Assembly (NCBI GenBank): GCA_030448025.1 | Contig: JAUJNQ010000002.1 | Location: 160,820-222,214, forward strand | Length of the DNA stretch: 61,395 nt | Direction: 5' to 3' | Source: Acidimicrobiales bacterium | GTDB taxonomy: Bacteria; Actinomycetota; Acidimicrobiia; Acidimicrobiales; GCA-2861595 | Shown here: piece after piece, positions 1 to 61,395 of the stretch | Layout: each line of letters opens with the position of its first letter | Position numbering within the stretch: the stretch's first letter is position 1 | Position numbers and translations under genes: made by a program | The notes under the pieces: generated by a model | The model's database searches: none | What the model was told of the DNA's origin: nothing | Seen by the model: the letters and a program-made list of their open reading frames with translations, nothing else

Positions 1-344
1 GGGTTGTAGACCATGAGGCGGCCTTTGGCGCCCTTGGGCGTGCAGCGGCCGCTCACCATGATCCGCTGCCCCGGCTTGATGCCGGCGATCTTGCGCCGCC
101 CGGTCCACAACACTCGCAACGAACCGGTCCCGTCGTTCACGGTCACCTCGAGCCAGGGAGAGCCGTCGGGGCGAGGAACCGTTGCCACACAGGTGATCTC
201 ACCAACCACGATGGCCTCCACCCGGGGCTTCACCTCGGCGATGGGCTTGGCGCCGGGGCAGCTGGCGCAGAAATCACGGAGGCGGTCACGGTCGAGCTCC
301 CTCGTCGGTGCCCGCAGGCGCTTGAAGACCCTGTTGAACGTCAT
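1..344 (-). CDS. OB-fold nucleic-acid-binding domain protein (3' end off window)
   Basis: This frame opens with ATG at 344 (MTFNRVFKRLRAP) and stays open to the left edge, giving 114 codons without a stop. After a basic N-terminus and a CASCPGAKPI segment, the sequence VEAIVVGEITCVATVPRPDG, then LEVTVNDGTGSLRVLW and KPGQRIMVSGR, follows the strand order of an OB fold, as in small actinobacterial OB-fold proteins. It lies 18 bp downstream of the RsbW-like gene on the same strand, so the two are probably co-transcribed. What it binds cannot be told from sequence. The C-terminus is outside the window. Confidence 0.7.
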   Translation of the reverse strand, partial: MTFNRVFKRLRAPTRELDRDRLRDFCASCPGAKPIAEVKPRVEAIVVGEITCVATVPRPDGSPWLEVTVNDGTGSLRVLWTGRRKIAGIKPGQRIMVSGRCTPKGAKGRLMVYN

Positions 345-362
345 TGGTTCAGCTCCACCGGC

Positions 363-845
363 TCAGCTCCATGCAAGCTCGTCGTCGTCGTCGAGGTCGG
401 CGACGGGGCCACAGAACATCACCATGCGCACTGCCATCCCCTGCTCGACCCGGGCGAAGATCACCTCGTCCACCAGAGACCGGATGAGAGGGATGCCGAG
501 GCCCCGCTCGAAGTTCAAGCGCTCCGGATCGGTGACAGGCGGGTGTTCGGGCAGCGTGGAGGGGTCGAACCCGGGCCCTCGGTCCTCGACCTCGACCTCG
601 AGACGGTCGTCGGACTCAGCCCATCGCACCAGCACCGTCTCGTCGTCGCCCACGTCGGCATGGGCCTCGATGGCGTTGGTGCAGGCCTCGGACAGAGCCA
701 GCTTGAGGTCGTCGATCCGATCGTCGGCCAGGGTCCGGCGGCTGGAAGCGAGCGAGGAGACCACCAGCCGGGCCAAGCCCACGTACTCGCCACGAGCCGG
801 GATCTCGAGCTCCACCACCGAGGCCGCCAGGCCGGCAACGATCAT
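363..845 (-). CDS. RsbW-like anti-sigma factor / serine kinase
   Basis: A 160-residue protein of the GHKL ATPase fold used by RsbW/SpoIIAB anti-sigma factors, which bind a sigma factor and phosphorylate an RsbV-type partner. Visible motifs are the N box [14 protein letters not shown] (residues 49-62), the G1 box DRGPGF (88-93) and the G2 box RGLGIPL (about 114-120). The start ATG overlaps the stop of the upstream STAS gene (ATGA), so antagonist and anti-sigma factor are translationally coupled, the classic partner-switch arrangement. No sigma-B-type gene is adjacent. The nearest sigma factor, at 8.5 kb, is of the principal type and need not be the target. Confidence 0.85.
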
Positions 846-1189
846 GATGCTCGGGACGTGTCCACTGCGGCGCCGAGCGAGTCATGGATCGTGAACACCT
901 TGGTGAGGCCCGTGATCTCGAAGACCTTGAGGATGCGCTGGTGCGTGCACACCAGGATCAGTTCACCGTCGTGGCTCCTCACGCGCTTGAGGCCACCGAC
1001 CAGGACTCCCAGGCCGGTGGAGTCGAGGAAGTCCACCGCTTCGAGGTCCACGACGATCGTGTACCTACCCTGGGCCACCAACTCCACGAGCTTCTCGCGC
1101 AGCTTGGGAGCGGTGTACACGTCAACCTCTCCGCGGACGGTGAGGACGGTCGCTCCGTCGCTCTCGGTGACGTCGAGAACCAGATCCAT
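842..1189 (-). CDS. STAS-domain anti-anti-sigma factor (RsbV-like)
   Basis: A 115-residue STAS protein. The start chosen is ATG at 1189 because AAGGGAGGAAG lies about 6-8 bases upstream; a longer frame reaches 1267 but lacks such a site. The DSTG motif at residues 56-59 carries the serine (Ser57) that the cognate kinase phosphorylates in this family. When dephosphorylated, such proteins bind the RsbW partner and release the sigma factor. The stop overlaps the start of the RsbW-like gene. A second STAS protein is encoded at 46.9-47.3 kb. Confidence 0.88.
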
Positions 1190-1281
1190 CGCTGGCTTCC
1201 TCCCTTGGGCGTTCAGCTGGACCGCCCTGGCGAAAAAGGTAGCGCCTGGCCCCGACACCCGCGGCAATCAGCCAGGCGCTA

Positions 1282-2061
1282 TCACACGGGGAGGGGCTGG
1301 CGGTCCACCTCGCTACGAAGGACCCGGAGGAACAGGAACGTGACCAGGGCAAGAAGGCCGCCGGCGATGAAGGCCAGGGTGTTGCGCCGAGCGCCTCTCT
1401 CCTCGGCTGCGCCTAGCTCCTCCTCCCGCTCGCCCGCCTCGGTGTACCGAAGCTCGTTCTGGAAACCCTCTTCACCCGGGGCACCCGCCGGTCCACCCGC
1501 GGCCTTACCCTGGAGCCTGTCGAAGTCGGCCTCGAAGCGACCGACGTCGATGCCGGCAATGCTGGCGCCTCCGCCCTTGCCGCCTGGTCCTGCCCTGCCA
1601 CGCCCGGCTGTGCCCGGGCTCTTGGGTGCGGCAGCGACCGAGGTCGGCGACGCCGGCACCTTGGGCGGGACCTTCACGACGAACTTCCCGGGGTCGGTAC
1701 CACCCCCGCTGCACTTCCCGGCGGCATCCACTAGCAGGGGGATCTCGGTCTCGATGGCCACCTCATAGTTCCCGTTCTCGGGAAGTGACACCCGCACCGG
1801 CTGACACCCCGGGGTGGCAGCCACTTCCCGTGGTTTTGCACCAGGCCCAGTTACGCTGATGTACAGCTTTTGCCCGGGCGTGAGCATGTCGGGCAGAGAG
1901 ACGAAAGCGGTGATCTCGTTCACCGTGATCTCGCCTGGTGGCGGGTCATAGGTGACCCGCGCCGCCTGTGGCGACGGCTGGGCCCACACCGGGTGAGTGA
2001 GCGAGACAACGGCCAGCACCGCAGCCCCCGCCGCGCCCCAAGCGACTCGGAGCGACCTCAT
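1282..2061 (-). CDS. Secreted, C-terminally membrane-anchored protein of unknown function
   Basis: A 259-residue protein with an N-terminal signal peptide (basic MRSLR, hydrophobic to about residue 25, then VWAQPSP), a beta-rich extracellular part, a Gly/Ala/Pro-rich linker (about 140-190) and a transmembrane segment near the C-terminus (NTLAFIAGGLLALVTFLFL) followed by a short charged tail. It is not recognised as a named family. It has no LPXTG motif, so it is probably held by the membrane segment itself. Its ATG overlaps the stop of the sortase C-terminal frame (ATGA), making it the last gene of the Tad/sortase operon and a candidate accessory or surface component of that system. Confidence 0.7.
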   Translation of the reverse strand: MRSLRVAWGAAGAAVLAVVSLTHPVWAQPSPQAARVTYDPPPGEITVNEITAFVSLPDMLTPGQKLYISVTGPGAKPREVAATPGCQPVRVSLPENGNYEVAIETEIPLLVDAAGKCSGGGTDPGKFVVKVPPKVPASPTSVAAAPKSPGTAGRGRAGPGGKGGGASIAGIDVGRFEADFDRLQGKAAGGPAGAPGEEGFQNELRYTEAGEREEELGAAEERGARRNTLAFIAGGLLALVTFLFLRVLRSEVDRQPLPV

Positions 2062-2680
2062 GCCTTGGTCCCCTGCTCACCGACGAGCGTGGCTTGGACC
2101 ACGAGGCGCTCACGGGCCGATCCCTTGGGATGACAGGTGGTGAGCGTCAGGGTTGAGGTGGCCGGATTGTTGGCCACCACCGACCAGTCGTTCGGCCGGG
2201 TGACGAAGGGGGCCGGCTCACCTGGTAGATGCACGAGCCCACCGGGGTCTCGAGATCGATGGTGTCCCCCACAGCCAGCTTGTCGACATCGGCGAAGGGC
2301 TTCCCGTAGGTGGTGCGGTGGCCGGCGATGGCCACGTTGCCGCCCTCACAGGGGAGTGGTGACTGCGGATAGTGCCCGGCCCCGGCCCTCAAGGCGCCAG
2401 ACGAGGTGCCCTCCACCACGGTGGTGGACACCCCGAGCTTGGGGATCTTGATGTCTGTAAGGGGGTCTCCGTCTCCGAGGCTGCGCTGGCGGTACCGGTC
2501 GGCCAGGTCCTTGGTGTCCAACTGCCGGCCGAGACGTCCCTGGAGCCAGTCCTCGTACAGGTTGGTGAAGACCGGATAGCCGATCAGCCCCACCGCCACC
2601 AGCACGAGGACTACAGAAGAGACCGACAGGCCCCTTCGGGCCCCTCTGTGACCGCGGAGGTAGCCGACCAGAGCGTCCAT
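2058..2680 (-). CDS. Sortase, split by a one-base frameshift
   Basis: The N-terminal frame starts at ATG 2680, has a membrane segment (about residues 19-38) and the sortase histidine in AIAGHRTTYGKPF. It then loses frame at 2217-2221 and would stop near 2147. The alternate frame immediately continues as PAPFVTRPNDWSVVANNP and carries the catalytic cysteine (LTTCHPKG) and the arginine (ARERLVV), ending at 2058 with an ATGA overlap to the next gene. One extra base, for example GTGGAG in place of GTGAG, restores a full class E-like sortase of about 207 residues. Sortases cleave LPXTG-type signals and attach proteins to the wall, and the gene upstream encodes such a substrate. It may be a real mutation or a sequence error; the conserved second half favours error. 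Confidence 0.8.
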
Positions 2681-2690
2681 CGGCGGCCCG

Positions 2691-3896
2691 TCAGCGGGCC
2701 TTGACGACCGTTCTCCCGACCAGGACGGCCACCGCCAGCATGGCGAAGCCGGCCACCGGAGCCCACGGAGGCAGCCCGCTGCCGGTCCGGGGCAGGTCAC
2801 CTACCGGGGCCACCTCCACCCCCTGGGCTGCCGGCCTGCCGCCGTCCACGATCGCCGAGGCACCCGCAATGTTCAGCTCCAGTCCCAGGGTGGCGCTCTT
2901 GATGGAAGCCGCGCTGGCCTCGGCGCCGGCCGAGCCTCTGAACGTCCTGCCTGATGCCGCGGTCACGGTGATGTCGGTCCCCGGCACGGTGAACGACTGC
3001 CCCACGGCCAGCTTGATAGGTGCGGGGTCGGTGGTGACCAGGCAGAGGTCGACCGTGGCCAGAGCCGGATCGACAGCGGAGGTGGATTCGGCGGAGCCGC
3101 GGTTGTACACGGCTGTTGCCTTGGAGTCTCCGACCGTGACCTTGACAATCGGATCGTCGCAGACCTGCCCCGGAAGCCCCGCTGCCGTCACGTCGAGCAG
3201 ACTCACCATAGCTCCGGCTGCGGTTCCGGTGGCCGTTACCCGGTTGACATCGGTGATGACTTTGCCACTCGAGTCACCGACGGTGAGACTGACAGGCTGG
3301 CCGATGCCGCTCACCAAGCCGTTGAGTAGCGTGGTGCATTGCGCACCGGTCAACGGGGGCGGCTGGATGCCGCCAACGCCGGGCAGGGTGATGGGAGAGA
3401 CCACCGCACCAGCAGTGGTGCAGAGCGTCGGCACCAACTGGTTGACGATGGCGGTGACCTGTCCCGACAGATCGGTGGCGTTCACACCGGCGGCGGCGAC
3501 GGTGCCCTTGCCCTCGGCTGTGGGGTTGCCTCCGGCGATGCTGGCCGACGAGTCTCCGCACGCCAGCCCCCCGGTCAGGGCGGGAACCACGCTGAGCGGC
3601 ACGGCGCACCCCTCTGGGCTGTTCTGGTTGCCGGACGATCGGGAGACAGTCGAGGCGATGGCGGCCACGCCGGCGCCTTCAGCCAGGGCCGTGGGCTGGG
3701 AGGTCACCCTGGCCGAACCGGAACCCAAGGTGGCGCCTTGGCCGAGGACCTTCAGGTCGAGGGCCACGCCTCGGGCCTCCCCCATGAAGACCTCCCGTCC
3801 CGGAGCCTGGGCCGAGGCCGGCATCGCAGCCGAGGCGCTCATCACAGCCAATCCAGCCAACCCAACAACCACCAGTCGGTGCTTAGCCACGGACAT
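2691..3896 (-). CDS. LPXTG-type surface protein, predicted sortase substrate
   Basis: A 401-residue exported protein. The signal peptide runs to about residue 30 (AMPASAQAPG). The mature part is rich in Ala, Gly, Thr and Val with several cysteines, resembling secreted 'choice-of-anchor' proteins. The C-terminus is a complete cell-wall sorting signal: LPRTG at residues 368-372, then a hydrophobic stretch (PVAGFAMLAVAVLVG) and a basic tail (RTVVKAR). The gene overlaps the end of tadE by 14 bp and is followed 10 bp later by the sortase, so substrate and enzyme are made together. Whether it coats the Tad pilus or acts as a separate adhesin cannot be seen. Confidence 0.8.
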   Translation of the reverse strand: MSVAKHRLVVVGLAGLAVMSASAAMPASAQAPGREVFMGEARGVALDLKVLGQGATLGSGSARVTSQPTALAEGAGVAAIASTVSRSSGNQNSPEGCAVPLSVVPALTGGLACGDSSASIAGGNPTAEGKGTVAAAGVNATDLSGQVTAIVNQLVPTLCTTAGAVVSPITLPGVGGIQPPPLTGAQCTTLLNGLVSGIGQPVSLTVGDSSGKVITDVNRVTATGTAAGAMVSLLDVTAAGLPGQVCDDPIVKVTVGDSKATAVYNRGSAESTSAVDPALATVDLCLVTTDPAPIKLAVGQSFTVPGTDITVTAASGRTFRGSAGAEASAASIKSATLGLELNIAGASAIVDGGRPAAQGVEVAPVGDLPRTGSGLPPWAPVAGFAMLAVAVLVGRTVVKAR

Positions 3897-4341
3897 TACC
3901 TCTCGTCAGCGGGACAGAGGCGACACCATACCTTGTCGGACCCATTCCCGCTGCGACCTCGATCCTCATGGAGGCGACACCGGTGAGCGTCACGTCGGGG
4001 AGCAAGGGACCGATCACTGGCACCATGGTCGGCGAGCGATAGGCCAGGCTCGCCCTCACCCGCTCGTCCTCCGGCTCCCTCGTCAGCTGCAGCTTCAGGC
4101 GGGCTGCCTCGAGGGGCGCTCCGGCCAGGGCCGCTTGTCTCGCGGCCTCCGGCGCGGAATCGACGGCCGCTTCCCGGGCCGCCTCCCGCGCTGCGTGGGT
4201 GAGCAGCACCTGGTCGCGGACGACCAGGCCCACCTGCACCATGCCCAGCAGCAGGAGGGCGAGCAGGGGCAGGACGAGGGCCAGCTCGACAGCGGCCTGG
4301 CCCTCGGCGGCCTGCCCCTCGTCACCCGCCCCCGCCCTCAC
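3883..4341 (-). CDS. tadE: TadE-like minor pilin
   Basis: A 152-residue protein starting at GTG 4341, which overlaps the stop of the Flp pilin (GTGA). The N-terminus DEGQAAEGQAAVELALVLPL is followed by a hydrophobic helix (LLALLLLGMVQVGLVV), the TadE-like prepilin layout with a Gly cleavage site and Glu at +5. TadE proteins are minor pseudopilins of Tad pili. The longer frame that begins at 4554 overlaps the pilin and is not used. No separate TadF or TadG gene follows; the LPRTG protein takes that place. Confidence 0.85.
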   Translation of the reverse strand: MRAGAGDEGQAAEGQAAVELALVLPLLALLLLGMVQVGLVVRDQVLLTHAAREAAREAAVDSAPEAARQAALAGAPLEAARLKLQLTREPEDERVRASLAYRSPTMVPVIGPLLPDVTLTGVASMRIEVAAGMGPTRYGVASVPLTRGNVRG

Positions 4342-4571
4342 CCGACCCGGTCCATGAGCTGGTCCATCACCCCGTCGAGGAGGCGCCCGACGCGATTGGT
4401 GCGAGCGGCCCAGGCCATGACGAGCAGGGCGATGGCGGCCACTCCGAGCAGCACCAGCGCGTACTCGGCCGAGGCCTGGCCCCGCTGGTCGAGGCCAAAG
4501 CGACGGAGGCGACGACCCCTCGGCGACCAGGACAGGGCAAGGCAGTGCGTCCACACATAGGTGGTGAGCAT
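4338..4571 (-). CDS. flp: Flp-type major pilin precursor
   Basis: A 77-residue protein. After a basic leader (RGRRLRRFGLDQRG) comes QASAEYALVLLGVAAIALLV, which matches the Flp prepilin signature: Gly at -1, Glu at +5, Tyr at +6, then one hydrophobic helix. The ATG at 4571 has AAGGAG five bases upstream, the strongest ribosome binding site in this operon, which suits a highly expressed structural subunit. The order tadC, pilin, tadE is the same as in mycobacterial and Streptomyces tad loci. No prepilin peptidase (TadV) gene is in the window. Confidence 0.85.
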   Translation of the reverse strand: MLTTYVWTHCLALSWSPRGRRLRRFGLDQRGQASAEYALVLLGVAAIALLVMAWAARTNRVGRLLDGVMDQLMDRVG

Positions 4572-4600
4572 GAGTCTCCTTCGGACTTCTTCTTGGTCTC

Positions 4601-5389
4601 TTACAGGCGCAGCTCGTTCAGGGCACCGGCGATCAGCGGCGCCACGGTGAGCAGTGCGAAGGCAGGCAGGATGCAGAGCACGAGGGGGAAGAGCAGCATC
4701 ACCGGCACCTTGCGGGCGGCCTCTTCGGCGCGGCGCTGGCGCTGGCGGCGGACATGGTGGGCGATGCGATCGAGCGAAGTGGCCAGCGGGGCGCCGTAGC
4801 GCTCGCAGCCGGCCAGGGCTGCGGCCAGCGGGCGGACGCTCTCACCGGCCCGGGCCGGAAGCTCGTCGAGGGCGTCGGCCAGGCGCCGGCCCCGGCCCAC
4901 CTCGGCGGTCACCCTGCGGAGCTCGACGGCCAGGGGACCGCTTCCCCGCCGGCCGGCGGCGGCCACCGCCAAGGCCACGTTGCACCCGGCCCCGACGGCC
5001 AAGGCGAGGAGATCCACCGTTTCGGGCAGGTTGGCCTCGAAACGCTGGAGGCGGCGCCGGTGGTCCCGCCGGTCGGACAGGCGGGGCAGCGCCCAGCCGC
5101 CGATCAGCGGAAGGGGAAGGAGCACGGGAGCAACGACCAGCACCACGCCGGTGGCCATTACGACCGCCCCCACGATGCGTGCCTGCGCCGGCGCCGGCGG
5201 GGGGCGGCGGGCGATCCGAAGGGCAAAGGAGCCGAGGACCTCCAGTGGAGCTCGCCGCCCCGGTGGCGAACCGCGCCCACCACCCTCCGGCCGGGCCAAC
5301 GAGGCGAACCGGCGGGGCGGGGGTCGTCGGCCTGCCGCGGCCCAGAGCACGAGCGCTGCCCAGGCTGCACCCAGCACGACGGTGATCAC
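4601..5389 (-). CDS. tadC: Tad pilus inner-membrane protein TadC
   Basis: A 262-residue type II secretion F-domain protein. It has an N-terminal membrane segment, two hydrophobic stretches at about 72-105, a cytoplasmic F domain (EANLPETVDLLALAVGAGCN, then LADALDELPARAGESVRPL) and a C-terminal pair of membrane segments (VPVMLLFPLVLCILPAF, LTVAPLIAGAL). TadB and TadC together form the platform on which the ATPase acts. The start overlaps the tadB stop (ATGA). Confidence 0.88.
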   Translation of the reverse strand: MITVVLGAAWAALVLWAAAGRRPPPRRFASLARPEGGGRGSPPGRRAPLEVLGSFALRIARRPPPAPAQARIVGAVVMATGVVLVVAPVLLPLPLIGGWALPRLSDRRDHRRRLQRFEANLPETVDLLALAVGAGCNVALAVAAAGRRGSGPLAVELRRVTAEVGRGRRLADALDELPARAGESVRPLAAALAGCERYGAPLATSLDRIAHHVRRQRQRRAEEAARKVPVMLLFPLVLCILPAFALLTVAPLIAGALNELRL

Positions 5390-6288
5390 GGCTCAAGCCT
5401 CGTGATCCGTGCCATCCACAGCGCGCCGGCGACGTCGAGCGCCAGCCCGCTGGTCAGGCACCCAAGGCCTGGAGCCGTCCCGAAGAGGAAGCTGAGGGTA
5501 CGAGCATCGGTGGCCGACGCCAGCGCGCAGAAGGCCAGAGGCGCGGCGGCGATGACGGCTGCCGAGAGGCGGGCCTGCGTGGCCAGCGAGCGGGCCTCGG
5601 CCCGGGCCGCCAGGCGCTGGCGCAGCGTGTCGGCCACGCCGTCAACGGCCTGAGCCGTGGCTCCCCCCATCTCCGAGCCCAGAGCGAGCGCCGCCACCAC
5701 CAGACGCACACCGCCCAGGGGTCGACGCTCGGCCCACTCCTCGAGGCTGGCGACGATGGTGGCGCCCCGCTCGGTCGCGGTGGCGACGCGGGCCAGGTCA
5801 CGACCGAGCTCCCCGGGGGCGGCGGCGGCCGCCTCGGCCACGGCCTGGCGGAGCGATGCGCCCGAGCGGAGCCCTCCAGCGATGGCGTCGACAGCTCCGG
5901 GGAGCGCGGCCTCGACGCCGGCAGGGCCGCGGTGGCGACACAGACTCCAGGCCACGACTGGAGCTGCGATAGAGAGGGCGACGACGAACGCGACCAGGCC
6001 CGGACCGCCTGCCGGCAGAGCGAGGATGGCTGCCGCCAGAGAGGTGACCAGCCACGCCGACCACGCCCGGTCAACGTTCAGGTCCAGGCCGGCCTCTGCC
6101 AGTCGGGGGGCGAGGGCGCCTGGAGCCCTCACGTCCAGCCTCGGTCGCCCTGGAGCGGAGAGTGTGAACAGAGCGGCGGCCCGCAAGCCGGCGCCTGCCG
6201 TGCGGTGCGTGCGAGCCGCGGCCCGGCCGGCGACGAGCGAGAACAGCACCAGTACGGCCACGACCGCAGGCATGGCCAGCGCAGGCAT
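5386..6288 (-). CDS. tadB: Tad pilus inner-membrane protein TadB
   Basis: A 300-residue type II secretion F-domain protein. The ATG at 6288, two bases after the tadA stop, is preferred over a frame extending to 6372 inside tadA. The sequence opens with a membrane helix (PAVVAVLVLFSLVAG), has two more near 120-150, the F-domain core (LPGAVDAIAGGLRSGASLRQA; LEEWAERRPLGGVRLVVAALALG) and a C-terminal hydrophobic region. It pairs with TadC in the pilus assembly platform. Confidence 0.87.
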   Translation of the reverse strand: MPALAMPAVVAVLVLFSLVAGRAAARTHRTAGAGLRAAALFTLSAPGRPRLDVRAPGALAPRLAEAGLDLNVDRAWSAWLVTSLAAAILALPAGGPGLVAFVVALSIAAPVVAWSLCRHRGPAGVEAALPGAVDAIAGGLRSGASLRQAVAEAAAAAPGELGRDLARVATATERGATIVASLEEWAERRPLGGVRLVVAALALGSEMGGATAQAVDGVADTLRQRLAARAEARSLATQARLSAAVIAAAPLAFCALASATDARTLSFLFGTAPGLGCLTSGLALDVAGALWMARITRLEP

Positions 6289-6290
6289 GG

Positions 6291-7454
6291 TCACGGCCGG
6301 CCCCGGTCGAAGGGTGGCTCCGAAGGAGAACGTGGCGAACAGTGCGGGTATTGCTCGAGGACGTCCCCGCATGCCAGGCGGCGGACCTCGGACGGCCCCG
6401 AGACCTCGGCCACCTCCACGACCTTGCGACCGCCGTCGGCGCCCCGAGCGACCTGGACCACCAGGTCGAGCGCCGAGACCACCTGCTCACGAACGGCGGC
6501 CAACGGCAGGGCGACATCAGCCATGAGGACCATGGTCTCCACCCTCCGCAGGGCATCGAGCGGGCCGTTGGCGTGGCACGTGGAGAGCGACCCTTCGTGG
6601 CCTGTGTTCATGGCCTGGAGCATGTCGAGGGCGGCCGCGTCCCTCACCTCGCCGACCACGATGCGATCGGGACGCATCCGAAGGGCGTTCCTCACCAGGT
6701 CCCGCACCGTGACGGACCCGGTGCCGTCGGAGTTGGCGGGGCGGGCCTCCAGGCGGACGACATGTTCCTGGGGAAGGCTGAGCTCGGCGGCGTCCTCCAC
6801 CGTGACGATGCGCTCCTCCGGGGGAATTTCGCTCGACAGAGCGTTGAGCAGCGTGGTCTTCCCCGAGGAGGTGGCTCCTGAGACGAGCACGTTCAGGCGC
6901 GCTCGCACCGCCCAACGTAGGAGGCGGGCAACGGAGGGACCGCAAAAGCGCTCGAGCGGCAAGGGCCGGCGCGAGAACCGCCGGATGGTGAGGCACGGCC
7001 CGTCGACGGCCAAGGGGGGCACCACGGCGTTGACCCGGGAGCCGTCCGGGAGGCGGGCGTCCACCATGGGCGAGGCCCGGTCCACGTGGAGCCCGAGGGG
7101 CCCGACGATCTTCTCGATGAGATGCTCGATGCCTGGGCCATCGATGTCCATCTCCACCCGGCAGAGGCGCCCCTTGCGCTCCACCCACACCCGGCCCGGC
7201 CCGCTCACCATGACCTCGGCCACATCGGGGTCGGCCAGCAGGGGTTGGAGAGGCCCCAGCCCGCTGGCGCGCGCCACGACCTCGTCCACCACCCGACCGA
7301 GCTCGAGCGGGCCCATGAGGGGCGCCTCCTGGCGGGCCAGCTCGGCGACGGCCACGGCGCCCAGACCGGCCGGGGGCCCAGCTTGGGAGACGAGCCGGGC
7401 GTGGAGGCGCTCGGCCAGCCCGTGGGCGCCGCTCGGAGCCTCGGGGGCGCTCAC
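6291..7454 (-). CDS. tadA: Tad pilus assembly ATPase TadA (CpaF)
   Basis: A 387-residue secretion ATPase that powers pilus assembly. The start chosen is GTG at 7454 because it overlaps the tadZ stop (GTGA); a longer frame reaches 7544. Family features include ADPDVAEVMVSGPGRVWVE, the Walker A motif SGATSSGKTTLL, the Asp box (IVTVEDAAEL), Walker B (RPDRIVVGEVRD) and the His-box region GHEGSLSTCHANGP. The GLGPLQPLL segment before the first motif is typical of TadA/VirB11 ATPases. Confidence 0.92.
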   Translation of the reverse strand: MSAPEAPSGAHGLAERLHARLVSQAGPPAGLGAVAVAELARQEAPLMGPLELGRVVDEVVARASGLGPLQPLLADPDVAEVMVSGPGRVWVERKGRLCRVEMDIDGPGIEHLIEKIVGPLGLHVDRASPMVDARLPDGSRVNAVVPPLAVDGPCLTIRRFSRRPLPLERFCGPSVARLLRWAVRARLNVLVSGATSSGKTTLLNALSSEIPPEERIVTVEDAAELSLPQEHVVRLEARPANSDGTGSVTVRDLVRNALRMRPDRIVVGEVRDAAALDMLQAMNTGHEGSLSTCHANGPLDALRRVETMVLMADVALPLAAVREQVVSALDLVVQVARGADGGRKVVEVAEVSGPSEVRRLACGDVLEQYPHCSPRSPSEPPFDRGRP

Positions 7455-8098
7455 GCGGCCCGCCGCAGTGACCGTTCGAGGGCCCGGGGCACGCGCCGGC
7501 CGAGCAAGCCGGCGTCCACGCAGCGGGCCACATCGGGGTCCCACGCCACCTCTGCCCGTACCGGCACCCCGAGCACCTCCTCCACGTCCTTGCGACCGAG
7601 GGAACGGCGAGGTTCGCTCACCAGGATCACCCCGGACGGGCGAATGGGCGCGGCCAGTGCCCGGCGCACGGCGAGGTAGCAGGGTCGAAGGACCAGGAGG
7701 GACAGGCCTGCAGCGGCAGCGACGGCCGTGCCCACGGCGTCACCGGGCGGGCCGCAGTCGACCACCACCACCGAGGAGAGGGCGGCCAGAGCGGCAGCCA
7801 GCCGGTCACCTCCCTCGTGGGCCAGCGCCCCCCGCCCGCGAGGCAGGAGACCGAGGCGGTCGGTGCTCTGGATGGTCAGGCGGTCCAGGGCGTCGGCGGG
7901 AACGTCATCACCCGCCGCCAGCCAGTCCGAGATCCCCGGCCCGGCGGGTTCGGGCAACCCCAGGGCTGCGGGAAGGTCACCTCCCAGGTCGACGAGGAGG
8001 GCCCCGCCCGGAGAAGAGCGGGCGAGGACATGGCCGAGGGCGGCGGCCACCACGGTGGTGCCGCTGCCTCCCTTCGCTGACCAGCATGCGACGAGCAC
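7451..8098 (-). CDS. tadZ: TadZ/CpaE-like MinD-family ATPase
   Basis: A 215-residue ParA/MinD-like protein with the deviant Walker A motif WSAKGGSGTT near the N-terminus, Walker A' (ALLVDLGGDL) and Walker B (VVVVDCGPPG). Such proteins place the Tad machine at a cell pole in other bacteria. No N-terminal receiver domain is present, as in actinobacterial homologues. It starts at GTG 8098 with GGGGAG five bases upstream and is the first gene of the operon, so the promoter should lie in 8099-8215. Confidence 0.85.
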   Translation of the reverse strand: MLVACWSAKGGSGTTVVAAALGHVLARSSPGGALLVDLGGDLPAALGLPEPAGPGISDWLAAGDDVPADALDRLTIQSTDRLGLLPRGRGALAHEGGDRLAAALAALSSVVVVDCGPPGDAVGTAVAAAAGLSLLVLRPCYLAVRRALAAPIRPSGVILVSEPRRSLGRKDVEEVLGVPVRAEVAWDPDVARCVDAGLLGRRVPRALERSLRRAA

Positions 8099-8215
8099 GG
8101 TGTCTCCCCGGGGCGCGTCGAACAGGACCGGGGGGAAGGGGAGGCAGCGAACCTATTGCCTGGCTCCCCGGAGACGCAAGGGGTGGGCCAGCATTTCTGG
8201 CGGCCGTGTGGGCGG

Positions 8216-8290
8216 TTACTGAACCCGGAGCTTCTTGGCCGCAACCGCACCGAGGGCGGCGAGTATCACGAGGAACAGCAGCTTTCTCAT
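8216..8290 (-). CDS. Tiny membrane protein, DLW-39-like
   Basis: A 24-codon frame, MRKLLFLVILAALGAVAAKK followed by LRVQ and a stop. It reads as a single short membrane helix with basic ends, like the small actinobacterial DLW-39-type proteins, which are often found next to tRNA genes. Here it lies between tadZ and tRNA-Sec. Support is modest: the ribosome binding site is weak (AGGG about 10 bases upstream) and the frame is very short. Confidence 0.35.
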   Translation of the reverse strand: MRKLLFLVILAALGAVAAKKLRVQ

Positions 8291-8382
8291 CGCTTCGACC
8301 CTACTCGTCGAGACTCGTCGAGGCCGTACCCGACCGCCCGAGCCCGCCAGCCCTGTCCAAGTCCGAGCCTGTAGCTTTCGGA

Positions 8383-8479
8383 GCGGAGGTGTCTGGGTAC
8401 CTGGTGGGCTCCCCCGCCTTCAAAGCGGGTGGGACGGGCGATCCCCGTCCGGCGGGTTCGATTCCCGTCCACCTCCGCG
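8383..8479 (+). tRNA. selC: tRNA-Sec (anticodon TCA)
   Basis: A 97-nt selenocysteine tRNA. The acceptor stem has 8 bp (GCGGAGGT 8383-8390 with ACCTCCGC 8471-8478), longer than usual, with discriminator G at 8479 and no encoded CCA. The anticodon stem CCCGC/GCGGG encloses the loop CTTCAAA, with anticodon TCA at 8420-8422, which reads UGA. A long GC-rich variable arm (GGGACGGGCGATCCCCGTCC) and the T loop GGTTCGATTCC follow. All are hallmarks of bacterial tRNA-Sec. Its partners SelA and SelB are encoded 31 kb away in this window. Confidence 0.95.
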
Positions 8480-8489
8480 AGCCCCGCCG

Positions 8490-8513
8490 TCGCAACCAGA
8501 GGTTGCTCGGCGA
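8490..8513. repeat. Dispersed intergenic hairpin, copy 1
   Basis: GCAACC (8492-8497), loop AGA, then GGTTGC (8501-8506), flanked by TCGGCGA. Its reverse complement begins TCGCCGAGCAACC, as copy 3 does. It lies between the 3' ends of tRNA-Sec and the convergent sigma gene, where a two-way terminator would be expected. Confidence 0.6.
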
Positions 8514-8528
8514 GACCGTTGACCGTCG

Positions 8529-9467
8529 CTAGACGGTCAAAAGGTCACGAGCGCCGGTGTCACTGGAGGGATGGCGCAGCTTGGACATGGCCCGGGCCTC
8601 GATCTGGCGGATGCGCTCCCGAGTGAGGTTGAAGTGCTCCCCCACCTCCTCGAGGGTGCGCGGCTCGCCCCGGTCGAGCCCGAAGCGCAGGCGGAGGATC
8701 TCGCGCTCCCGCTCGTCGAGGGGGCCGAGCAGCCGTGAGATCTCCTCCGGGAGGAGGCTGGTGGCCGCCACCTCGAAAGGCGACTCAGCGGAGCGGTCCT
8801 CGACCACGTCACCCAGCTCGGCGTCGCCGTCCTCCCGCAGGGGCTCGGACAGCGAGAGCGGCTCGGCGGCGAAGCGGAGTGCCTCGGTCACCTTGTCCTC
8901 CGGCATCTCCACCTCGGCCGACAACTCGCTCAACGTGGCGGGGCGCCCCAACTTGAGCTCAAGTCGCGACCGAGCCTTCTGGAGCCTGGCCAGCGTGTCC
9001 CCCGCGTGCACGGGGAGGCGGATGGTGCGGCCCGTGTTGGCGATGCCGCGGGTGATGGCCTGGCGGATCCACCACGTGGCGTAGGTGGAGAACTTGAAGC
9101 CCTTGCGCCAGTCGAACTTCTCGACGGCGTGCATGAGGCCGAGGTTTCCTTCCTGGATGAGGTCGAGGAGGGGCAGGCCCGAAGCCTGGTACTTCTTGGC
9201 GATGGAAACCACCAAGCGGAGGTTCGACTGCACGAAGGTGCGCTGGGCGTCCTCGCCCTCCTTCACGGTGCGTCGCAGCTCGCGGCGCCGAGCCGGCGTG
9301 AGGGCCTTGGCTTGGCCTTCGTAGGAAGCGCGTGCTTCATTGCCGCCCTCGATGGCCTGGGCCAAGCGCACCTCGTCATCCTTGGTGAGCAGGGGATACT
9401 GCCCGATGTCCGTCAGATAGAGCCGGACAAGGTCTTCTTCGTCCCGCTCGACGCGCTCCTTGGCCAA
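8529..9467 (-). CDS. RNA polymerase sigma factor, principal-like (group 1/2 sigma-70)
   Basis: A 312-residue sigma-70 protein. Region 1.2 (DLVRLYLTDIGQYPLLTKDD), region 2 (FVQSNLRLVVSIAKKY, then GNLGLMHAVEKFDWRKG and FSTYATWWIRQAI), region 3 (RTIRLPVHAGDTLARLQ) and region 4 (RTLEEVGEHFNLTRERIRQI) are all present. With no long N-terminal region 1.1, it resembles the short principal-like factors (SigB/HrdD type) of actinobacteria. The only start after the in-frame stop is TTG at 9467; no strong ribosome binding site is seen. Confidence 0.88.
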   Translation of the reverse strand: MAKERVERDEEDLVRLYLTDIGQYPLLTKDDEVRLAQAIEGGNEARASYEGQAKALTPARRRELRRTVKEGEDAQRTFVQSNLRLVVSIAKKYQASGLPLLDLIQEGNLGLMHAVEKFDWRKGFKFSTYATWWIRQAITRGIANTGRTIRLPVHAGDTLARLQKARSRLELKLGRPATLSELSAEVEMPEDKVTEALRFAAEPLSLSEPLREDGDAELGDVVEDRSAESPFEVAATSLLPEEISRLLGPLDEREREILRLRFGLDRGEPRTLEEVGEHFNLTRERIRQIEARAMSKLRHPSSDTGARDLLTV

Positions 9468-9589
9468 GATCTACGAACCCTTCGTCGTACTGCCTACGTC
9501 CGGACCCTTGCCCAACGCTGAGCGTGGGCAAGAGCATTCCCAGGGTTTTCGAGGTACTGCCCGGAACCTTCCAAAGACTACCCCTGACG

Positions 9590-10225
9590 TCAAGGTTGCC
9601 CCTTCTCGGGTCCGGTGAAACCGCTGCCAGTGGTCTCCGGCCCGGTCAACCCCCCGGCGTCGGTGATCATCCACTCCAGCCGGCCCTGGTGCCGGGCGGC
9701 CGCCCGGACCTGTTCTTCGGTGCCGAGAAGCGCCTGGATCGCCCGCTCGCCGCTCGACCATGCTTCGACCTCGTCACGGAGCACCAGGCGCAGGACCCGG
9801 ATGACGGGCCCGTCGCAGACTGACGACGCCACGGCGAGATGGGCCGAGTAGGCGGCGATCATGCGAGGCAGGAGTACCCGGTATGCGCCGACCAGCCTCT
9901 CGCTCGTCCGCTCGGGGCCGTCGGGCTCGACCAGAGCGGCGAAGAAGGCGTCGATACCCTCGTTGGCGGACCTGGTCAGTCCCTCCGGGGTGATCTCTGC
10001 CGCTGTCGGGAGCTGCTCGCGCCACAGCTCCGCGTGCCAGGCGTGCTCACGGGCGTGGGCGGTCAGCATGGGCTTCACCTCCAGCTCGGGAGCCGACACC
10101 GCCCAAGCGCCGAGAACCTCGAAGAGTCGGGACTCGATCCAGCGATAGGCGCCCATCCGCCGGGCCGACTCCCGGAGCGCCAGCCCGCCCGAGTGGACCC
10201 CCGGGGCCGGGTGGTGGCCGTCCAC
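9590..10225 (-). CDS. Ferritin-like helical protein of unknown function
   Basis: A 211-residue protein starting at GTG 10225, eight bases after the nadE stop on the same strand; a longer frame would run into nadE. It is mostly helical. ESRLFEVLGAW, HAREHAWHAELW and RDEVEAWSSGE show the spaced Glu and His residues of ferritin-like iron carboxylate proteins, but no named family is recognised. Co-transcription with nadE is likely from the spacing. A diiron site is inference only. Confidence 0.6.
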   Translation of the reverse strand: MDGHHPAPGVHSGGLALRESARRMGAYRWIESRLFEVLGAWAVSAPELEVKPMLTAHAREHAWHAELWREQLPTAAEITPEGLTRSANEGIDAFFAALVEPDGPERTSERLVGAYRVLLPRMIAAYSAHLAVASSVCDGPVIRVLRLVLRDEVEAWSSGERAIQALLGTEEQVRAAARHQGRLEWMITDAGGLTGPETTGSGFTGPEKGQP

Positions 10226-10233
10226 AGGCGACG

Positions 10234-11946
10234 TCAACTCCGGTAGTGGTTGGTGATGGGCACCCTGCGGTCCTTGCCGAAGGCCTTCGGCGTCACTCGC
10301 ACGCCGGGGGGGCTCTGGCGGCGCTTGTACTCCGCACGATCCACGAGCCACACCACCTCACCCACCTGGTCGGCATCGAAGCCCGCCCGGACCAGCTCGC
10401 CGGCGGTGAGGTCGTCCTCGACGTAGCCCTCGAGGATGGGATCGAGCACCTCGTACGGCGGCAGGGAGTCCTCGTCGCGCTGGCCGGCGCGCAGCTCGGC
10501 CGTTGGGGCCTTGGTGATCACCGCTTCGGGCACCACCTCCTCGCCGGCTCGCTCGTTGACCCGAGCGCACAGCCTGCGGACCATTGTCTTGGGGACGTCC
10601 TTCAACAGCGCGAACCCGCCGGCGGTGTCGCCGTAGAGCGTGGAGTAGCCCACGGCCATCTCGCTCTTGTTGCCGGTGGCCAGCACCAGCCAGCCGTGCT
10701 TGTTGGACAGGGCCATGAGCAGCGTGCCGCGGATTCGCGACTGCAGGTTCTCCTCGGTGACGTCCTCGGCCTTGTCCTCGAACGAAGGAGCCAGCATCTC
10801 GATCAGGGCGGCGTGGGCGGCCTCGATGGCGATGGGGAAGTAGTCGATCTTGAGGTTCTCGGCCAGCGCTTCGGCGTCGGTGCTCGAACCCTCACTGGAG
10901 AACCGGGACGGCATGGACACGCCGTGGACGTGTTCGGCTCCGAGGGCGTCGGTGGCCACGGCCGCCACCAATGACGAGTCGATGCCGCCCGACAGCCCGA
11001 CCACCACGTCTGCGAACCCGTTCTTCGTGACGTAGTCCCGAGTGCCTACGACGAGGGCCTCGTACACCTCGTCCAGCGGGTGGAGGAGGTCCGATGGTTC
11101 GGGTTGACAGCGATCGTCGTTCTCCGCTGCGTGCTCGGTGACGATGTGAGCCGGCAGCAGAGGGGCGTTGTTTCGGCCTCTCGGGTCGAGCAGGCGCTGG
11201 CGAAAAGTGGGACGGACGTCGAGGTCTACCACCAGCACCGCCTCCGCGAACTGGGCCGCTCTGGTGATGAGGCGTCCGCTGTCGTCGAAGACCATGGACG
11301 CGCCGTCGAACACCAGCTCGTCCTGCCCGCCCACCTGGTTGACGTACACGAGGGCGCACGAAGCGTCGGCGGCCCGGGTGGCGAGCATGCGCTCACGCTC
11401 GTGGATGCGCCCGGCGTGGTAAGGCGAGGCGTTGAGGTTGACCACCACCTCGGCACCGCCGGCGGCCTGCTCGGCAACCGGCCCGGTGGGACTCCAGACG
11501 TCTTCGCATATGGACACGCCGCAGCGCACACCCCCGATGAGGAACAGCGACGACAAGGGGGCGCCGGCGGTGAAGTAACGCTGCTCGTCGAAGACGCCGT
11601 AGTTGGGAAGCACGCCCTTGTGATAGCGACCCTGCACTGCTCCGTGGGCACACACCGCAGCGGCGTTGTGAAGGTCCCGCTCGCGATCCACGAAACCCAC
11701 CACGGCCGCGCACCGCCCGGTGTGGGACGCCACCTTCTCGAGGGCCTCCAGGTTGTCCTCGACGAACTGGGGCTTGAGCAGCAGGTCCTCGGGTGGGTAA
11801 CCCGTGATGGCGAGCTCGGGGAAAACGGCGAGATCCGCACCTGCCGCCTCGGCCGTTTCCAGAGCGGTCAGCACCCTACTCACGTTGCCTTCCAGGTCAC
11901 CCACCACCGGGTTGAGCTGACATGCGGCGACGCGGAGCCGGGTCAT
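10234..11946 (-). CDS. nadE: Glutamine-dependent NAD+ synthetase
   Basis: A 570-residue two-domain enzyme making NAD+ from nicotinate adenine dinucleotide, ATP and glutamine. The N-terminal nitrilase-type glutaminase starts at MTRLRVAACQLNP and shows the triad Glu44 (FPELAITGY), Lys (YHKGVLPNYGVF, about 109) and Cys (SICEDVW, about 145). The C-terminal synthetase has the PP-loop GLSGGIDSSL and LATGNKSEMAVGY. The ATG at 11946 is chosen because the protein begins there as in its family; the frame extends to 12456 only as antisense of glnE. Confidence 0.95.
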   Translation of the reverse strand: MTRLRVAACQLNPVVGDLEGNVSRVLTALETAEAAGADLAVFPELAITGYPPEDLLLKPQFVEDNLEALEKVASHTGRCAAVVGFVDRERDLHNAAAVCAHGAVQGRYHKGVLPNYGVFDEQRYFTAGAPLSSLFLIGGVRCGVSICEDVWSPTGPVAEQAAGGAEVVVNLNASPYHAGRIHERERMLATRAADASCALVYVNQVGGQDELVFDGASMVFDDSGRLITRAAQFAEAVLVVDLDVRPTFRQRLLDPRGRNNAPLLPAHIVTEHAAENDDRCQPEPSDLLHPLDEVYEALVVGTRDYVTKNGFADVVVGLSGGIDSSLVAAVATDALGAEHVHGVSMPSRFSSEGSSTDAEALAENLKIDYFPIAIEAAHAALIEMLAPSFEDKAEDVTEENLQSRIRGTLLMALSNKHGWLVLATGNKSEMAVGYSTLYGDTAGGFALLKDVPKTMVRRLCARVNERAGEEVVPEAVITKAPTAELRAGQRDEDSLPPYEVLDPILEGYVEDDLTAGELVRAGFDADQVGEVVWLVDRAEYKRRQSPPGVRVTPKAFGKDRRVPITNHYRS

Positions 11947-12010
11947 GGACGCCTCCAGACTACGGCGCCCGCACCGACGGTGATCCCTGTCCGACTGCGA
12001 GACTCTGGAG

Positions 12011-14680
12011 GTGGCCACCACTTCGATCGACGAGGCCATCGAGCGCTTCTCGCCGCCCCCGGTGGCCGTGGCCGCGCTACACCAGCTCGTGGACTCCCAC
12101 GCCGGCCTCGACGAGCGCTTCAGCTCCGACGCCAACCTCCTCGAGGCAGTCACCTTGGTCGCCACCGCCAGTCGGTCGCTCACCCGTCTACTCATGCGCG
12201 ACCGGGGAGCCATCGCCGTGCTCGCCGAGCTGGACCGTGCCGTCCTGCTGGAGGACCTCGAGGCAGCCGAAGCCGAGTCTGCGCTCAGGACGTGGAAGCA
12301 GCGTGAGCTGCTGCGCATCGCGGCCAGGGACCTTCTAGGCCTCGACTCCCTGGAGGCCGTCGTGGCCGGCCTCAGCGAAGTCGCCCAGCGAGTCCTGCAG
12401 ATGTCCTGCGGGCTGGGGCGCGAGGGGAGGGTCGACGGCCTGGCTGTCATCGGCATGGGAAAGCTCGGAGGTCGCGAGCTGAACTACGCCAGCGACATCG
12501 ACGTGATGTTCGTGGGCGAGGGGGACGCACGACCGATCATGGAGGTGGCCCGGCAGTGTTACCGCGTGGACGCCAACCTCCGACCCGAAGGCCGCAACGG
12601 GCCCCTGGTGCGCACCCTCGCCTCGTACGAGGCGTACTGGGATCGCTGGGCCCAGCCCTGGGAGTTCCAGGCCCTCGTCAAGTGTCGCCCCGTCGCAGGC
12701 GATGCCGAGCTAGGCGCCGCCTTCGTTGAAGCCGCCGCCGATCGAGTGTGGGGCCGTTCCTTCGATGCCGACGACCTGCGCCAGGTTCGGGCCATGAAGG
12801 CCAGGACCGAGGAGGACCTGGCTCGTCGAGGCGTGTTCGACAGGGAGATCAAGCGAGGGCGAGGTGGCATCCGCGACGTGGAGTTCGCCGTGCAGCTGCT
12901 CCAGCTCGTCCACGGTGGCCATGACCCGGCCTTGCGCTCGGCGACCACGCTGGTTGCCCTCGCCGAGCTGGGGTCGGCCGGCTACGTCGATCCGGCCGAC
13001 GCCTCTGCCCTGGACCAGGCCTACCGCTTCCTGCGGATGGTCGAGCACCGCCTGCAGCTGGTGGACGAGCAGCAGGTACACGCCGTGCCGGTGGACGCCG
13101 GGGCGAGAGCTTCGTTGGCGCGCGCCATGGGTTATCGCGACGATGCCGAGGGCACGGCGCTGTCTCGCTTCGAGAGTGACCTTCGCCGCCACCAGGCGAC
13201 CGTGCGACCCATCCACGAGCGACTCTTCTTCCGCCCCCTGCTCGAGGCCTTCGCCGGCAGCTCACCGATGAGGCCCGAGGCGGTGCAAGCCCGTCTGGCC
13301 GCCTTCGGGTTCGCCGAGGCCGAGCGCACCAGGCAGGCGATGGCCGAGCTGACTCGGGGCTTGACGCGCACCTCCCGGTTGATGCAGCAGGTGCTGCCCC
13401 TCGTGCTGAGCTGGCTGTCCGAGTCGCCCAACCCCGACCTCGGGCTGCTCGGGCTGCGTACCCTGTTCAGCAGCGGCCACCGCACGTCCGAGCTGGTCAG
13501 CACCTTTCGCGAGTCGCCCGAGGCGGCGCGCCGGCTGTGCCTGCTGTGCGGCACCAGCCGCATCCTGATCACGGGCTTCGAGCACCACCCCGAGCTGGTC
13601 ACCGCCCTGGGCCGTGACCAGGCCATGGCCCCTCCCAGTCGTAACGAGCTGCTCGGCCGCGTCGGCTCGGTACTTCACCTGCGGACCGAGGTGGCCGCCC
13701 GCCGGCAGGCCCTGCTCCGGATGGTGAGGGCCGAGGTGGTGCGAACCGCCGCCCGGGACGTTCTGGGAGACAGCGATGTGGAGGCCACGGCCGCAGGGCT
13801 GACGGCGCTGGCCGAGGCCACGCTGGAAGGGGTGCTCGGGGACCTCGGCCCACCGGTGCCCTTCTGCGTGGTGGCCATGGGCCGCTTCGGGGGCGAGGAG
13901 CTGGCCTTCGCCAGTGACCTCGACGTGGTCCTCGTCTATGACGGAACGACCTCGGACGACTTCGCCGCCGCTCAGGAGGTGGCCCACGCCCTGATCACAC
14001 TGGTCAAGGGAACGACGCCCGCGGACCGCGTCTACACCCTCGACACCGGCCTGCGGCCGGAGGGCAAGGACGGGCCCCTGGCCCGAAGCCTCGACAGCCT
14101 CCGGGCCTACTACGGGCGTTGGGCCCAGACGTGGGAACGCCAGGCCCTGGTGCGAGCCCGACCGGTGGCCGGAGACCCCGACCTGGGGCGAAGGTACATG
14201 TCCCTCCTCAATGAAGTGGTGTGGGGCCCGCCGTTCACCGACGACCACGTTCGAGACATCCGCCGCATGAAGGCTCGGGTGGAGCGAGAGCGCATCCCTC
14301 GCGGCGAAGACCCGCAGTTCCATCTGAAGCTGGGCCGGGGCTCGCTGTCCGACGTCGAGTGGTCGACGCAGCTCCTCCAGCTTCGCCATCGCGTACCTGG
14401 GCAGGGCACCATGGCGGCGCTCGGTCGGCTTCGGGAAGAAGGGGCCCTCGCCGCCGACGACGCCCGTGTGCTGGGCGAGGCTTACCGGTTCTGCGAGCAG
14501 ACCCGCAACAGGTGGTACCTGGTGAAAGGGGGACCGGGGGACGCCTTGCCCACCCGACCCGAGGATCTGGCCCGCCTGGCCCGGAGCTGCGAGACGACGC
14601 CGACCCAGCTGCGTGAGGAGTACCGGCGGGTGACTCGACGGTCCCGGCAGGTGATGGAGCGCCTCTTCTACGGGTCGTAG
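12011..14680 (+). CDS. glnE: Bifunctional glutamine synthetase adenylyltransferase / adenylyl-removing enzyme
   Basis: An 889-residue protein that adds and removes AMP on the regulatory tyrosine of GlnA according to nitrogen status. It has two nucleotidyltransferase domains: GMGKLGGRELNYASDIDVMF (about residue 146) for the removing half and AMGRFGGEELAFASDLDVV (about 622) for the transferase half, each followed by a helical GlnD-type segment (KRGRGGIRDVEF; KLGRGSLSDVEW). It begins at GTG 12011, the first start after an in-frame stop at 11981. Its target glnA is 3.5 kb downstream. Confidence 0.93.
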   Translation: MATTSIDEAIERFSPPPVAVAALHQLVDSHAGLDERFSSDANLLEAVTLVATASRSLTRLLMRDRGAIAVLAELDRAVLLEDLEAAEAESALRTWKQRELLRIAARDLLGLDSLEAVVAGLSEVAQRVLQMSCGLGREGRVDGLAVIGMGKLGGRELNYASDIDVMFVGEGDARPIMEVARQCYRVDANLRPEGRNGPLVRTLASYEAYWDRWAQPWEFQALVKCRPVAGDAELGAAFVEAAADRVWGRSFDADDLRQVRAMKARTEEDLARRGVFDREIKRGRGGIRDVEFAVQLLQLVHGGHDPALRSATTLVALAELGSAGYVDPADASALDQAYRFLRMVEHRLQLVDEQQVHAVPVDAGARASLARAMGYRDDAEGTALSRFESDLRRHQATVRPIHERLFFRPLLEAFAGSSPMRPEAVQARLAAFGFAEAERTRQAMAELTRGLTRTSRLMQQVLPLVLSWLSESPNPDLGLLGLRTLFSSGHRTSELVSTFRESPEAARRLCLLCGTSRILITGFEHHPELVTALGRDQAMAPPSRNELLGRVGSVLHLRTEVAARRQALLRMVRAEVVRTAARDVLGDSDVEATAAGLTALAEATLEGVLGDLGPPVPFCVVAMGRFGGEELAFASDLDVVLVYDGTTSDDFAAAQEVAHALITLVKGTTPADRVYTLDTGLRPEGKDGPLARSLDSLRAYYGRWAQTWERQALVRARPVAGDPDLGRRYMSLLNEVVWGPPFTDDHVRDIRRMKARVERERIPRGEDPQFHLKLGRGSLSDVEWSTQLLQLRHRVPGQGTMAALGRLREEGALAADDARVLGEAYRFCEQTRNRWYLVKGGPGDALPTRPEDLARLARSCETTPTQLREEYRRVTRRSRQVMERLFYGS

Positions 14681-14836
14681 CCGAAGTGGGGAGGCCCCAA
14701 CCCGGCCTCTCGAACGGGTCGCTGGCGCCACGCGTCGCCCACCCGTCTTGCGTGCCGGATCGGAGCCTGGATACCTTGTTTGCACCGCCGCGTGCCTGCA
14801 CCTTGCATGAGCGCGCCCTAGCAGTGAGGCCACACC

Positions 14837-15796
14837 CTGACCCCACGGCAGCGAAGGCAGATCGGCGTTCTCGTCGGAATCGCCCTCATAGTCATCACCG
14901 TCCCCTTCGTCGGTGCGTCCTCCGCTCTAGGAGGCACCCTCGAAGAGAAGCAAGCCGAAGCGGCGCGCCTCCAAACCCAGATCGACGCCCAAGCCGAGCG
15001 CATCGCGGGCTTGGATCGTCAATTGGACATCGCCAGCGACAGGGCCGGCCAGGCTGACGCCGCCGTCGCCCAGGCGCGGGCCCAGCTGGCCGAGGCCGAC
15101 CAGCGCATGGCCGAGATCGGCATTCGGCTCTCGTCCGCCGCCGTCGAGGCGTACGTACAGGGCAGCTCGGTGTCCTTCCTGGAGCAGCTGGCCACCACCG
15201 ACGGCAGGGACCTCTCGGTCCGCACGCAGTACTTCAAGACCACGGCGTCGGGCCAGCGTGATGCCCTGGACGCGCTGAAAGCGGCGCGTGAGGACCTCAT
15301 GCTCAAGCGCAGCCGCCTCGAGCAGGCGCAGCAGTCGGCCCGCTCAGCCGCCTCCACGGTCGACGATCAGCTCGCGGCCGTGGCCAAGGCCGAGAGCAGC
15401 CAGCGCGCCAGCCTGGCCCGGGTGAACGGGGAGCTGGCACAGCTCCTCCGACAGGAGCAGGCCCGCCGGAGCGCCGAAGCGTTGCGTGCGTCCCAGGCCG
15501 CGGCAGCAGCTCGGGCCGCGGTGCGCCGGCGCTCTCCCTCGGCCTCCGCATCGGCATCGGGGCACACCCCGCCCGGCGGGCTCTGGACGTGCATCCGCCA
15601 GCGTGAGTCCAGCGGCAACTACCGCTCGGGCGGCGGTGGCGCCTATCAGTTCCGTCCCAGCACGTGGGAGTCACTCGGGGGAACGGGACGACCCGAGGAT
15701 GCCGATCCGGAAACCCAGGACGCCATGGCCATGAAGCTCCAGCAGCGCAGCGGCTGGAGCCAATGGACCACGGCCCAGGGCTGCGGCGCGAGCTGA
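14837..15796 (+). CDS. Secreted coiled-coil protein with Rpf/transglycosylase-like C-terminus
   Basis: A 319-residue wall-acting protein. The N-terminus TPRQRRQIGVLVGIALIVIT is a signal anchor. Long coiled coils follow (about 35-200; LEEKQAEAARLQTQID, AAREDLMLKRSRLEQAQQ), as in PcsB/CwlO-type hydrolases, then a low-complexity linker and a lysozyme-like domain of the resuscitation-promoting type: GGLWTCIRQRESSGNY with the catalytic Glu, GAYQFRPSTWESLGG, and a closing cysteine in TTAQGCGAS. The open frame has no ATG, GTG or TTG before 15011, which would lose the signal. CTG at 14837, with GTGAGG seven bases upstream, is the likely start. The other option is GTG 14824 plus one surplus C in the CCCC run. 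Confidence 0.8.
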   Translation: MTPRQRRQIGVLVGIALIVITVPFVGASSALGGTLEEKQAEAARLQTQIDAQAERIAGLDRQLDIASDRAGQADAAVAQARAQLAEADQRMAEIGIRLSSAAVEAYVQGSSVSFLEQLATTDGRDLSVRTQYFKTTASGQRDALDALKAAREDLMLKRSRLEQAQQSARSAASTVDDQLAAVAKAESSQRASLARVNGELAQLLRQEQARRSAEALRASQAAAAARAAVRRRSPSASASASGHTPPGGLWTCIRQRESSGNYRSGGGGAYQFRPSTWESLGGTGRPEDADPETQDAMAMKLQQRSGWSQWTTAQGCGAS

Positions 15797-15832
15797 CCCC
15801 CAGTCGGGGGACTGACTGCCCTTCGGTTCGTT

Positions 15833-15874
15833 CTGGCGACGATTTCCGCCAGATGCGGCGCAAATCGTCGCCAG
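15833..15874. terminator. Perfect 13-bp inverted repeat, probable two-way terminator
   Basis: CTGGCGACGATTT (15833-15845) is exactly mirrored by AAATCGTCGCCAG (15862-15874) around a 16-base loop that has its own short stem (CCGC/GCGG). It sits 37 bases after the Rpf-like gene. Before the mobile element entered it would have separated that gene from convergent glnA, so it probably served both. Confidence 0.6.
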
Positions 15875-15915
15875 TTGGAGGCAGGTCGCAGCAGCTCGAC
15901 CGGCGGGCCCATTCA

Positions 15916-15943
15916 GCTCAGATGTCGTAGTAGAGCATGAACT
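15916..15943 (+). repeat. Attachment-site direct repeat, distal copy
   Basis: GCTCAG followed by a 22-bp block identical to the glnA end. It encodes, in reverse, the residues FMLYYDI and TGA. The only difference from the other copy is G at 15921 versus A at 18149. The ATG of the small element ORF lies inside the repeat. Confidence 0.82.
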
Positions 15944-16173
15944 ACTCGCTCGGCCCCGACCGCCTCACGCAGGCGCAGGAGCAAATAGCCGGCGCCGCAG
16001 CCCAGCGAGTCGCCGCGATGACGCGCCAGCAGATGGGTGATATTGAGCATTGGGCGGAGTCGCTGCGTACGCTGGCCGACCACCTCGCCCACCTCGACCG
16101 GCAGGCGAGCCAGATCGCCAGCGACAAGCCGGCCTCAGGCGAACCTGACACCACCGAGGAAGGCGGGCCCTAG
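15937..16173 (+). CDS. Small element-encoded protein of unknown function
   Basis: A 78-residue protein, MNYSLGPDRLTQAQEQ onward, rich in Ala, Gln and Glu and likely helical through residue 65, with an acidic tail (DTTEEGGP). Its ATG lies inside the left attachment repeat, so its start sequence depends on the integrated state. It precedes the integrase by 38 bp in the same direction. It could be a recombination directionality factor or a partner of the integrase, but it has no recognisable DNA-binding motif, and the ribosome binding site is weak (GTAGAG). Confidence 0.5.
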   Translation: MNYSLGPDRLTQAQEQIAGAAAQRVAAMTRQQMGDIEHWAESLRTLADHLAHLDRQASQIASDKPASGEPDTTEEGGP

Positions 16174-16211
16174 CTCCGCGCTGACCCGCCTTCAAGGGAG
16201 GAGGTGCCCCT

Positions 16212-17318
16212 GTGGCACACATTGAGCGACGAGCCAACAACCACTACCGCGCCCGGTACCGGTCCCCCGACGGGATGGAGCACTCCCGGACCTTCGCCCG
16301 CAAGGGTGAGGCCGAACGCTTCCTCACCAGCATCGAGCACTCCAAGCTGACCGGGGCCTACGTCGACCCTGCTGCCGGCCGGGTGACCTTCCGCGCGTAT
16401 GCCGAGGATTGGCGTCGCGTGCAGGTGAACCGTCCCGGGACCGCAGTGTCGATCGAAACCCACCTCCGACTCCACGTGTACCCCACGCTCGGTCACCGAC
16501 CGATCGCCGCCGTGAGGCCGAGCGAGGTCCAGGCCCTCGTGCATCGCCTCGGGGAACGGCTGGCGCCTTCCACGATCGAGGTCGTCTACGGTCGGGTCGT
16601 CGCCGTCTTCCGGGCAGCGGTGCGCGACAGGGTCATGACGACCAGCCCGTGCGTTGGCATCCGGCTCCCGTCGAAGCCCCCCGCGTCGATGCTCGAGGTG
16701 CTCTCGACCGATGAGGTGCACGCGCTGGCCGGCGCAATCGCCCCCCGGTACGCGGCGTTGGTCCTGACGGCGGCCGGGACCGGCCTCCGTCCGGGCGAGC
16801 TGTTCGGACTTCGCGCCGACCGAGTCGACTTCCTCGGACGTACCGTCCGCGTCGACCAACAGATTGCTCGCGTCGCGAGCGGAGGGGTAGCGCCGGGTCC
16901 GCTCAAGACCCGGGCATCGTACCGATCCGTGCCGCTTCCCGAGACCGTTGCGAACACCATGGCAGCCCACCTGGCGCGGTGGCCCAAACACATCGACACG
17001 GGCGTCATGTTCACCAACGAGCGCGGCCGCCTGATCCAGGAATACCCGTTCTCCGCCGCCTGGAACACGGCCAAGCGTAAGGCGGCCACGCCGGACTGGG
17101 CGACCCCGCACGACCTGCGTCACTACTACGCAAGCGTCCTCATCCGGTCAGGTGCATCCGTGAAGGTCGTGCAGGCCCGGCTGGGCCACGCGTCAGCCAA
17201 GACGACCTTGGACGTCTACGGACACCTGTTTCCTGACGAGGAGGACCGCACCCGGGCCGCGATCGACGCCGAGCTGCGACGGCCTGCGGAACGGGCTCGC
17301 CACGCAGAGAGCCGCTGA
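16212..17318 (+). CDS. int: Tyrosine recombinase / phage-type integrase
   Basis: A 368-residue integrase. An N-terminal arm-binding part (HIERRANNHYRARYRSPDG) and a SAM-like core-binding domain (about 70-165) precede the catalytic domain, which has Arg in TGLRPGELFGL, HDLRHYYAS (His-x-x-Arg), LGHASAKTTLDVYGHL (His and the nucleophilic Tyr). It starts at GTG 16212 with GGGAGGAGG about 8 bases upstream. It should recognise the glnA 3'-end core repeat. The set is complete, so it is probably active. Confidence 0.93.
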   Translation: MAHIERRANNHYRARYRSPDGMEHSRTFARKGEAERFLTSIEHSKLTGAYVDPAAGRVTFRAYAEDWRRVQVNRPGTAVSIETHLRLHVYPTLGHRPIAAVRPSEVQALVHRLGERLAPSTIEVVYGRVVAVFRAAVRDRVMTTSPCVGIRLPSKPPASMLEVLSTDEVHALAGAIAPRYAALVLTAAGTGLRPGELFGLRADRVDFLGRTVRVDQQIARVASGGVAPGPLKTRASYRSVPLPETVANTMAAHLARWPKHIDTGVMFTNERGRLIQEYPFSAAWNTAKRKAATPDWATPHDLRHYYASVLIRSGASVKVVQARLGHASAKTTLDVYGHLFPDEEDRTRAAIDAELRRPAERARHAESR

Positions 17319-17339
17319 GAAGCCCAGCAGCCAGCCGCA

Positions 17340-17897
17340 GTGAAGGCCGCTGGAAGAGGATCTGGCGCGCACGTCTTCGTAGACGAGAGTCGGCGGCGGT
17401 CGACCTACCTGCTGGCGAGCGTGCGGGTCATGCCCGCCCACCTGACCGCGGTCCGCAAAGTCGTGCGTGGCGCGCTGCTCGGTTCTCAGCGACGCATCCA
17501 TTTCGTGGACGAGCGGGTCGACCGCCGACGCCAGCTCCTTGACCTCTTCTGTGGCCTACCGCTCGGGGTTGTCGCGTACCGGTCAGACCACGCCCCGACG
17601 CGGCAGGAGCCAGCAGTGCGGTCAGCTCTCCTCGTCGTGATGGTCGATGACATCGTTGGGGAGGGAGCAACCCGACTGGTGCTCGAGAGCCGTGAAGGCC
17701 GCGACCAGCTCGACCGGCGCGTCATCCACAGACGGCTCCTCTCCCAGAGGGATTCGGCCCTCACGTATGAGCATCTGCGGCCGACGGAGGACCCAATCCT
17801 CTGGGTTGCAGATGCCTTCGCCTGGGCCGCCGGTGCCGGAGCTGACTGGCTGGGACGCTGCGGCGAGGTGCTGCGCGTGGTGGACGTCGAGCCCTGA
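17340..17897 (+). CDS. DUF3800-like (RNase H-fold) cargo protein
   Basis: A 185-residue protein with the DUF3800 layout: VFVDES near residue 12-17, RRIHFVDERVDRRRQLLDL, LVLESREGRDQ and a C-terminal LWVADAFAWAAGAGADW. The spaced acidic residues (Asp, Glu, Asp) fit an RNase H-like metal site. DUF3800 proteins are common on mobile elements and in defence-rich regions, but their role is largely unknown. It begins at GTG 17340, 21 bases after the integrase, and is followed at once by a terminator, so it is the element's only cargo gene besides the small ORF. Confidence 0.68.
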   Translation: MKAAGRGSGAHVFVDESRRRSTYLLASVRVMPAHLTAVRKVVRGALLGSQRRIHFVDERVDRRRQLLDLFCGLPLGVVAYRSDHAPTRQEPAVRSALLVVMVDDIVGEGATRLVLESREGRDQLDRRVIHRRLLSQRDSALTYEHLRPTEDPILWVADAFAWAAGAGADWLGRCGEVLRVVDVEP

Positions 17898-17903
17898 CGC
17901 GCA

Positions 17904-17941
17904 AAACCCGGCCGCTCCTCGTCCGGGGAGGGACCGGGTTT
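17904..17941 (+). terminator. Terminator after the element's cargo gene
   Basis: AAACCCGG (17904-17911) pairs with CCGGGTTT (17934-17941) around a GC-rich loop that can pair further (CTCCTCGTCCGGGGAG). It lies 6 bases after the DUF3800-like stop and would end transcripts before glnA, which is convergent. Confidence 0.7.
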
Positions 17942-18145
17942 ACTTCCAGTCACTAGGGCGACCGGCAACGTCAAGTATACGGAGCGTCCAAGCGTGGTCA
18001 ACCCGGTGACTTGGGCCAACCTGGAGACACCTCCGAGCACCGCCAGAGGCCGCCACAGACCGCGAGAAACGCGTCCTGCCGCGTCCATACCGCGTCCTGG
18101 GCAGGTGGGGCGCCAGCAAAACCGCAGGTCAGCAACCCCTTTTGC

Positions 18146-19569
<1,424 letters not shown>

Positions 19570-19717
19570 GTTCCCTCCTGGGCTAATTCGGAGACGGCGA
19601 CGGGTGTCGCCACCGCTCGGTCTCGAACCACGCGTGACACGAACGGGTAGGTGCCACCGGACGGCTGACTTGCGGGGCAAGCCTGTCACCGAGAGAGGCA
19701 GTCTGTCGCACCCAGCG

Positions 19718-19735
19718 TGTGAACGCATTGTGAAC
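19718..19735. promoter_or_regulatory. Tandem TGTGAAC repeats between divergent glutamine synthetase genes
   Basis: TGTGAAC occurs at 19718-19724 and again at 19729-19735, an 11-bp spacing that places both on one face of the helix. The 217-bp gap separates divergent glnA and glnA2-like genes, and a GlnR-like regulator is encoded nearby. GlnR sites are repeats of GTNAC/GAAAC half sites with one-turn spacing. The match is partial, so this is a candidate operator only. Confidence 0.35.
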
Positions 19736-19786
19736 CTGCGAGCCGAAGCCGTGGAGTGACGTGGCCGCGGCTGCCAGACTGGACCC

Positions 19787-21112
19787 GTGGAACGCCAACA
19801 GGATTACGTGCTGCGCACGGTCGAGGAGCGCGGCGTGCGCTTCATTCAGATCTGGTTCACCGACGTGCTCGGCATCCCCAAAGCCTTCAACATCACGCCC
19901 GCCGAGCTCGAGAACGCCCTCGAGGAGGGCATGACGTTCGACGGGTCCTCCATCGACGGTTTCAGCCGGGTCCAGGAGAGCGACGTGCTGGCGCGGCCCG
20001 ATTCCAAGACATTCCAGATCCTTCCGGCCAAGGCCGGTGTGTCACCGGTGGCTCGGGTCTTCGCCGACGTCACCCACCTGGACGGCGACCCGTTCCAGGG
20101 CTGTCCCCGCCAAGTGCTCCGGCGCCAGCTCGAGCGGGCCCATGACAAGGGGTACTCGTTCTACGCCGCCCCTGAGCTCGAGTACTTCTACTTCGCCACC
20201 GGCACGTCCCTTCCCCAGCCCCTCGACAACGGCTCGTACTTCGAGCTCACCGTCGCCGACAAGGCCGCCTCCCTGCGGCGGTCCACAGTGCTGACCCTCG
20301 AGGAGATGGGCATCCCCGTCGAGTACAGCCAGCACGAGGACGCCCCCAGCCAGCACGAGATCGACCTCCGCTACACCGACGCCCTCACCATGGCCGACAC
20401 GGTCATGACCGCCCGCCTCATGGTGAAGGAGCTGGCGCAGGAGTCGGGCGTGATGGCCACGTTCATGCCCAAGCCGCTGGCCGGTGTCCAGGGCTCGGGG
20501 ATGCACACCCACTTCTCGCTGTTCGAGGGCGACGTCAACGCCTTCCACGACCCGGGCGACGAGCACGGTCTGTCCAAGGTGGCCAAGGGCTTCATCGCCG
20601 GTGTCCTCAGGCACGCCCGTGAGATCACGGCCGTCACCAACCAGTGGGTGAACTCCTACAAGCGCCTCGTGCCCGGCTACGAGGCACCGATCTACGTGTC
20701 GTGGGCTCGCAACAACCGCTCTGCGCTGGTGCGGGTGCCGCTCCCCAAGCGCAGCCGCGCTGACTCTGCCCGCTTCGAGTACCGGGCGCCCGACCCGGCG
20801 TGCAACCCCTACCTCGCCTTCGCCGTGGTGCTGGCGGCCGGCCTCAAGGGCGTCGAGGAGGGCTACGAGCTGCCCCCTGAGGCAGACGCCAACCTCTACG
20901 AGATGACACCCGAGGAACGCATGGCCGAGGACATCCCCTCGCTTCCGGGTTCGCTCGCCGAGGCACTGGCGGAGATGGAGCGATCAGAGCTCGTGGCCGA
21001 CGCCCTTGGTGAGCACGTCTTCGAATGGTTTCTCCGCAACAAGCGAGCCGAGTGGGCGGACTACAAGCTTCAGGTCACACCCTTCGAGCTCAAGCGGTAC
21101 CTCTCGCTCTGA
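19787..21112 (+). CDS. glnA2: Second glutamine synthetase (GlnA2-like)
   Basis: A 441-residue GSI-family enzyme starting at GTG 19787. It has [59 protein letters not shown] and NRSALVRVP. It is shorter than GlnA and closest in pattern to mycobacterial GlnA2 ([17 protein letters not shown]). The [10 protein letters not shown] segment keeps a tyrosine where GlnA is adenylylated, but the context differs, and GlnA2 enzymes are generally not GlnE targets. The GlnR-like gene starts three bases after its stop, so the two form an operon. Confidence 0.88.
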
Positions 21113-21114
21113 AG

Positions 21115-21795
21115 ATGGAAGCCCTGCTGGTGCACCCGGATCCCCCTCCACCGGCCCTCACCCAAGCCCTCGAACAGGCCTCTTATCCCTGGAAGGCGGC
21201 CGCCGGCGCCCAGGCGGCGACTGCAGCCGAGCCCGACGACGGCTGGTCCGGCGCAGTGGTGTGCGCCGACGCCGATCCCGAAGGCGCCTTCGCTCTGTGC
21301 CGGGCGCTGCGCAAGCGGGACCTGCCGCTCGAGCCCCTTCTGCTGGTCGTGACCGGAAGCCAGCTGGGTGACCTGGAGCTTCGTGAGGACCTGTTCGACG
21401 ACTTCTGCCTGGTGCCGCCACAGCCGGCCGAGCTGGAGGCCCGTCTGCAGCACCTGTTCTGGCGCACCGGCCGGGGCACCCGCCCGGAGCTGGTGGAGTA
21501 CGGACCGCTGATCCTCAACCTGGAGACGTATCAGGCGGTCATCGGGGGCCGCCCCCTCGACCTCACCTACATGGAGTACGAGCTGCTCAAGTTCCTCGCC
21601 ACCCACCCGGGAAAGGTCTTCTCCCGCGAGACGCTGCTGTCGCGGGTGTGGGGCTATGAGTACTACGGGGGGGCCCGCACCGTCGACGTCCACGTGCGAC
21701 GCCTACGGGCAAAGCTGGGCAACGAGCAGGAGCACCTCATCCAGACCGTCCGGTCCGTCGGGTACCGATTCGGCCAGTCCCGTTGGGGCATTTGA
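21115..21795 (+). CDS. glnR: GlnR-like OmpR-family nitrogen regulator
   Basis: A 226-residue regulator. The N-terminal receiver-like domain is divergent and lacks the usual Asp pair and phosphorylatable Asp pattern, as in GlnR. The C-terminal winged helix is strongly OmpR/GlnR-like: GGRPLDLTYMEYELLKFLAT, GKVFSRETLLSRVWGYEYYG, ARTVDVHVRRLRAKLG and VRSVGYRFG. GlnR controls glnA and ammonium genes in actinobacteria, and its place directly behind a glutamine synthetase gene supports that role. The ATG at 21115 is chosen over a longer frame inside glnA2. Confidence 0.82.
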   Translation: MEALLVHPDPPPPALTQALEQASYPWKAAAGAQAATAAEPDDGWSGAVVCADADPEGAFALCRALRKRDLPLEPLLLVVTGSQLGDLELREDLFDDFCLVPPQPAELEARLQHLFWRTGRGTRPELVEYGPLILNLETYQAVIGGRPLDLTYMEYELLKFLATHPGKVFSRETLLSRVWGYEYYGGARTVDVHVRRLRAKLGNEQEHLIQTVRSVGYRFGQSRWGI

Positions 21796-21805
21796 GGGGC
21801 AGGCA

Positions 21806-22147
21806 GTGGCGCACCTCCATCCCCGGCGTGTCGGTCACCGCGTGTGGGCGGGCGCCCTTGCGGTAGTTGCCGCTGCGGGCGGAGCGGGTTGCGGAGGAGA
21901 TGACACCGTCTCCAGCACCAAGGCCGTGGAGGCCTTCAACCGGGTGGCGGAGGCGCGGAACGTGAGGCTCATGTGCCCCGAGGACGTGAACAAGAAGGTG
22001 AAGGAGATCGACTGCACCCTTCAGGGAACCAAGACGGGCAAGACGGCCACGGTCAAGATGAGAGCCATCGGCGAGGAAACCGACTTCCTCGACGCCGTCG
22101 ACGGGAACGAGTTCAGGAACGCCGTGGAACGGGTGACGCAGCCATAG
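21806..22147 (+). CDS. DUF4333-like lipoprotein
   Basis: A 113-residue exported protein starting at GTG 21806 with GAGGGG six bases upstream. A signal stretch (VWAGALAVVAAAGGAGCGGD) gives a plausible lipidated Cys. The mature part VRLMCPEDVNKKVKEIDCTL with two cysteines, followed by a short beta strand pattern (TATVKMRAIG), is like DUF4333 proteins. The function is unknown. It follows glnR by 10 bp. Confidence 0.62.
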   Translation: MAHLHPRRVGHRVWAGALAVVAAAGGAGCGGDDTVSSTKAVEAFNRVAEARNVRLMCPEDVNKKVKEIDCTLQGTKTGKTATVKMRAIGEETDFLDAVDGNEFRNAVERVTQP

Positions 22148-22169
22148 CGGGAACGGCGCGGCCGGCCTG

Positions 22170-22901
22170 GTGAGCCTGATCGTGCGCAAGACTGTCGGCC
22201 TGACCCGTGGGCACATCCCTCCGCCCTGGCACGACCGCGGTCTTTGCCGAAGGCTCCGAGCTCCATCCGCGCTGTCGTGCTTGGCCCTAGTGCTTCTCAC
22301 CGCCTGCGGCGGCTCAGGAGCTCGGACCGACTCCCAAGACCCTGCCATCGCATTGCGCCGCGCCGCAGAGGCGACTGCGGACGCCCGTAGTTTCGAGGTG
22401 GAGCTGACGGGTGGCGTCACGATCGTCTATCAAGCACCTGACCGGTTCGAGATGGTGGAGGAGGGCGCGGTTAGCTCAGCCAGCCCTTCCCTAGCGGGCG
22501 GAGTCCCGCCCTCGGCCGTGCCGGCCAGGATCGTCAACATCTATGTCGGCACGACGCGGTACCGCTCCCATCCCACGGAGCCGAGCGCTTTCACGACCGA
22601 GGAGTTGGCGGCGGATGCCAATTCGCCGAGCGACCTCCTGCACCAGGTGCAGATCCTCCGTCGGGCCGAGAACGTCATCCAAGAGGACTCCAGGTACCGG
22701 TTTCGGCTCTCGTCCTTCGCGCCCCGTCCCGGGGCGAGTGGGGTGCCAGCAGAAGGTGAAGCCGAAGTCGCTGGCGGGTACGTTCGGACGCTCAGCATCC
22801 GCTACGACCAGCAGGGCTTCCCGCGCCAGCTCTCGTTCATGAAGATCAACGCGGCTCCGTCGGTGGAACCCCCACCGCCCTCAGCGCTGAGGCCTTACTA
22901 G
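22170..22901 (+). CDS. Lipoprotein of unknown function
   Basis: A 243-residue protein with a long basic N-terminus and a lipobox (ALVLLTACGGSG). The mature region (SFEVELTGGVTIVYQAPDRF, then RIVNIYVGTTRYR and SIRYDQQGFPRQLSF) resembles outer-surface lipoproteins that bind lipids or carry LolA/LprG-like folds, but that is only a pattern impression. It begins at GTG 22170, 22 bases after the DUF4333-like gene; a start nearer the hydrophobic stretch is possible. Confidence 0.6.
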   Translation: MSLIVRKTVGLTRGHIPPPWHDRGLCRRLRAPSALSCLALVLLTACGGSGARTDSQDPAIALRRAAEATADARSFEVELTGGVTIVYQAPDRFEMVEEGAVSSASPSLAGGVPPSAVPARIVNIYVGTTRYRSHPTEPSAFTTEELAADANSPSDLLHQVQILRRAENVIQEDSRYRFRLSSFAPRPGASGVPAEGEAEVAGGYVRTLSIRYDQQGFPRQLSFMKINAAPSVEPPPPSALRPY

Positions 22902-23163
22902 CTCACAGGGCGGACTGCCCGCTCGGTCTTGCGCGCCGCTCAAGGTTCGTGCACGTTCGACCCGTCGGATGCCCGAGGTCAAGTTCTTCGCCGAAACGAT
23001 TACCCAACCGCTCGTCGGTGCCTTGTCATCGATGCTCGCAAGCCCCTGGCCGTGCCGTCCGGCCAGCCGTGCCCTGATCCGGAACTGTGTGCCGGTTCGT
23101 CTGGGGGCTCTTCGTTTTTCGAGTCGTTCGTCGTGGTGCAGACTCGGCCGGGTGGCATAGCGG

Positions 23164-23520
23164 TCAGCTCTCGTCCGGGACCCGGGCCCAGACCTCTATC
23201 TCCACGAGGGCGCCGAGCGGCAAGGCCGAGACGGCCACCGCCGAGCGGGCGGGCCTGTGGTCACCGAACGCCTCGGCGTACACCTCGTTGAAGGGACCGT
23301 AGTCGCCCATGTGGACCAGGAACACGGTGGTCTTCACCACGTCGGTCATGGCCGCTCCCTCACCTTCGAGCAGGTCGCGCACGTTGGCCAGGGCCTGTCG
23401 TGCCTGGCCTCGGACGCCGCCGCCCATGAGCACTCCGTCACGGAGGCCGACCTGGCCCGAGCACACCAGCCACTCACCGGCACGGACAACCGGGGAATAG
23501 GGGCCGACCGGAGCGCTCAT
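23164..23520 (-). CDS. RidA/YjgF-family reactive-imine deaminase
   Basis: A 118-residue RidA-family protein, MSAPVGPYSPVVRAGEWLVC onward. GPYSP, SGQVGL, NVRDLLEGEGAAMTDVVKTT and the substrate-binding arginine in RPARSAVAVSALP are all present. RidA proteins hydrolyse reactive enamines and imines from PLP enzymes. The gene stands alone on the minus strand between lipoprotein genes; the 262 bp on its downstream side hold nothing I can identify. Confidence 0.88.
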   Translation of the reverse strand: MSAPVGPYSPVVRAGEWLVCSGQVGLRDGVLMGGGVRGQARQALANVRDLLEGEGAAMTDVVKTTVFLVHMGDYGPFNEVYAEAFGDHRPARSAVAVSALPLGALVEIEVWARVPDES

Positions 23521-23591
23521 TGGCCTCACGATAGGTTGAGCGCCATGTCCAGACCGCACCGGCGCCCGCCCGGTGCCTGCAGAGCACCGGC

Positions 23592-24047
23592 ATGAGGCCA
23601 CGGGGCGGCCCGGTGTCCACAACGGCTGGGTTGATCCTCGCCGGTTCGGTGGTGCTCTCGGCCGCCGCCCTCGCATGCGGGCCGCCGGGACGAGGAGGCG
23701 ACGACGAAGCCCCGGTGGCGGCCGCTCCCACTGATGCCTACGCCACGGTTCTCCCCGGGCTGTGTCGCTCGTCGGCGGCTGCCACCAGCGGGGACGTCGC
23801 TGGCGCCGAGCGGGTTTTCGCCGACACGGTCCACGGGCCTCTCCACGACATCGCCCAGGAGGCGGAGGCGTCGGATCGCGCCATGGCCGCTCGACTGCTG
23901 GAGGCCAAGCAGGCAGTGGAGCACCACCTCGAGCGACCCCAAGCGGATCCGGCGGCGCTCGGTTCGGACCTTGCCCGGCTGAGCGGCGCTACCCGCGCCG
24001 CCCTGGCTCTGACCGGCCATCCTGCGGCACCCGTCTGCGGGAGCTGA
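23592..24047 (+). CDS. Small lipoprotein
   Basis: A 151-residue protein. The signal peptide ends in a lipobox (LSAAALACGPPG). The remainder is mostly helical (VFADTVHGPLHDIAQEAEA, RLLEAKQAVEHHLE) with two cysteines. No family is recognised. It is followed two bases later by a second lipoprotein gene, so the two are likely co-expressed. Confidence 0.55.
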   Translation: MRPRGGPVSTTAGLILAGSVVLSAAALACGPPGRGGDDEAPVAAAPTDAYATVLPGLCRSSAAATSGDVAGAERVFADTVHGPLHDIAQEAEASDRAMAARLLEAKQAVEHHLERPQADPAALGSDLARLSGATRAALALTGHPAAPVCGS

Positions 24048-24049
24048 CG

Positions 24050-25033
24050 ATGATCGCCGTCCGCCGCCCATCTCGCCTCGTCGCCGTAGCTGGCCTGTTC
24101 GCCCTACTCGCCGCTGCATGCGGTGACTCGGGGGGAGGCGGGGCGCCAGCCTCGAGCGGGACGGAGGCCATCGTGACCAAGGTCGCCAGCTTCGACCTGG
24201 CCGCCGGCCGGCCCCAGCGCTTCCTGGTGGGCCTGGTGCGCGCCGACAACGAGCGGCTCGTGGGCTTCGGTACCGTCCAGTTGACCTTCGCCTTCACCGG
24301 GACCAAGGAGCGGCCGCTGGCCTCGCCCCGGCCGGGCGCGTCAGCCCCGGCCCGCTTCCTGCCAATCCCCGGAGCCAATGCCGATACCTCGACGCCCGGT
24401 CCACGGTTCGTGGAGGCCTCGGCGGGCACCGGCGTCTACAGCGCCGAGCCCGTGACGTTCTCCGAGCCCGGGTTCTGGCAGGTCAACGTCACAGCGCGCA
24501 TCAACGACCGGGACTACCGCGCCGAGGGCCGGTTCGAGGTTCTGGCCAAGAGCCTCGTCCCCGCCGTCGGCGATCCCGCTCCCCGCACCCGCAACCCGTT
24601 GGCGGGCCAGGCTGACGCGGACCCGAGGAGCATCGACTCCCGCGCCGATGCGGCCACCCCCGTGCCTGACCCCGAGCTGCATTCCACGACCGTCGCCCAG
24701 GCCCTCGACGCCCGCCGGCCGCTGGTGGTGGTGGTGTCCACGCCCACGTTCTGCCAGAGCCGCTTCTGTGGGCCCATCACCGATGCCGTCTCGACCTTCG
24801 CCAAGCGCTACGGCGACCGCATGGCCTTCGTCCACCTGGAGGTGTGGCGGAACTACGAGAAGGGCGAGCTGAACCCCTCGGCGCAGGAGTGGATCGACGT
24901 CGACCGCGACGGCCAAGGCAACGAACCGTGGACCTTCGTGGTGGGAAGCGACGGCCTGGTCAAGTACCGGTTCGACAACGTCACCAGTGAGGGCGAGCTC
25001 GAGGCTGCCATCCGCCAGGTCCTCGGGACCTGA
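24050..25033 (+). CDS. Lipoprotein with C-terminal thioredoxin-like domain
   Basis: A 327-residue protein. Signal and lipobox are LLAAACGDSG. Residues about 35-175 form a beta-rich domain (FLVGLVRADNERLVGFGTVQ, FSEPGFWQVNVTARINDRDY), and about 215-327 a thioredoxin-like domain (RPLVVVVSTPTFCQSRFCGP, MAFVHLEVWRNYEKG, PWTFVVGSDGLVKYRFDN). The FCQSRFCGP cysteines are spaced by four residues, not the usual CxxC, so classical disulfide exchange is doubtful. The start is ATG 24050; the longer frame overlaps the previous gene. Confidence 0.7.
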   Translation: MIAVRRPSRLVAVAGLFALLAAACGDSGGGGAPASSGTEAIVTKVASFDLAAGRPQRFLVGLVRADNERLVGFGTVQLTFAFTGTKERPLASPRPGASAPARFLPIPGANADTSTPGPRFVEASAGTGVYSAEPVTFSEPGFWQVNVTARINDRDYRAEGRFEVLAKSLVPAVGDPAPRTRNPLAGQADADPRSIDSRADAATPVPDPELHSTTVAQALDARRPLVVVVSTPTFCQSRFCGPITDAVSTFAKRYGDRMAFVHLEVWRNYEKGELNPSAQEWIDVDRDGQGNEPWTFVVGSDGLVKYRFDNVTSEGELEAAIRQVLGT

Positions 25034-25071
25034 GCGACCGGCGGCCGTACGTCTCGATCCAGGCCCAGGCT

Positions 25072-25443
25072 CTAGGAGAAGGACTGGCCGCAGCCACAGG
25101 AGCGCTGGGCGTTGGGGTTGTCGATGCTGAACCCGGCGCCTTGGAGGCCGTCCTTGTACTCGAGGGTGGCACCGGTGAGCAGCTGTGCGCTGGCCGGGTC
25201 GACCACGACCCTCACCTGGCCGTACGAGGAACGAATGTCGTCGGGGGCGAACTCCGAGTCGAAGAACATCTCGTAGGAGTAGCCGGAGCACCCGCCCGGA
25301 CGCACCGCGATGCGCAGGGCCAACTCGGGGTTGCCCTCCATGGTGAGCAGCTCCGCCACCTTCTGGTTGGCGGCATCAGTCAAGCCGATGACCTGCCGGT
25401 CGGTGGTGGTAGCGGTCTCAGTGCTGGTTTCGGTGGTGCTCAC
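25072..25443 (-). CDS. Iron-sulfur cluster assembly accessory protein (IscA/ErpA type)
   Basis: A 123-residue A-type carrier that delivers Fe-S clusters to target proteins. After a Thr-rich N-terminus the HesB/IscA fold appears, with its three conserved cysteines in PGGCSGYSYEM and RSCGCGQSFS. It starts at GTG 25443, with GAGGAGG eight bases upstream. A SufR-like repressor gene lies 51 bp upstream on the same strand. Confidence 0.92.
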   Translation of the reverse strand: MSTTETSTETATTTDRQVIGLTDAANQKVAELLTMEGNPELALRIAVRPGGCSGYSYEMFFDSEFAPDDIRSSYGQVRVVVDPASAQLLTGATLEYKDGLQGAGFSIDNPNAQRSCGCGQSFS

Positions 25444-25494
25444 CAGGAAGCCTCCTCGTCGAAAGACATCGACATGTTGAAAGACATCGCCATG

Positions 25495-26151
25495 TTAACG
25501 GACAGCCAGGTCGACCTGGCACGGATCTCGATCGGCCAACGTAGCGAAACGTGTGACCTTGGCATTCCCTAGAACGTCAACCATGCCTTCGATCATTCCC
25601 CGGTGCAGGTGGCACACCAACTCCGGGAAGGCCTCGGCCAGGCTGCGGAAGGGGCATTGGCTGAAGGCGATGGTGGTGATCCGGGCGTCGCCGCTCTGGA
25701 CGGGGTCGAAACCCATGTCGGCCAGCTCGGCGTTGACGGCCTGCACACACCCACGCTGGCCCTCCTCGGCGCGAGCCACGGCCGCGTGACGGCCGTGGTC
25801 ACGGCCGGCGACGGCCACGTCGTCGGCGGCGGGCTCGCAGGCGGCGGCCACGTTGGCCAGTAGACCGGCCAGCAAAGGGAAGCTGGCGGGCTCGAGGCCG
25901 AGGGACGGGGCCTCGGCGGCCACCGAGTACCGATGCTGGGGGCGCCCCACCGTGCCCTGGTTGTCGGCTTCCACATGGAGCAAGCCGATCTCCCGCATGC
26001 GCTCGAGGTGGGGACGCACCGTGTTGGGGTGCAGGTCCAGGGTCTCGGCGATCTCCGAAGTGGACCGGGCCGCTTCGGCGCGAGCCAACTCGAGGTAGAT
26101 CGCGTAGCGGGTGTTGTCACCCAAGGCCTTGAAGACCTGGAGCCGGTCCAT
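25495..26151 (-). CDS. SufR-like Fe-S sensing transcriptional repressor
   Basis: A 218-residue regulator starting at ATG 26151. The N-terminal winged helix is ArsR/DeoR-like (FKALGDNTRYAIYLELARAE, STSEIAETLDLHPNTVRPHL). The C-terminal part carries the cysteines SQCPFRSL, PELVCHLHRGMIEG and DRDPCQVDL in the order that holds an Fe-S cluster in SufR-type repressors. With IscA next door and Mrp divergent across 45 bp, it probably senses cluster supply and controls both. Confidence 0.82.
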   Translation of the reverse strand: MDRLQVFKALGDNTRYAIYLELARAEAARSTSEIAETLDLHPNTVRPHLERMREIGLLHVEADNQGTVGRPQHRYSVAAEAPSLGLEPASFPLLAGLLANVAAACEPAADDVAVAGRDHGRHAAVARAEEGQRGCVQAVNAELADMGFDPVQSGDARITTIAFSQCPFRSLAEAFPELVCHLHRGMIEGMVDVLGNAKVTRFATLADRDPCQVDLAVR

Positions 26152-26196
26152 GCGCCCAGCAATATACCAGGGCCGTTCCTTGTAAACTGACTGGCC

Positions 26197-27378
26197 ATGG
26201 TCGTCTCCCCCTCGTCCGAACGGCGCGCCCCGGAGCATGAGGCAGTGCGGCGCGCCCTCCTCGGCGTGATGGACCCCGAGCTCGGCGACAACGTCGTGGA
26301 CCTGGGCATGGTGCAGCGAATAGAGGCCGAACAGACGGGAGTCGTGGACGTCACCCTCTCCCTCACCACCGCCGGTTGCCCGTTGCGCGCCCAGTTGATG
26401 AAGGACGTGAAAGCCCGCGTGGGCAGCGTCCCCCTGGTCGAGGAGGTGCGCGTCCATTTCGGGGAGATGACGTCCGAGCAGAAGAAGAGTCTCATGTCCC
26501 GGGCCCGCTGGATGGCCAGGGACAACGCGCCGGAAACCGAGATCCCCGGCAGCACCCGTGTCGCCGCCGTGGCCTCGGGCAAGGGCGGCGTGGGCAAGTC
26601 TTCGGTCACCGCCAACCTGGCCAGCCGCCTGGCCGCCAGAGGGCTCACCGTCGGTGTGCTCGACGCCGACATCGGCGGCTTCTCCATCCCCCGAATGCTC
26701 GGCTTGGAGGGCCATGTGACGGCCGAGGCGAAGAAGATCGTCCCCCTCGAGAAGCGGGTGGGCCAGGGAAGGCTGAAGGTCGTGTCCATGGGCTCGGTGG
26801 AGGGCACGAGCGAGGACGAGGCCATCATGCTCCGCGGCCTCATGCTCAACCGCGCCGTCCAGCACTTCCTCGAGGACGTGCGCTGGGGAGAGATGGACTA
26901 CCTCCTGGTGGACATGCCGCCGGGCACCAGTGACATCCAGATGGGGCTGGCTCGAATGCTGCCCCGCAGCGAGGTGCTCATCGTCACCACGCCCACACTG
27001 GCGGCCCAGAAGGTGGCGGCACGGGCCGCGGACATGGCTCGCAAAGGGTACCTTCGGGTGGCCGGCGTCATCGAGAACATGAGCGCCTTTGTCTGCGACC
27101 ACGGCCGGTCTTACGCCCTGTTCGGGTCCGGCGGCGGCCAGCGCCTGGCCGACCAGGTGGGTGTGCCGCTGCTCGGCAGCATCCCCCTCGACCCCGCCCT
27201 GGCCGCAGGTGGCGACACCGGTCAGCCGGCATCGCTGTCGGGCTCCGGGCCTGCGGCCGATGCCTACGCCGCCCTGGCCGACCGGGTGGTGAACGAGGCC
27301 CTCCCACTGGTGGAAATGGCCGGCTGCACCGCCCGCCTCTTCGACCAGGTGGAGGAGGTCCTGGGCCCAAAGTCGTGA
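26197..27378 (+). CDS. mrp: Mrp/NBP35-family iron-sulfur carrier ATPase
   Basis: A 393-residue protein with an N-terminal MIP18/DUF59 domain (VMDPELGDNVVDLGMV, TTAGCPLRAQL) and a P-loop ATPase domain: deviant Walker A SGKGGVGKSSV, DADIGGFSIPRMLG, LLVDMPPGTSD. The usual CxxC near the C-terminus is reduced to one cysteine (FVCDHGRSY), as in some actinobacterial homologues. Mrp proteins transfer Fe-S clusters. Confidence 0.9.
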   Translation: MVVSPSSERRAPEHEAVRRALLGVMDPELGDNVVDLGMVQRIEAEQTGVVDVTLSLTTAGCPLRAQLMKDVKARVGSVPLVEEVRVHFGEMTSEQKKSLMSRARWMARDNAPETEIPGSTRVAAVASGKGGVGKSSVTANLASRLAARGLTVGVLDADIGGFSIPRMLGLEGHVTAEAKKIVPLEKRVGQGRLKVVSMGSVEGTSEDEAIMLRGLMLNRAVQHFLEDVRWGEMDYLLVDMPPGTSDIQMGLARMLPRSEVLIVTTPTLAAQKVAARAADMARKGYLRVAGVIENMSAFVCDHGRSYALFGSGGGQRLADQVGVPLLGSIPLDPALAAGGDTGQPASLSGSGPAADAYAALADRVVNEALPLVEMAGCTARLFDQVEEVLGPKS

Positions 27379-27406
27379 ACCGGCGGCCGCCGGAGCACGA
27401 TCAAGC

Positions 27407-27434
27407 TCGCCGAGCAAGCTCCGCTTGGAGGCGA
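27407..27434. repeat. Dispersed intergenic hairpin, copy 2
   Basis: TCGCC, GCAAGC, loop, GCTTGG, GGCGA. It shares an identical 19-mer start (GATCAAGCTCGCCGAGCAA) with copy 3. It separates the converging ends of mrp and the ABC permease, so it probably terminates both. Confidence 0.62.
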
Positions 27435-27438
27435 AACC

Positions 27439-30303
27439 TCAGTCCGCCAGTCGGAGGGCGACCGCGGGCTTGATCTTCGACGCCTGCTGGGCGGGCGCGG
27501 CGGTGGCCAGCAGCGAGGCGAAGAACGTGCCGAACACCAGTAGGCCGAGCTCCGACCAGGGCACGTCGAAGGACATGTCCGCGCCGAAGACACCGCTGCC
27601 CACCAGCCGCCAGGCGGTGAGGTTGGCCAGCACGCAGCCGATGACCACGCCCTCCAACGCCACGAAGGCCGACTCGGCGATGAACGCCTTGCGCACGGCT
27701 CCCGACGCGAAGCCCAGAGACCGCAGCACCCCGATCTGGCGGCGACGCTCCCGCACCGCTCGGACCATGACCACGCCGAGGCCGGCGATGCCTACCACCA
27801 GCCCTAGGGCCAGGTACCCCTGCATCAGGCGGAAGAACTGCGTCTGCTGGGCGAGGTTCTCGCCAACCGTCTTGCGGAAGGAGTCGGCGTCGGCCCCGTT
27901 GGCCAAGAACCGGCCGTTGAGCCGCTCAGCCAGGGCCTGAGCGTCCGTTCCGGGCGTCACGGAGATCAGCTGGGTGTTGGTGGTGGCCAACGGACCGAAC
28001 AGCTCATCCACCGTTCTTCGGGCCACCAACGCCGGCTCCAGGATGAAGCCGCCCTCGGACACTGCGGCCACCGTGAGCTCCTTGGTGCGGCCCGACAGGG
28101 CGTCGCGCACGGTGAGTTTGGCGCCCGGGTTCATCGGTGCTTTGGGGGGGCCGCCACCGCCCTCTTGGAGGAAGAACTCGCCGACTATGGCGAGGGACGG
28201 GTTTTCCAGCACCGCCCGGTAGGCGGCCTGCTCGTCGGGATAGGCGGGATCGATCTCCGAAAGCGCAGGGCCGCCTCGGGCCACGAGGGTTTCGTCGAAG
28301 CCGGCCACCGGCCAACCCTCGTAGCCCTCACCCTCGTTGATGGGGCTCCTCCATTCCCCCGGCACCACCGCCTGCTCGGCCACCGCGACCACGCCCTCCG
28401 TCTTGCGCACCTCGTCCACCGGCACCGGGTTGGCCGGGTTGGACGCCAGGCGCACGTCGAAGCCACCGGAAGCCTTGCGGGTGAACTGCTCGATCTGGCC
28501 CTCGAACAGGTGGCTGAGCACGGTGATGAACGTGAGGGTGAAGACCACCAGGGCGTACATGGTGAGGATCATCCCGGTGCGGAACCGCCGGGCGAGTGGG
28601 TAGGCGAGCCCGAGGCGGAGCGACATGTTCGAGCCCCCGCCCACGCGGCGCATGAGGGTGCCGATGGCACCCTGGTTCTGGGTGACGAGCGCCACTGCCG
28701 CGGCCGTGAGGATGATGCCCTGCTCGACGAAGATGGGGATGTCGGTGTCATCGAAGGTCTCGGGAAACACCTCGAAGACCACGACGGCCCACACCAACAC
28801 GCCGGCGGAGACCAGCGAGACCAGCGCCCGGCGCGGCAGCCAGCGCCGGAGGACGAGCACGGCGCCAAGCCCCGCCACGGCCGGGCCTCCCAAGACGGTG
28901 AAGGGTTCTTCTCCGGCTGTGCCGGAGAGGGTGAGCACAATGCCCATCGCCGCTACCAGTGCGCCGAACACCAAGGTGGCGAGACCCTGGCGACGGGTCT
29001 CGGGCTCTGGCAGGTCCCGGATGGCGCGGATCACGTTGAGCCGGGAGACCCACAGCGAGGTCGCCACCACGGTGACGAGCGAGATGAGAAAGCCGGTGGT
29101 GAAGCCCTGCTGGATGCTGGAGAGGTCCGCCTGGTAGCGCAGCTCGAGCGTGAAGTCGCCGGTGGCGAAGATTCCCGCCGCCACCAGCACGACCAGGCGG
29201 CCGACGCCCAGGCCGGCGACGGTACCGATGGCGGAGGCGGCGAGGGCGTACAGCCATCCCTCGGTGGCGAACGAGCCCACCAACCCGGCCCGCTTCAGCC
29301 CCACGGCGCGCATCATGCCCAGCTCGGTCTTCCGCTCCTGGGCCAGCATCACGAAGATGTTGACCAAGAGGAGGATCCCGGCCAGCACGCTGAAGAATCC
29401 GATGCTGCTGAACAGCTCGGTGAACTGGTCACCGTTGGTCTTGGCCGACTTCAGCAGGTCCTGCTTGGCCGGTTCGACGGTGGCCGGCGCGCCGGCCAAT
29501 GCCCGCTCGAGAGTCGCCTTGACCTCGTCGGTGCGGGCAGCCCCGTCGAGCACGTTCCCCGGGTTGGACACCAGGACGGCGGTGGTGGGTGGGCTGGCGG
29601 CGGCGGCTCCTTCGGGGGCGTCCTCCTGAAGCCGGGCGATGGTGCCGGGCGCCACGAAGAGGTTGGGCGACTCGCTGCCCTGCACGCCCCTCCCCAGGCC
29701 GGCGATGCCGAGCCGCGGAAGCTCATTGACCACGGTCAGCTCCGAACGGGCGCCGTAGGCGTTGACCACCACCCGGTCCCCGCGCCCTACGGCGAGGGTG
29801 CGGGCCAGGTCCGTGCCGATGGCGGCTTCGCCGGGGGCCGGAGTGGTTCCCGCGATGCCAGTGGCCGCTGGGTCGCCACCGAAGCGGCGGGCCTCGGCGA
29901 AGTCGATCTCGTGAAGCGTGGCCGTAGGCTCGGCTCTGGGGTTGGGTCCGGGGGTGGCCACCGCAGCCTCGACGCTCAAGATCCGGAGGGTCCCGTCGAC
30001 GGTGCCGGCGGGAAGGGCGCGCACCGTCCGCTCCACGTCGGCCGCCACCTCCGGACTCTGGCTGCGCACCACCTCGTCCACGGGACCCAGCCGGGTGTAG
30101 GCGGAACGGCGGATGGACGCCTCCAGCGTGTCGCCCACGATGAACGAACCGGTGATGATGGCCGTCCCGAGCAGCGAGCCGAGCAGCACCAGCATCGTCT
30201 CCCGCGGTCGGCGCTGGGCGTTGCGCACGGCGAGGCGACGCAGGACCGGCTTGCGAGCAATCACGTAGAGGAACGGGAGGGACAGGACCAGGACGAGGAC
30301 CAT
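27439..30303 (-). CDS. ABC transporter permease, FtsX/MacB type
   Basis: A 954-residue membrane protein. One N-terminal helix is followed by RETMLVLLGSLLGTAIITGS, a large outside domain (about 60-270), three helices of an FtsX core (about 290-420), a middle hydrophobic block (about 430-560), a second outside domain and a final three-helix FtsX core (LVVGIAGLGVVMVRAVRERR; AFIAESAFVALEGVVIGC). This duplicated FtsX layout is typical of exporters of lipids or lipoprotein-like substrates. The ATPase gene lies 8 bp upstream. The substrate is unknown. Confidence 0.85.
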   Translation of the reverse strand: MVLVLVLSLPFLYVIARKPVLRRLAVRNAQRRPRETMLVLLGSLLGTAIITGSFIVGDTLEASIRRSAYTRLGPVDEVVRSQSPEVAADVERTVRALPAGTVDGTLRILSVEAAVATPGPNPRAEPTATLHEIDFAEARRFGGDPAATGIAGTTPAPGEAAIGTDLARTLAVGRGDRVVVNAYGARSELTVVNELPRLGIAGLGRGVQGSESPNLFVAPGTIARLQEDAPEGAAAASPPTTAVLVSNPGNVLDGAARTDEVKATLERALAGAPATVEPAKQDLLKSAKTNGDQFTELFSSIGFFSVLAGILLLVNIFVMLAQERKTELGMMRAVGLKRAGLVGSFATEGWLYALAASAIGTVAGLGVGRLVVLVAAGIFATGDFTLELRYQADLSSIQQGFTTGFLISLVTVVATSLWVSRLNVIRAIRDLPEPETRRQGLATLVFGALVAAMGIVLTLSGTAGEEPFTVLGGPAVAGLGAVLVLRRWLPRRALVSLVSAGVLVWAVVVFEVFPETFDDTDIPIFVEQGIILTAAAVALVTQNQGAIGTLMRRVGGGSNMSLRLGLAYPLARRFRTGMILTMYALVVFTLTFITVLSHLFEGQIEQFTRKASGGFDVRLASNPANPVPVDEVRKTEGVVAVAEQAVVPGEWRSPINEGEGYEGWPVAGFDETLVARGGPALSEIDPAYPDEQAAYRAVLENPSLAIVGEFFLQEGGGGPPKAPMNPGAKLTVRDALSGRTKELTVAAVSEGGFILEPALVARRTVDELFGPLATTNTQLISVTPGTDAQALAERLNGRFLANGADADSFRKTVGENLAQQTQFFRLMQGYLALGLVVGIAGLGVVMVRAVRERRRQIGVLRSLGFASGAVRKAFIAESAFVALEGVVIGCVLANLTAWRLVGSGVFGADMSFDVPWSELGLLVFGTFFASLLATAAPAQQASKIKPAVALRLAD

Positions 30304-30311
30304 GGCCGGCC

Positions 30312-31007
30312 CTAGCGTGACCCTTCTTGGCGCTCGTCGGAAACGAGCTCGCCGTCGCGCACCACGACTCGCCTCCCGGCCGAAGCGCCGATCTCGTCGT
30401 CATGAGTGACGAGCAACAGCGTCAGGCCGTCGTCATTGAGCTCCCGAAGGAGGTCCATCACTGCTCCAGCGGTCTCCGTATCGAGGTTTCCGGTGGGCTC
30501 GTCGGCCCACACGAGGAGCGGTCGCCCTGCCAGCGCACGGGCCACCGTCACCCGCTGCTGCTCGCCTCCCGACAGCTCGGCGGGACGGTGATCGAGGCGG
30601 TGGCCGAGACCCACCCGCTCCAGGGTCTCGCGAGCCGCTGACCGAGCTGCCTTGGGAGGCTTGCCCGCCAGCAGGAGGGGCAGCTCCACGTTCTCCACGG
30701 CACTGAACACGGGGATCAGGTTGAAGGCCTGGAAGACGAAGCCCATGGCTTGGGCACGATGCCGGGTCCGGCGGGCATCGCTCATCTGGTGGATGCTCTC
30801 TCCACCGATTACGACGGTCCCGGCGTCGATGTCGTCGAGGCCCGACAGGCAGTTGAGCAGGGTGGTCTTGCCCGATCCGGAGGGGCCCATGACGGCGACC
30901 AGCTCACCGGCCGCCACCGACAGGTCGACCTGGCGCAGGGCCTGGACCGCTGAGGCGCCGCTCCTGTACGTCTTGGTGACCCCGGTGGCCTGGAGAAGGG
31001 GGGTCAC
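30312..31007 (-). CDS. ABC transporter ATP-binding protein (LolD/MacB class)
   Basis: A 231-residue ATPase. Walker A is GPSGSGKTTLLN, the signature is LSGGEQQRVTVARAL and Walker B LLVWADEPTGNLD, followed by the switch His in LLVTHDDE. The start chosen is GTG 31007 (VTPLLQATGVTKTY), the usual family start; the frame extends upstream into an inverted repeat with no coding character. It drives the adjacent FtsX-type permease. Confidence 0.9.
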   Translation of the reverse strand: MTPLLQATGVTKTYRSGASAVQALRQVDLSVAAGELVAVMGPSGSGKTTLLNCLSGLDDIDAGTVVIGGESIHQMSDARRTRHRAQAMGFVFQAFNLIPVFSAVENVELPLLLAGKPPKAARSAARETLERVGLGHRLDHRPAELSGGEQQRVTVARALAGRPLLVWADEPTGNLDTETAGAVMDLLRELNDDGLTLLLVTHDDEIGASAGRRVVVRDGELVSDERQEGSR

Positions 31008-31069
31008 ACCCACCGTCCTGGGTGGCGGAGTTGGGCTTCGACGCTCATCGCCGCGCAGGATACGGGATC

Positions 31070-31144
31070 GCCGACGAACTACTTGCATACTTCTTGGACC
31101 TCCACCAGGATGACCCTTGCTACACGTGCAAGTAGTTCGTCGGC
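31070..31144. repeat. 18-bp perfect inverted repeat upstream of the ABC exporter
   Basis: GCCGACGAACTACTTGCA (31070-31087) is exactly mirrored at 31127-31144 across 39 bases. The spacer itself is partly self-complementary (GGACCTCC / GGATGACC). It lies just upstream of the exporter ATPase gene. It could be an operator, a long RNA hairpin or a small transposon-like relic. Confidence 0.7.
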
Positions 31145-31153
31145 AGTCCCTAA

Positions 31154-31173
31154 CTGGCGCTGGTGAACGCCAG
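31154..31173 (-). terminator. Terminator-like hairpin after the PAS sensor gene
   Basis: CTGGCG (31154-31159) and CGCCAG (31168-31173) with an 8-base loop, eight bases beyond the sensor stop codon. There is no clear T run, so this is a modest call. Confidence 0.45.
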
Positions 31174-31180
31174 GTTGGCG

Positions 31181-32946
<1,766 letters not shown>

Positions 32947-32953
<7 letters not shown>

Positions 32954-33333
32954 CGCTGGGTGCGGTGCCTGCCGCGCCGCCTCCGGTAGGTACGGGTGGC
33001 CGTCCGGCGAATGCCCGCTCGCACGGGGGGAACGAGCAGGAGGATTCCGAGCACGTCCGTGAGGAACCCGGGGGTGAGCAGCAGGGCACCGGCGAAGAGG
33101 ATGAACACCCCGTCGGTGAGCTCGTTCCCGGGTACCTCGCCGGCCCGCATGCGCGCCCTGGCCCTACGTAACACGCCTACGCCTTCCCGCTTCACCATCC
33201 ATGCGCCCACGATGCTGATCAGGACGAGGACGCCGATCGTCCAACCGGCGCCGACGGCTTGGCCCACCTGGATGATGAGGAGGAGCTCGAGGAAGGGAAC
33301 CACCACGAAGAGCAGCGCCAGCAGGGCGAACAC
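32947..33333 (-). CDS. fxsA: FxsA-family membrane protein
   Basis: A 128-residue inner-membrane protein. FALLALLFVVVPFLELLLII, IGVLVLISIVGAWMVKREG and LFAGALLLTPGFLTDVLGIL match FxsA, which was named for suppressing phage F exclusion in E. coli. The C-terminus is very basic (RTYRRRRGRHRTQRW). Its end overlaps the start of the PAS sensor gene by 7 bp, so the two are co-transcribed. Confidence 0.88.
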
Positions 33334-33434
33334 TGCCGGGAGCCTAGTGATCCCCTGGCGGCTGACCTCGTGCGACCGGTGCCGTCACAGAGCCTGGTCG
33401 CCAGTCCCAACCGACGTGCCTCGCTAGTCTCCTG

Positions 33435-34493
33435 ATGATGGCTGCGACCGAAGTCCCTCGGGACGACGGCCGAGTCGGGCCCGCCGTCAGGCGCCCCCTG
33501 TCGCCGCCGTGGCCGCCCGAGGAGGTCCCGGCCGAGGAGTCACCGCAAGCCCCGCCTGGGCCCAAGGCCGATCCAGTGCCCGTCGAGGCATCCATCGAAC
33601 GTCGGCGGCCGGCGCTACTTCCGAGGAGCATCCTCGGCATCACGGCCCTCGTCCTCGCCTTCGCCGTAGGGGCGGCCTTCAGCGGGGCGATCCTGTACTC
33701 GTACTACGAGTTCAAGAAGGACACCACCGAGAAGCGGGTGGCCGGCTTCATCGAGGGTTTCGGTGGGCGGTTCGACACTGCCCTGGCCACCATCGAGGCC
33801 GAGGCCAACAACGCCCGGGCCGAGATACAAAAGGAGCTCGAGCCGCTGCGAAAGACCCGGGCCGAGGGACAGACCCTCGAGAGCCTGGTCAAGAAGGTGG
33901 AGCCGTCGACGTTCTTCGTCACGACCCTCGACGAGGCGGGACAGCCCTCCGTGGGCTCGGCGTTCGCCGTGGCGTCCGACACTCAACAGACCCTGTTGGT
34001 GACCTCCTATACCACGATCAAGGCCGCCACCCGCCAGCCCGGACCGCCGGTGCGGGTTCGCAAGGGCGACGCCGAGATCCGCTCCACGCTGTGGACGTGG
34101 GACGAGGGCAAGGACCTGGCGCTCATCCTGCTGGCCCAGGGCGGCGTTCCCACCCTGTCCTTCGGCCCCGACAAGCTGCGCCCCGGCGAGCGGGTCTTCG
34201 CCATATCGGCCCTCGGTGCAGCGGGCGGAGCCGTCACCCAGGGCTTCGTGGCCGACGTGTCGTCCGCGGGTTTGCAGCACGACGCCGCCGTGGGACAAGC
34301 CTTCCAGGGCGGGCCCATGGTGAACTCCGAAGGCAGCGTGCTGGCGGTGGCTTCACGCTCGTATGCCCCACTCGGGTTCACCAGCGACCAGGTGTACTTC
34401 GCCCCCTTCGTGCGGGCCGCCTGCGAGCGAGTGCTCAGCTGTAGCGGCGGGGCCCCGGGGCTCGGAGACCGCGACACGCCCACGCGCAGGTAG
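33435..34493 (+). CDS. Membrane-anchored trypsin-like protein lacking catalytic residues
   Basis: A 352-residue protein: a Pro-rich cytoplasmic tail (1-62), a membrane helix (ILGITALVLAFAVGAAF, about 66-85), a coiled linker (about 90-145) and a trypsin/DegP-like fold (STFFVTTLDEAGQPSVGSAF; LALILLAQGGVPTLSFG; GQAFQGGPMVNSEG). The active His position reads VTSYTTIKA where LVTNHHVV is expected, and the serine of GNSGGP is Gln in QAFQGGP. The triad is therefore lost and it should be a non-catalytic scaffold or regulator. Confidence 0.72.
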   Translation: MMAATEVPRDDGRVGPAVRRPLSPPWPPEEVPAEESPQAPPGPKADPVPVEASIERRRPALLPRSILGITALVLAFAVGAAFSGAILYSYYEFKKDTTEKRVAGFIEGFGGRFDTALATIEAEANNARAEIQKELEPLRKTRAEGQTLESLVKKVEPSTFFVTTLDEAGQPSVGSAFAVASDTQQTLLVTSYTTIKAATRQPGPPVRVRKGDAEIRSTLWTWDEGKDLALILLAQGGVPTLSFGPDKLRPGERVFAISALGAAGGAVTQGFVADVSSAGLQHDAAVGQAFQGGPMVNSEGSVLAVASRSYAPLGFTSDQVYFAPFVRAACERVLSCSGGAPGLGDRDTPTRR

Positions 34494-34513
34494 GGACCAG
34501 ACGATCACCACCG

Positions 34514-36805
34514 CTACCCGCTCTGTCCCTGTCCGCCAGGCTCCCGTTCGGTGGTGGTCGTGGTGGAAGGCATCGGCGTGGGCGGCGGCGCGGTGGTGGG
34601 AGGAGGCCTGGCGTTGACCGTGGGCCGGGACGGGGACAGGTCGTACGGGCCTCCAGAGCCAGTGCCGACCGCTCCTCGACGGCCGCCCGGGGCAAGGCCG
34701 CCGCCGGCACCACCGGCGACGGAACCGCCCTGGCGCTGGGGTCGCACGGCCTCGGCCAGGGAGCTGATCGGAGGCGCTTCGGAGAAGTCGGTGACGGGGA
34801 CGCCCTGCAGTGCTGCGGCCATGAAGTCGTGCCAACTGCGGGCAGGGATGGTGCCTCCGAAGACGCGGCCCACCCCTTTGATGTTGGTGAGAGGCCTGCT
34901 CTGGCTCTCGGAGTACCCCATCCACACCGAGGTGGCGAGGGTGGGCGTGTAGCCCGCGAACCAGGCGTTGGTGTAGTTCTGCCCCGTCCCGGTCTTCCCC
35001 GCAGCCGGTCGGCCGATGTCGGCGGCGGTCCCCGTGCCGTCGGCGATCACGCCCCGCAGGATGTCGGTCACGGTGTCGGCCACGGCCTCGGGCACCACCT
35101 GCTTCGCCTTCGGCTCGGTATTGTCCTCGAGCACCCGTCGCTCGCCGCCGGGACCGAGCTCGGTTGCCAGGAGGACCGGGGTGGGATCCACTCGTTTGCC
35201 CCGGGCCGCCAGCACGCCGTAAGCCGAGGCCATGTCGAGGGGCGAGACGTCGATCACCCCAAGGGCGTAGGTGCCGCTGCAGGTGTGGAACTGAGGGCTG
35301 TACCAAGCGGCCGTGATGCCGAGCTTCTTGGCCATCTCACCCGCTTCCTTGCATCCAACGTCGCGCACCAGTTGGGCGTAGACGGTATTGATGGAGGCGA
35401 CCGTGGCCTGGCGGAGGTTGGCGCTGCCTCCCCCACCTCCCTCGGCATTGCCGATGGTGCACCTGCCGGCCGGTCCCTGCCCTGGCCGGCACCCCGGGAT
35501 CTGGAAGGTGGCAGGGGCCCGGTAGACCTTGGTGGGTGGGACGCCTTCGGACAGGGCGGCGGTGAGCACGAAGGGCTTGAACGCCGATCCGGGCTGGCGG
35601 CCGGTGCCACCTCCGTCGACGCCCGGTGACTCCCAGCACGAGGCTGCCACCTCCACTTTGATCCTGGCCTCCGTCGGCCGGTCGGGGCAGCCGCCGAGGG
35701 CCAGGTTCACCTGGGACGTGGCGAAGTCACGCCCCCCGACCAGGGCCTTGACGTGACCAGTGGGTGGCTCCACCGCCACGAGCGACATCTCGAGAGGAGG
35801 CTTCGTGCCCTTCAGCTCGGAGGCCACGGTCGCTTCGGCCTGGGCCTGCCTGGCGGGATCGAGGGTGACCGTGATGTCGAGCCCGCCCCGGAAGACCTTG
35901 GCCGGGCCGTACTTGGCGATCAGGTACCGCCGTGCGTAGTCGACGAAGTACGGGAACTCGGTCACCTGCTCGCGGCGGGGAAAGACCACGGTTGCCGGGC
36001 CCGCCGAGGGACCCTGGGTGGCCAACTGGATCTGTTGAGGCATGGCCTCGTCGAACTGACGCTGGTCGATGACCCGCTCGTCCAACATCTTCTGGAGAAC
36101 GAGCCGGCGCTTGGACTCGGCCAGGCCCGGGTTGCCCCGGGGCTCGTACCGGCTCGGTGAGGGGATGAGGCCGGCCAGCGTGGCCGCTTCGGACACCGTC
36201 AGCTCGCTCACGGGCTTGCGAAAATAGGTCTCCGACGCCGCCCCGACGCCGTACGCGCCTTCGCCCAGGTAGATGGTCGAGAGGTAGCGGAAGAGGATCT
36301 CTTCCTTGTCCACCTGGCGGTCCAGCTGCTGGGCCAGCACCGCCTCCCGGATCTTGCGGGCGAGGGTTCGCTCGCGGGACACGTAGGCGGCCTTCACGTA
36401 CTGCTGGGTGATGGTGGACCCACCCTGGACCACGGAGCGATTGCGAACGTCGGCCACGAGGGCCCGCAGGCTCCCCCGGGGATCCACCCCACCGTGGGAG
36501 TAGAAGTTCTTGTCCTCGGCGGCGACCACGGCGTCCTTCAGCACCCGGGGGATGTCGGGCTTGTTCACGGGGAGGTTCTGCTCGAACTCCCGGAACACGG
36601 AGATCTGGCGACGGTCCCCGTTGGCTTCGAGGAGGTACACCTTGCTCGGTTGGGACACCATGCCCGGCCGGGGGTCGGGAAGCACGGCCGGCAGAGGAGC
36701 GAACAGCATGGTGGCCAGCAGGGTGGCGGCCGCGGCCAGGGGCACCATGACGGCGCAGAGCAGGAGGATGACGAGAACCTTGATGAGCCGCCGCACGGGC
36801 CTCAT
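34514..36805 (-). CDS. Class A penicillin-binding protein (transglycosylase/transpeptidase)
   Basis: A 763-residue peptidoglycan synthase. A membrane anchor (VLVILLLCAVMVPLAAAATLL) precedes the transglycosylase domain with the catalytic Glu in VVAAEDKNFYSHGG and QGGSTITQQYVK. The transpeptidase has SAFK (GSAFKPF), SIN (VASINTVYAQ) and KTG (GKTGTGQNYTNAW). The C-terminal tail is rich in Pro, Gly and Thr. ATG 36805 is chosen (MRPVRRLIK); the frame reaches 36856 near the antitoxin promoter. It is the ponA1/ponA2 type; which one cannot be decided here. Confidence 0.92.
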   Translation of the reverse strand: MRPVRRLIKVLVILLLCAVMVPLAAAATLLATMLFAPLPAVLPDPRPGMVSQPSKVYLLEANGDRRQISVFREFEQNLPVNKPDIPRVLKDAVVAAEDKNFYSHGGVDPRGSLRALVADVRNRSVVQGGSTITQQYVKAAYVSRERTLARKIREAVLAQQLDRQVDKEEILFRYLSTIYLGEGAYGVGAASETYFRKPVSELTVSEAATLAGLIPSPSRYEPRGNPGLAESKRRLVLQKMLDERVIDQRQFDEAMPQQIQLATQGPSAGPATVVFPRREQVTEFPYFVDYARRYLIAKYGPAKVFRGGLDITVTLDPARQAQAEATVASELKGTKPPLEMSLVAVEPPTGHVKALVGGRDFATSQVNLALGGCPDRPTEARIKVEVAASCWESPGVDGGGTGRQPGSAFKPFVLTAALSEGVPPTKVYRAPATFQIPGCRPGQGPAGRCTIGNAEGGGGGSANLRQATVASINTVYAQLVRDVGCKEAGEMAKKLGITAAWYSPQFHTCSGTYALGVIDVSPLDMASAYGVLAARGKRVDPTPVLLATELGPGGERRVLEDNTEPKAKQVVPEAVADTVTDILRGVIADGTGTAADIGRPAAGKTGTGQNYTNAWFAGYTPTLATSVWMGYSESQSRPLTNIKGVGRVFGGTIPARSWHDFMAAALQGVPVTDFSEAPPISSLAEAVRPQRQGGSVAGGAGGGLAPGGRRGAVGTGSGGPYDLSPSRPTVNARPPPTTAPPPTPMPSTTTTTEREPGGQGQSG

Positions 36806-36872
36806 CGTGCCACTGGCCAGCCAGAGAGTCGTGGTCGGGCAGCGGAGCTTGGTCAATGCGCATCATGTGCGC

Positions 36873-37124
36873 ATGGCTCGAGTGAACATCACAATGCCTG
36901 ACCACCTCTACCATCAGGCCAGACACGCTGGTCTGAACTTCTCCCAAGTCGCCCAGCGGGGCGTGACCGCCGAGCTCGCCCGGCTGGCCAAGATCGCCGA
37001 GCTCGACGCCTACCTGGCTGAGCTCGAATCCGAACTCGGCCCGACGAGCGACGCGGAGCGTGTTGACGCCAAAGAGTGGGCTGACCGGTTGCTCGGGTCA
37101 ACCCCCAGTCGCCGCCCGGCGTGA
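36873..37124 (+). CDS. Type II antitoxin (VapB/CcdA-like)
   Basis: An 83-residue protein, MARVNITMPDHLYHQARHAG onward, with the N-terminal ribbon-helix-helix typical of dimeric DNA-binding antitoxins and an acidic helical C-terminus (LDAYLAELESELG) that would wrap the toxin. Just upstream, TGCGCAT...ATGTGCGCAT gives a short palindromic candidate operator (about 36856-36875). The toxin gene overlaps its stop (GTGA) but is damaged. Confidence 0.78.
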   Translation: MARVNITMPDHLYHQARHAGLNFSQVAQRGVTAELARLAKIAELDAYLAELESELGPTSDAERVDAKEWADRLLGSTPSRRPA

Positions 37125-37459
37125 CATTGGTACTCGACTCCGGAGGGATCACGACGTTGGCCGGCCACCGTGCCTTCGGTTGTCCTCACCGAGGGACTTA
37201 CCGGCGACCACCGGTGCGACTTCCACGAGAACAGGCTCTTGAGGACCTGCCACATACATCCGGTCGACGAAGACCTGGCTCGAGAGGGAGCGGTCTTGCG
37301 GACCGCGGTCGGCGGGGCCCGCATTCCCTCCGCAGTAGACGCCATCTGGCCGCCGTCGCCGACAACGCCGGTGGGGCAGCGGTCCTCACCAGGGACCCTG
37401 GCGACCTGCGAGCACTCGCGCAGCACACCTCCAATGAGGTGCGGATCGGATCCGACTGA
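37121..37459 (+). pseudogene. PIN-domain toxin remnant (VapC-like)
   Basis: The GTG at 37121 overlaps the antitoxin stop. The first frame reads LVLDSGGITTLAG, the PIN start with its first Asp. About 20-25 codons are then missing, and the protein continues in another frame from about 37165 as VPSVVLTEGLTGDHRC and DAI (37350), then returns to the first frame as AAVADNAGGAAVLTRDPGDL to the stop at 37459. The acidic core motifs (D, E, D, TRDPGDL) are recognisable, but an internal deletion plus a second shift must abolish activity as written. Confidence 0.78.
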
Positions 37460-37530
37460 CCGTACGACGTTCGCCGCAAGCTGCATGCTCAACCTGCCGG
37501 GACGTCTGATGTCTCGGCCGGATTCGTCGG

Positions 37531-38559
37531 TCAGTCCGGGGACTTGTCCTTCCTGGCGCGGCTCGGCGCGACCCGTGGCGGTTCATTGGGCTGCTTCGGG
37601 TACACCGGCGGCCATGGAGCGTCCATCAGCCCGTTGGCCAGGTCGAGGTCGTACAGGGCGAGAAGGGGCTCGATGGATTGCGGCCGCTCGTACATGCCGG
37701 CCCAAGGGTCGCCATCGCGGGCGACGCGTTCAGCCACCACCGGCATGGTGAGCCAATCAGGGCGGAACGAGCTGTCGAGCTCGTCCCAGTGGAAGGGCGT
37801 GGAAACCTGTGCGCCGGCGCGCGCCCGCACGCACCAGGCACCGAACACGGTCTTGTGGGGCGCGTTCTGGTTGAAGTCGATGAACACCCGCCGCCCGCGC
37901 TCCTCCTTCCACCACGCTGCGGTCACCAGATCGGGGCGTCTGCGCTCGAGCTCCCGGGCAAGGGCGACGGCCGCGGCGCGAACCTGATAGCTGTCCCATC
38001 GGGCCTCGAGGCGCAGGTAGACGTGGATGCCCCGGTTTCCTGTGGTCTTAGGCCAGCCGGCGAGGCCGAGCTCTGCGAGGAAGTCGCGCACCAGCAACGC
38101 CGCCTCTCGAATCATCGGGAAGGAGACATCCGGTGTGGGGTCGAGATCGATGCGCAGCTCGTCGGCGTGGACCTGATCGTTCGCCGCCGTGGGCCACACG
38201 TGGAAGCCGAGGCAGCCGATGTTGACCGCCCACGCGATGTGGCCCAGATCGGCGGCCACCAGCGCGTTCGAGGTCGTCCCGTTCGGCGTGCTGACCACGG
38301 CGGTCTGCAGCCACGCCGGTCTGGCCGTGGGGACCCGCTTCTGGAAGAAGGAGCCGCCGTCGGCTCCCTCGGGGAACCGCTGGAGCAGGACCGGCCGCCC
38401 GCCCATTGCCGCAAGGAGTGGGCCGCGGACCGCCTCGTAGAACTCCACGAGGTCGAGCTTGGTTTCCCCCCGCTCCGAGAAGAAGAGCTTGTCGGGACTC
38501 GAGATCGTCACCTCGTGCCCGTCGAGCACGAGCGTCAGATCGGAGCCGCCCTTGCTCAT
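37531..38559 (-). CDS. LigD-type polymerase domain protein (archaeo-eukaryotic primase fold)
   Basis: A 342-residue stand-alone polymerase of the LigD/PolD family used in non-homologous end joining. The start ATG 38559 has AAAGGAG eight bases upstream. LFFSERGETKLDLVEFYEAV, VLLQRFPEGADGGSFFQKRVP, the metal-binding ELRIDLDPTPDVSF, and KTTGNRGIHVYLRL are all characteristic. No ligase or nuclease domain follows and Ku is not in the window, so the partner genes, if present, are elsewhere. Confidence 0.88.
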   Translation of the reverse strand: MSKGGSDLTLVLDGHEVTISSPDKLFFSERGETKLDLVEFYEAVRGPLLAAMGGRPVLLQRFPEGADGGSFFQKRVPTARPAWLQTAVVSTPNGTTSNALVAADLGHIAWAVNIGCLGFHVWPTAANDQVHADELRIDLDPTPDVSFPMIREAALLVRDFLAELGLAGWPKTTGNRGIHVYLRLEARWDSYQVRAAAVALARELERRRPDLVTAAWWKEERGRRVFIDFNQNAPHKTVFGAWCVRARAGAQVSTPFHWDELDSSFRPDWLTMPVVAERVARDGDPWAGMYERPQSIEPLLALYDLDLANGLMDAPWPPVYPKQPNEPPRVAPSRARKDKSPD

Positions 38560-38638
38560 GGAACGAGCTCCTTTGGCAGAGGCGTGGTAGACCGACGCCG
38601 ACCATAGCGTCCGTGAGCGGGGCGCGAGACTGTCGGGC

Positions 38639-39004
38639 GTGGCTCCGATCGGGAGACTGAGCATCATTGCCCTCGACTGCCGTGACCCACGGGCCCTGGC
38701 CACCTTCTACAGCGCGATCACCGGTTGGCACATGGAGGACGGGGACGGTGACTGGGTGCAGCTGCGCAGCGACGGCGACGTCACGCTCGCCTTCCAACTC
38801 GCGCCCGATCACGAGCCGCCGGTATGGCCGAGCCGAGCTCGGCCCCAACAAGCCCACCTCGACTTCGACGTCAACGATCTTGACGCTGCCGAGCAGCAAG
38901 TTCTCAGCTTGGGGGCACGCAAGGCGGAATCCCAGCCACACTCGAGCTTCCGCGTCTTCCTCGACCCGGCCGGTCATCCGTTCTGCCTCGTCCTGGCGCG
39001 CTGA
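38639..39004 (+). CDS. VOC-family (glyoxalase-fold) protein
   Basis: A 121-residue single VOC domain: IIALDCRDPRALATFYSAIT, QAHLDFDVNDLDAAEQQVL and the closing FLDPAGHPFCLVLAR, with a histidine (AHLDF) typical of the metal site. It starts at GTG 38639. The substrate is unknown. It is divergent from the LigD-type gene across 79 bp, which must hold both promoters. Confidence 0.82.
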   Translation: MAPIGRLSIIALDCRDPRALATFYSAITGWHMEDGDGDWVQLRSDGDVTLAFQLAPDHEPPVWPSRARPQQAHLDFDVNDLDAAEQQVLSLGARKAESQPHSSFRVFLDPAGHPFCLVLAR

Positions 39005-39085
39005 CGGCGCCCAGCCACGTCATCCGTCGGTCATGGGCGCCATAGAGGTTGAGAGGGCACCGATGCCCTCACCCCTAGGCTGGCG

Positions 39086-40354
39086 GTGATGCGACCGCCG
39101 TCCGTCGACGCCCTGGCCAGGGAGCTGGTCGACGTGGGACTGCCCCATCCCCTGCTGGTGGACGCCGCCCGCGAGGCCATCGCCGCCGGTGACCCGGCAT
39201 CGGCACGGGCCCGGGCCGAGGCCATTGCCCGAGCCCTGCTCCGACCGGTGATCAACGCCACCGGGGTGCTGCTGCACACCAACCTCGGGAGGGCCCCTAT
39301 CGAGCATCACCAGGAGGCCCGGTACGCCAACCTCGAGCTGGACCTGGCCACCGGCAAGCGCGGCTCGCGTAGTCGCCACGCCGCTTCGCTGCTGGCCCGG
39401 GCGTCGGGAGCCGAAGCCGCCCTGGTGGTGAACAACGGCGCGGCAGCGGTGATGTTGGTGCTGGCCGCCCTGGCCAGGAATCGCAGCGTGGTGGTGAGCC
39501 GGGGGGAGCTGGTGGAGATCGGCGGCGGCTTCAGGGTGCCGGAGGTGATGGCCGAGTCGGGGGCTCACCTGGTGGAGGTGGGCACGACCAACCGGACCCG
39601 GCGGCGGGACTACGAGCAGGCGGTGGCCGACACGGACCCGACCCCGGCGCTCGTGCTCAAGGTCCACCAGTCCAACTACCGCATCGTGGGCTTCACCGAG
39701 GCCGTGAGCGTGGCCGCCCTGGCCGACCTCGGCCCCCCGGTGGTCGCCGACGTGGGCTCGGGGCTGCTCGACGCCACCACGCCGTGGCTCGAGACCGGGC
39801 CTCCCGCCTGGCTGTCCGACGAGCCCGCCGTGCGCCAGACGCTGCAGCAGGGGGCGGCGCTGGTCACCTTCTCAGGCGACAAGCTGTTGGGCGGGCCGCA
39901 GGCCGGTGTGGTGGCCGGCCGGGCCGAGCTGGTGAAACGCTGTGCCCGCCACCCGCTGGCCCGAGCCCTGCGTCCCGGTTCGCTCGTGTTGTCGGCCCTC
40001 CAGGAGACGGCGCTCGCCTACCTGCGTCGCGACGGCGACGCCATCGCCTTCTGGCGCATGGCGGCCACGCCCCTCCAAGCGCTGCGGCAGCGGGCCGAGG
40101 CCCTGGCTCAGGAGGTGGGAACCGACGCCGAGGTGGTGGAGTGCGAGGCCACGCCCGGGGGTGGGTCGGTGCCGGGCCTCACCATGGCGTCGGTGGGCGT
40201 GGCCGTGGCCGGTGATCACACCGCAGCCCTCCGCTCCGCCGACACCCCCGTCGTGGCCAGGGTCCACGAGGGTCGCACGGTTCTCGACCTGCGCACGATC
40301 GACCCCGGCGCCGACACCTTGGTGGCCAAGGCTCTGTCCGGCATCACCGCCTAG
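39086..40354 (+). CDS. selA: L-seryl-tRNA(Sec) selenium transferase
   Basis: A 422-residue PLP enzyme that turns Ser-tRNA(Sec) into Sec-tRNA(Sec) with selenophosphate. INATGVLLHTNLGRAP, RSRHAASLLARASGAEAAL, VVNNGAAAV, VVSRGELVEIGGGFRVPEVM and the PLP lysine in TFSGDKLLGGPQAG (about 266) are family signatures. GTG 39086 and ATG 39089 are adjacent start options. selB follows 17 bp later. No selD is visible. Confidence 0.94.
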   Translation: MMRPPSVDALARELVDVGLPHPLLVDAAREAIAAGDPASARARAEAIARALLRPVINATGVLLHTNLGRAPIEHHQEARYANLELDLATGKRGSRSRHAASLLARASGAEAALVVNNGAAAVMLVLAALARNRSVVVSRGELVEIGGGFRVPEVMAESGAHLVEVGTTNRTRRRDYEQAVADTDPTPALVLKVHQSNYRIVGFTEAVSVAALADLGPPVVADVGSGLLDATTPWLETGPPAWLSDEPAVRQTLQQGAALVTFSGDKLLGGPQAGVVAGRAELVKRCARHPLARALRPGSLVLSALQETALAYLRRDGDAIAFWRMAATPLQALRQRAEALAQEVGTDAEVVECEATPGGGSVPGLTMASVGVAVAGDHTAALRSADTPVVARVHEGRTVLDLRTIDPGADTLVAKALSGITA

Positions 40355-40371
40355 GCCGTCCGAACCGGACA

Positions 40372-42126
40372 ATGCACGTCCTCGCCACCGCCGGTCACGT
40401 CGACCATGGCAAGTCCACGCTGGTCCAAACCCTCACCGGCATGGACCCCGACCGGTTCAGCGAGGAGAAGGCCCGCGGCCTCACCATCGACCTCGGCTTC
40501 GCCTGGACCACGCTCCCGAGCGGGCGGGAGCTGGCCCTGGTGGACGTGCCCGGCCACGTGCGCTTCATCAAGAACATGTTGGCCGGCGTGGGGGCGGTGG
40601 ACGCCTGCCTGTTCGTGGTGGCGGCCACCGAGGGGTGGAAGCCCCAGTCCGAGGAGCACCTGCGCATCCTGGAGCTGCTGGGCGTAAACCGCGGTGTGGT
40701 GGCGCTCACCAAGGTCGACCTGGTGGACGAGGAATGGCGCCAGCTCGCCCATCTCGATCTGGACGACCACCTGGCGGGGACGTTCCTGGGAGAAGCCGAG
40801 GTGGTGGATGTGGCCGCCACTCAGGGCACCGGCGTCGACGACCTCCGGGCCGCGCTGGACCGTCTCCTCTCGAACACCCCGACGGCCTCCGACCGTCAAC
40901 GACCCCGGCTGTGGGTCGATCGCTCGTTCGCCGCCAAGGGATCGGGGACGGTGGTCACCGGCACCCTGGCCGGCGGTTCCCTGGCGGTCGACGACGAGCT
41001 GGTGCTCCTGCCCAGTGGCCGCCGGGTGCGGGTCAGGTCGCTCCAGAGCCACCAGGCCCGGCTGCAGCAGGCCGACCCCGGCCGGCGCCTTGCCGTCAAC
41101 CTCACCGCCGTGAGCCACGACCAGGTCGCTCGGGGCGACGCTCTGGTGCGGCCCGGTCAATGGGCGCCCACTCGCACCCTGGACTGCTCGCTCACGGTGC
41201 TGGACGCCATCGACCACGACGTTTCCCGGCGCGGCGCCTACCAGGCGTACGTCGGTTCGGGCGAGCATCCCGTGCGTCTCCGGGTGCTCGGCGCCGAGGC
41301 GCTGGCGCCGGGGACGAGTGGACCGGTTCGTCTCCACCTGCCTGTTCCCCTACCGCTGCTCCCGGGCGACCTGTTCGTGCTGCGCGAGAGTGGCCGGGCG
41401 GAGACCGTTGGAGGCGGTGAGGTGCTCGACGTGGCTCCGGTCTTGCGGGCGTCTCGGGCCCGGCCGTCCCGGTCGGTGGAACGGGTGGTGGCCGAGCGCG
41501 GCTGGGTGGAGGCCGAGGTTCTCGAGCGCCTTACCGGCGAGCGCCGGGAGCCCACCGTCGGCGGGCGCTGGGTGGTGGACCCCTTGGCATTGTCGGTCAC
41601 CGAAAAGCAGGTGCGGACCGCAGTGGAAGCGGCCGGCCCGCTCGGCCTCGACACCGCCACCCTCGACGAGCGCCAGCGGTCAGTGCTCGAGACCCTGGAC
41701 GGGTTCGTGGTGCAGGGTGGCCGGGCAACGGCGTACGGCCAGGAAGCCGACTCGCTGAGCGACCATCCCTATCTTGTTGCCTTGGAGGCCGAGCCCTTCT
41801 CGCCGCCCACGCCCACCGGCGTCGACCGCGGTGAGTTGCGCGAGCTCCGCCGGAGAGGCCTGGTCGTGGAGCAGGACGGCGTGTGGTTCGCCCCAGCGGC
41901 CCTCGACCAGGCCGCCAACGTGGTGGCCGGCCTGCTCTCCGAGTCACCCGAAGGGGTGACGGTGGCGCAGGTCCGCGATGCCCTGGGCACCACCCGCAAG
42001 TTCATCCTGCCCGTGCTGGCGCACCTCGACGCCACCGGAGTCACCCGCCGCCGTGGCGATTACCGGATCGGCGGACCGCGCCTGCCGGTTTCGCCCTCGG
42101 TGCAAAGCTCCTCGGACGAGCAATAG
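40372..42126 (+). CDS. selB: Selenocysteine-specific elongation factor
   Basis: A 584-residue translation GTPase that brings Sec-tRNA(Sec) to UGA codons with a SECIS element. G1 is AGHVDHGKSTLV, the switch region EEKARGLTIDLGFAW, G3 LVDVPGHVRFIKNM and G4 ALTKVDLV. Domains 2 and 3 follow (RSFAAKGSGTVVTGTL), then the C-terminal winged helices that bind SECIS RNA (LLSESPEGVTVAQVRDALGT). It forms an operon with selA. Confidence 0.94.
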   Translation: MHVLATAGHVDHGKSTLVQTLTGMDPDRFSEEKARGLTIDLGFAWTTLPSGRELALVDVPGHVRFIKNMLAGVGAVDACLFVVAATEGWKPQSEEHLRILELLGVNRGVVALTKVDLVDEEWRQLAHLDLDDHLAGTFLGEAEVVDVAATQGTGVDDLRAALDRLLSNTPTASDRQRPRLWVDRSFAAKGSGTVVTGTLAGGSLAVDDELVLLPSGRRVRVRSLQSHQARLQQADPGRRLAVNLTAVSHDQVARGDALVRPGQWAPTRTLDCSLTVLDAIDHDVSRRGAYQAYVGSGEHPVRLRVLGAEALAPGTSGPVRLHLPVPLPLLPGDLFVLRESGRAETVGGGEVLDVAPVLRASRARPSRSVERVVAERGWVEAEVLERLTGERREPTVGGRWVVDPLALSVTEKQVRTAVEAAGPLGLDTATLDERQRSVLETLDGFVVQGGRATAYGQEADSLSDHPYLVALEAEPFSPPTPTGVDRGELRELRRRGLVVEQDGVWFAPAALDQAANVVAGLLSESPEGVTVAQVRDALGTTRKFILPVLAHLDATGVTRRRGDYRIGGPRLPVSPSVQSSSDEQ

Positions 42127-42226
42127 AGCGCTTTTGGGCAGGGCGCCTAAAGCCGCGCCGCCCTTCGCTCATCGAGTAGTCGGTCGGTCACGGGCTCGCA
42201 CCTTGCGGAGCGAGGCAGCCGGCCAT

Positions 42227-42883
42227 TCAGGAAACGAGCGGCTCGCCGGGCTGGGGCTTCGTGTAGTCAGTCGTATCCTCGACGAGGTCGATAGTCCTGC
42301 TTGGACATCCAGTCACACCAGAGGTTGTGCCCGGGTATTGAGAGGCGAGAGCGATGGCCGGCTCGGCTCTGCCAGGAAGCCACCTCACACCGTTTGCCGA
42401 GGTCGTCAACTGTCTCAAGGGCTGGTACCAGATCTGTGTCGCCGGAGAGCAGGATCGCAACGTCGAACTCGTCACGCATGGCACCCCATCACCATGGCCA
42501 CGCGATCAAGACGTCAATGCCCTTCTCACGTCCCTCCCAAATGGTGTTTCCGAGCTGATCGGTCCCGAGCGGGTAGTACTTCAACGGCCTCGTGACCGGC
42601 TCCACGCTCGCCTGAGCATCCAGTATCGGACCTGGCGTTGGCAGGCTGCCTGACCAACTCGGCTGCGGACCGCCGATGGTTCGCCCCGAAAGACCATGAC
42701 CTTCGCCAATTGACGGTTTGGATCTACTCCCAGGCCGCGGTCGGTCAGAAGAATGCCCAGCCGCCTAGGAAACACCTGGCCCAGCGTGTAGTGGTCATGC
42801 TGCCAATTGAACGCTTGGCGGGCACCCATGTAGGCGTTCTGGTAGTCGATGAACACCGCGACGAAGGTCTCAAGGTCAAGCAC
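42227..42883 (-). pseudogene. NYN-domain (LabA/DUF88-like) ribonuclease, frameshifted
   Basis: From GTG 42883 the frame reads FVAVFIDYQNAYMGARQAF, the NYN start with its metal-binding Asp. After YWML the frame is lost; a second frame supplies EPVTRPLKYYPLGTDQLG and WEGREKGIDVLIA, and after an in-frame TGA the same phase continues MRDEFDVAILLSGDTDLVPA, the other acidic motif. A last shift near 42290 gives VEDTTDYTKPQPGEPLVS to a stop at 42227. Three or four single-base changes would restore an NYN protein. It lies beside other RNA-related accessory genes. Confidence 0.68.
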
Positions 42884-43111
42884 GCTACAGCGCTGTAATT
42901 CTTCTCCCAGTCCCAAAGTGGGCGCGCTCGCCGGTGCGCCTTCTCCCGGTCCGCTCATCTTCGGGTGTCGCAGACAGCCACAGGCGGCCTTGCCGAGTCG
43001 GCAGGCCCCAATCGGCGGAGGCATGAACGCCGAAGGCGCCTCTCCGGCTGCCGAAAGTGAAGCAGCGCGGAGGCCGATCCGGCTTGCCGGTTGGCCGAGC
43101 ACCGATCAAGC

Positions 43112-43140
43112 TCGCCGAGCAACCTTTGGTTGCGAGGCGA
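43112..43140. repeat. Dispersed intergenic hairpin, copy 3
   Basis: The most regular copy: TCGCC, GA, GCAACC, loop TTT, GGTTGC, GA, GGCGA, preceded by GATCAAGC as in copy 2. It ends one base before the whiB stop codon, so it is placed to terminate whiB. Confidence 0.65.
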
Positions 43141-43395
43141 CTACCGCAACAGTGGCTTGCGCTCCACCTCGTTGAGACCGCCCCAGATGCCATGGGGCTC
43201 ACGAATGCGCAGGGCGTAGTCGAGACAACACTGACGGACGGAGCAACTGGCACAGATGGCCTTGGCCCGGGTTTCCCGGGCCTCCTTCTCGTCCTTGCGC
43301 TCGAAGTGCGAAGGCGGAAAGAACGTCGCTGACTGAGGACCCCGACATGCAGCCTTGGCCTGCCAGACCTCTTCCACTTGTTCTCGCAAGCTCAT
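43141..43395 (-). CDS. WhiB-family iron-sulfur transcription factor
   Basis: An 84-residue WhiB protein. The four cluster cysteines appear in KAACRGP and ICASCSVRQCC, followed by GIWGG, the family turn, and a basic end (ERKPLLR). FFPPSHFERKDEKEARE is a feature of the WhiB subgroup with FFPP, different from the WhiB4/WblA type. ATG 43395 is chosen, with GAGGTGG upstream. WhiB proteins occur almost only in actinobacteria and their phages. Confidence 0.92.
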   Translation of the reverse strand: MSLREQVEEVWQAKAACRGPQSATFFPPSHFERKDEKEARETRAKAICASCSVRQCCLDYALRIREPHGIWGGLNEVERKPLLR

Positions 43396-43500
43396 GCCGC
43401 CCACCTCACGGGCGGCGACCCTATCTGCCTTTTGCCCCGCCTTCAAGAGGCAATACCGTCCCTCAACTGGACGTTCTGGCCGCCACTCTCGGTCAGTGCC

Positions 43501-44721
43501 TCAGTGCCGCCGTGCGTCACGAGCACCGCCGCTCTGCGGCTCTACCTCGAGGAGCAGACCGTCGATGCCGACGACCCGCACCGCCTCCCCCACGGCGACG
43601 GGCGTGGCCCGGTTGGTTCGGGCCCTCCAGCGCGCTCCTCGCACCTCGACGGTTCCCTCAGGATCGACAGCGGCCACCGCTTGTCCCATCTCACCGACCA
43701 TCGACTCCCGACCGATGGTGGGCGTGGAGAAGCGGGCCCGCACCGCGGCCGGCATGCCTGCCACCATGAGCGCCACCGTCCCCGAGACCACGGCGGCCAC
43801 AGCGACGGGCGATGGAGCGAGGCCTTTGCCGTAGAGGCCGAAGCTGGCGGCAACCAGCGCGAGGGTGGCGATGGCGGTCCACGCCCGCGCCGCGCCGGCC
43901 TGCACGTCGACCGCGTAGCCGAACATGGCCAAAAGGATGAGACCGACGGCCCAGGGTCGGGTGGGGAGGACAGCCAGGCCGTAGCAGGAGAGCACCAGGC
44001 AACCAGCGGCTGTGACGGCTGCCACCCCGATGCCGGCGGTGTACAGCTCGAATACGACGAGGGAAAGCCCGGCGACGAGCAGCAAGTAGGCGACCGACGG
44101 GCTGGCCGCCGTGTGCAGGAGCCGGGCAAAGAAGCCCGGCTTGGCCAGGCGCACATCGACCGTGGGCTGACGCCGGGGCTGCTCGCCGCCGAGCACCACA
44201 TCGCCGGTCTCGAGGGTCCGACCGCCAACGGTCCTGCCGTCGAGGGCGACCACGAAATCACCCAACGTGGGAGCGTTCAGGTCGACGACCCCTCGCTCCA
44301 CGGCGGCGGCCGTGCCGAGTGAGGGCTCCGACCCGTTCCCCACGCGGGTCCCGGGCGCCATGCCGCTCACAGACGCGGCCAGGACGAGCCTGAACGGTGG
44401 TCCGACCGCCCTGGACCCGTTGGGCCCCACCCAGATGGCCACCGGGACGCGCGCCCTCCGCAACCGCTCGGCCAGATCTTCCAGCTGCGGTTCGGGAATC
44501 ACGCCGCCTCCGCTGTTCAGCTGCACGACCACGGCCTCGGCGCCGTCCTCCTCGGCGTCGTCCACGGTACGGCCGATGAAGTCGACCTGGATGGGGTCGA
44601 TCAGGCCTACGACCTCGACCACGTCGACGTGGCTCCTCCCGCCGGCTCCCGCCGGCGCAGCCAGCGCGAAGGGGGCGAGTAACGCCGTCAGGGCGATGAT
44701 GGGGGTGAGTAACGTTCGCAT
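43501..44721 (-). CDS. NfeD-family membrane protein with ClpP-like domain
   Basis: A 406-residue protein. A signal segment (LLTPIIALTALLAPFALA) is followed by a ClpP/SDH-like protease fold (DVVEVVGLIDPIQVDFIGRT; VQLNSGGGVI; AIWVGPNGSRAVGP), a bundle of about five membrane helices (about 195-340) and the NfeD OB domain (EMGQAVAAVDPEGTVEVRG). NfeD proteins act with stomatins in membrane quality control. The serine in PNGSRA fits the catalytic position. ATG 44721 shares its CATG with the divergent ArsA-like gene. Confidence 0.85.
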   Translation of the reverse strand: MRTLLTPIIALTALLAPFALAAPAGAGGRSHVDVVEVVGLIDPIQVDFIGRTVDDAEEDGAEAVVVQLNSGGGVIPEPQLEDLAERLRRARVPVAIWVGPNGSRAVGPPFRLVLAASVSGMAPGTRVGNGSEPSLGTAAAVERGVVDLNAPTLGDFVVALDGRTVGGRTLETGDVVLGGEQPRRQPTVDVRLAKPGFFARLLHTAASPSVAYLLLVAGLSLVVFELYTAGIGVAAVTAAGCLVLSCYGLAVLPTRPWAVGLILLAMFGYAVDVQAGAARAWTAIATLALVAASFGLYGKGLAPSPVAVAAVVSGTVALMVAGMPAAVRARFSTPTIGRESMVGEMGQAVAAVDPEGTVEVRGARWRARTNRATPVAVGEAVRVVGIDGLLLEVEPQSGGARDARRH

Positions 44722-45742
44722 GAGGATGGATCCTGTCGGGTTCTGCACTCAAACCCGCCTCCTCATCGTCGCTGGCAAGGGCGGGGTCGGCAAGACGACC
44801 GTCAGCGCTGCCGTGGCCCGGATGGCCGCCGACGCCGGTCTGAGCACCCTCCTGGTGGACGTGGAGGGCAAGGGCGGCCTACCTGCGGTCTTCGGGTACG
44901 ACGAGCTCCTCGGCTACGAGGAGACGGTGATGGCGCCGCAAAGGCCGGGGGCCGGGGAGATCCGAGCCCGCACCCTTACCCCAGACGACGCCCTGCTCGA
45001 GTACCTCGAGGAGCACGGCATGCGCCGCATCTCGCGGAAGCTCCTCTCCTCCGGCGCCATCGACGTGGTGGCCACGGCCGTCCCCGGCATCAAGGACATC
45101 CTCGTCCTCGGCAAGGTGAAGCAGCTAGAGCAGGGCAGCGCCATCGACCTCATCGTGGTGGACGCTCCCGCCGCCGGACACGCGGTGACCTTTCTCACCA
45201 GCGCTTCCGGACTGCTCGACTCGGTGCGGGTGGGGCCCATCCGCGCCCAAGCTCAGGACGTGGTCGACCTGTTGAGCAACCCGGCTCGCTGCCAGGTGCT
45301 GCTCGTGACCCTGCCCGAGGAGACGCCGGTCAACGAGGTGGTGGAGACGGCGTACAAGCTCGAGGACCGGGTGGGGGTGAGCCTGGCCGCAGTGGTTGTG
45401 AACGGCCTCTATCCTCCCCGGCCCGGCCTCGACGCCGACCCCGCCGAGGTGGCCGAGCGCCAAGGTCTCCGGCTCCCGGCCACCGAGCTCGAGCAGCTCC
45501 GAGCCGCTGCCCGGTTCCGTCTGGGCCGGGCCGCGCTGCAGGCCGAGCAGGTGACCCGCCTGGCCCGGTCCCTGCCCCTCCCCCAGCTACCCCTGCCGTA
45601 CCTGTTCACCACCGAGGTCGGATGGCCGGAGGTCGGCATCCTGGCTCGAGCCCTGGCCGCCGGCGTGCGAGCCCTGCCGATCGAGCGGGCGGCTTCCTCC
45701 TCGGGCACCGTCGACGCCTCGACGGTGAGCCCCCGGCCATGA
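44720..45742 (+). CDS. ArsA-like ATPase, first of a pair
   Basis: A 340-residue ArsA/Get3-family P-loop ATPase: LLIVAGKGGVGKTTVSAAVA, LLVDVEGKGGLPAVFG, IDLIVVDAPAAGHAVTFL. Actinobacteria carry such ATPases in pairs (Rv3679-Rv3680 type), not as true arsenite pumps. There is no ArsB or ArsR nearby. ATG 44720 or 44726 may be the start. It is coupled to the second ATPase by an ATGA overlap. Confidence 0.85.
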   Translation: MRMDPVGFCTQTRLLIVAGKGGVGKTTVSAAVARMAADAGLSTLLVDVEGKGGLPAVFGYDELLGYEETVMAPQRPGAGEIRARTLTPDDALLEYLEEHGMRRISRKLLSSGAIDVVATAVPGIKDILVLGKVKQLEQGSAIDLIVVDAPAAGHAVTFLTSASGLLDSVRVGPIRAQAQDVVDLLSNPARCQVLLVTLPEETPVNEVVETAYKLEDRVGVSLAAVVVNGLYPPRPGLDADPAEVAERQGLRLPATELEQLRAAARFRLGRAALQAEQVTRLARSLPLPQLPLPYLFTTEVGWPEVGILARALAAGVRALPIERAASSSGTVDASTVSPRP

Positions 45743-46911
45743 GCGGCGTTCTCGACGGGGGCGCCCTGGAACAGTTGGTCTTCGACCGGGAGATCGTTGT
45801 GTGTTGCGGGCCGGGCGGTGTGGGCAAGACCACGGTCGCCGCCAGCCTGGCTCTCGAGTGCGCCCGGCGGGGGCGGCGCGCCTGCGTGGTCACCATCGAC
45901 CCCGCCCGTCGCCTGGCCAACGCTCTCGGGCTGTCAGAAGTCGGCAACGCCCCTTCGAGGATCGACGGTGACTGGCCCGGCGAGCTGTGGGCGCTCATGC
46001 TGGACACCAAGTCCACCTTCGACGCCCTCGTGACCCGGCATGCGGCCAGCCCCGAGCAGGCCGACGCCATCCTCCAGAACCGCCTGTACCGCAACATCTC
46101 GGGGGTGTTGTCGGGCACGCACGAGTACATGGCGATGGAGAAGCTCTACGAGCTGCACGAACAAGGGCGACTACCCGGATCGAGTGACCATGAAGCGCCT
46201 CGTTTCGACCTGGTCGTCGTCGACACCCCCCCGAGCCGGAACGCCCTCGACTTCGTGGATGCTCCTCGCCGGCTCACGCGCCTGCTCGACAACCGGGTCT
46301 TCCGGCTGCTCATGGTGCCCACCCGGGCCTATCTCCGGGCCGTGAGCGTGGCGACGCAGGCCTTCCTCCGCACGATCAGCAAGGTGGTGGGCGCTGAGGT
46401 GGTCACCGACGTCGTGGCCTTCTTCCAGGCCTTCGAGGGCATGGAGGAAGGCTTTCGCCAACGGGCCCAGGAGGTGCACGACCTGATCACCTCCGACGCC
46501 ACCGCGTTCGTGCTGGTGGCGTCCCCGGCCCGGGACGCCGTTCGGGAGGCGGCGTACTTCGCCGACAAGCTGGCGGAGGCCGGGATCCCCACCTCGGCCC
46601 TCGTGGTCAACCGGGTCCATCCTCGGTTCGTCGAGGGCGGTTCCGAGCCCGGCGGCGGTTCCGAGGGGGGTTCCGCTGGCGGCCTCGAAGGCGGCACAGT
46701 GGCCACGGCGTTGGCGCCGTTCTACGCCAACCTGGCCGAGTTCGTGGACATCGCCGGCCGGGAAGAGTCGCACTTCGCCACGCTGGGGGCCCGGGTGGCG
46801 CCCGCGCCCGTGGCCCGAGTTCCCTTCTTGCCCGCCGATGTCCACGACCTCGAAGGTCTGGCGGCAGTGGCCGACGAGCTGTTCCCGCCGCCGGCGAGCC
46901 AGCGGGCCTAG
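45739..46911 (+). CDS. ArsA-like ATPase, second of a pair
   Basis: A 390-residue partner: VVCCGPGGVGKTTVAASLA, CVVTIDPARRLANALG, LVVVDTPPSRNALDF. Compared with the first it keeps the DPARRL (switch) segment and has a Gly/Glu-rich insertion (EGGSEPGGGSEGGSAGG) near residue 300. The two probably form a heterodimer. The stop TAG is shared in reverse with the convergent STAS gene. Confidence 0.85.
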   Translation: MSGVLDGGALEQLVFDREIVVCCGPGGVGKTTVAASLALECARRGRRACVVTIDPARRLANALGLSEVGNAPSRIDGDWPGELWALMLDTKSTFDALVTRHAASPEQADAILQNRLYRNISGVLSGTHEYMAMEKLYELHEQGRLPGSSDHEAPRFDLVVVDTPPSRNALDFVDAPRRLTRLLDNRVFRLLMVPTRAYLRAVSVATQAFLRTISKVVGAEVVTDVVAFFQAFEGMEEGFRQRAQEVHDLITSDATAFVLVASPARDAVREAAYFADKLAEAGIPTSALVVNRVHPRFVEGGSEPGGGSEGGSAGGLEGGTVATALAPFYANLAEFVDIAGREESHFATLGARVAPAPVARVPFLPADVHDLEGLAAVADELFPPPASQRA

Positions 46912-47258
46912 GTCGCCTCGGTCGGCTGCTGGAGAGCTGCCGCGGCCTCGGCCACGGTGTCCACCACCGTCACGATGCGGTCGAAGCCGGTGGTGCGCAG
47001 CAGGCGCACGAGCGTGGTGCGGTTGCAGGCCACGGCCACGTCACCACCGAGCTCACGGGCCCGGCGGATGCCGCCGATCAGAGCGCCCAGGCCGGCCGAG
47101 TCGAGAAAGGGCACCGCCGACATGTCGATCAGGAGCCGGGGGGTGGAGGCAAGCTCGGCCAGGGACTGGCGGAACTGGCTGACGGTGAAGGCGTCGAGCT
47201 CCCCGACCGGGCGGCAGAGGGTGTAGGAATCCGTCTGCTCCAGCTGTATATCGAGCAA
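46908..47258 (-). CDS. STAS-domain anti-anti-sigma factor (second)
   Basis: A 116-residue STAS protein with DSAG around Ser54 (PFLDSAGLGALIGGIRRAR). It starts at TTG 47258 with AGGAGGAAGG a few bases upstream, a weak codon with a strong site. No RsbW partner is adjacent. A receiver protein is divergent across about 60 bp, and the two may form one signalling unit. The stop overlaps the convergent ArsA-like gene at CTAG. Confidence 0.87.
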   Translation of the reverse strand: MLDIQLEQTDSYTLCRPVGELDAFTVSQFRQSLAELASTPRLLIDMSAVPFLDSAGLGALIGGIRRARELGGDVAVACNRTTLVRLLRTTGFDRIVTVVDTVAEAAAALQQPTEAT

Positions 47259-47320
47259 TGCCTTCCTCCTGGAACCGCAACTCCTGCGAGGGTCCGCCCC
47301 TGCTTGCTCAGGTAGGCGAG

Positions 47321-47767
47321 ATGGTAGCCGTCTCCAGGGGTGGTTACCCTCGGGCGGTGCTCGACGTGGTGGTTGCCGGTGACGAGAGCTGGGTGCGTGA
47401 CGAAGTGTGCTCCGTGGTGTCGGCCATGCCCGACGTCGAGGTGCGGGAGGTGACCTCCGGCCCAGCCGTGCTGGCAGCGGCCAAGGAGACCGAGCCCGAC
47501 CTCGTCGTCCTCGACCAGCAGATGGGCAACATGGGAGCCGTCGCCGTGTGCCTGGACCTGCGGCTGGAGGAGGGGGCCGACCGCCTGAGCCACGTTCCGG
47601 TGCTCATGTTGCTCGACCGCCGGGCCGACGTATTCCTCGCCCGCCGCAGTGCGGCCGACGGGTGGCTGCTCAAGCCCCTCGATCCCATCCGGCTGCGCAA
47701 GGCCATCGCCGAGCTGCTGGAGGGAGGCACCTACTTCGACGACTCGTACCGGCCGACGCCGGCTTAG
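47321..47767 (+). CDS. Receiver-domain response regulator
   Basis: About 148 residues, a single receiver domain: VVVAGDESWVRDEVCSVV, the phospho-Asp in DLVVLDQQMGNMG, VPVLMLLDRR and the Lys in GWLLKPLDPIRL. There is no output domain. ATG 47321 has AGGTAGG upstream; GTG 47357 is the alternative. It may modulate the adjacent STAS protein by contact. Confidence 0.75.
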   Translation: MVAVSRGGYPRAVLDVVVAGDESWVRDEVCSVVSAMPDVEVREVTSGPAVLAAAKETEPDLVVLDQQMGNMGAVAVCLDLRLEEGADRLSHVPVLMLLDRRADVFLARRSAADGWLLKPLDPIRLRKAIAELLEGGTYFDDSYRPTPA

Positions 47768-47788
47768 GCTCCGGTAGCATCTGAACCA

Positions 47789-47866
47789 CGGGAAGTAGCG
47801 CAGCTTGGTTAGCGCGCAGCGTTCGGGACGCTGAGGTCGCGGGTTCGAATCCCGCCTTCCCGACCA
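47789..47866 (+). tRNA. tRNA-Pro (CGG) with encoded CCA
   Basis: CGGGAAG (47789-47795) pairs with CTTCCCG (47856-47862). The anticodon stem CAGCG/CGCTG holds anticodon CGG at 47824-47826. The T loop is GGTTCGAATCC. Discriminator A and CCA end at 47866. Confidence 0.95.
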
Positions 47867-48395
47867 GAACGCCCGGCTTGTGCGTTACCCGGCTCGGTTC
47901 ATCAGCTTGGCTCTGCTAGATGCGCTGAACCCAGTTGTGGTGACGTGTCTCGGAGCTGAGAGGCCACGGCGTCCATCGTCACCAGCCGGTCGCGATGCGC
48001 CCGGTCACGCCCTACTGGATCAGCTGCTATTCGGAACACATCGTCGATGAAGAAGTGCAGCTGCCAGAACGGCCGAAAATTAGATGTTCTGACTCGGATC
48101 CATCATCGGAGTTCCGGTCACCATCTCGATATCGGCGTGGGCGGTGTTGTGCCCGTTCTCGATCGACCAGGACAGCAACGCGAGCTCATGAGCTCGTCCA
48201 CGCCCGAGACGTCCTGGTTGAAGGGCTGGACGCCCATCTCGGCGAACTCGTCCGGACCTGAAGGCTGAGATCGGCGGGTCGAGTGGATCGAGCTCAGACC
48301 CTCCAAGAACCCGCTCGGGTCTCCCGCCGTTGAAGAAGCGAGAGCGACCAGTCGGTCGCGAAATGCTCCACGGGGCGGCGTAGACTGGTGCCAAG
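47867..48395. other. Gene-poor stretch between tRNA-Pro and tRNA-Ser
   Basis: No gene could be supported here. The minus strand has fragments in two frames (EFAEMGVQPFNQDVSG; HELALLSWSIENGHNTAHAD) that look protein-like and may be the relic of one decayed gene, but no family is recognised. Confidence 0.4.
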
Positions 48396-48482
48396 GGAGA
48401 GGTGCGAGAGCGGCCGAATCGGACTCACTGCTAATGAGTTGACCCTTCACCGGGTCCGAGGGTTCAAATCCCTCCCTCTCCG
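48396..48482 (+). tRNA. tRNA-Ser (GCT)
   Basis: GGAGAGG (48396-48402) pairs with CCTCTCC (48475-48481), discriminator G. The anticodon stem ACTCA/TGAGT holds GCT at 48430-48432. The long variable arm is usual for serine tRNA. CCA is not encoded. Confidence 0.95.
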
Positions 48483-48530
48483 CTCACTCCTCTCGCTGGC
48501 CGGCGCCTCCCCCTAGACTCGTCGGTCCAA

Positions 48531-48604
48531 GCGCTCGTAGCTCAACGGATCAGAGCATCTGACTACGGATCAGAAGGTTGGGGGTTCGAATCCCTCCGAG
48601 CGCG
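48531..48604 (+). tRNA. tRNA-Arg (ACG)
   Basis: GCGCTCG (48531-48537) pairs with CGAGCGC (48597-48603), discriminator G. The anticodon stem TCTGA/TCAGA holds ACG at 48565-48567. CCA is not encoded. A degraded copy lies 1.7 kb downstream. Confidence 0.95.
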
Positions 48605-48796
48605 CTGCGGGTGCTGGTCATGGCGTTGCGGCCTCCAGCGGAAGGGTGCCAGCACCAGCCTTCCTGGTACCAAATGGTCTGCCCACGCTGGCAATGCGCG
48701 GCTCGCCCTGTAACCGTGAGGCGGCGATGGACCTCGACTCATCCCGGGGCCGTTCAGACTGACTGTGTTGCCGCTGGCCGGCGGTACATTCCAAGC

Positions 48797-49873
48797 GTGG
48801 GTCGAGACTTCGGTGACCGAGTCGAGGGTTGCCTCCTCGGTGGCGCCGTGGGTGACGCGCTGGGCGCGCCGGTCGAGTTCCAGAGCTGGGTCGACATCAA
48901 GGCCCAATACGGAGATCAAGGACTCACCACACTGGAGCCGCCAGGGCACTTCACCGACGACACGCAGATGACGCTGTTTACCTGCGAGGGCCTCATACGT
49001 GCGTCAGTCCGAGGTCGCACGAAGGGCATCTGTCATCGGCCATCCGTCGTTCGCCACGCCTATCTCCGGTGGCTCCACACCCAAGGCGTGCCCTGGCGAC
49101 AGGCGGCGTCTGACTTCGCCGGGCAAGCCGACGAACCAGACGGCTGGCTGGTGCGCGATCAGCGTCTGCACCGCCGGCAGGCGCCGGGCAACACGTGCCT
49201 GTCTGCCCTCGAGTTGGGTGGCCGAGGCACGAGTGAGGAACCCGCGAACCACTCCAAGGGATGTGGCGGCGTGATGCGGGCGGCACCCGTCGGCCTGTTC
49301 CTTCGCCGCCAACCCGCCAGCGACATCTACAAACTGGGTTGCGACGTCGCGGCGATCACTCACGGTCACCCCGACGGATGGCACTCAGCTGGCGCCCTTG
49401 CGGTCATCGTCAGCGAACTGGTGCGTGGCGAAGAGATGGACCAAGCCGTCGCCACGGCGTTGCCTCTCACGTCCGACAGCATCCGAGCGGTGCTCGAGAA
49501 CGCCATGGAGGTTGCCGAGGACGGGCCTCCGACGCCATTGGTGATCGAGGAACGCTTAGGGGCCGGGTGGGTCGGGGAAGAAGCGCTGGCGATCGCCGCC
49601 GCCTGCGCCCTTGGCGGGGATGACTTCCCGACAGGCCTCCTTGCCGCGGTGAATCACTCCGGCGACACCGACTCGACCGGCGCGATCTGCGGCAACCTGC
49701 TCGGTGCCTCCCATGGTCGCTCAGCCATCCCTGCCGAGTGGCTCGCCGCACTGGACGCCGCCGATCTCGTGGAGACTGTTGCGAGCGACTTGATCCTCGA
49801 GGTCACGAACCCCCCGTCGGACGGAGACCAGTCCGTCCCCTCGTGGTGGTGGGAGCGCTACCCAGGATGGTGA
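48797..49873 (+). CDS. ADP-ribosylglycohydrolase (DraG-like)
   Basis: A 358-residue enzyme of the DraG/ARH family, which removes ADP-ribose from proteins or nucleic acids with a dimetal site. GCLLGGAVGDALGAPVEF, the metal motif HFTDDTQMTLF, SKGCGGVMRAAPVG and the C-terminal metal motif VNHSGDTDSTGAICGNLLGA are complete. The start is GTG 48797. It lies between intact tRNA-Arg and a tRNA-Arg remnant, upstream of RNA repair genes. Confidence 0.9.
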   Translation: MGRDFGDRVEGCLLGGAVGDALGAPVEFQSWVDIKAQYGDQGLTTLEPPGHFTDDTQMTLFTCEGLIRASVRGRTKGICHRPSVVRHAYLRWLHTQGVPWRQAASDFAGQADEPDGWLVRDQRLHRRQAPGNTCLSALELGGRGTSEEPANHSKGCGGVMRAAPVGLFLRRQPASDIYKLGCDVAAITHGHPDGWHSAGALAVIVSELVRGEEMDQAVATALPLTSDSIRAVLENAMEVAEDGPPTPLVIEERLGAGWVGEEALAIAAACALGGDDFPTGLLAAVNHSGDTDSTGAICGNLLGASHGRSAIPAEWLAALDAADLVETVASDLILEVTNPPSDGDQSVPSWWWERYPGW

Positions 49874-50320
49874 CCGCTCCCGGATTTGATGAGCGTTGAT
49901 CCAGGCCTGGGTGCCGGCCCTTGGAGCCAGCGCTTGTGGTCGATGTGTGAGGAGCCGAGGCCATCATCGGGTTGGCCGAGCCCATCGATGCTCGAGCGAG
50001 CTGGCGGTTCAAGGTGTCGGCGATGAACGCCTCGGCGCCTCCCCCGGTGCGGATACTGGTCAAGTGGTGCGAGCCACGCCCAGGTCGGATACTGGTCAAG
50101 ACCTGGTCACAGACTCACCATGTGAAGGCGGAGAAGACCGCCTGAACGGACAGGTTCGGCCGCCGGGCGATCAGGCCAACTCCCCTGCTCGGGCAACGGT
50201 TCGGGACTCAAGCGCCCGTAGCTCAGCGCAGCACGTCAGAGCATCTGACTACGATCACAAGGTTGGGATTCGAATCCCTCGGCTTCGACTTCGGGTCGCA
50301 GCGCGCCAAAAGGCGATTCG
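49874..50320. other. Non-coding stretch with short repeats
   Basis: No gene is supported. GGATACTGGTCAAG occurs twice (50051-50064, 50087-50100). A 26-bp block at 49927-49952 recurs at 50540-50565 inside the damaged hen1. The tRNA-Arg remnant lies at its right end. Confidence 0.5.
50212..50288 (+). pseudogene. tRNA-Arg (ACG) remnant
   Basis: It matches the intact tRNA-Arg at 48531 through CGTAGCTCA, GTCAGAGCATCTGACTACG, AAGGTTGGG and TTCGAATCCCTC, but the acceptor stem no longer pairs, the D arm has extra bases and the anticodon stem is broken. The preceding bases (CAAGCGC) also match, so it is a duplicate of that locus. Confidence 0.72.
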
Positions 50321-51839
50321 ATGCTGCTCACCATCTCGACAACCCATCAGCCGGCGACCGACCTCGGGTTCCTGCTTCACAAGAACCCCGCAGCAGCGCG
50401 TCCGAACCACAGGGCCGTCGAGATGTCATTCGGCACGGCGTCCGTCGTCGGGCCCGGAGGCCACCGTCATGGGCGCGCCATCAAAGTGCATGGTCCGCTG
50501 CCCTCATCGTGGAGGTCGACCCCGTCGGACTCGTGCGCGCCAGCGCTTGTGGTCGATGTGTGAGGGCCCCAAGGGCAATCGACTTCTCCCTCGCCCAGTA
50601 CGTCAACGACCGGCCCTACGCCGCCTCGTCGTTCCTGTCGAGCGGTGCACCGCTGCCCTCATCGTGGAGGTCGACCCCGTTGGGTGGCTACGTCGCCTCG
50701 TCGTTCCTGTCGTCAACAAGCTGTTCGGGACCGCGCTCACGGGTCGCAGCAAGCTGTTCGGGAGCGGCCGGAGCTGGCCCGGACACCTATCCCGGTCAGC
50801 GCCCACCTCCCGGTCGTGCCATGTCGAGGCGGTGAGACGATCCTGCGACGGCTGTTCGAGCCGCTCGGGTACCAGGTCGCCGCGACCGCCATCCCGTTGG
50901 ACCCGAACTTCCCGCAGTGGGGTGACAGCCGTTACGTCGACGTCACGCTCACCGCCACGGAGCGGCTACGGGATCTACTCGAGCACCTGTTCGTGCTGCT
51001 GCCGGTCCTGGACGACGACAAGCACTACTGGGTCGGCCCCGAAGAGATCGAGAAGCTCCTTCGCCGCGGCGGCGACTGGCTCGCTACGCACCCCGACCGC
51101 GAGCTCATCGCCCGTCGTTACCTCCGCCACGACCGGCGGCTCACCAACGAGGCTCTCGGGCGGCTGCTCGCCGACGAAGCCGACGACCCGGACGAGGCCG
51201 AAGCTGCCCACGACGCCGAAGAAGAGGCGGTCGAAAAGCGGATAAGCCTGAACGACCAGCGCCTCGCTGCTGTCATCGATCAGATCAGGGAAGTGGGCGG
51301 TCGGCGCGTCGTCGATCTCGGGTGCGGCGGCGGCGCGCTCGTGAAGCGCATCCTGAGCGACACGAAGGCCGAGAAGATCCTCGGTGTCGATGTCTCCTAC
51401 CGCGCCCTCGAAGGTGCCGCTCGGCGCCTGCACCTCGACACCATGGCGCCGCGCCAGCGTGAGCGTGGAGCTCGTCCAGGGAGCACTCACCTATCGTGAT
51501 CGTCGTCTGCAGGGTTTCGACGTCGCAACCGTCATCGAGGTGATCGAGCACCTCGACCCTCCCCGGCTCGGTGCGTTCGAGCGTGCACTGTTCGCCTACG
51601 CCTGCCCCACCACGGTGATCGTGACGACGCCCAGCGTGGAGTACAACACGCTCTTCGAGAGCCTTCCCGCCGGTGCCCTGCGCCACCGCGACCATCGCTT
51701 CGAGTGGACTCGAGCGGAGTTCGCGGACTGGGCAGGCGCCATCGCCTCGCGGCATGGCTACACCGTTGAGCTGTCCGGTATCGGGCCCGAAGATGCGGAG
51801 CTCGGGACGCCCACGCAGATGGCGGTGTTCCGCCGATGA
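50321..51839 (+). pseudogene. hen1: Bacterial Hen1 RNA 2'-O-methyltransferase, scrambled and frameshifted
   Basis: ATG 50321 gives the Hen1 N-terminus (MLLTISTTHQPATDLGFLLH). The order then breaks: AALIVEVDPVGLV (about 50497), SLAQYVNDRPYAASSFLS (about 50588), a second block of AALIVEVDPVGW (about 50652) and a second ASSFLS-type block, then a readable frame from about 50777 (TPIPVSAHLPVVPCRGGE; YWVGPEEIEKLLRRGGDW; RRVVDLGCGGGALVKRIL, the SAM site). Near 51450 it shifts again to VELVQGALTYRDRRLQGFD and VIEVIEHLD, ending at 51839. Hen1 methylates the 3' terminal ribose of RNA being repaired by Pnkp, whose gene overlaps the end. Confidence 0.85.
50495..50525 (+). repeat. 31-bp direct repeat inside hen1
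   Basis: This block recurs exactly at 50650-50680. Further duplicated pieces are 50622-50640 with 50694-50712, and the CAAGCTGTTCGGGA motif twice near 50717 and 50749. In an intact hen1 each would occur once. Confidence 0.75.
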
Positions 51840-54373
51840 AGATCACCCTGCCCGAGGTCTCGCTCGTCGCGCTCGTCGGCGTGTCCGGCTCGGGGAAGTC
51901 CACGTTCGCCACCACTCACTTCCTGCCCACCGAGGTGCTGTCCTCGGACTTCTGCCGGGGACTGGTGAGCGACGACCAGAACGACCAGAAGGCGACCAAC
52001 GCCGCCTTCGACGTGTTGCACTTCATCGCCTCCAAGCGGCTGGACGCCGGGAAGCTCACGGTGGTCGACGCCACCAACGTGCAATCCGAGGCCCGCAAGT
52101 CGCTCGTGGCGCTTGCCAAGAAGCACCACAGCCTCGCCGTCGCCATCGTCCTCGACGTCCCCGAGTCCATCTGCGCCGAGCGAAACGCCACCCGGCCGGA
52201 CCGCAACTTCGGCGCCCACGTGCTGCGCAACCAGCGCAGCCAGCTCCGCCGATCGATGAAGGGTCTTCGCCGCGAGGGCTTCCACAAGGTCTTCTTCCTC
52301 AACGGCGTCGAGGAGATCTCCAGAGCCACCATCGAACGCCGGCCGCTCTGGAGTGACCGCCGCAACGACCACGGCCCCTTCGACATCATCGGGGACGTCC
52401 ACGGCTGCTTCGACGAGCTCGCCACGCTCCTCAGCCAGCTCGGCTACGAGCTCGAGGACGACGGCGCCGGTGCGCATCACCCGCACGGGCGCCGGGCCTT
52501 CTTCGTCGGCGACCTCGTCGACCGCGGGCCGGCGACCCCCGCTGTCCTCCGGCTCGTCATGGGCATGGTCGACGCAGGCAACGCCCTCTGCGTACCCGGC
52601 AACCACGAGGCCAAGCTGCTGCGCGCCCTGCAGGGCCGCAACGTGACGGTCAGTCACGGCCTGGGCGAGTCGCTCGCCCAGCTCGCCGAGGAGCCGCCCG
52701 AGCTCTCGAAGAGGGTTGCCGAGTTCATCGACGGCCTGGTCAGCCATCTCGTCCTCGACGGCGGCAAGCTCGTCGTCGCCCACGCCGGGCTGCGCGCCGA
52801 CATGCATGGTCGAGCCTCGGCTGCGGTCCGGTCGTTCGCTCTCTACGGCGACACCACCGGCGAGACCGACGAGTTCGGTCTCCCCGTCCGCTACCCCTGG
52901 GCCGAGGACTATCGCGGCGATGCGATGGTCGTCTACGGCCATACCCCGGTGCCCGAGGCGACGTGGCTCAACCGCACCATCTGCATCGACACCGGCTGCG
53001 TGTTCGGCGGCCAGCTCACCGCGCTCCGTTACCCCGAACGCGAGCTCGTCTCGGTGCCCGCGGCGCGCACGTACTGGGAACCGGTCCGGCCGCTCCAGCC
53101 CGCCACCGAGGACGTGACCCGAGAGGCGACCGACCTCGACCTCGACGACGTCGTCGGCAAGCGCATCATCACCACCCGCCTCAGCCAGACGGTGACGATT
53201 CGCGAAGAGAACGCCATCGCCGCACTGGAGGTGATGAGCCGCTTCGCCGTCGACCCGCGCTGGCTCGTTTACCTCCCCCCCACCATGGCGCCCACCGCGA
53301 CGACCACGGTTGAAGGCCTCCTCGAGCACCCAACCGAAGCGTTCGACTCCTTCCGCCGCGATGGCGTGACCAGAGTGGTGTGCGAGGAGAAGCACATGGG
53401 CTCCCGCGCCGTGGTCGTCGTCTGCCGTGACCCAGAAGCGGCGGAGCGGCGGTTCGACGTGGCGAGCAGCCGTGCCGCCGGCACCATCGTCACCCGCACC
53501 GGCCGACGGTTCTTCAATGACTCAGAGCAGGAGCTCGCTCTTCTCGACAAGATCCGCGACGGCATCACCACCACCGGACTGTGGGACGCGCTGACCACTG
53601 ACTGGCTCGTCCTGGACGCCGAGCTCCTTCCCTGGTCGGCCAAGGCTGAGGAGCTGCTCCGCCGCCAGTACGCCTCCGTAGGTGCAGCGGCCACCGCCGC
53701 CCTGAGGGCTGAAGCCGACGTGATCGGGACCGCCCTCGGACGAGGTGCAGACCTCCAGGACCTTCTGGCCCGGACCGGCGAGCGCAGCCTCATGGCCGAG
53801 CGCTTCGTCGACGCGTACCGCCAGTACTGCTGGCCCGTCGAGTCCGTGGACGACCTCCGCCTGGCTCCGTTCCAGATCCTCGCAGGTGAAGGCCAGGTCC
53901 ATGCCCTCACCGACCACCTCTGGCACATCGACGTCCTCGGTCGCCTCGCCGAAGCGGACCCGGCCACGTTCCGCTCCACCGCCATCACGACCGTCGAGCT
54001 CGACGACACGAGCAGCGAAGCGGCTGCCACCGCCTGGTGGCAGGAGCTCACCGAGCGCGGCGGAGAAGGCATGGTCGTCAAGCCCGTCGATGTCGTGCAC
54101 CGCGGCCCCAAGGGCAACACCCAGCCGGGCATCAAGTGCCGCGGACCCGAGTATCTCCGCATCATCTACGGGGCCGAGTACACCGCCGAGGCCAACCTCA
54201 CCCGACTGCGATCGCGTGGCCTCGGCCACAAGCGGTCCCTCGCATTGCGCGAGTTCGCTCTCGGTGTCGAAGCTCTGGAACGCTTCGTCGGCGGCGAGCC
54301 GCTCTACCGAGTCCACCAATGCGTCTTCGGGGTGCTCGCCTTGGAGAGCGAACCCGTCGACCCAAGGCTTTGA
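51836..54373 (+). CDS. pnkp: Polynucleotide kinase-phosphatase-ligase (Pnkp)
   Basis: An 845-residue RNA repair enzyme. The N-terminal kinase has GVSGSGKST (15-23) and VVDATNVQSEARKSL. The middle metallophosphatase has IIGDVHGCFDEL, FVGDLVDRGPATP, CVPGNHEAKLL and VVAHAGLRADMHG. The C-terminal ligase/adenylyltransferase has the nucleotidyl lysine in CEEKHMGSRAVVVV (Lys about 519) and EGMVVKPVDV. All three domains are complete, unlike the preceding hen1, with which it shares an ATGA overlap. It heals and joins cut RNA, notably tRNAs cleaved by toxins. Confidence 0.95.
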   Translation: MKITLPEVSLVALVGVSGSGKSTFATTHFLPTEVLSSDFCRGLVSDDQNDQKATNAAFDVLHFIASKRLDAGKLTVVDATNVQSEARKSLVALAKKHHSLAVAIVLDVPESICAERNATRPDRNFGAHVLRNQRSQLRRSMKGLRREGFHKVFFLNGVEEISRATIERRPLWSDRRNDHGPFDIIGDVHGCFDELATLLSQLGYELEDDGAGAHHPHGRRAFFVGDLVDRGPATPAVLRLVMGMVDAGNALCVPGNHEAKLLRALQGRNVTVSHGLGESLAQLAEEPPELSKRVAEFIDGLVSHLVLDGGKLVVAHAGLRADMHGRASAAVRSFALYGDTTGETDEFGLPVRYPWAEDYRGDAMVVYGHTPVPEATWLNRTICIDTGCVFGGQLTALRYPERELVSVPAARTYWEPVRPLQPATEDVTREATDLDLDDVVGKRIITTRLSQTVTIREENAIAALEVMSRFAVDPRWLVYLPPTMAPTATTTVEGLLEHPTEAFDSFRRDGVTRVVCEEKHMGSRAVVVVCRDPEAAERRFDVASSRAAGTIVTRTGRRFFNDSEQELALLDKIRDGITTTGLWDALTTDWLVLDAELLPWSAKAEELLRRQYASVGAAATAALRAEADVIGTALGRGADLQDLLARTGERSLMAERFVDAYRQYCWPVESVDDLRLAPFQILAGEGQVHALTDHLWHIDVLGRLAEADPATFRSTAITTVELDDTSSEAAATAWWQELTERGGEGMVVKPVDVVHRGPKGNTQPGIKCRGPEYLRIIYGAEYTAEANLTRLRSRGLGHKRSLALREFALGVEALERFVGGEPLYRVHQCVFGVLALESEPVDPRL

Positions 54374-54376
54374 TGC

Positions 54377-54980
54377 GCTCTACTTCTCGGGATTGATCCC
54401 AGTGCCCCGAAGCTGCGCGAGGGTCCGTATGAAGTGCGACTGGCGGAGAAGTATGGAGTGAGCGTCGGGCAGGCCGAGGAAATGATCGATCGCATGGTCC
54501 ATGCCGGCCGTGGCGACGGGTTGTCCCTGCGCTTCGACGTGGCCCGGCCCGGCAACACCCTGGACGCTCACCGGTTGCTGCATCTGGCCCGCATGGCCGG
54601 CGTCCAGGACGAGCTGGTGGAGCGCCTGCTGGCAGCAGTGTTCACCAACGGTGAAGCCATTGCGGACAGCGAGACGCTGGCCCGCTGCTACCGACGTGGG
54701 CCTCGATCCCGAGGAAGCGGAGCGGGTGTTGTCGACCGACGCCCATGCCGGCGAGGTGCGGTCCGACGAACTGGAGGCGGCAAGGCTCGCTGTCCGCAGT
54801 GTCCCCTCCTTCGCTTTCGACCGCTATGGGGCCTCCGGCGCCCAGGCGCCCGACGTGCTGCTCGATGCGCTGCAGCGGGCGTGGAGGGGCTCCCACGCGG
54901 AGGAAGGCGGACTGGCTGCGGGAACCGAGACGCCGGGCTGCGAGACGCCGGGCTGCGAGGACGGCTCCTGCGCCGTGTGA
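54377..54980 (+). pseudogene. FrnE/DsbA-family oxidoreductase remnant
   Basis: Directly after the pnkp stop, an open frame reads IDPSAPKLREGPYEVRLAEK, then VGQAEEMIDRM and TLDAHRLLHLARMAGVQDEL, the helical part and second half of FrnE-like proteins. The first 60 or so residues, including the CxxC and thioredoxin start, are missing. A shift near 54690 (one C too many) leads to TDVGLDPEEAERVLSTDAHA and SVPSFAFDRYGASGAQAPDV. The end has a short Cys repeat (ETPGCETPGCEDGSC). The truncation point is likely the edge of the inserted RNA repair island. Confidence 0.72.
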
Positions 54981-55031
54981 TCGCCTCGCACCCAGCCGCC
55001 CGTCGGCGCTGCTCGCCGGTACCGTTCGCCT

Positions 55032-55872
55032 ATGTCCAGAGAGGAGGATGCCCGAGCTCGAGCAGTCCTTCACACCCTGGCCGACCTCTCCCCTTCGGCT
55101 GAGCAACGTTCGCCCGGCCACGCCATTCCCCTCGAGTGGTTTCGCTGGTTGGCGATGGAGGCGGTGCGTCTGTTCCCGCCCGAGGGCCTCCTTCCCCTCG
55201 CCACCGCACCGGACGAGGCAAGGACCGTGGCCATAGACCGCCGGTTCGGAGAGCGACTGGCCGCCGTCGACCAGCTCCGGCCGGGGCAGCGGTCGCTGCG
55301 GGCAGGGTGGTTGTTCGTCGGCTCGACCTGCGAGTCGGGACCGTCCACGCCTTCCAGGGCAACGAGAGGGACGTCATCATCGCCTCTCTGGGATTAGGCC
55401 CCGACGACGAGGTTCGCTCGTGGAGGTTCGTCGAGGACCCGCATCTCTTCACGGTCTTCTCCACGCGGGCCAGGAAGCGCCTGGTCTCGTCCACTCTGCC
55501 GATCCCCCTCCCGGCGGCGTGTTGGCCGAGTTCCTCGCTCAGGCCGACACCGCCCCCGGTCGCCCGAGGCCGGCTGGCCACGTTGACGAATGGCCTGCGG
55601 GGATCGCCGCCGAGCTCGAGGCCGCCGGCTTGCCGGTGATCTCGGGCTACCCGAGCGGCCGGCACGTGGTCGATGTCTGCGTCGGCGATTCTCGGCGGTA
55701 CTTCGCCGTCGAATGCTGCGTCCATGCCGAGGGTCCGGAGGCCCACATCGATCGGCACCTCTCGCTGTCCCGGCTGGGGTGGGACTTCCTGGAGGCATAC
55801 CAGTCCCGCTGGGGGGACCGGCGAGGCGAGCTCGTCGTGGAGCTCCACCGCCAGCTGGCCGACCATCGATGA
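55032..55872 (+). pseudogene. Superfamily 1 helicase C-terminal remnant, three frames
   Basis: Frame one runs from ATG 55032 to about 55310 (LEWFRWLAMEAVRLFPPEG). Frame two gives RRLDLRVGTVHAFQGNERDV and EDPHLFTVFSTRARKRLV, the conserved C-terminal motifs of UPF1/Dna2-like helicases. Frame three gives PPPGGVLAEFLAQAD and YFAVECCVHAEGPEAH to the stop at 55872. Adding one G at about 55312 (GGG to GGGG) and one at about 55487 (TCG to TCGG) joins all three. The ATPase N-terminal half is absent, so it is incomplete in any case. Confidence 0.65.
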
Positions 55873-55903
55873 GGTCAGTCTCCCCGCCGCCGGGGCCAAC
55901 CGG

Positions 55904-56786
55904 TCAGAAGGGGAGGGCACCCGCTGCGGCCCCGCCAACTGCTGTTCGCCCTTGGGGGCGGCACGGGTGGCCGTCTCCAAGTCGATCTCCCCGAAGTGCC
56001 GCTTGCGGACGGCGCAGCCAACGGCCCGGACCGGAAGGCTCCAGAGGCTCTCGTCGGCGAGGCCCTTGGCCACCCTCCCCGACTCCCAGTTCAGCTTCTC
56101 GTGAACCAGGTCGACCTCCTGGTCGTCGGTCGTAGCCAGATAGGAGATGGCGGTCCACCACACCCGCTCCCGGTAGTACTTGAGACCGGTCGACGACAGA
56201 ATGTCGTCGAGGCTGAACATCACGCGGCCGAGGAAGAGGATGCCGCCGCCGTAGTCGCGAGTGACGGTCTCTGCGACCTGGGGGATCGATCGCACCAGGA
56301 GGTTGTTCACCTGGTCATGGTCGAACTTTCGCCGAGGGAGCAGGAGATGGTCGGCCCCGTCGCCGTACTCCTTCATGGTGAGGTAAGTGGCGTAGGCGAG
56401 GTCGAAGTTGATGTGGGCGTTCAGCCCGAGGAGTAGGTCCTGGACGATCGTCCCGCTCCGGTTCTCGGCGGTCCTGTGGGCGATCTTCCATGCCCGCTCG
56501 GATTCCGGCGGCCGGTCGAACGTGGTGAGCGACCGGAAGTACAGGCTGGCGAAGTTGCCCGTGACACGTCGCACCCAGTCGCTGTCGAAGAAGATTTGTC
56601 GACCGGCGTAGTCCCGCGCTGGTCCACGGCAGCGCCCACGTTGGCCGTGACGATGTAGTAGGCCCGCAGAAACACGGCGCGGTAGTCGTCGTGCTCGTGG
56701 AAGTAGTCGAGCGCCGTGCGAATGCAGGCGAGTGCCTCCTCGGCATCCCGCGGTCGCTGGGACGCGATCTCCTGGAAGTCGGCCAT
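55904..56786 (-). CDS. DUF5995-like protein, frameshifted
   Basis: Start ATG 56786 has GAGGAGAG seven bases upstream. It reads MADFQEIASQRPRDAEEALA, HEHDDYRAVFLRAYYIVTAN, then shifts at about 56626 (CAGCGCGG for CAGGCGCGG) into DYAGRQIFFDSDWVRRVTGN, GLNAHINFDLAYATYL, KFDHDQVNNLLVRSIPQVAE and VWWTAISYLATT. The HIN-D core is the hallmark of DUF5995, of unknown function. The true end is unclear: the main frame stays open far past the family length, so a second shift near 55940 leading to the stop at 55904 is assumed. Confidence 0.62.
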
Positions 56787-56878
56787 TTGCGCGCTCTCCT
56801 CGACTCGACAGCCTGGCGACATGGTAGGTCCCGCCCCCGGCTGGGATGCCCCGGGCCTCCGAAGTAGCTTGGCGGCCC

Positions 56879-58970
<2,092 letters not shown>

Positions 58971-58978
<8 letters not shown>

Positions 58979-61395
58979 CACTCCGCCCGACTCCACCTAC
59001 CGCGTGCAACTGGCGCCGCACTTCGACTTCGACGACGCCGCGGCCGTGGCTGCCTACCTCCGCGACCTCGGCATCAGCCACCTGTACGCCTCGCCCTACC
59101 TCCAGGCCGCGGCGGGCAGCACCCACGGATACGACGTGGTGGACCACCACCGGGTCAACGAGGAGCTCGGGGGAGAGGAAGGGCACGAGCGGCTGTGCGC
59201 CGCCCTCGACCAGTTCGGCTTGGGGCAGGTGCTGGACATCGTGCCCAACCACATGGCCATCACCGGGCCGGAGAACGCCTGGTGGTGGGACGTGCTGGAG
59301 AACGGCCCCTCCAGCGTGTACGCGTCGTACTTCGACGTTGACTGGGACCCGCCCGAGTCCAAGCTGCGAAACACGGTGCTGATGCCCATCCTCGGAGATC
59401 ACTACGGCCGGGTCCTCGAAGCGGGGGACCTGCTGCTCGAGCGCCACGGCGGGAGCTTCACCTTCAGCTACTTCGACCATACGGTCCCGGTCGCTCCCCG
59501 TTCGCTCGACGACCTACTGGCCGAGGCCGCGGCCCGATGCCAGAGCGACGGGCTGGAGTCCATGGCCACAGCCTTCGGACGTCTCCCGCCATCCACCGCA
59601 ACCGATCGCGAAAGTGTGCGGGAACGCCACCGCGACAAGGAGGTCTTGCGAGCTCGGCTGGCGGAGCTGTGTGACTCGGACCCGGAGATGGTCGGCGCCG
59701 TGGATGCCGGGGTCGCCGCCGTGAACGCTGCTGCCGACGCCTTGGGCGCCCTGCTCGAGCGCCAGAACTACCGCCTGGCGTTCTGGCGCACCGGCGCCCG
59801 GGAGCTGGGATACCGGCGCTTCTTCGACATCAGCAGCCTGGTGGGGCTGCGCGTGGAGGACCCGCACGTGTTCGACGACACCCACCAGCGGGTGCTGGGC
59901 TGGGTCCGAGAGGGGGTGGTGGACGGGCTCCGGGTGGACCACCCCGACGGCCTGAGGGACCCGGAGGGTTACCTGCGCCGGTTGGAGGAGGCGACGGACG
60001 GGGCCTGGGTGGTGGTGGAGAAGATCCTGGAACGGGGCGAGCGTCTTCGGGGAAGCTGGCCCGTGGCAGGCACCACCGGTTACGACTTCCTCAACCGCCT
60101 CGGTGGCCTGTTCGTGGACCCCGCCGGCGAGGAGACGCTCACGCGGCTCTACGCCGGGATCACCGGTGCCGAAGCCGACGCCGCCGCCGAAGCGGACGCG
60201 GACGACGGTGAAGACTTCCCCCACGTCGCCTACGCCAGCAAGCACCAGGTCATGCGGGCCTCGCTGGCCGCCGATGTGAGCCGGCTCACGGCCCTCTTCG
60301 TGCAGGTGTGCGAACGGCACCGCCGCTTCCGTGACTACACGCGCCACGAGCTGCACGAGGTGCTGCGAGAGGTTCTCGCCTGCTTCCCCGTCTACCGGAC
60401 CTACGTCCGCCCTACCGATGGTGCGGTCGCCGAGGAGGACGTGGCGTGCGTCGAGGGCGCCGTGGCCGACGCCATGGGGCGCAGGTCCGAGCTCGACCCG
60501 GAGCTGTTCTCCTTCCTCCGGGACCTGTTGCTGCTCAGGATCGGTCCCACTGCACGGCACGCTTCGGACGAGGCGGTGGAGCAGGAGCTGGCCGGCCGCT
60601 TCCAGCAGGTGTCGGCCCCGGTCATGGCCAAGGGCGTGGAGGACACGGCCTTCTACACCTACCTCCGCCTGGTGTCGCTCAACGAGGTGGGGGGTGACCC
60701 TGGGTCGTTCGGGACGTCGCTGGAGGAGTTTCATCGAGCCTGCTCCGAGGCCCAGCGCGACCGGTCCCATGGTCTGCTCAGCACGTCCACGCACGACACC
60801 AAGCGGAGCGAGGACCTGAGGGCACGACTCAACCTTCTTTCGGAGATCCCCGACCAATGGGCCGAGGCGGTGCACCGATGGATGAACATGAACCAAACCC
60901 ACCGCCGAGGCGGAGCTTGGCCCGACAAGAACGCCGAGTACCTGCTCTACCAGACGCTGGTGGGGGCATGGCCCTTGGAGCCGGACAGGGCGCTCACTTA
61001 CATGGAGAAGGCCGCGCGCGAGGCCAAGGTCCACACGTCGTGGACCGACCCCGATCCTGAGTACGACGCAGCCCTCCGAGACTTCGTGTCAGCGGTGTTG
61101 GGTGACGGGGCGTTCCTGGCCGATCTGGCCGGCTTCGTCCGACCCCTCGTGGCGCCCGGGCGCGTTACCGCTCTGGCCCAGGCTCTCGTAAAGCTCACTG
61201 CTCCAGGCGTACCCGACACCTACCAGGGCACCGAGCTGTGGGACCTGAGCCTGGTGGACCCGGACAACCGCCGGCCCGTGGACTACGAGCAGCGCCGGCG
61301 GTTCCTCGCCGAGCTGGGGGACATGGGGCCCGAGGAGGTGCTTTCCCGCAGCGACGACGGGCTTCCCAAGCTTCTGGTCACCACCCGGGCGCTGC
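58971..61395 (+). CDS. treY: Maltooligosyltrehalose synthase (3' end off window)
   Basis: 808 codons are visible. TreY converts the reducing end of a maltodextrin to trehalose. STYRVQLAPHFDFDDAAAVA, YLRDLGISHLYASPYLQA, STHGYDVVDHHRVN, VLDIVPNHMAI, the nucleophile in GLRVDHPDGLRDP, WVVVEKIL and STSTHDTKRSEDLRARL are typical. TTG 58971 is the only start before the conserved part, inside the glgX end, so translation is coupled. With glgX it forms the TreX-TreY branch; treZ should follow beyond the edge. Confidence 0.93.

Follow-up and report, generated by a model that had tools for sequence, protein, structure and literature searches.

A palindromic repeat upstream of an ABC transporter gene in an Acidimicrobiales bacterium is very probably one copy of a miniature inverted-repeat transposable element

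Introduction

Bacterial miniature inverted-repeat transposable elements (MITEs), in the part of the source used here, are elements of approximately 50–600 bp with terminal inverted repeats, lacking a transposase, present in many copies and flanked by target duplications, MITEAba12 being an example; they are also called AT-rich (PMC6382973). The Correia/NEMIS elements, in the portion of the source concerned, have 24-bp terminal inverted repeats (PMC2229807). IS5-family elements of the IS1031 group, according to an excerpt, favour TNA targets, and their insertion produces a direct repeat of 3 bp (TGA in the example given; PMC12016507). Two other groups are relevant, again as outlined in parts of the respective papers: the mycobacterial MIRU, which are short and mobile, occupy gene junctions and can keep the next gene translated (PMC12548453), and the Rickettsia palindromic elements (RPE), which are approximately 100–150 bp long and can add codons to host genes (PMC10969869, PMC2229807).

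Here we analyse an inverted repeat from a 61,395-nucleotide stretch of the genome of an Acidimicrobiales bacterium (the window). The original prediction described it as an 18-base perfect inverted repeat and offered three readings: an operator, a structured leader gating expression of an ABC exporter, or a miniature inverted-repeat transposon. It is very probably one copy of a non-autonomous MITE of approximately 90 bp, consisting almost entirely of the arms and the loop. The family is new, the kind of element is known, and its siting is mildly unusual; in the titles and abstract openings of the open-access literature searched there was no earlier description.

Results

Structure of the window copy

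The 18-nt arms (31070–31087 and 31127–31144) are exact reverse complements separated by 39 nt, as had been claimed, and if mismatches are allowed they extend to 24 nt each with 92% complementarity around the same 39 nt (Table 1). They are also beyond chance: the window holds two 18-mers with at most three mismatches to the arm, both of which belong to this feature, the mean for shuffled sequence being 0.01. The spacer had been called partly self-paired, and some pairing is indeed present, but it is weak, comprising six inner pairs in the minimum-energy fold and five in the centroid. The single-strand folding energy of the whole copy is −48.4 kcal/mol, compared to −21.3 (sd 3.0) for shuffled sequences (z = −9.0; none of 200 shuffles was as good). 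Its G+C content, 56%, is lower than that of the window, 69%, yet the element is not AT-rich. The location ahead of the exporter was described correctly: the kinase-like gene, the element and the ABC ATPase gene lie in tandem on the minus strand. In the Rfam search of 30900–31300 the best score was 21.9 bits, the gathering score being 137; for eight loci (six with copies of the family and the loci L036 and L037 discussed below) a tRNA was the only match.

Table 1. Features of the window copy (W) and of its surroundings. Coordinates are positions in the window.
Feature	Coordinates	Strand	Remarks
Element copy W, MITE-like, GGGATC...AGTCCC	31064..31150	.	87 bp; inverted repeat, dispersed homologues and empty site in the congener
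Left terminal inverted repeat, 24 nt	31064..31087	+	inverted-repeat search; inner core aligned with seven other copies
Right terminal inverted repeat, 24 nt	31127..31150	+	inverted-repeat search
Spacer (loop), 39 nt, polar, alignable between copies	31088..31126	.	minus strand: GGAGG ahead of ATG
Left flank TAC, presumed decayed 3-bp target duplication	31061..31063	.	two of three bases identical to the right flank
Right flank TAA, presumed decayed 3-bp target duplication	31151..31153	.	two of three bases identical to the left flank
PAS/histidine-kinase-like gene, upstream neighbour	31181..32953	-	30 nt between its stop codon and the element
ABC transporter ATPase frame (PF00005), 258 aa, MQVVRRRSRILRGDERRSPTPPPRTVGVTPLLQATG...	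30312..31088	-	counted from the ATG of the element; start at this codon is putative

Copies in the same genome and in the congener

A 141-bp stretch of the window matches its own genome (G000) twice more, at C4:343061 and C7:84979, and searches with the arm and at the DNA level add a copy at C7:506509-506595 and a half copy at C7:78901. The genome-wide arm search proposed with the original prediction thus did reveal further copies, and the subfamily of the window (subfamily A) comprises four full copies and half of a fifth in this genome (one on C4; three full and one half on C7). The sole congener in the genome set (G001) has three copies; in the DNA search of 59 genomes, including the window's own, these two genomes gave the matches. 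All seven full copies can be aligned across both the arms and the loop, hence the loop moved together with the arms. The arms are more conserved than the loop among the aligned copies; such a difference would not be expected of a repeat that is entirely dead, and this counts against the MITE reading.

The copies adjoin unrelated genes, UbiA-family ctaB, RecO, PFK and MurJ as assigned by Pfam, and apt and guaA by eye (the names guaB, guaA, apt and prs were read from translations, without a domain scan). Judging from the frames, the C4 copy appears to interrupt an ORF (VLVLDDTDK before the element, WVDRRGE after it). The two halves have no Pfam match, and in six relatives no intact homologue was matched, the only match being the element itself.

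The wider family

A model built from the seven full copies and the half copy (R1; its search filters drop some weak matches) matches six of 397 genomes of the order: G000, G001, G003 (weakly, E = 3.7e-4), G084, G140 and G308. When the loci were read, we counted 13 copies in G308, one in G140 (at recO, where G308 also has one), three in G084 and two in G003. A second model, R2, matches two of 396 genomes of the phylum, G000 and G440. The former contains two copies of a sister subfamily (C9:130001-130105 and C10:179429-179531), and the latter, four more distant elements. The subfamilies have in common the inner core AACTACTTG, with single-base exceptions and with AACAACTTG in G003, whereas the outer arms vary between them; the outermost GGG is present in most. 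The word AACTACTTGC has 45 matches in the six genomes, of which two are outside elements (one in G003, one in G001), the reversed control word having 26. Hence, the family is rare and is present in four GTDB-type families (f1, f13, f28, f79). What looked like an odd inverted repeat thus belongs to a family of mobile elements, the subfamilies of which are spread over no fewer than four families of Actinomycetota.

In G003 (C32; L141:3246-5303), two near-identical, inverted elements with the variant core, 1.9 kb apart, enclose an ORF with an amidase domain, which starts inside one element and has its end at the TGA duplicated by the second; it is not a transposase. In G440 (L160:1838-3838, 4411-4600) one element has repeats of GGGAAGCACCGTCCCTGATCT behind it and, at a distance of approximately 570 bp, an ORF resembling by eye an IS256-type transposase.

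Scanning contigs for CGAACTACTTG, a gap and CAAGTAGTTCG yielded five stretches, three in the congener, one in a Saccharibacteria contig (L036) and one in Actinomycetota (L037). The last two have outer arms unlike those of the family and, by eye, no TNA duplication, although their arms extend outward past the searched bases (11 of 15 in L037; with a gap, by eye, in L036), and they probably are chance matches. Two direct copies of GCCCGCCCGGGAAATTAA enclose the hairpin in L037:2706-2926 (JACCXE010000137.1), which shares the inner core and not the outer arms of the family; in L036:6140-6260 (JAGOUG010000031.1) a hairpin with GCGAACTACTTGC arms lies between two ORFs and is the sole pair of the core in its genome. 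The viral scan produced 37 core stretches, compared to 89 with a permuted core, and extended arms in none of 36 testable matches, compared to three of 80 controls tested (80 of the 89 as loci). A distribution of the family across more phyla was rejected, given the unlike arms of L036 and L037 and the viral matches being fewer than in the permuted-core control.

Target duplication

All 13 copies in G308 are flanked on both sides by identical TGA or TCA, and the same holds for the single copy in G140, two of three in G084 and one of two in G003. In subfamily A (G000 and G001), two of seven copies have an exact 3-bp duplication (TTA, TAA) and five, the window copy included, do not. By eye, TAA or TTA is duplicated in three of the four G440 elements, and in the sister subfamily the flanks are TGA in one copy and GTA in the other. 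The length between exact duplications is 86–99 bp. The direct TGA...TGA falls outside the palindrome, and a non-palindromic 3-mer repeated in this way suggests that transposition involves staggered cuts 3 bp apart. The flanking duplications, which the original prediction had named as a check, are therefore present in the family as a 3-bp TNA; the window copy itself has TAC and TAA, with two of three bases in agreement.

Positions relative to stop codons

In G308, the target is CTGA for 12 of the 13 copies, and at least 130 open codons precede the duplicated TGA in 11. The Pfam scan covered these 11 ORFs (the eleventh has 103 codons from its first start). Seven of the 13 copies end a Pfam-supported gene, with matches above the cut-off to RecO, PFK, Met_synt_B12, MurJ, DUF3499, DUF305 and PhosphMutase. 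For the other four ORFs, DivIVA was above the cut-off and far from the end, CarboxypepD_reg and Sigma70_r4 were below it, and one had no match.

At least 150 open codons precede the TGA in ten of the 13 copies, compared to 16% of 1438 TGAs; the corresponding P ~ 1e-6 compares counts of open frames to a control derived from a gene caller and thus is not like for like. In a like-for-like test with a rough gene caller, six of 13 copies are at exact stops, with P = 0.004 against all non-coding or stop TGAs (47/349), P = 0.05 against CTGA (27/120), and P = 0.97 against CTGA at most 60 nt behind genes (27/40); the six are an underestimate, as the caller overlooked Pfam-supported genes, e.g. RecO and PhosphMutase. 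Since the target is CTGA and CTGA just behind genes mostly are stops (27/40), no special recognition of stops is needed; the target together with tolerance at gene ends is sufficient, and dedicated stop-codon recognition was rejected. Insertion at a stop would do no harm, as the duplication restores it. The subfamily of the window is sited more loosely: the window copy is 30 nt past a stop and the C4 copy apparently lies within an ORF.

Many copies directly behind a stop codon would also be seen if the family were a REP-like hairpin, retained after stops to stabilise or terminate mRNA and spread by a Y1 (RAYT) rather than a DDE transposase. In 11 of 22 stem pairs, both sides have changed with pairing kept in at least one sequence (across diverged subfamilies), which again is in line with a selected hairpin, but arms that serve as terminal repeats for a common transposase would be expected to change in concert as well. 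Y1 insertion is not known to leave a target duplication, and the exact 3-bp direct duplications fit it poorly; moreover, the window copy has no terminator-like site (none was found in 30900–31300, where an intrinsic terminator was accordingly rejected). We consider a REP-like origin very unlikely.

Empty sites

At three sites, among them that of the window, the other species of the pair lacks the element. At the window site in the congener (C123; flanks 82–86% identical) the element is absent, 15 bases corresponding to 106 in the window, approximately 91 bp fewer. A copy of the congener between genes read as guaB and guaA is missing in the window's genome, where the stop TGA of the first gene appears to overlap the GTG start of the second; conversely, the copy ahead of the UbiA-family gene ctaB (Pfam) is missing in the congener. 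Direct comparison of filled and empty sites gives a duplication of just 0–1 bp at two site pairs.

A stable hairpin upstream of the ATPase gene, with GGAGG and ATG in the minus-strand loop, is in line with an operator or structured leader that acts in cis and is conserved for control of the ABC exporter; yet the orthologous kinase–ABC gap of the congener lacks it and homologous copies lie beside unrelated genes, so that the operator option was not borne out and conserved control of the exporter is highly improbable. The transposon option, on the other hand, was supported by the dispersed copies, the empty orthologous sites and the 3-bp duplications in the family. Chance or a fold-back duplication in the intergenic gap, to which the intergenic location alone would point, is practically negligible given 0.01 arm matches expected per window and dispersed homologues that include the loop.

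Next to the ctaB copy (L020:2800-3009, C7) there is a gap of 100 N with an exact 55-bp repeat on both sides, ending at the edge of the element. This gap may be an assembly fork at the insertion point, perhaps due to strain polymorphism with and without the insertion.

Start of the ABC ATPase gene

On the minus strand, the loop and arm of the window copy read GGAGG-N10-ATG CAA GTA GTT CGT CG..., and this frame continues without a stop into the ABC ATPase, over 258 codons. In the congener, the ATPase frame begins MSVDTQLEDPGTVAVAPLLQATG. The same ATG in the window's genome reaches a stop after 14 codons (the stretch is 50 bases compared to 51 in the congener); the ancestral ATG thus is out of frame, as positions 31000–31055 are one base shorter. 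Other possible starts are two GTG codons just ahead of TPLLQ, and the frame remains open beyond the element, upstream to a GTG at 31274. At ctaB, the ATG of the element is likewise in frame (MQVVRRPSLLTHTRSRVS), the native TTG being retained; at the gene read as guaA in the congener the frame is open, but AAG stands in place of ATG. Three of the seven subfamily-A copies face the downstream gene, and by eye all three are in frame. This orientation is suggestive of start capture, given small numbers and a possible assembly error at the one-base difference.

Judged by sequence, the window copy may have supplied a new start signal to the transporter gene next to it. A structured leader that acts on expression is possible as a by-product of insertion, with GGAGG and the ATG in frame with the ATPase. 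The broader proposal, that the element is a portable translation-start cassette able to capture the next gene (a Shine-Dalgarno-like loop; an arm with ATG and the frame MQVVRR(R/P)S to the element end), which would have replaced the ancestral start of the ATPase and added a second ctaB start upstream of TTG, is tentative and rather doubtful. Start capture, if true, would clearly exemplify how a gene can obtain its start site from a mobile hairpin.

Search for a parent element

In six draft genomes (13 to 470 contigs), no two exact cores were found at the spacing of an insertion sequence. Comparison with plasmids and phages by blastn gave nothing, or short matches with E from 0.09 to 1, a few of them inside IS6-family transposase genes. 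A 23-bp match to an Azospirillum plasmid spans the flank and a part of the arm and was judged to be due to chance.

Discussion

We propose that the terminal repeats of approximately 24 bp, with GGG at the outer end in most subfamilies and the core AACTACTTG, would be bound by a putative transposase provided in trans. Insertion occurs at a TNA target with a 3-bp duplication. With CTGA as the target in the richest subfamily, the copies that survive are mainly on gene stops, where the duplication keeps the stop intact, with the hairpin directly behind it. The window copy presumably landed between the kinase-like and ABC ATPase genes, so that its minus-strand RBS-like site and ATG face, and now are in frame with, the ATPase.

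The window copy is 87 bp long, without a transposase gene, and has 24-nt terminal inverted repeats, dispersed copies with empty sites in relatives and, for the family, target duplications; its 56% G+C departs from the AT-richness of bacterial MITEs, which we take as typical and not defining. As far as the available parts of the sources go, the family resembles MITEAba12 and Correia/NEMIS in size, terminal repeats, lack of a transposase, copy number and target duplications, and differs from them in that it is not AT-rich, that no coresident parent insertion sequence was found, and that its core sequence is unmatched there.

The 3-bp TNA target duplication of the family agrees with the TNA preference and 3-bp repeat of the IS5/IS1031 elements in the excerpt cited (PMC12016507). 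As the IS1031 group duplicates TNA, an IS5/IS1031-like transposase is a candidate. The 17-bp repeat of ISLrh from this group begins with GAACCTG in the same excerpt, whereas the family ends are GGG...GAACTACTTGC.

MIRUs, in the part of their description used, enter start codons and carry an internal ORF coupled to the gene, whereas the G308 elements have long inverted repeats and mostly lie behind stops, and the window copy is 30 nt past one. RPEs, as portrayed in the portions of the sources concerned, often are fused in frame within ORFs; in our family, an N-terminal fusion via the start carried by the element is possible, and, unlike RPEs, C4, the only copy that appears to lie inside an ORF, disrupts it.

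Follow-up and report, generated by a model that had tools for sequence, protein, structure and literature searches.

The locus and its genes

The analysed window, a stretch of 61,395 nucleotides, lies on contig C7 of a 13-contig, 2.70-Mb genome. Its relevant genes are listed here by window position.

47789: tRNA-Pro (found by ARAGORN and Rfam)
48396-48483, plus strand: tRNA-Ser(GCT) (ARAGORN; Rfam), whose pairing with tRNA-Arg is kept in the family
48531-48605, plus strand: intact tRNA-Arg(ACG), the native partner of tRNA-Ser (ARAGORN; Rfam)
48797-49873, plus strand: complete gene for a DraG-like ADP-ribosylglycohydrolase of 358 amino acids (PF03747; PDB DraG matches; GC3)
50321-51836, plus strand: hen1, RNA 3′-terminal methyltransferase of the Pnkp-Hen1 repair pair (PF12623; tblastn with the Hen1 of G033)
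51836-54373, plus strand: pnkp, polynucleotide kinase-phosphatase-ligase, intact, 845 amino acids (TIGR04075, 1412 bits; PF16542)
54387-54985, plus strand: DsbA-like gene, start of the conserved flank (blastn to G001:C164)

The tRNA-Arg(ACG) gene, which a sequence-only reading of this DNA had called intact, was confirmed as such (Rfam, 69.3 bits). Together with tRNA-Ser it forms a pair that is conserved in the family in variable surroundings, and the stretch from tRNA-Ser across the spacer to tRNA-Arg shows 80-88% identity to relatives. On the tRNA-Ser side a tyrosine integrase is encoded in G001, G003 and G005, the nearest relative of which was not found in this genome. This integrase of 500 amino acids occurs family-wide and divergent, 5′ of tRNA-Ser(GCT) (L066:681-2219, L065:2607-4304, L133:5058-6578), an unusual position for a tRNA-targeting integrase. 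Between tRNA-Pro and tRNA-Ser lies a low-GC gap (47866-48380) that gave no informative match outside the locus among 41 genomes, and in relatives no Pro-to-Ser junction was observed. A second tRNA-Ser(GCT)/tRNA-Arg(ACG) pair is present on contig C6 of the same assembly (L075, G000:C6:17000-28000). About 0.1 kb 3′ of its tRNA-Arg lies a tyrosine integrase gene that is disrupted, and the locus also has a Fic gene; this pair may be either a true second locus or bin contamination.

Downstream, conserved gene order starts again at 54387. In G001, which belongs to the same genus, the DsbA-like gene is followed directly by glgX-treY (blastn, G001:C164). Within the window a 1.7-kb insertion (54985-56710) separates the DsbA-like gene from glgX, genes that are 17 bp apart in G001, and it contains remnants, among them a broken helicase (AAA_12, MTES_1575). 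A variable zone adjoining tRNA-Arg is therefore real.

The DraG-like protein matched the entire PF03747 profile (E 2e-75, 254 bits, positions 1-287 of 287, above the gathering cut-off), and its TDDT and GDxDxTGA metal motifs align with chains of PDB 2woc and 2cwc, so that its earlier description as a DraG-like enzyme with full metal motifs holds. Family membership identifies it as a metal-dependent hydrolase that takes ADP-ribose off a modified target. It stayed below the equivalog cut-offs of the more specific families, with 91.9 bits against 337 for TIGR02662 (nitrogenase-regulation DraG) and 79.5 bits against 490 for NF041672 (Tri1 ADP-ribosylarginine hydrolase). No close relative was found in the five other family genomes searched (G001-G005), where G003 alone gave a weak match, and just three relatives with 52-57% identity occur in the order. 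Conservation of the gene at this position across the order, which the sequence-only reading had held to be incompatible with an island, is thus not what we found. The GC3 of the gene is 0.77, compared with 0.85-0.91 in neighbours beyond the variable stretch. Because of this low GC3 and its absence from the other family genomes the gene looks acquired, and it is probably ordinary acquired DNA.

Several possible associations of DraG genes were considered and rejected. Among nine distant DraG loci none had an adjacent tRNA gene and one had any tRNA gene at all (flanks of up to 10 kb), no DraG match was detected in the Hen1-Pnkp loci of G003, G033, G025 and G046, and no conserved partner gene was seen except in one closely related pair of loci. 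Pnkp itself is rare, being encoded in 6 of 296 genomes of the class.

The tRNA-Arg-like stretch within a mosaic

The sequence-only reading had proposed that a degraded copy of tRNA-Arg, 1.7 kb from the intact gene and including matching upstream bases, marks the far end of an island. The region between the DraG-like gene and the body of hen1 is composed as follows.

49874-50830 (about 0.9 kb), no strand assigned: mosaic of exact short pieces of an IS3-like element, tRNA-Arg and the 5′ region of hen1
49881-49906, plus strand: two IS pieces (IS 37-49 and 67-79), directly 3′ of the DraG stop codon
50002-50037, plus strand: exact 36-nt IS piece (IS 495-530)
50153-50174, plus strand: exact 22-nt IS piece (IS 663-684)
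50212-50279, plus strand: tRNA-Arg piece (the supposed remnant), a 5′ half without the 3′ acceptor end (local alignment; exact matches)
50280-50301, plus strand: exact 22-nt IS piece (IS 1042-1063) in place of the tRNA 3′ end
50473-50486, plus strand: last collinear IS piece (IS 1439-1452)

The supposed second copy as a whole covers about 50212-50285. The similarity of 50212-50279 to tRNA-Arg is far beyond chance (local alignment score 80, against a maximum of 27 in 500 shuffles), and neither ARAGORN nor Rfam called a tRNA at 50212. What did not survive is its degradation: where the piece departs from the intact gene, its letters nearly always come from a repeated IS element. The D-loop insertion at 50225-50235 is IS 850-860 and, since IS 1042-1063 stands at the 3′ end, tRNA and IS sequence alternate inside the supposed remnant itself. 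On these letters the piece was not confirmed as a decayed gene copy. The matching upstream bases shrink to three nucleotides, CAA. A 13-mer, CGGCGCCTCCCCC, and CAAG are common to the flanks of both copies. Apart from a 13-mer, the bases left of the piece differ from the tRNA-Ser spacer, and those that are not IS sequence gave no match to tRNA-Ser or elsewhere in the genome. Owing to D-loop and T-loop differences, the piece was considered less likely to derive from the C6 tRNA-Arg. A 10-mer 3′ of the remnant, AGGCGATTCG, that also lies 3′ of the same-genus tRNA-Arg was rejected as an ancestral attachment flank, because the leader of hen1 in G033, AGGCGATGCACCCGATG, is similar to it.

When the genome itself was searched at the DNA level, the pieces on either side of the supposed remnant turned up again at four other places, with a spacing of about 576 bp. 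They belong to a 1.55-kb IS3-like element with an rve-type transposase (PF00665/PF13683) that is present in four copies elsewhere in the genome with 98-99% identity. The mosaic begins at 49881, ends at about 50790 and draws on three sources, namely the IS3-like element in exact pieces of 9-36 nt, tRNA-Arg, and the 5′ part of hen1. Along 49881-50486 nine IS pieces are collinear with the element (37-49, 67-79, 495-530, 663-684, 850-860, 1042-1063, 1299-1309, 1320-1328 and 1439-1452), a chain totalling 151 nt where 500 dinucleotide shuffles gave at most 59. One further piece, IS 394-412, breaks the order by following 495-530. Genome-wide, near-exact IS fragments of 19-36 nt outside full copies are clustered at this locus only. 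A 27-mer occurs twice, at 49926 and 50539, and neither the rest of this genome nor any of 58 relatives contains it.

The N-terminal part of hen1 is scrambled within the mosaic, and the gene carries one frameshift near 51465. Its 5′ pieces are doubled (31 nt at 50495/50650, 19 nt at 50622/50694, 14 nt at 50717/50750), and their spacing falls from 155 to 72 to 33 nt before the sequence becomes single; barring the later frameshift, the rest of the gene is clean.

tRNA-Arg(ACG) as an integration site in the order

Across this actinobacterial order, tRNA-Arg(ACG) is a true hot spot for islands. In at least 12 genomes we identified a separate tRNA-Arg(ACG) half that starts at about the anticodon loop (position 27-35), extends to the 3′ end, is 40-49 nt long with 88-100% identity, and has no similarity further upstream. 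As a by-product, these halves define a precise attachment core for the tRNA-Arg(ACG) islands of the order. They were checked in G001 (two), G008, G010 (three), G013, G016, G017, G020, G024, G047, G048, G057 and G058; positions include G001:C346:1038, G001:C204:1399, G010:C32:66144 and 83155, G017:C45:32690, G024:C21:1879, G008:C57:78394 and G048:C3:390859, and the islands of G010 appear to be in tandem. Among the family genomes, which lack the DraG-like gene, the regions downstream of tRNA-Arg all differ or stop at contig breaks; in G003 a radical-SAM gene and then Hen1-Pnkp follow. A foreign gene adjoining a hot-spot tRNA is supported for the window.

An island bounded by the two tRNA copies is not supported. 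Such an island would carry the DraG-like gene as cargo, would have lost its integrase, and would have left the second copy as its displaced and since decayed attachment fragment. This is in keeping with the hot spot, with the disrupted integrase about 0.1 kb downstream of the C6 tRNA-Arg, and with the accessory nature and low GC3 of the DraG-like gene, and we consider it very improbable. For Islander, an end fragment of the tRNA gene has to occur together with an integrase, and spans shorter than 2 kb are discarded (PMC4383910). The orientation fits, both copies being on the plus strand with the second downstream of the intact gene. A displaced copy is, however, normally the 3′ part of the tRNA, and the window copy is a 5′ half without the acceptor 3′ end, opposite to the anticodon-loop-to-3′ halves of the relatives; its differences from the intact gene are IS sequence. 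With up to three mismatches allowed, this genome contains no half-site, and the core is found solely in its two intact tRNA genes. The absence of an integrase between the copies had been described correctly, DraG being the only gene there, and counts against an integrase island, as does the span of only 1.7 kb, which is under the Islander size limit.

Origin of the mosaic and comparison with known systems

We consider it likely, with a probability of roughly 0.8, that the mosaic at 49.88-50.8 kb is a chimeric consensus and hence an assembly artefact, and that the tRNA "remnant" is not an attachment site; this reading is drawn from the arrangement of the letters. The assembler would have failed to separate two or more versions of the locus and would have merged them. 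One version would carry the 1.55-kb IS3-like element inserted just 3′ of DraG; the other would lack the IS and have tRNA-Arg shortly 5′ of hen1, the left part of this version being not fully matched. Consensus letters switching between the versions would leave exact pieces of IS, tRNA-Arg and hen1 interleaved and nearly collinear. Doubled hen1 pieces with shrinking spacing are expected where two length variants merge, and since Pnkp, DraG, GlgX and TreY around the mosaic are intact, the damage is local. Decay would not leave exact IS pieces of 22-36 nt with nothing recognisable in between. The scrambling and frameshift of hen1 next to an intact pnkp probably reflect the same consensus problem. 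The out-of-order piece IS 394-412 and the unmatched bases left of the tRNA piece count against a chimera, and a simple simulation of two alleles by MAFFT majority consensus did not reproduce the mosaic. As the remnant is most likely part of an assembly chimera, it cannot mark an island end. The intact tRNA-Arg and the DraG-like gene are real and ordinary.

It is possible, and we hold it only tentatively, that a real and perhaps intact second tRNA-Arg arose by duplication between DraG and hen1, and that only its sequence was corrupted when an IS polymorphism collapsed. Such a gene is consistent with an artefactual reading of the letters, and it would suit the left-hand bases, which apart from the 13-mer are not tRNA-Ser spacer, the flanking 27-mer, which occurs twice as if part of both versions, and the closer resemblance of the piece to the window's own tRNA-Arg than to that of C6. 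No clean copy is visible, however, and CGGCGCCTCCCCC and CAAG, common to the flank of the first copy, also permit a re-read of that copy.

Readings of the mosaic as real DNA appear much less plausible. Repeated template switching among IS, tRNA and hen1 during microhomology-mediated replication, with hen1 broken, is improbable: about ten or more switches, nearly collinear within 0.6 kb, are unlike known repair events, and such a pattern occurs nowhere else in the genome. The hen1 frameshift 0.7 kb further on does allow that the gene is truly dead, in which case the Pnkp ligase would be left without its activator. Slighter still is the chance that an unknown patchwork process in one genome shuffled pieces of 10-36 nt from an IS, from a tRNA gene and from the beginning of a repair gene. 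Scans for tRNA genes and their remnants will flag consensus chimeras of the preferred kind as islands; exact, nearly collinear IS pieces in a "remnant", combined with duplicated gene pieces of shrinking spacing, provide a signature by which they can be filtered.

The locus can be compared with four known systems. With the tRNA-targeted islands of tyrosine integrases (Islander, PMC4383910) it shares an intact tRNA gene beside a variable gene, and the islands of relatives use the same tRNA; unlike in those islands, the second copy is a 5′ half without the 3′ end, interrupted by IS sequence, 1.7 kb away and with no integrase. IS3-like insertion sequences are represented by the 1.55-kb element with its rve-type transposase in four genome copies, whereas the window locus holds fragments only. 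The window protein has in common with the PF03747 family (DraG, ARH, Tri1) the full-length domain and the metal motifs, with PDB 2cwc and 2woc matched, but its scores lie far under the cut-offs that NCBIfam sets for nitrogenase DraG and for Tri1. Like the bacterial Pnkp-Hen1 RNA repair pair (PMC4411300), the window has adjacent hen1 and pnkp genes with all domains, and a Pnkp-Hen1 pair lies near tRNA-Arg in G003 as well; unlike the described pair, hen1 is scrambled at its N-terminus and frameshifted in this assembly.
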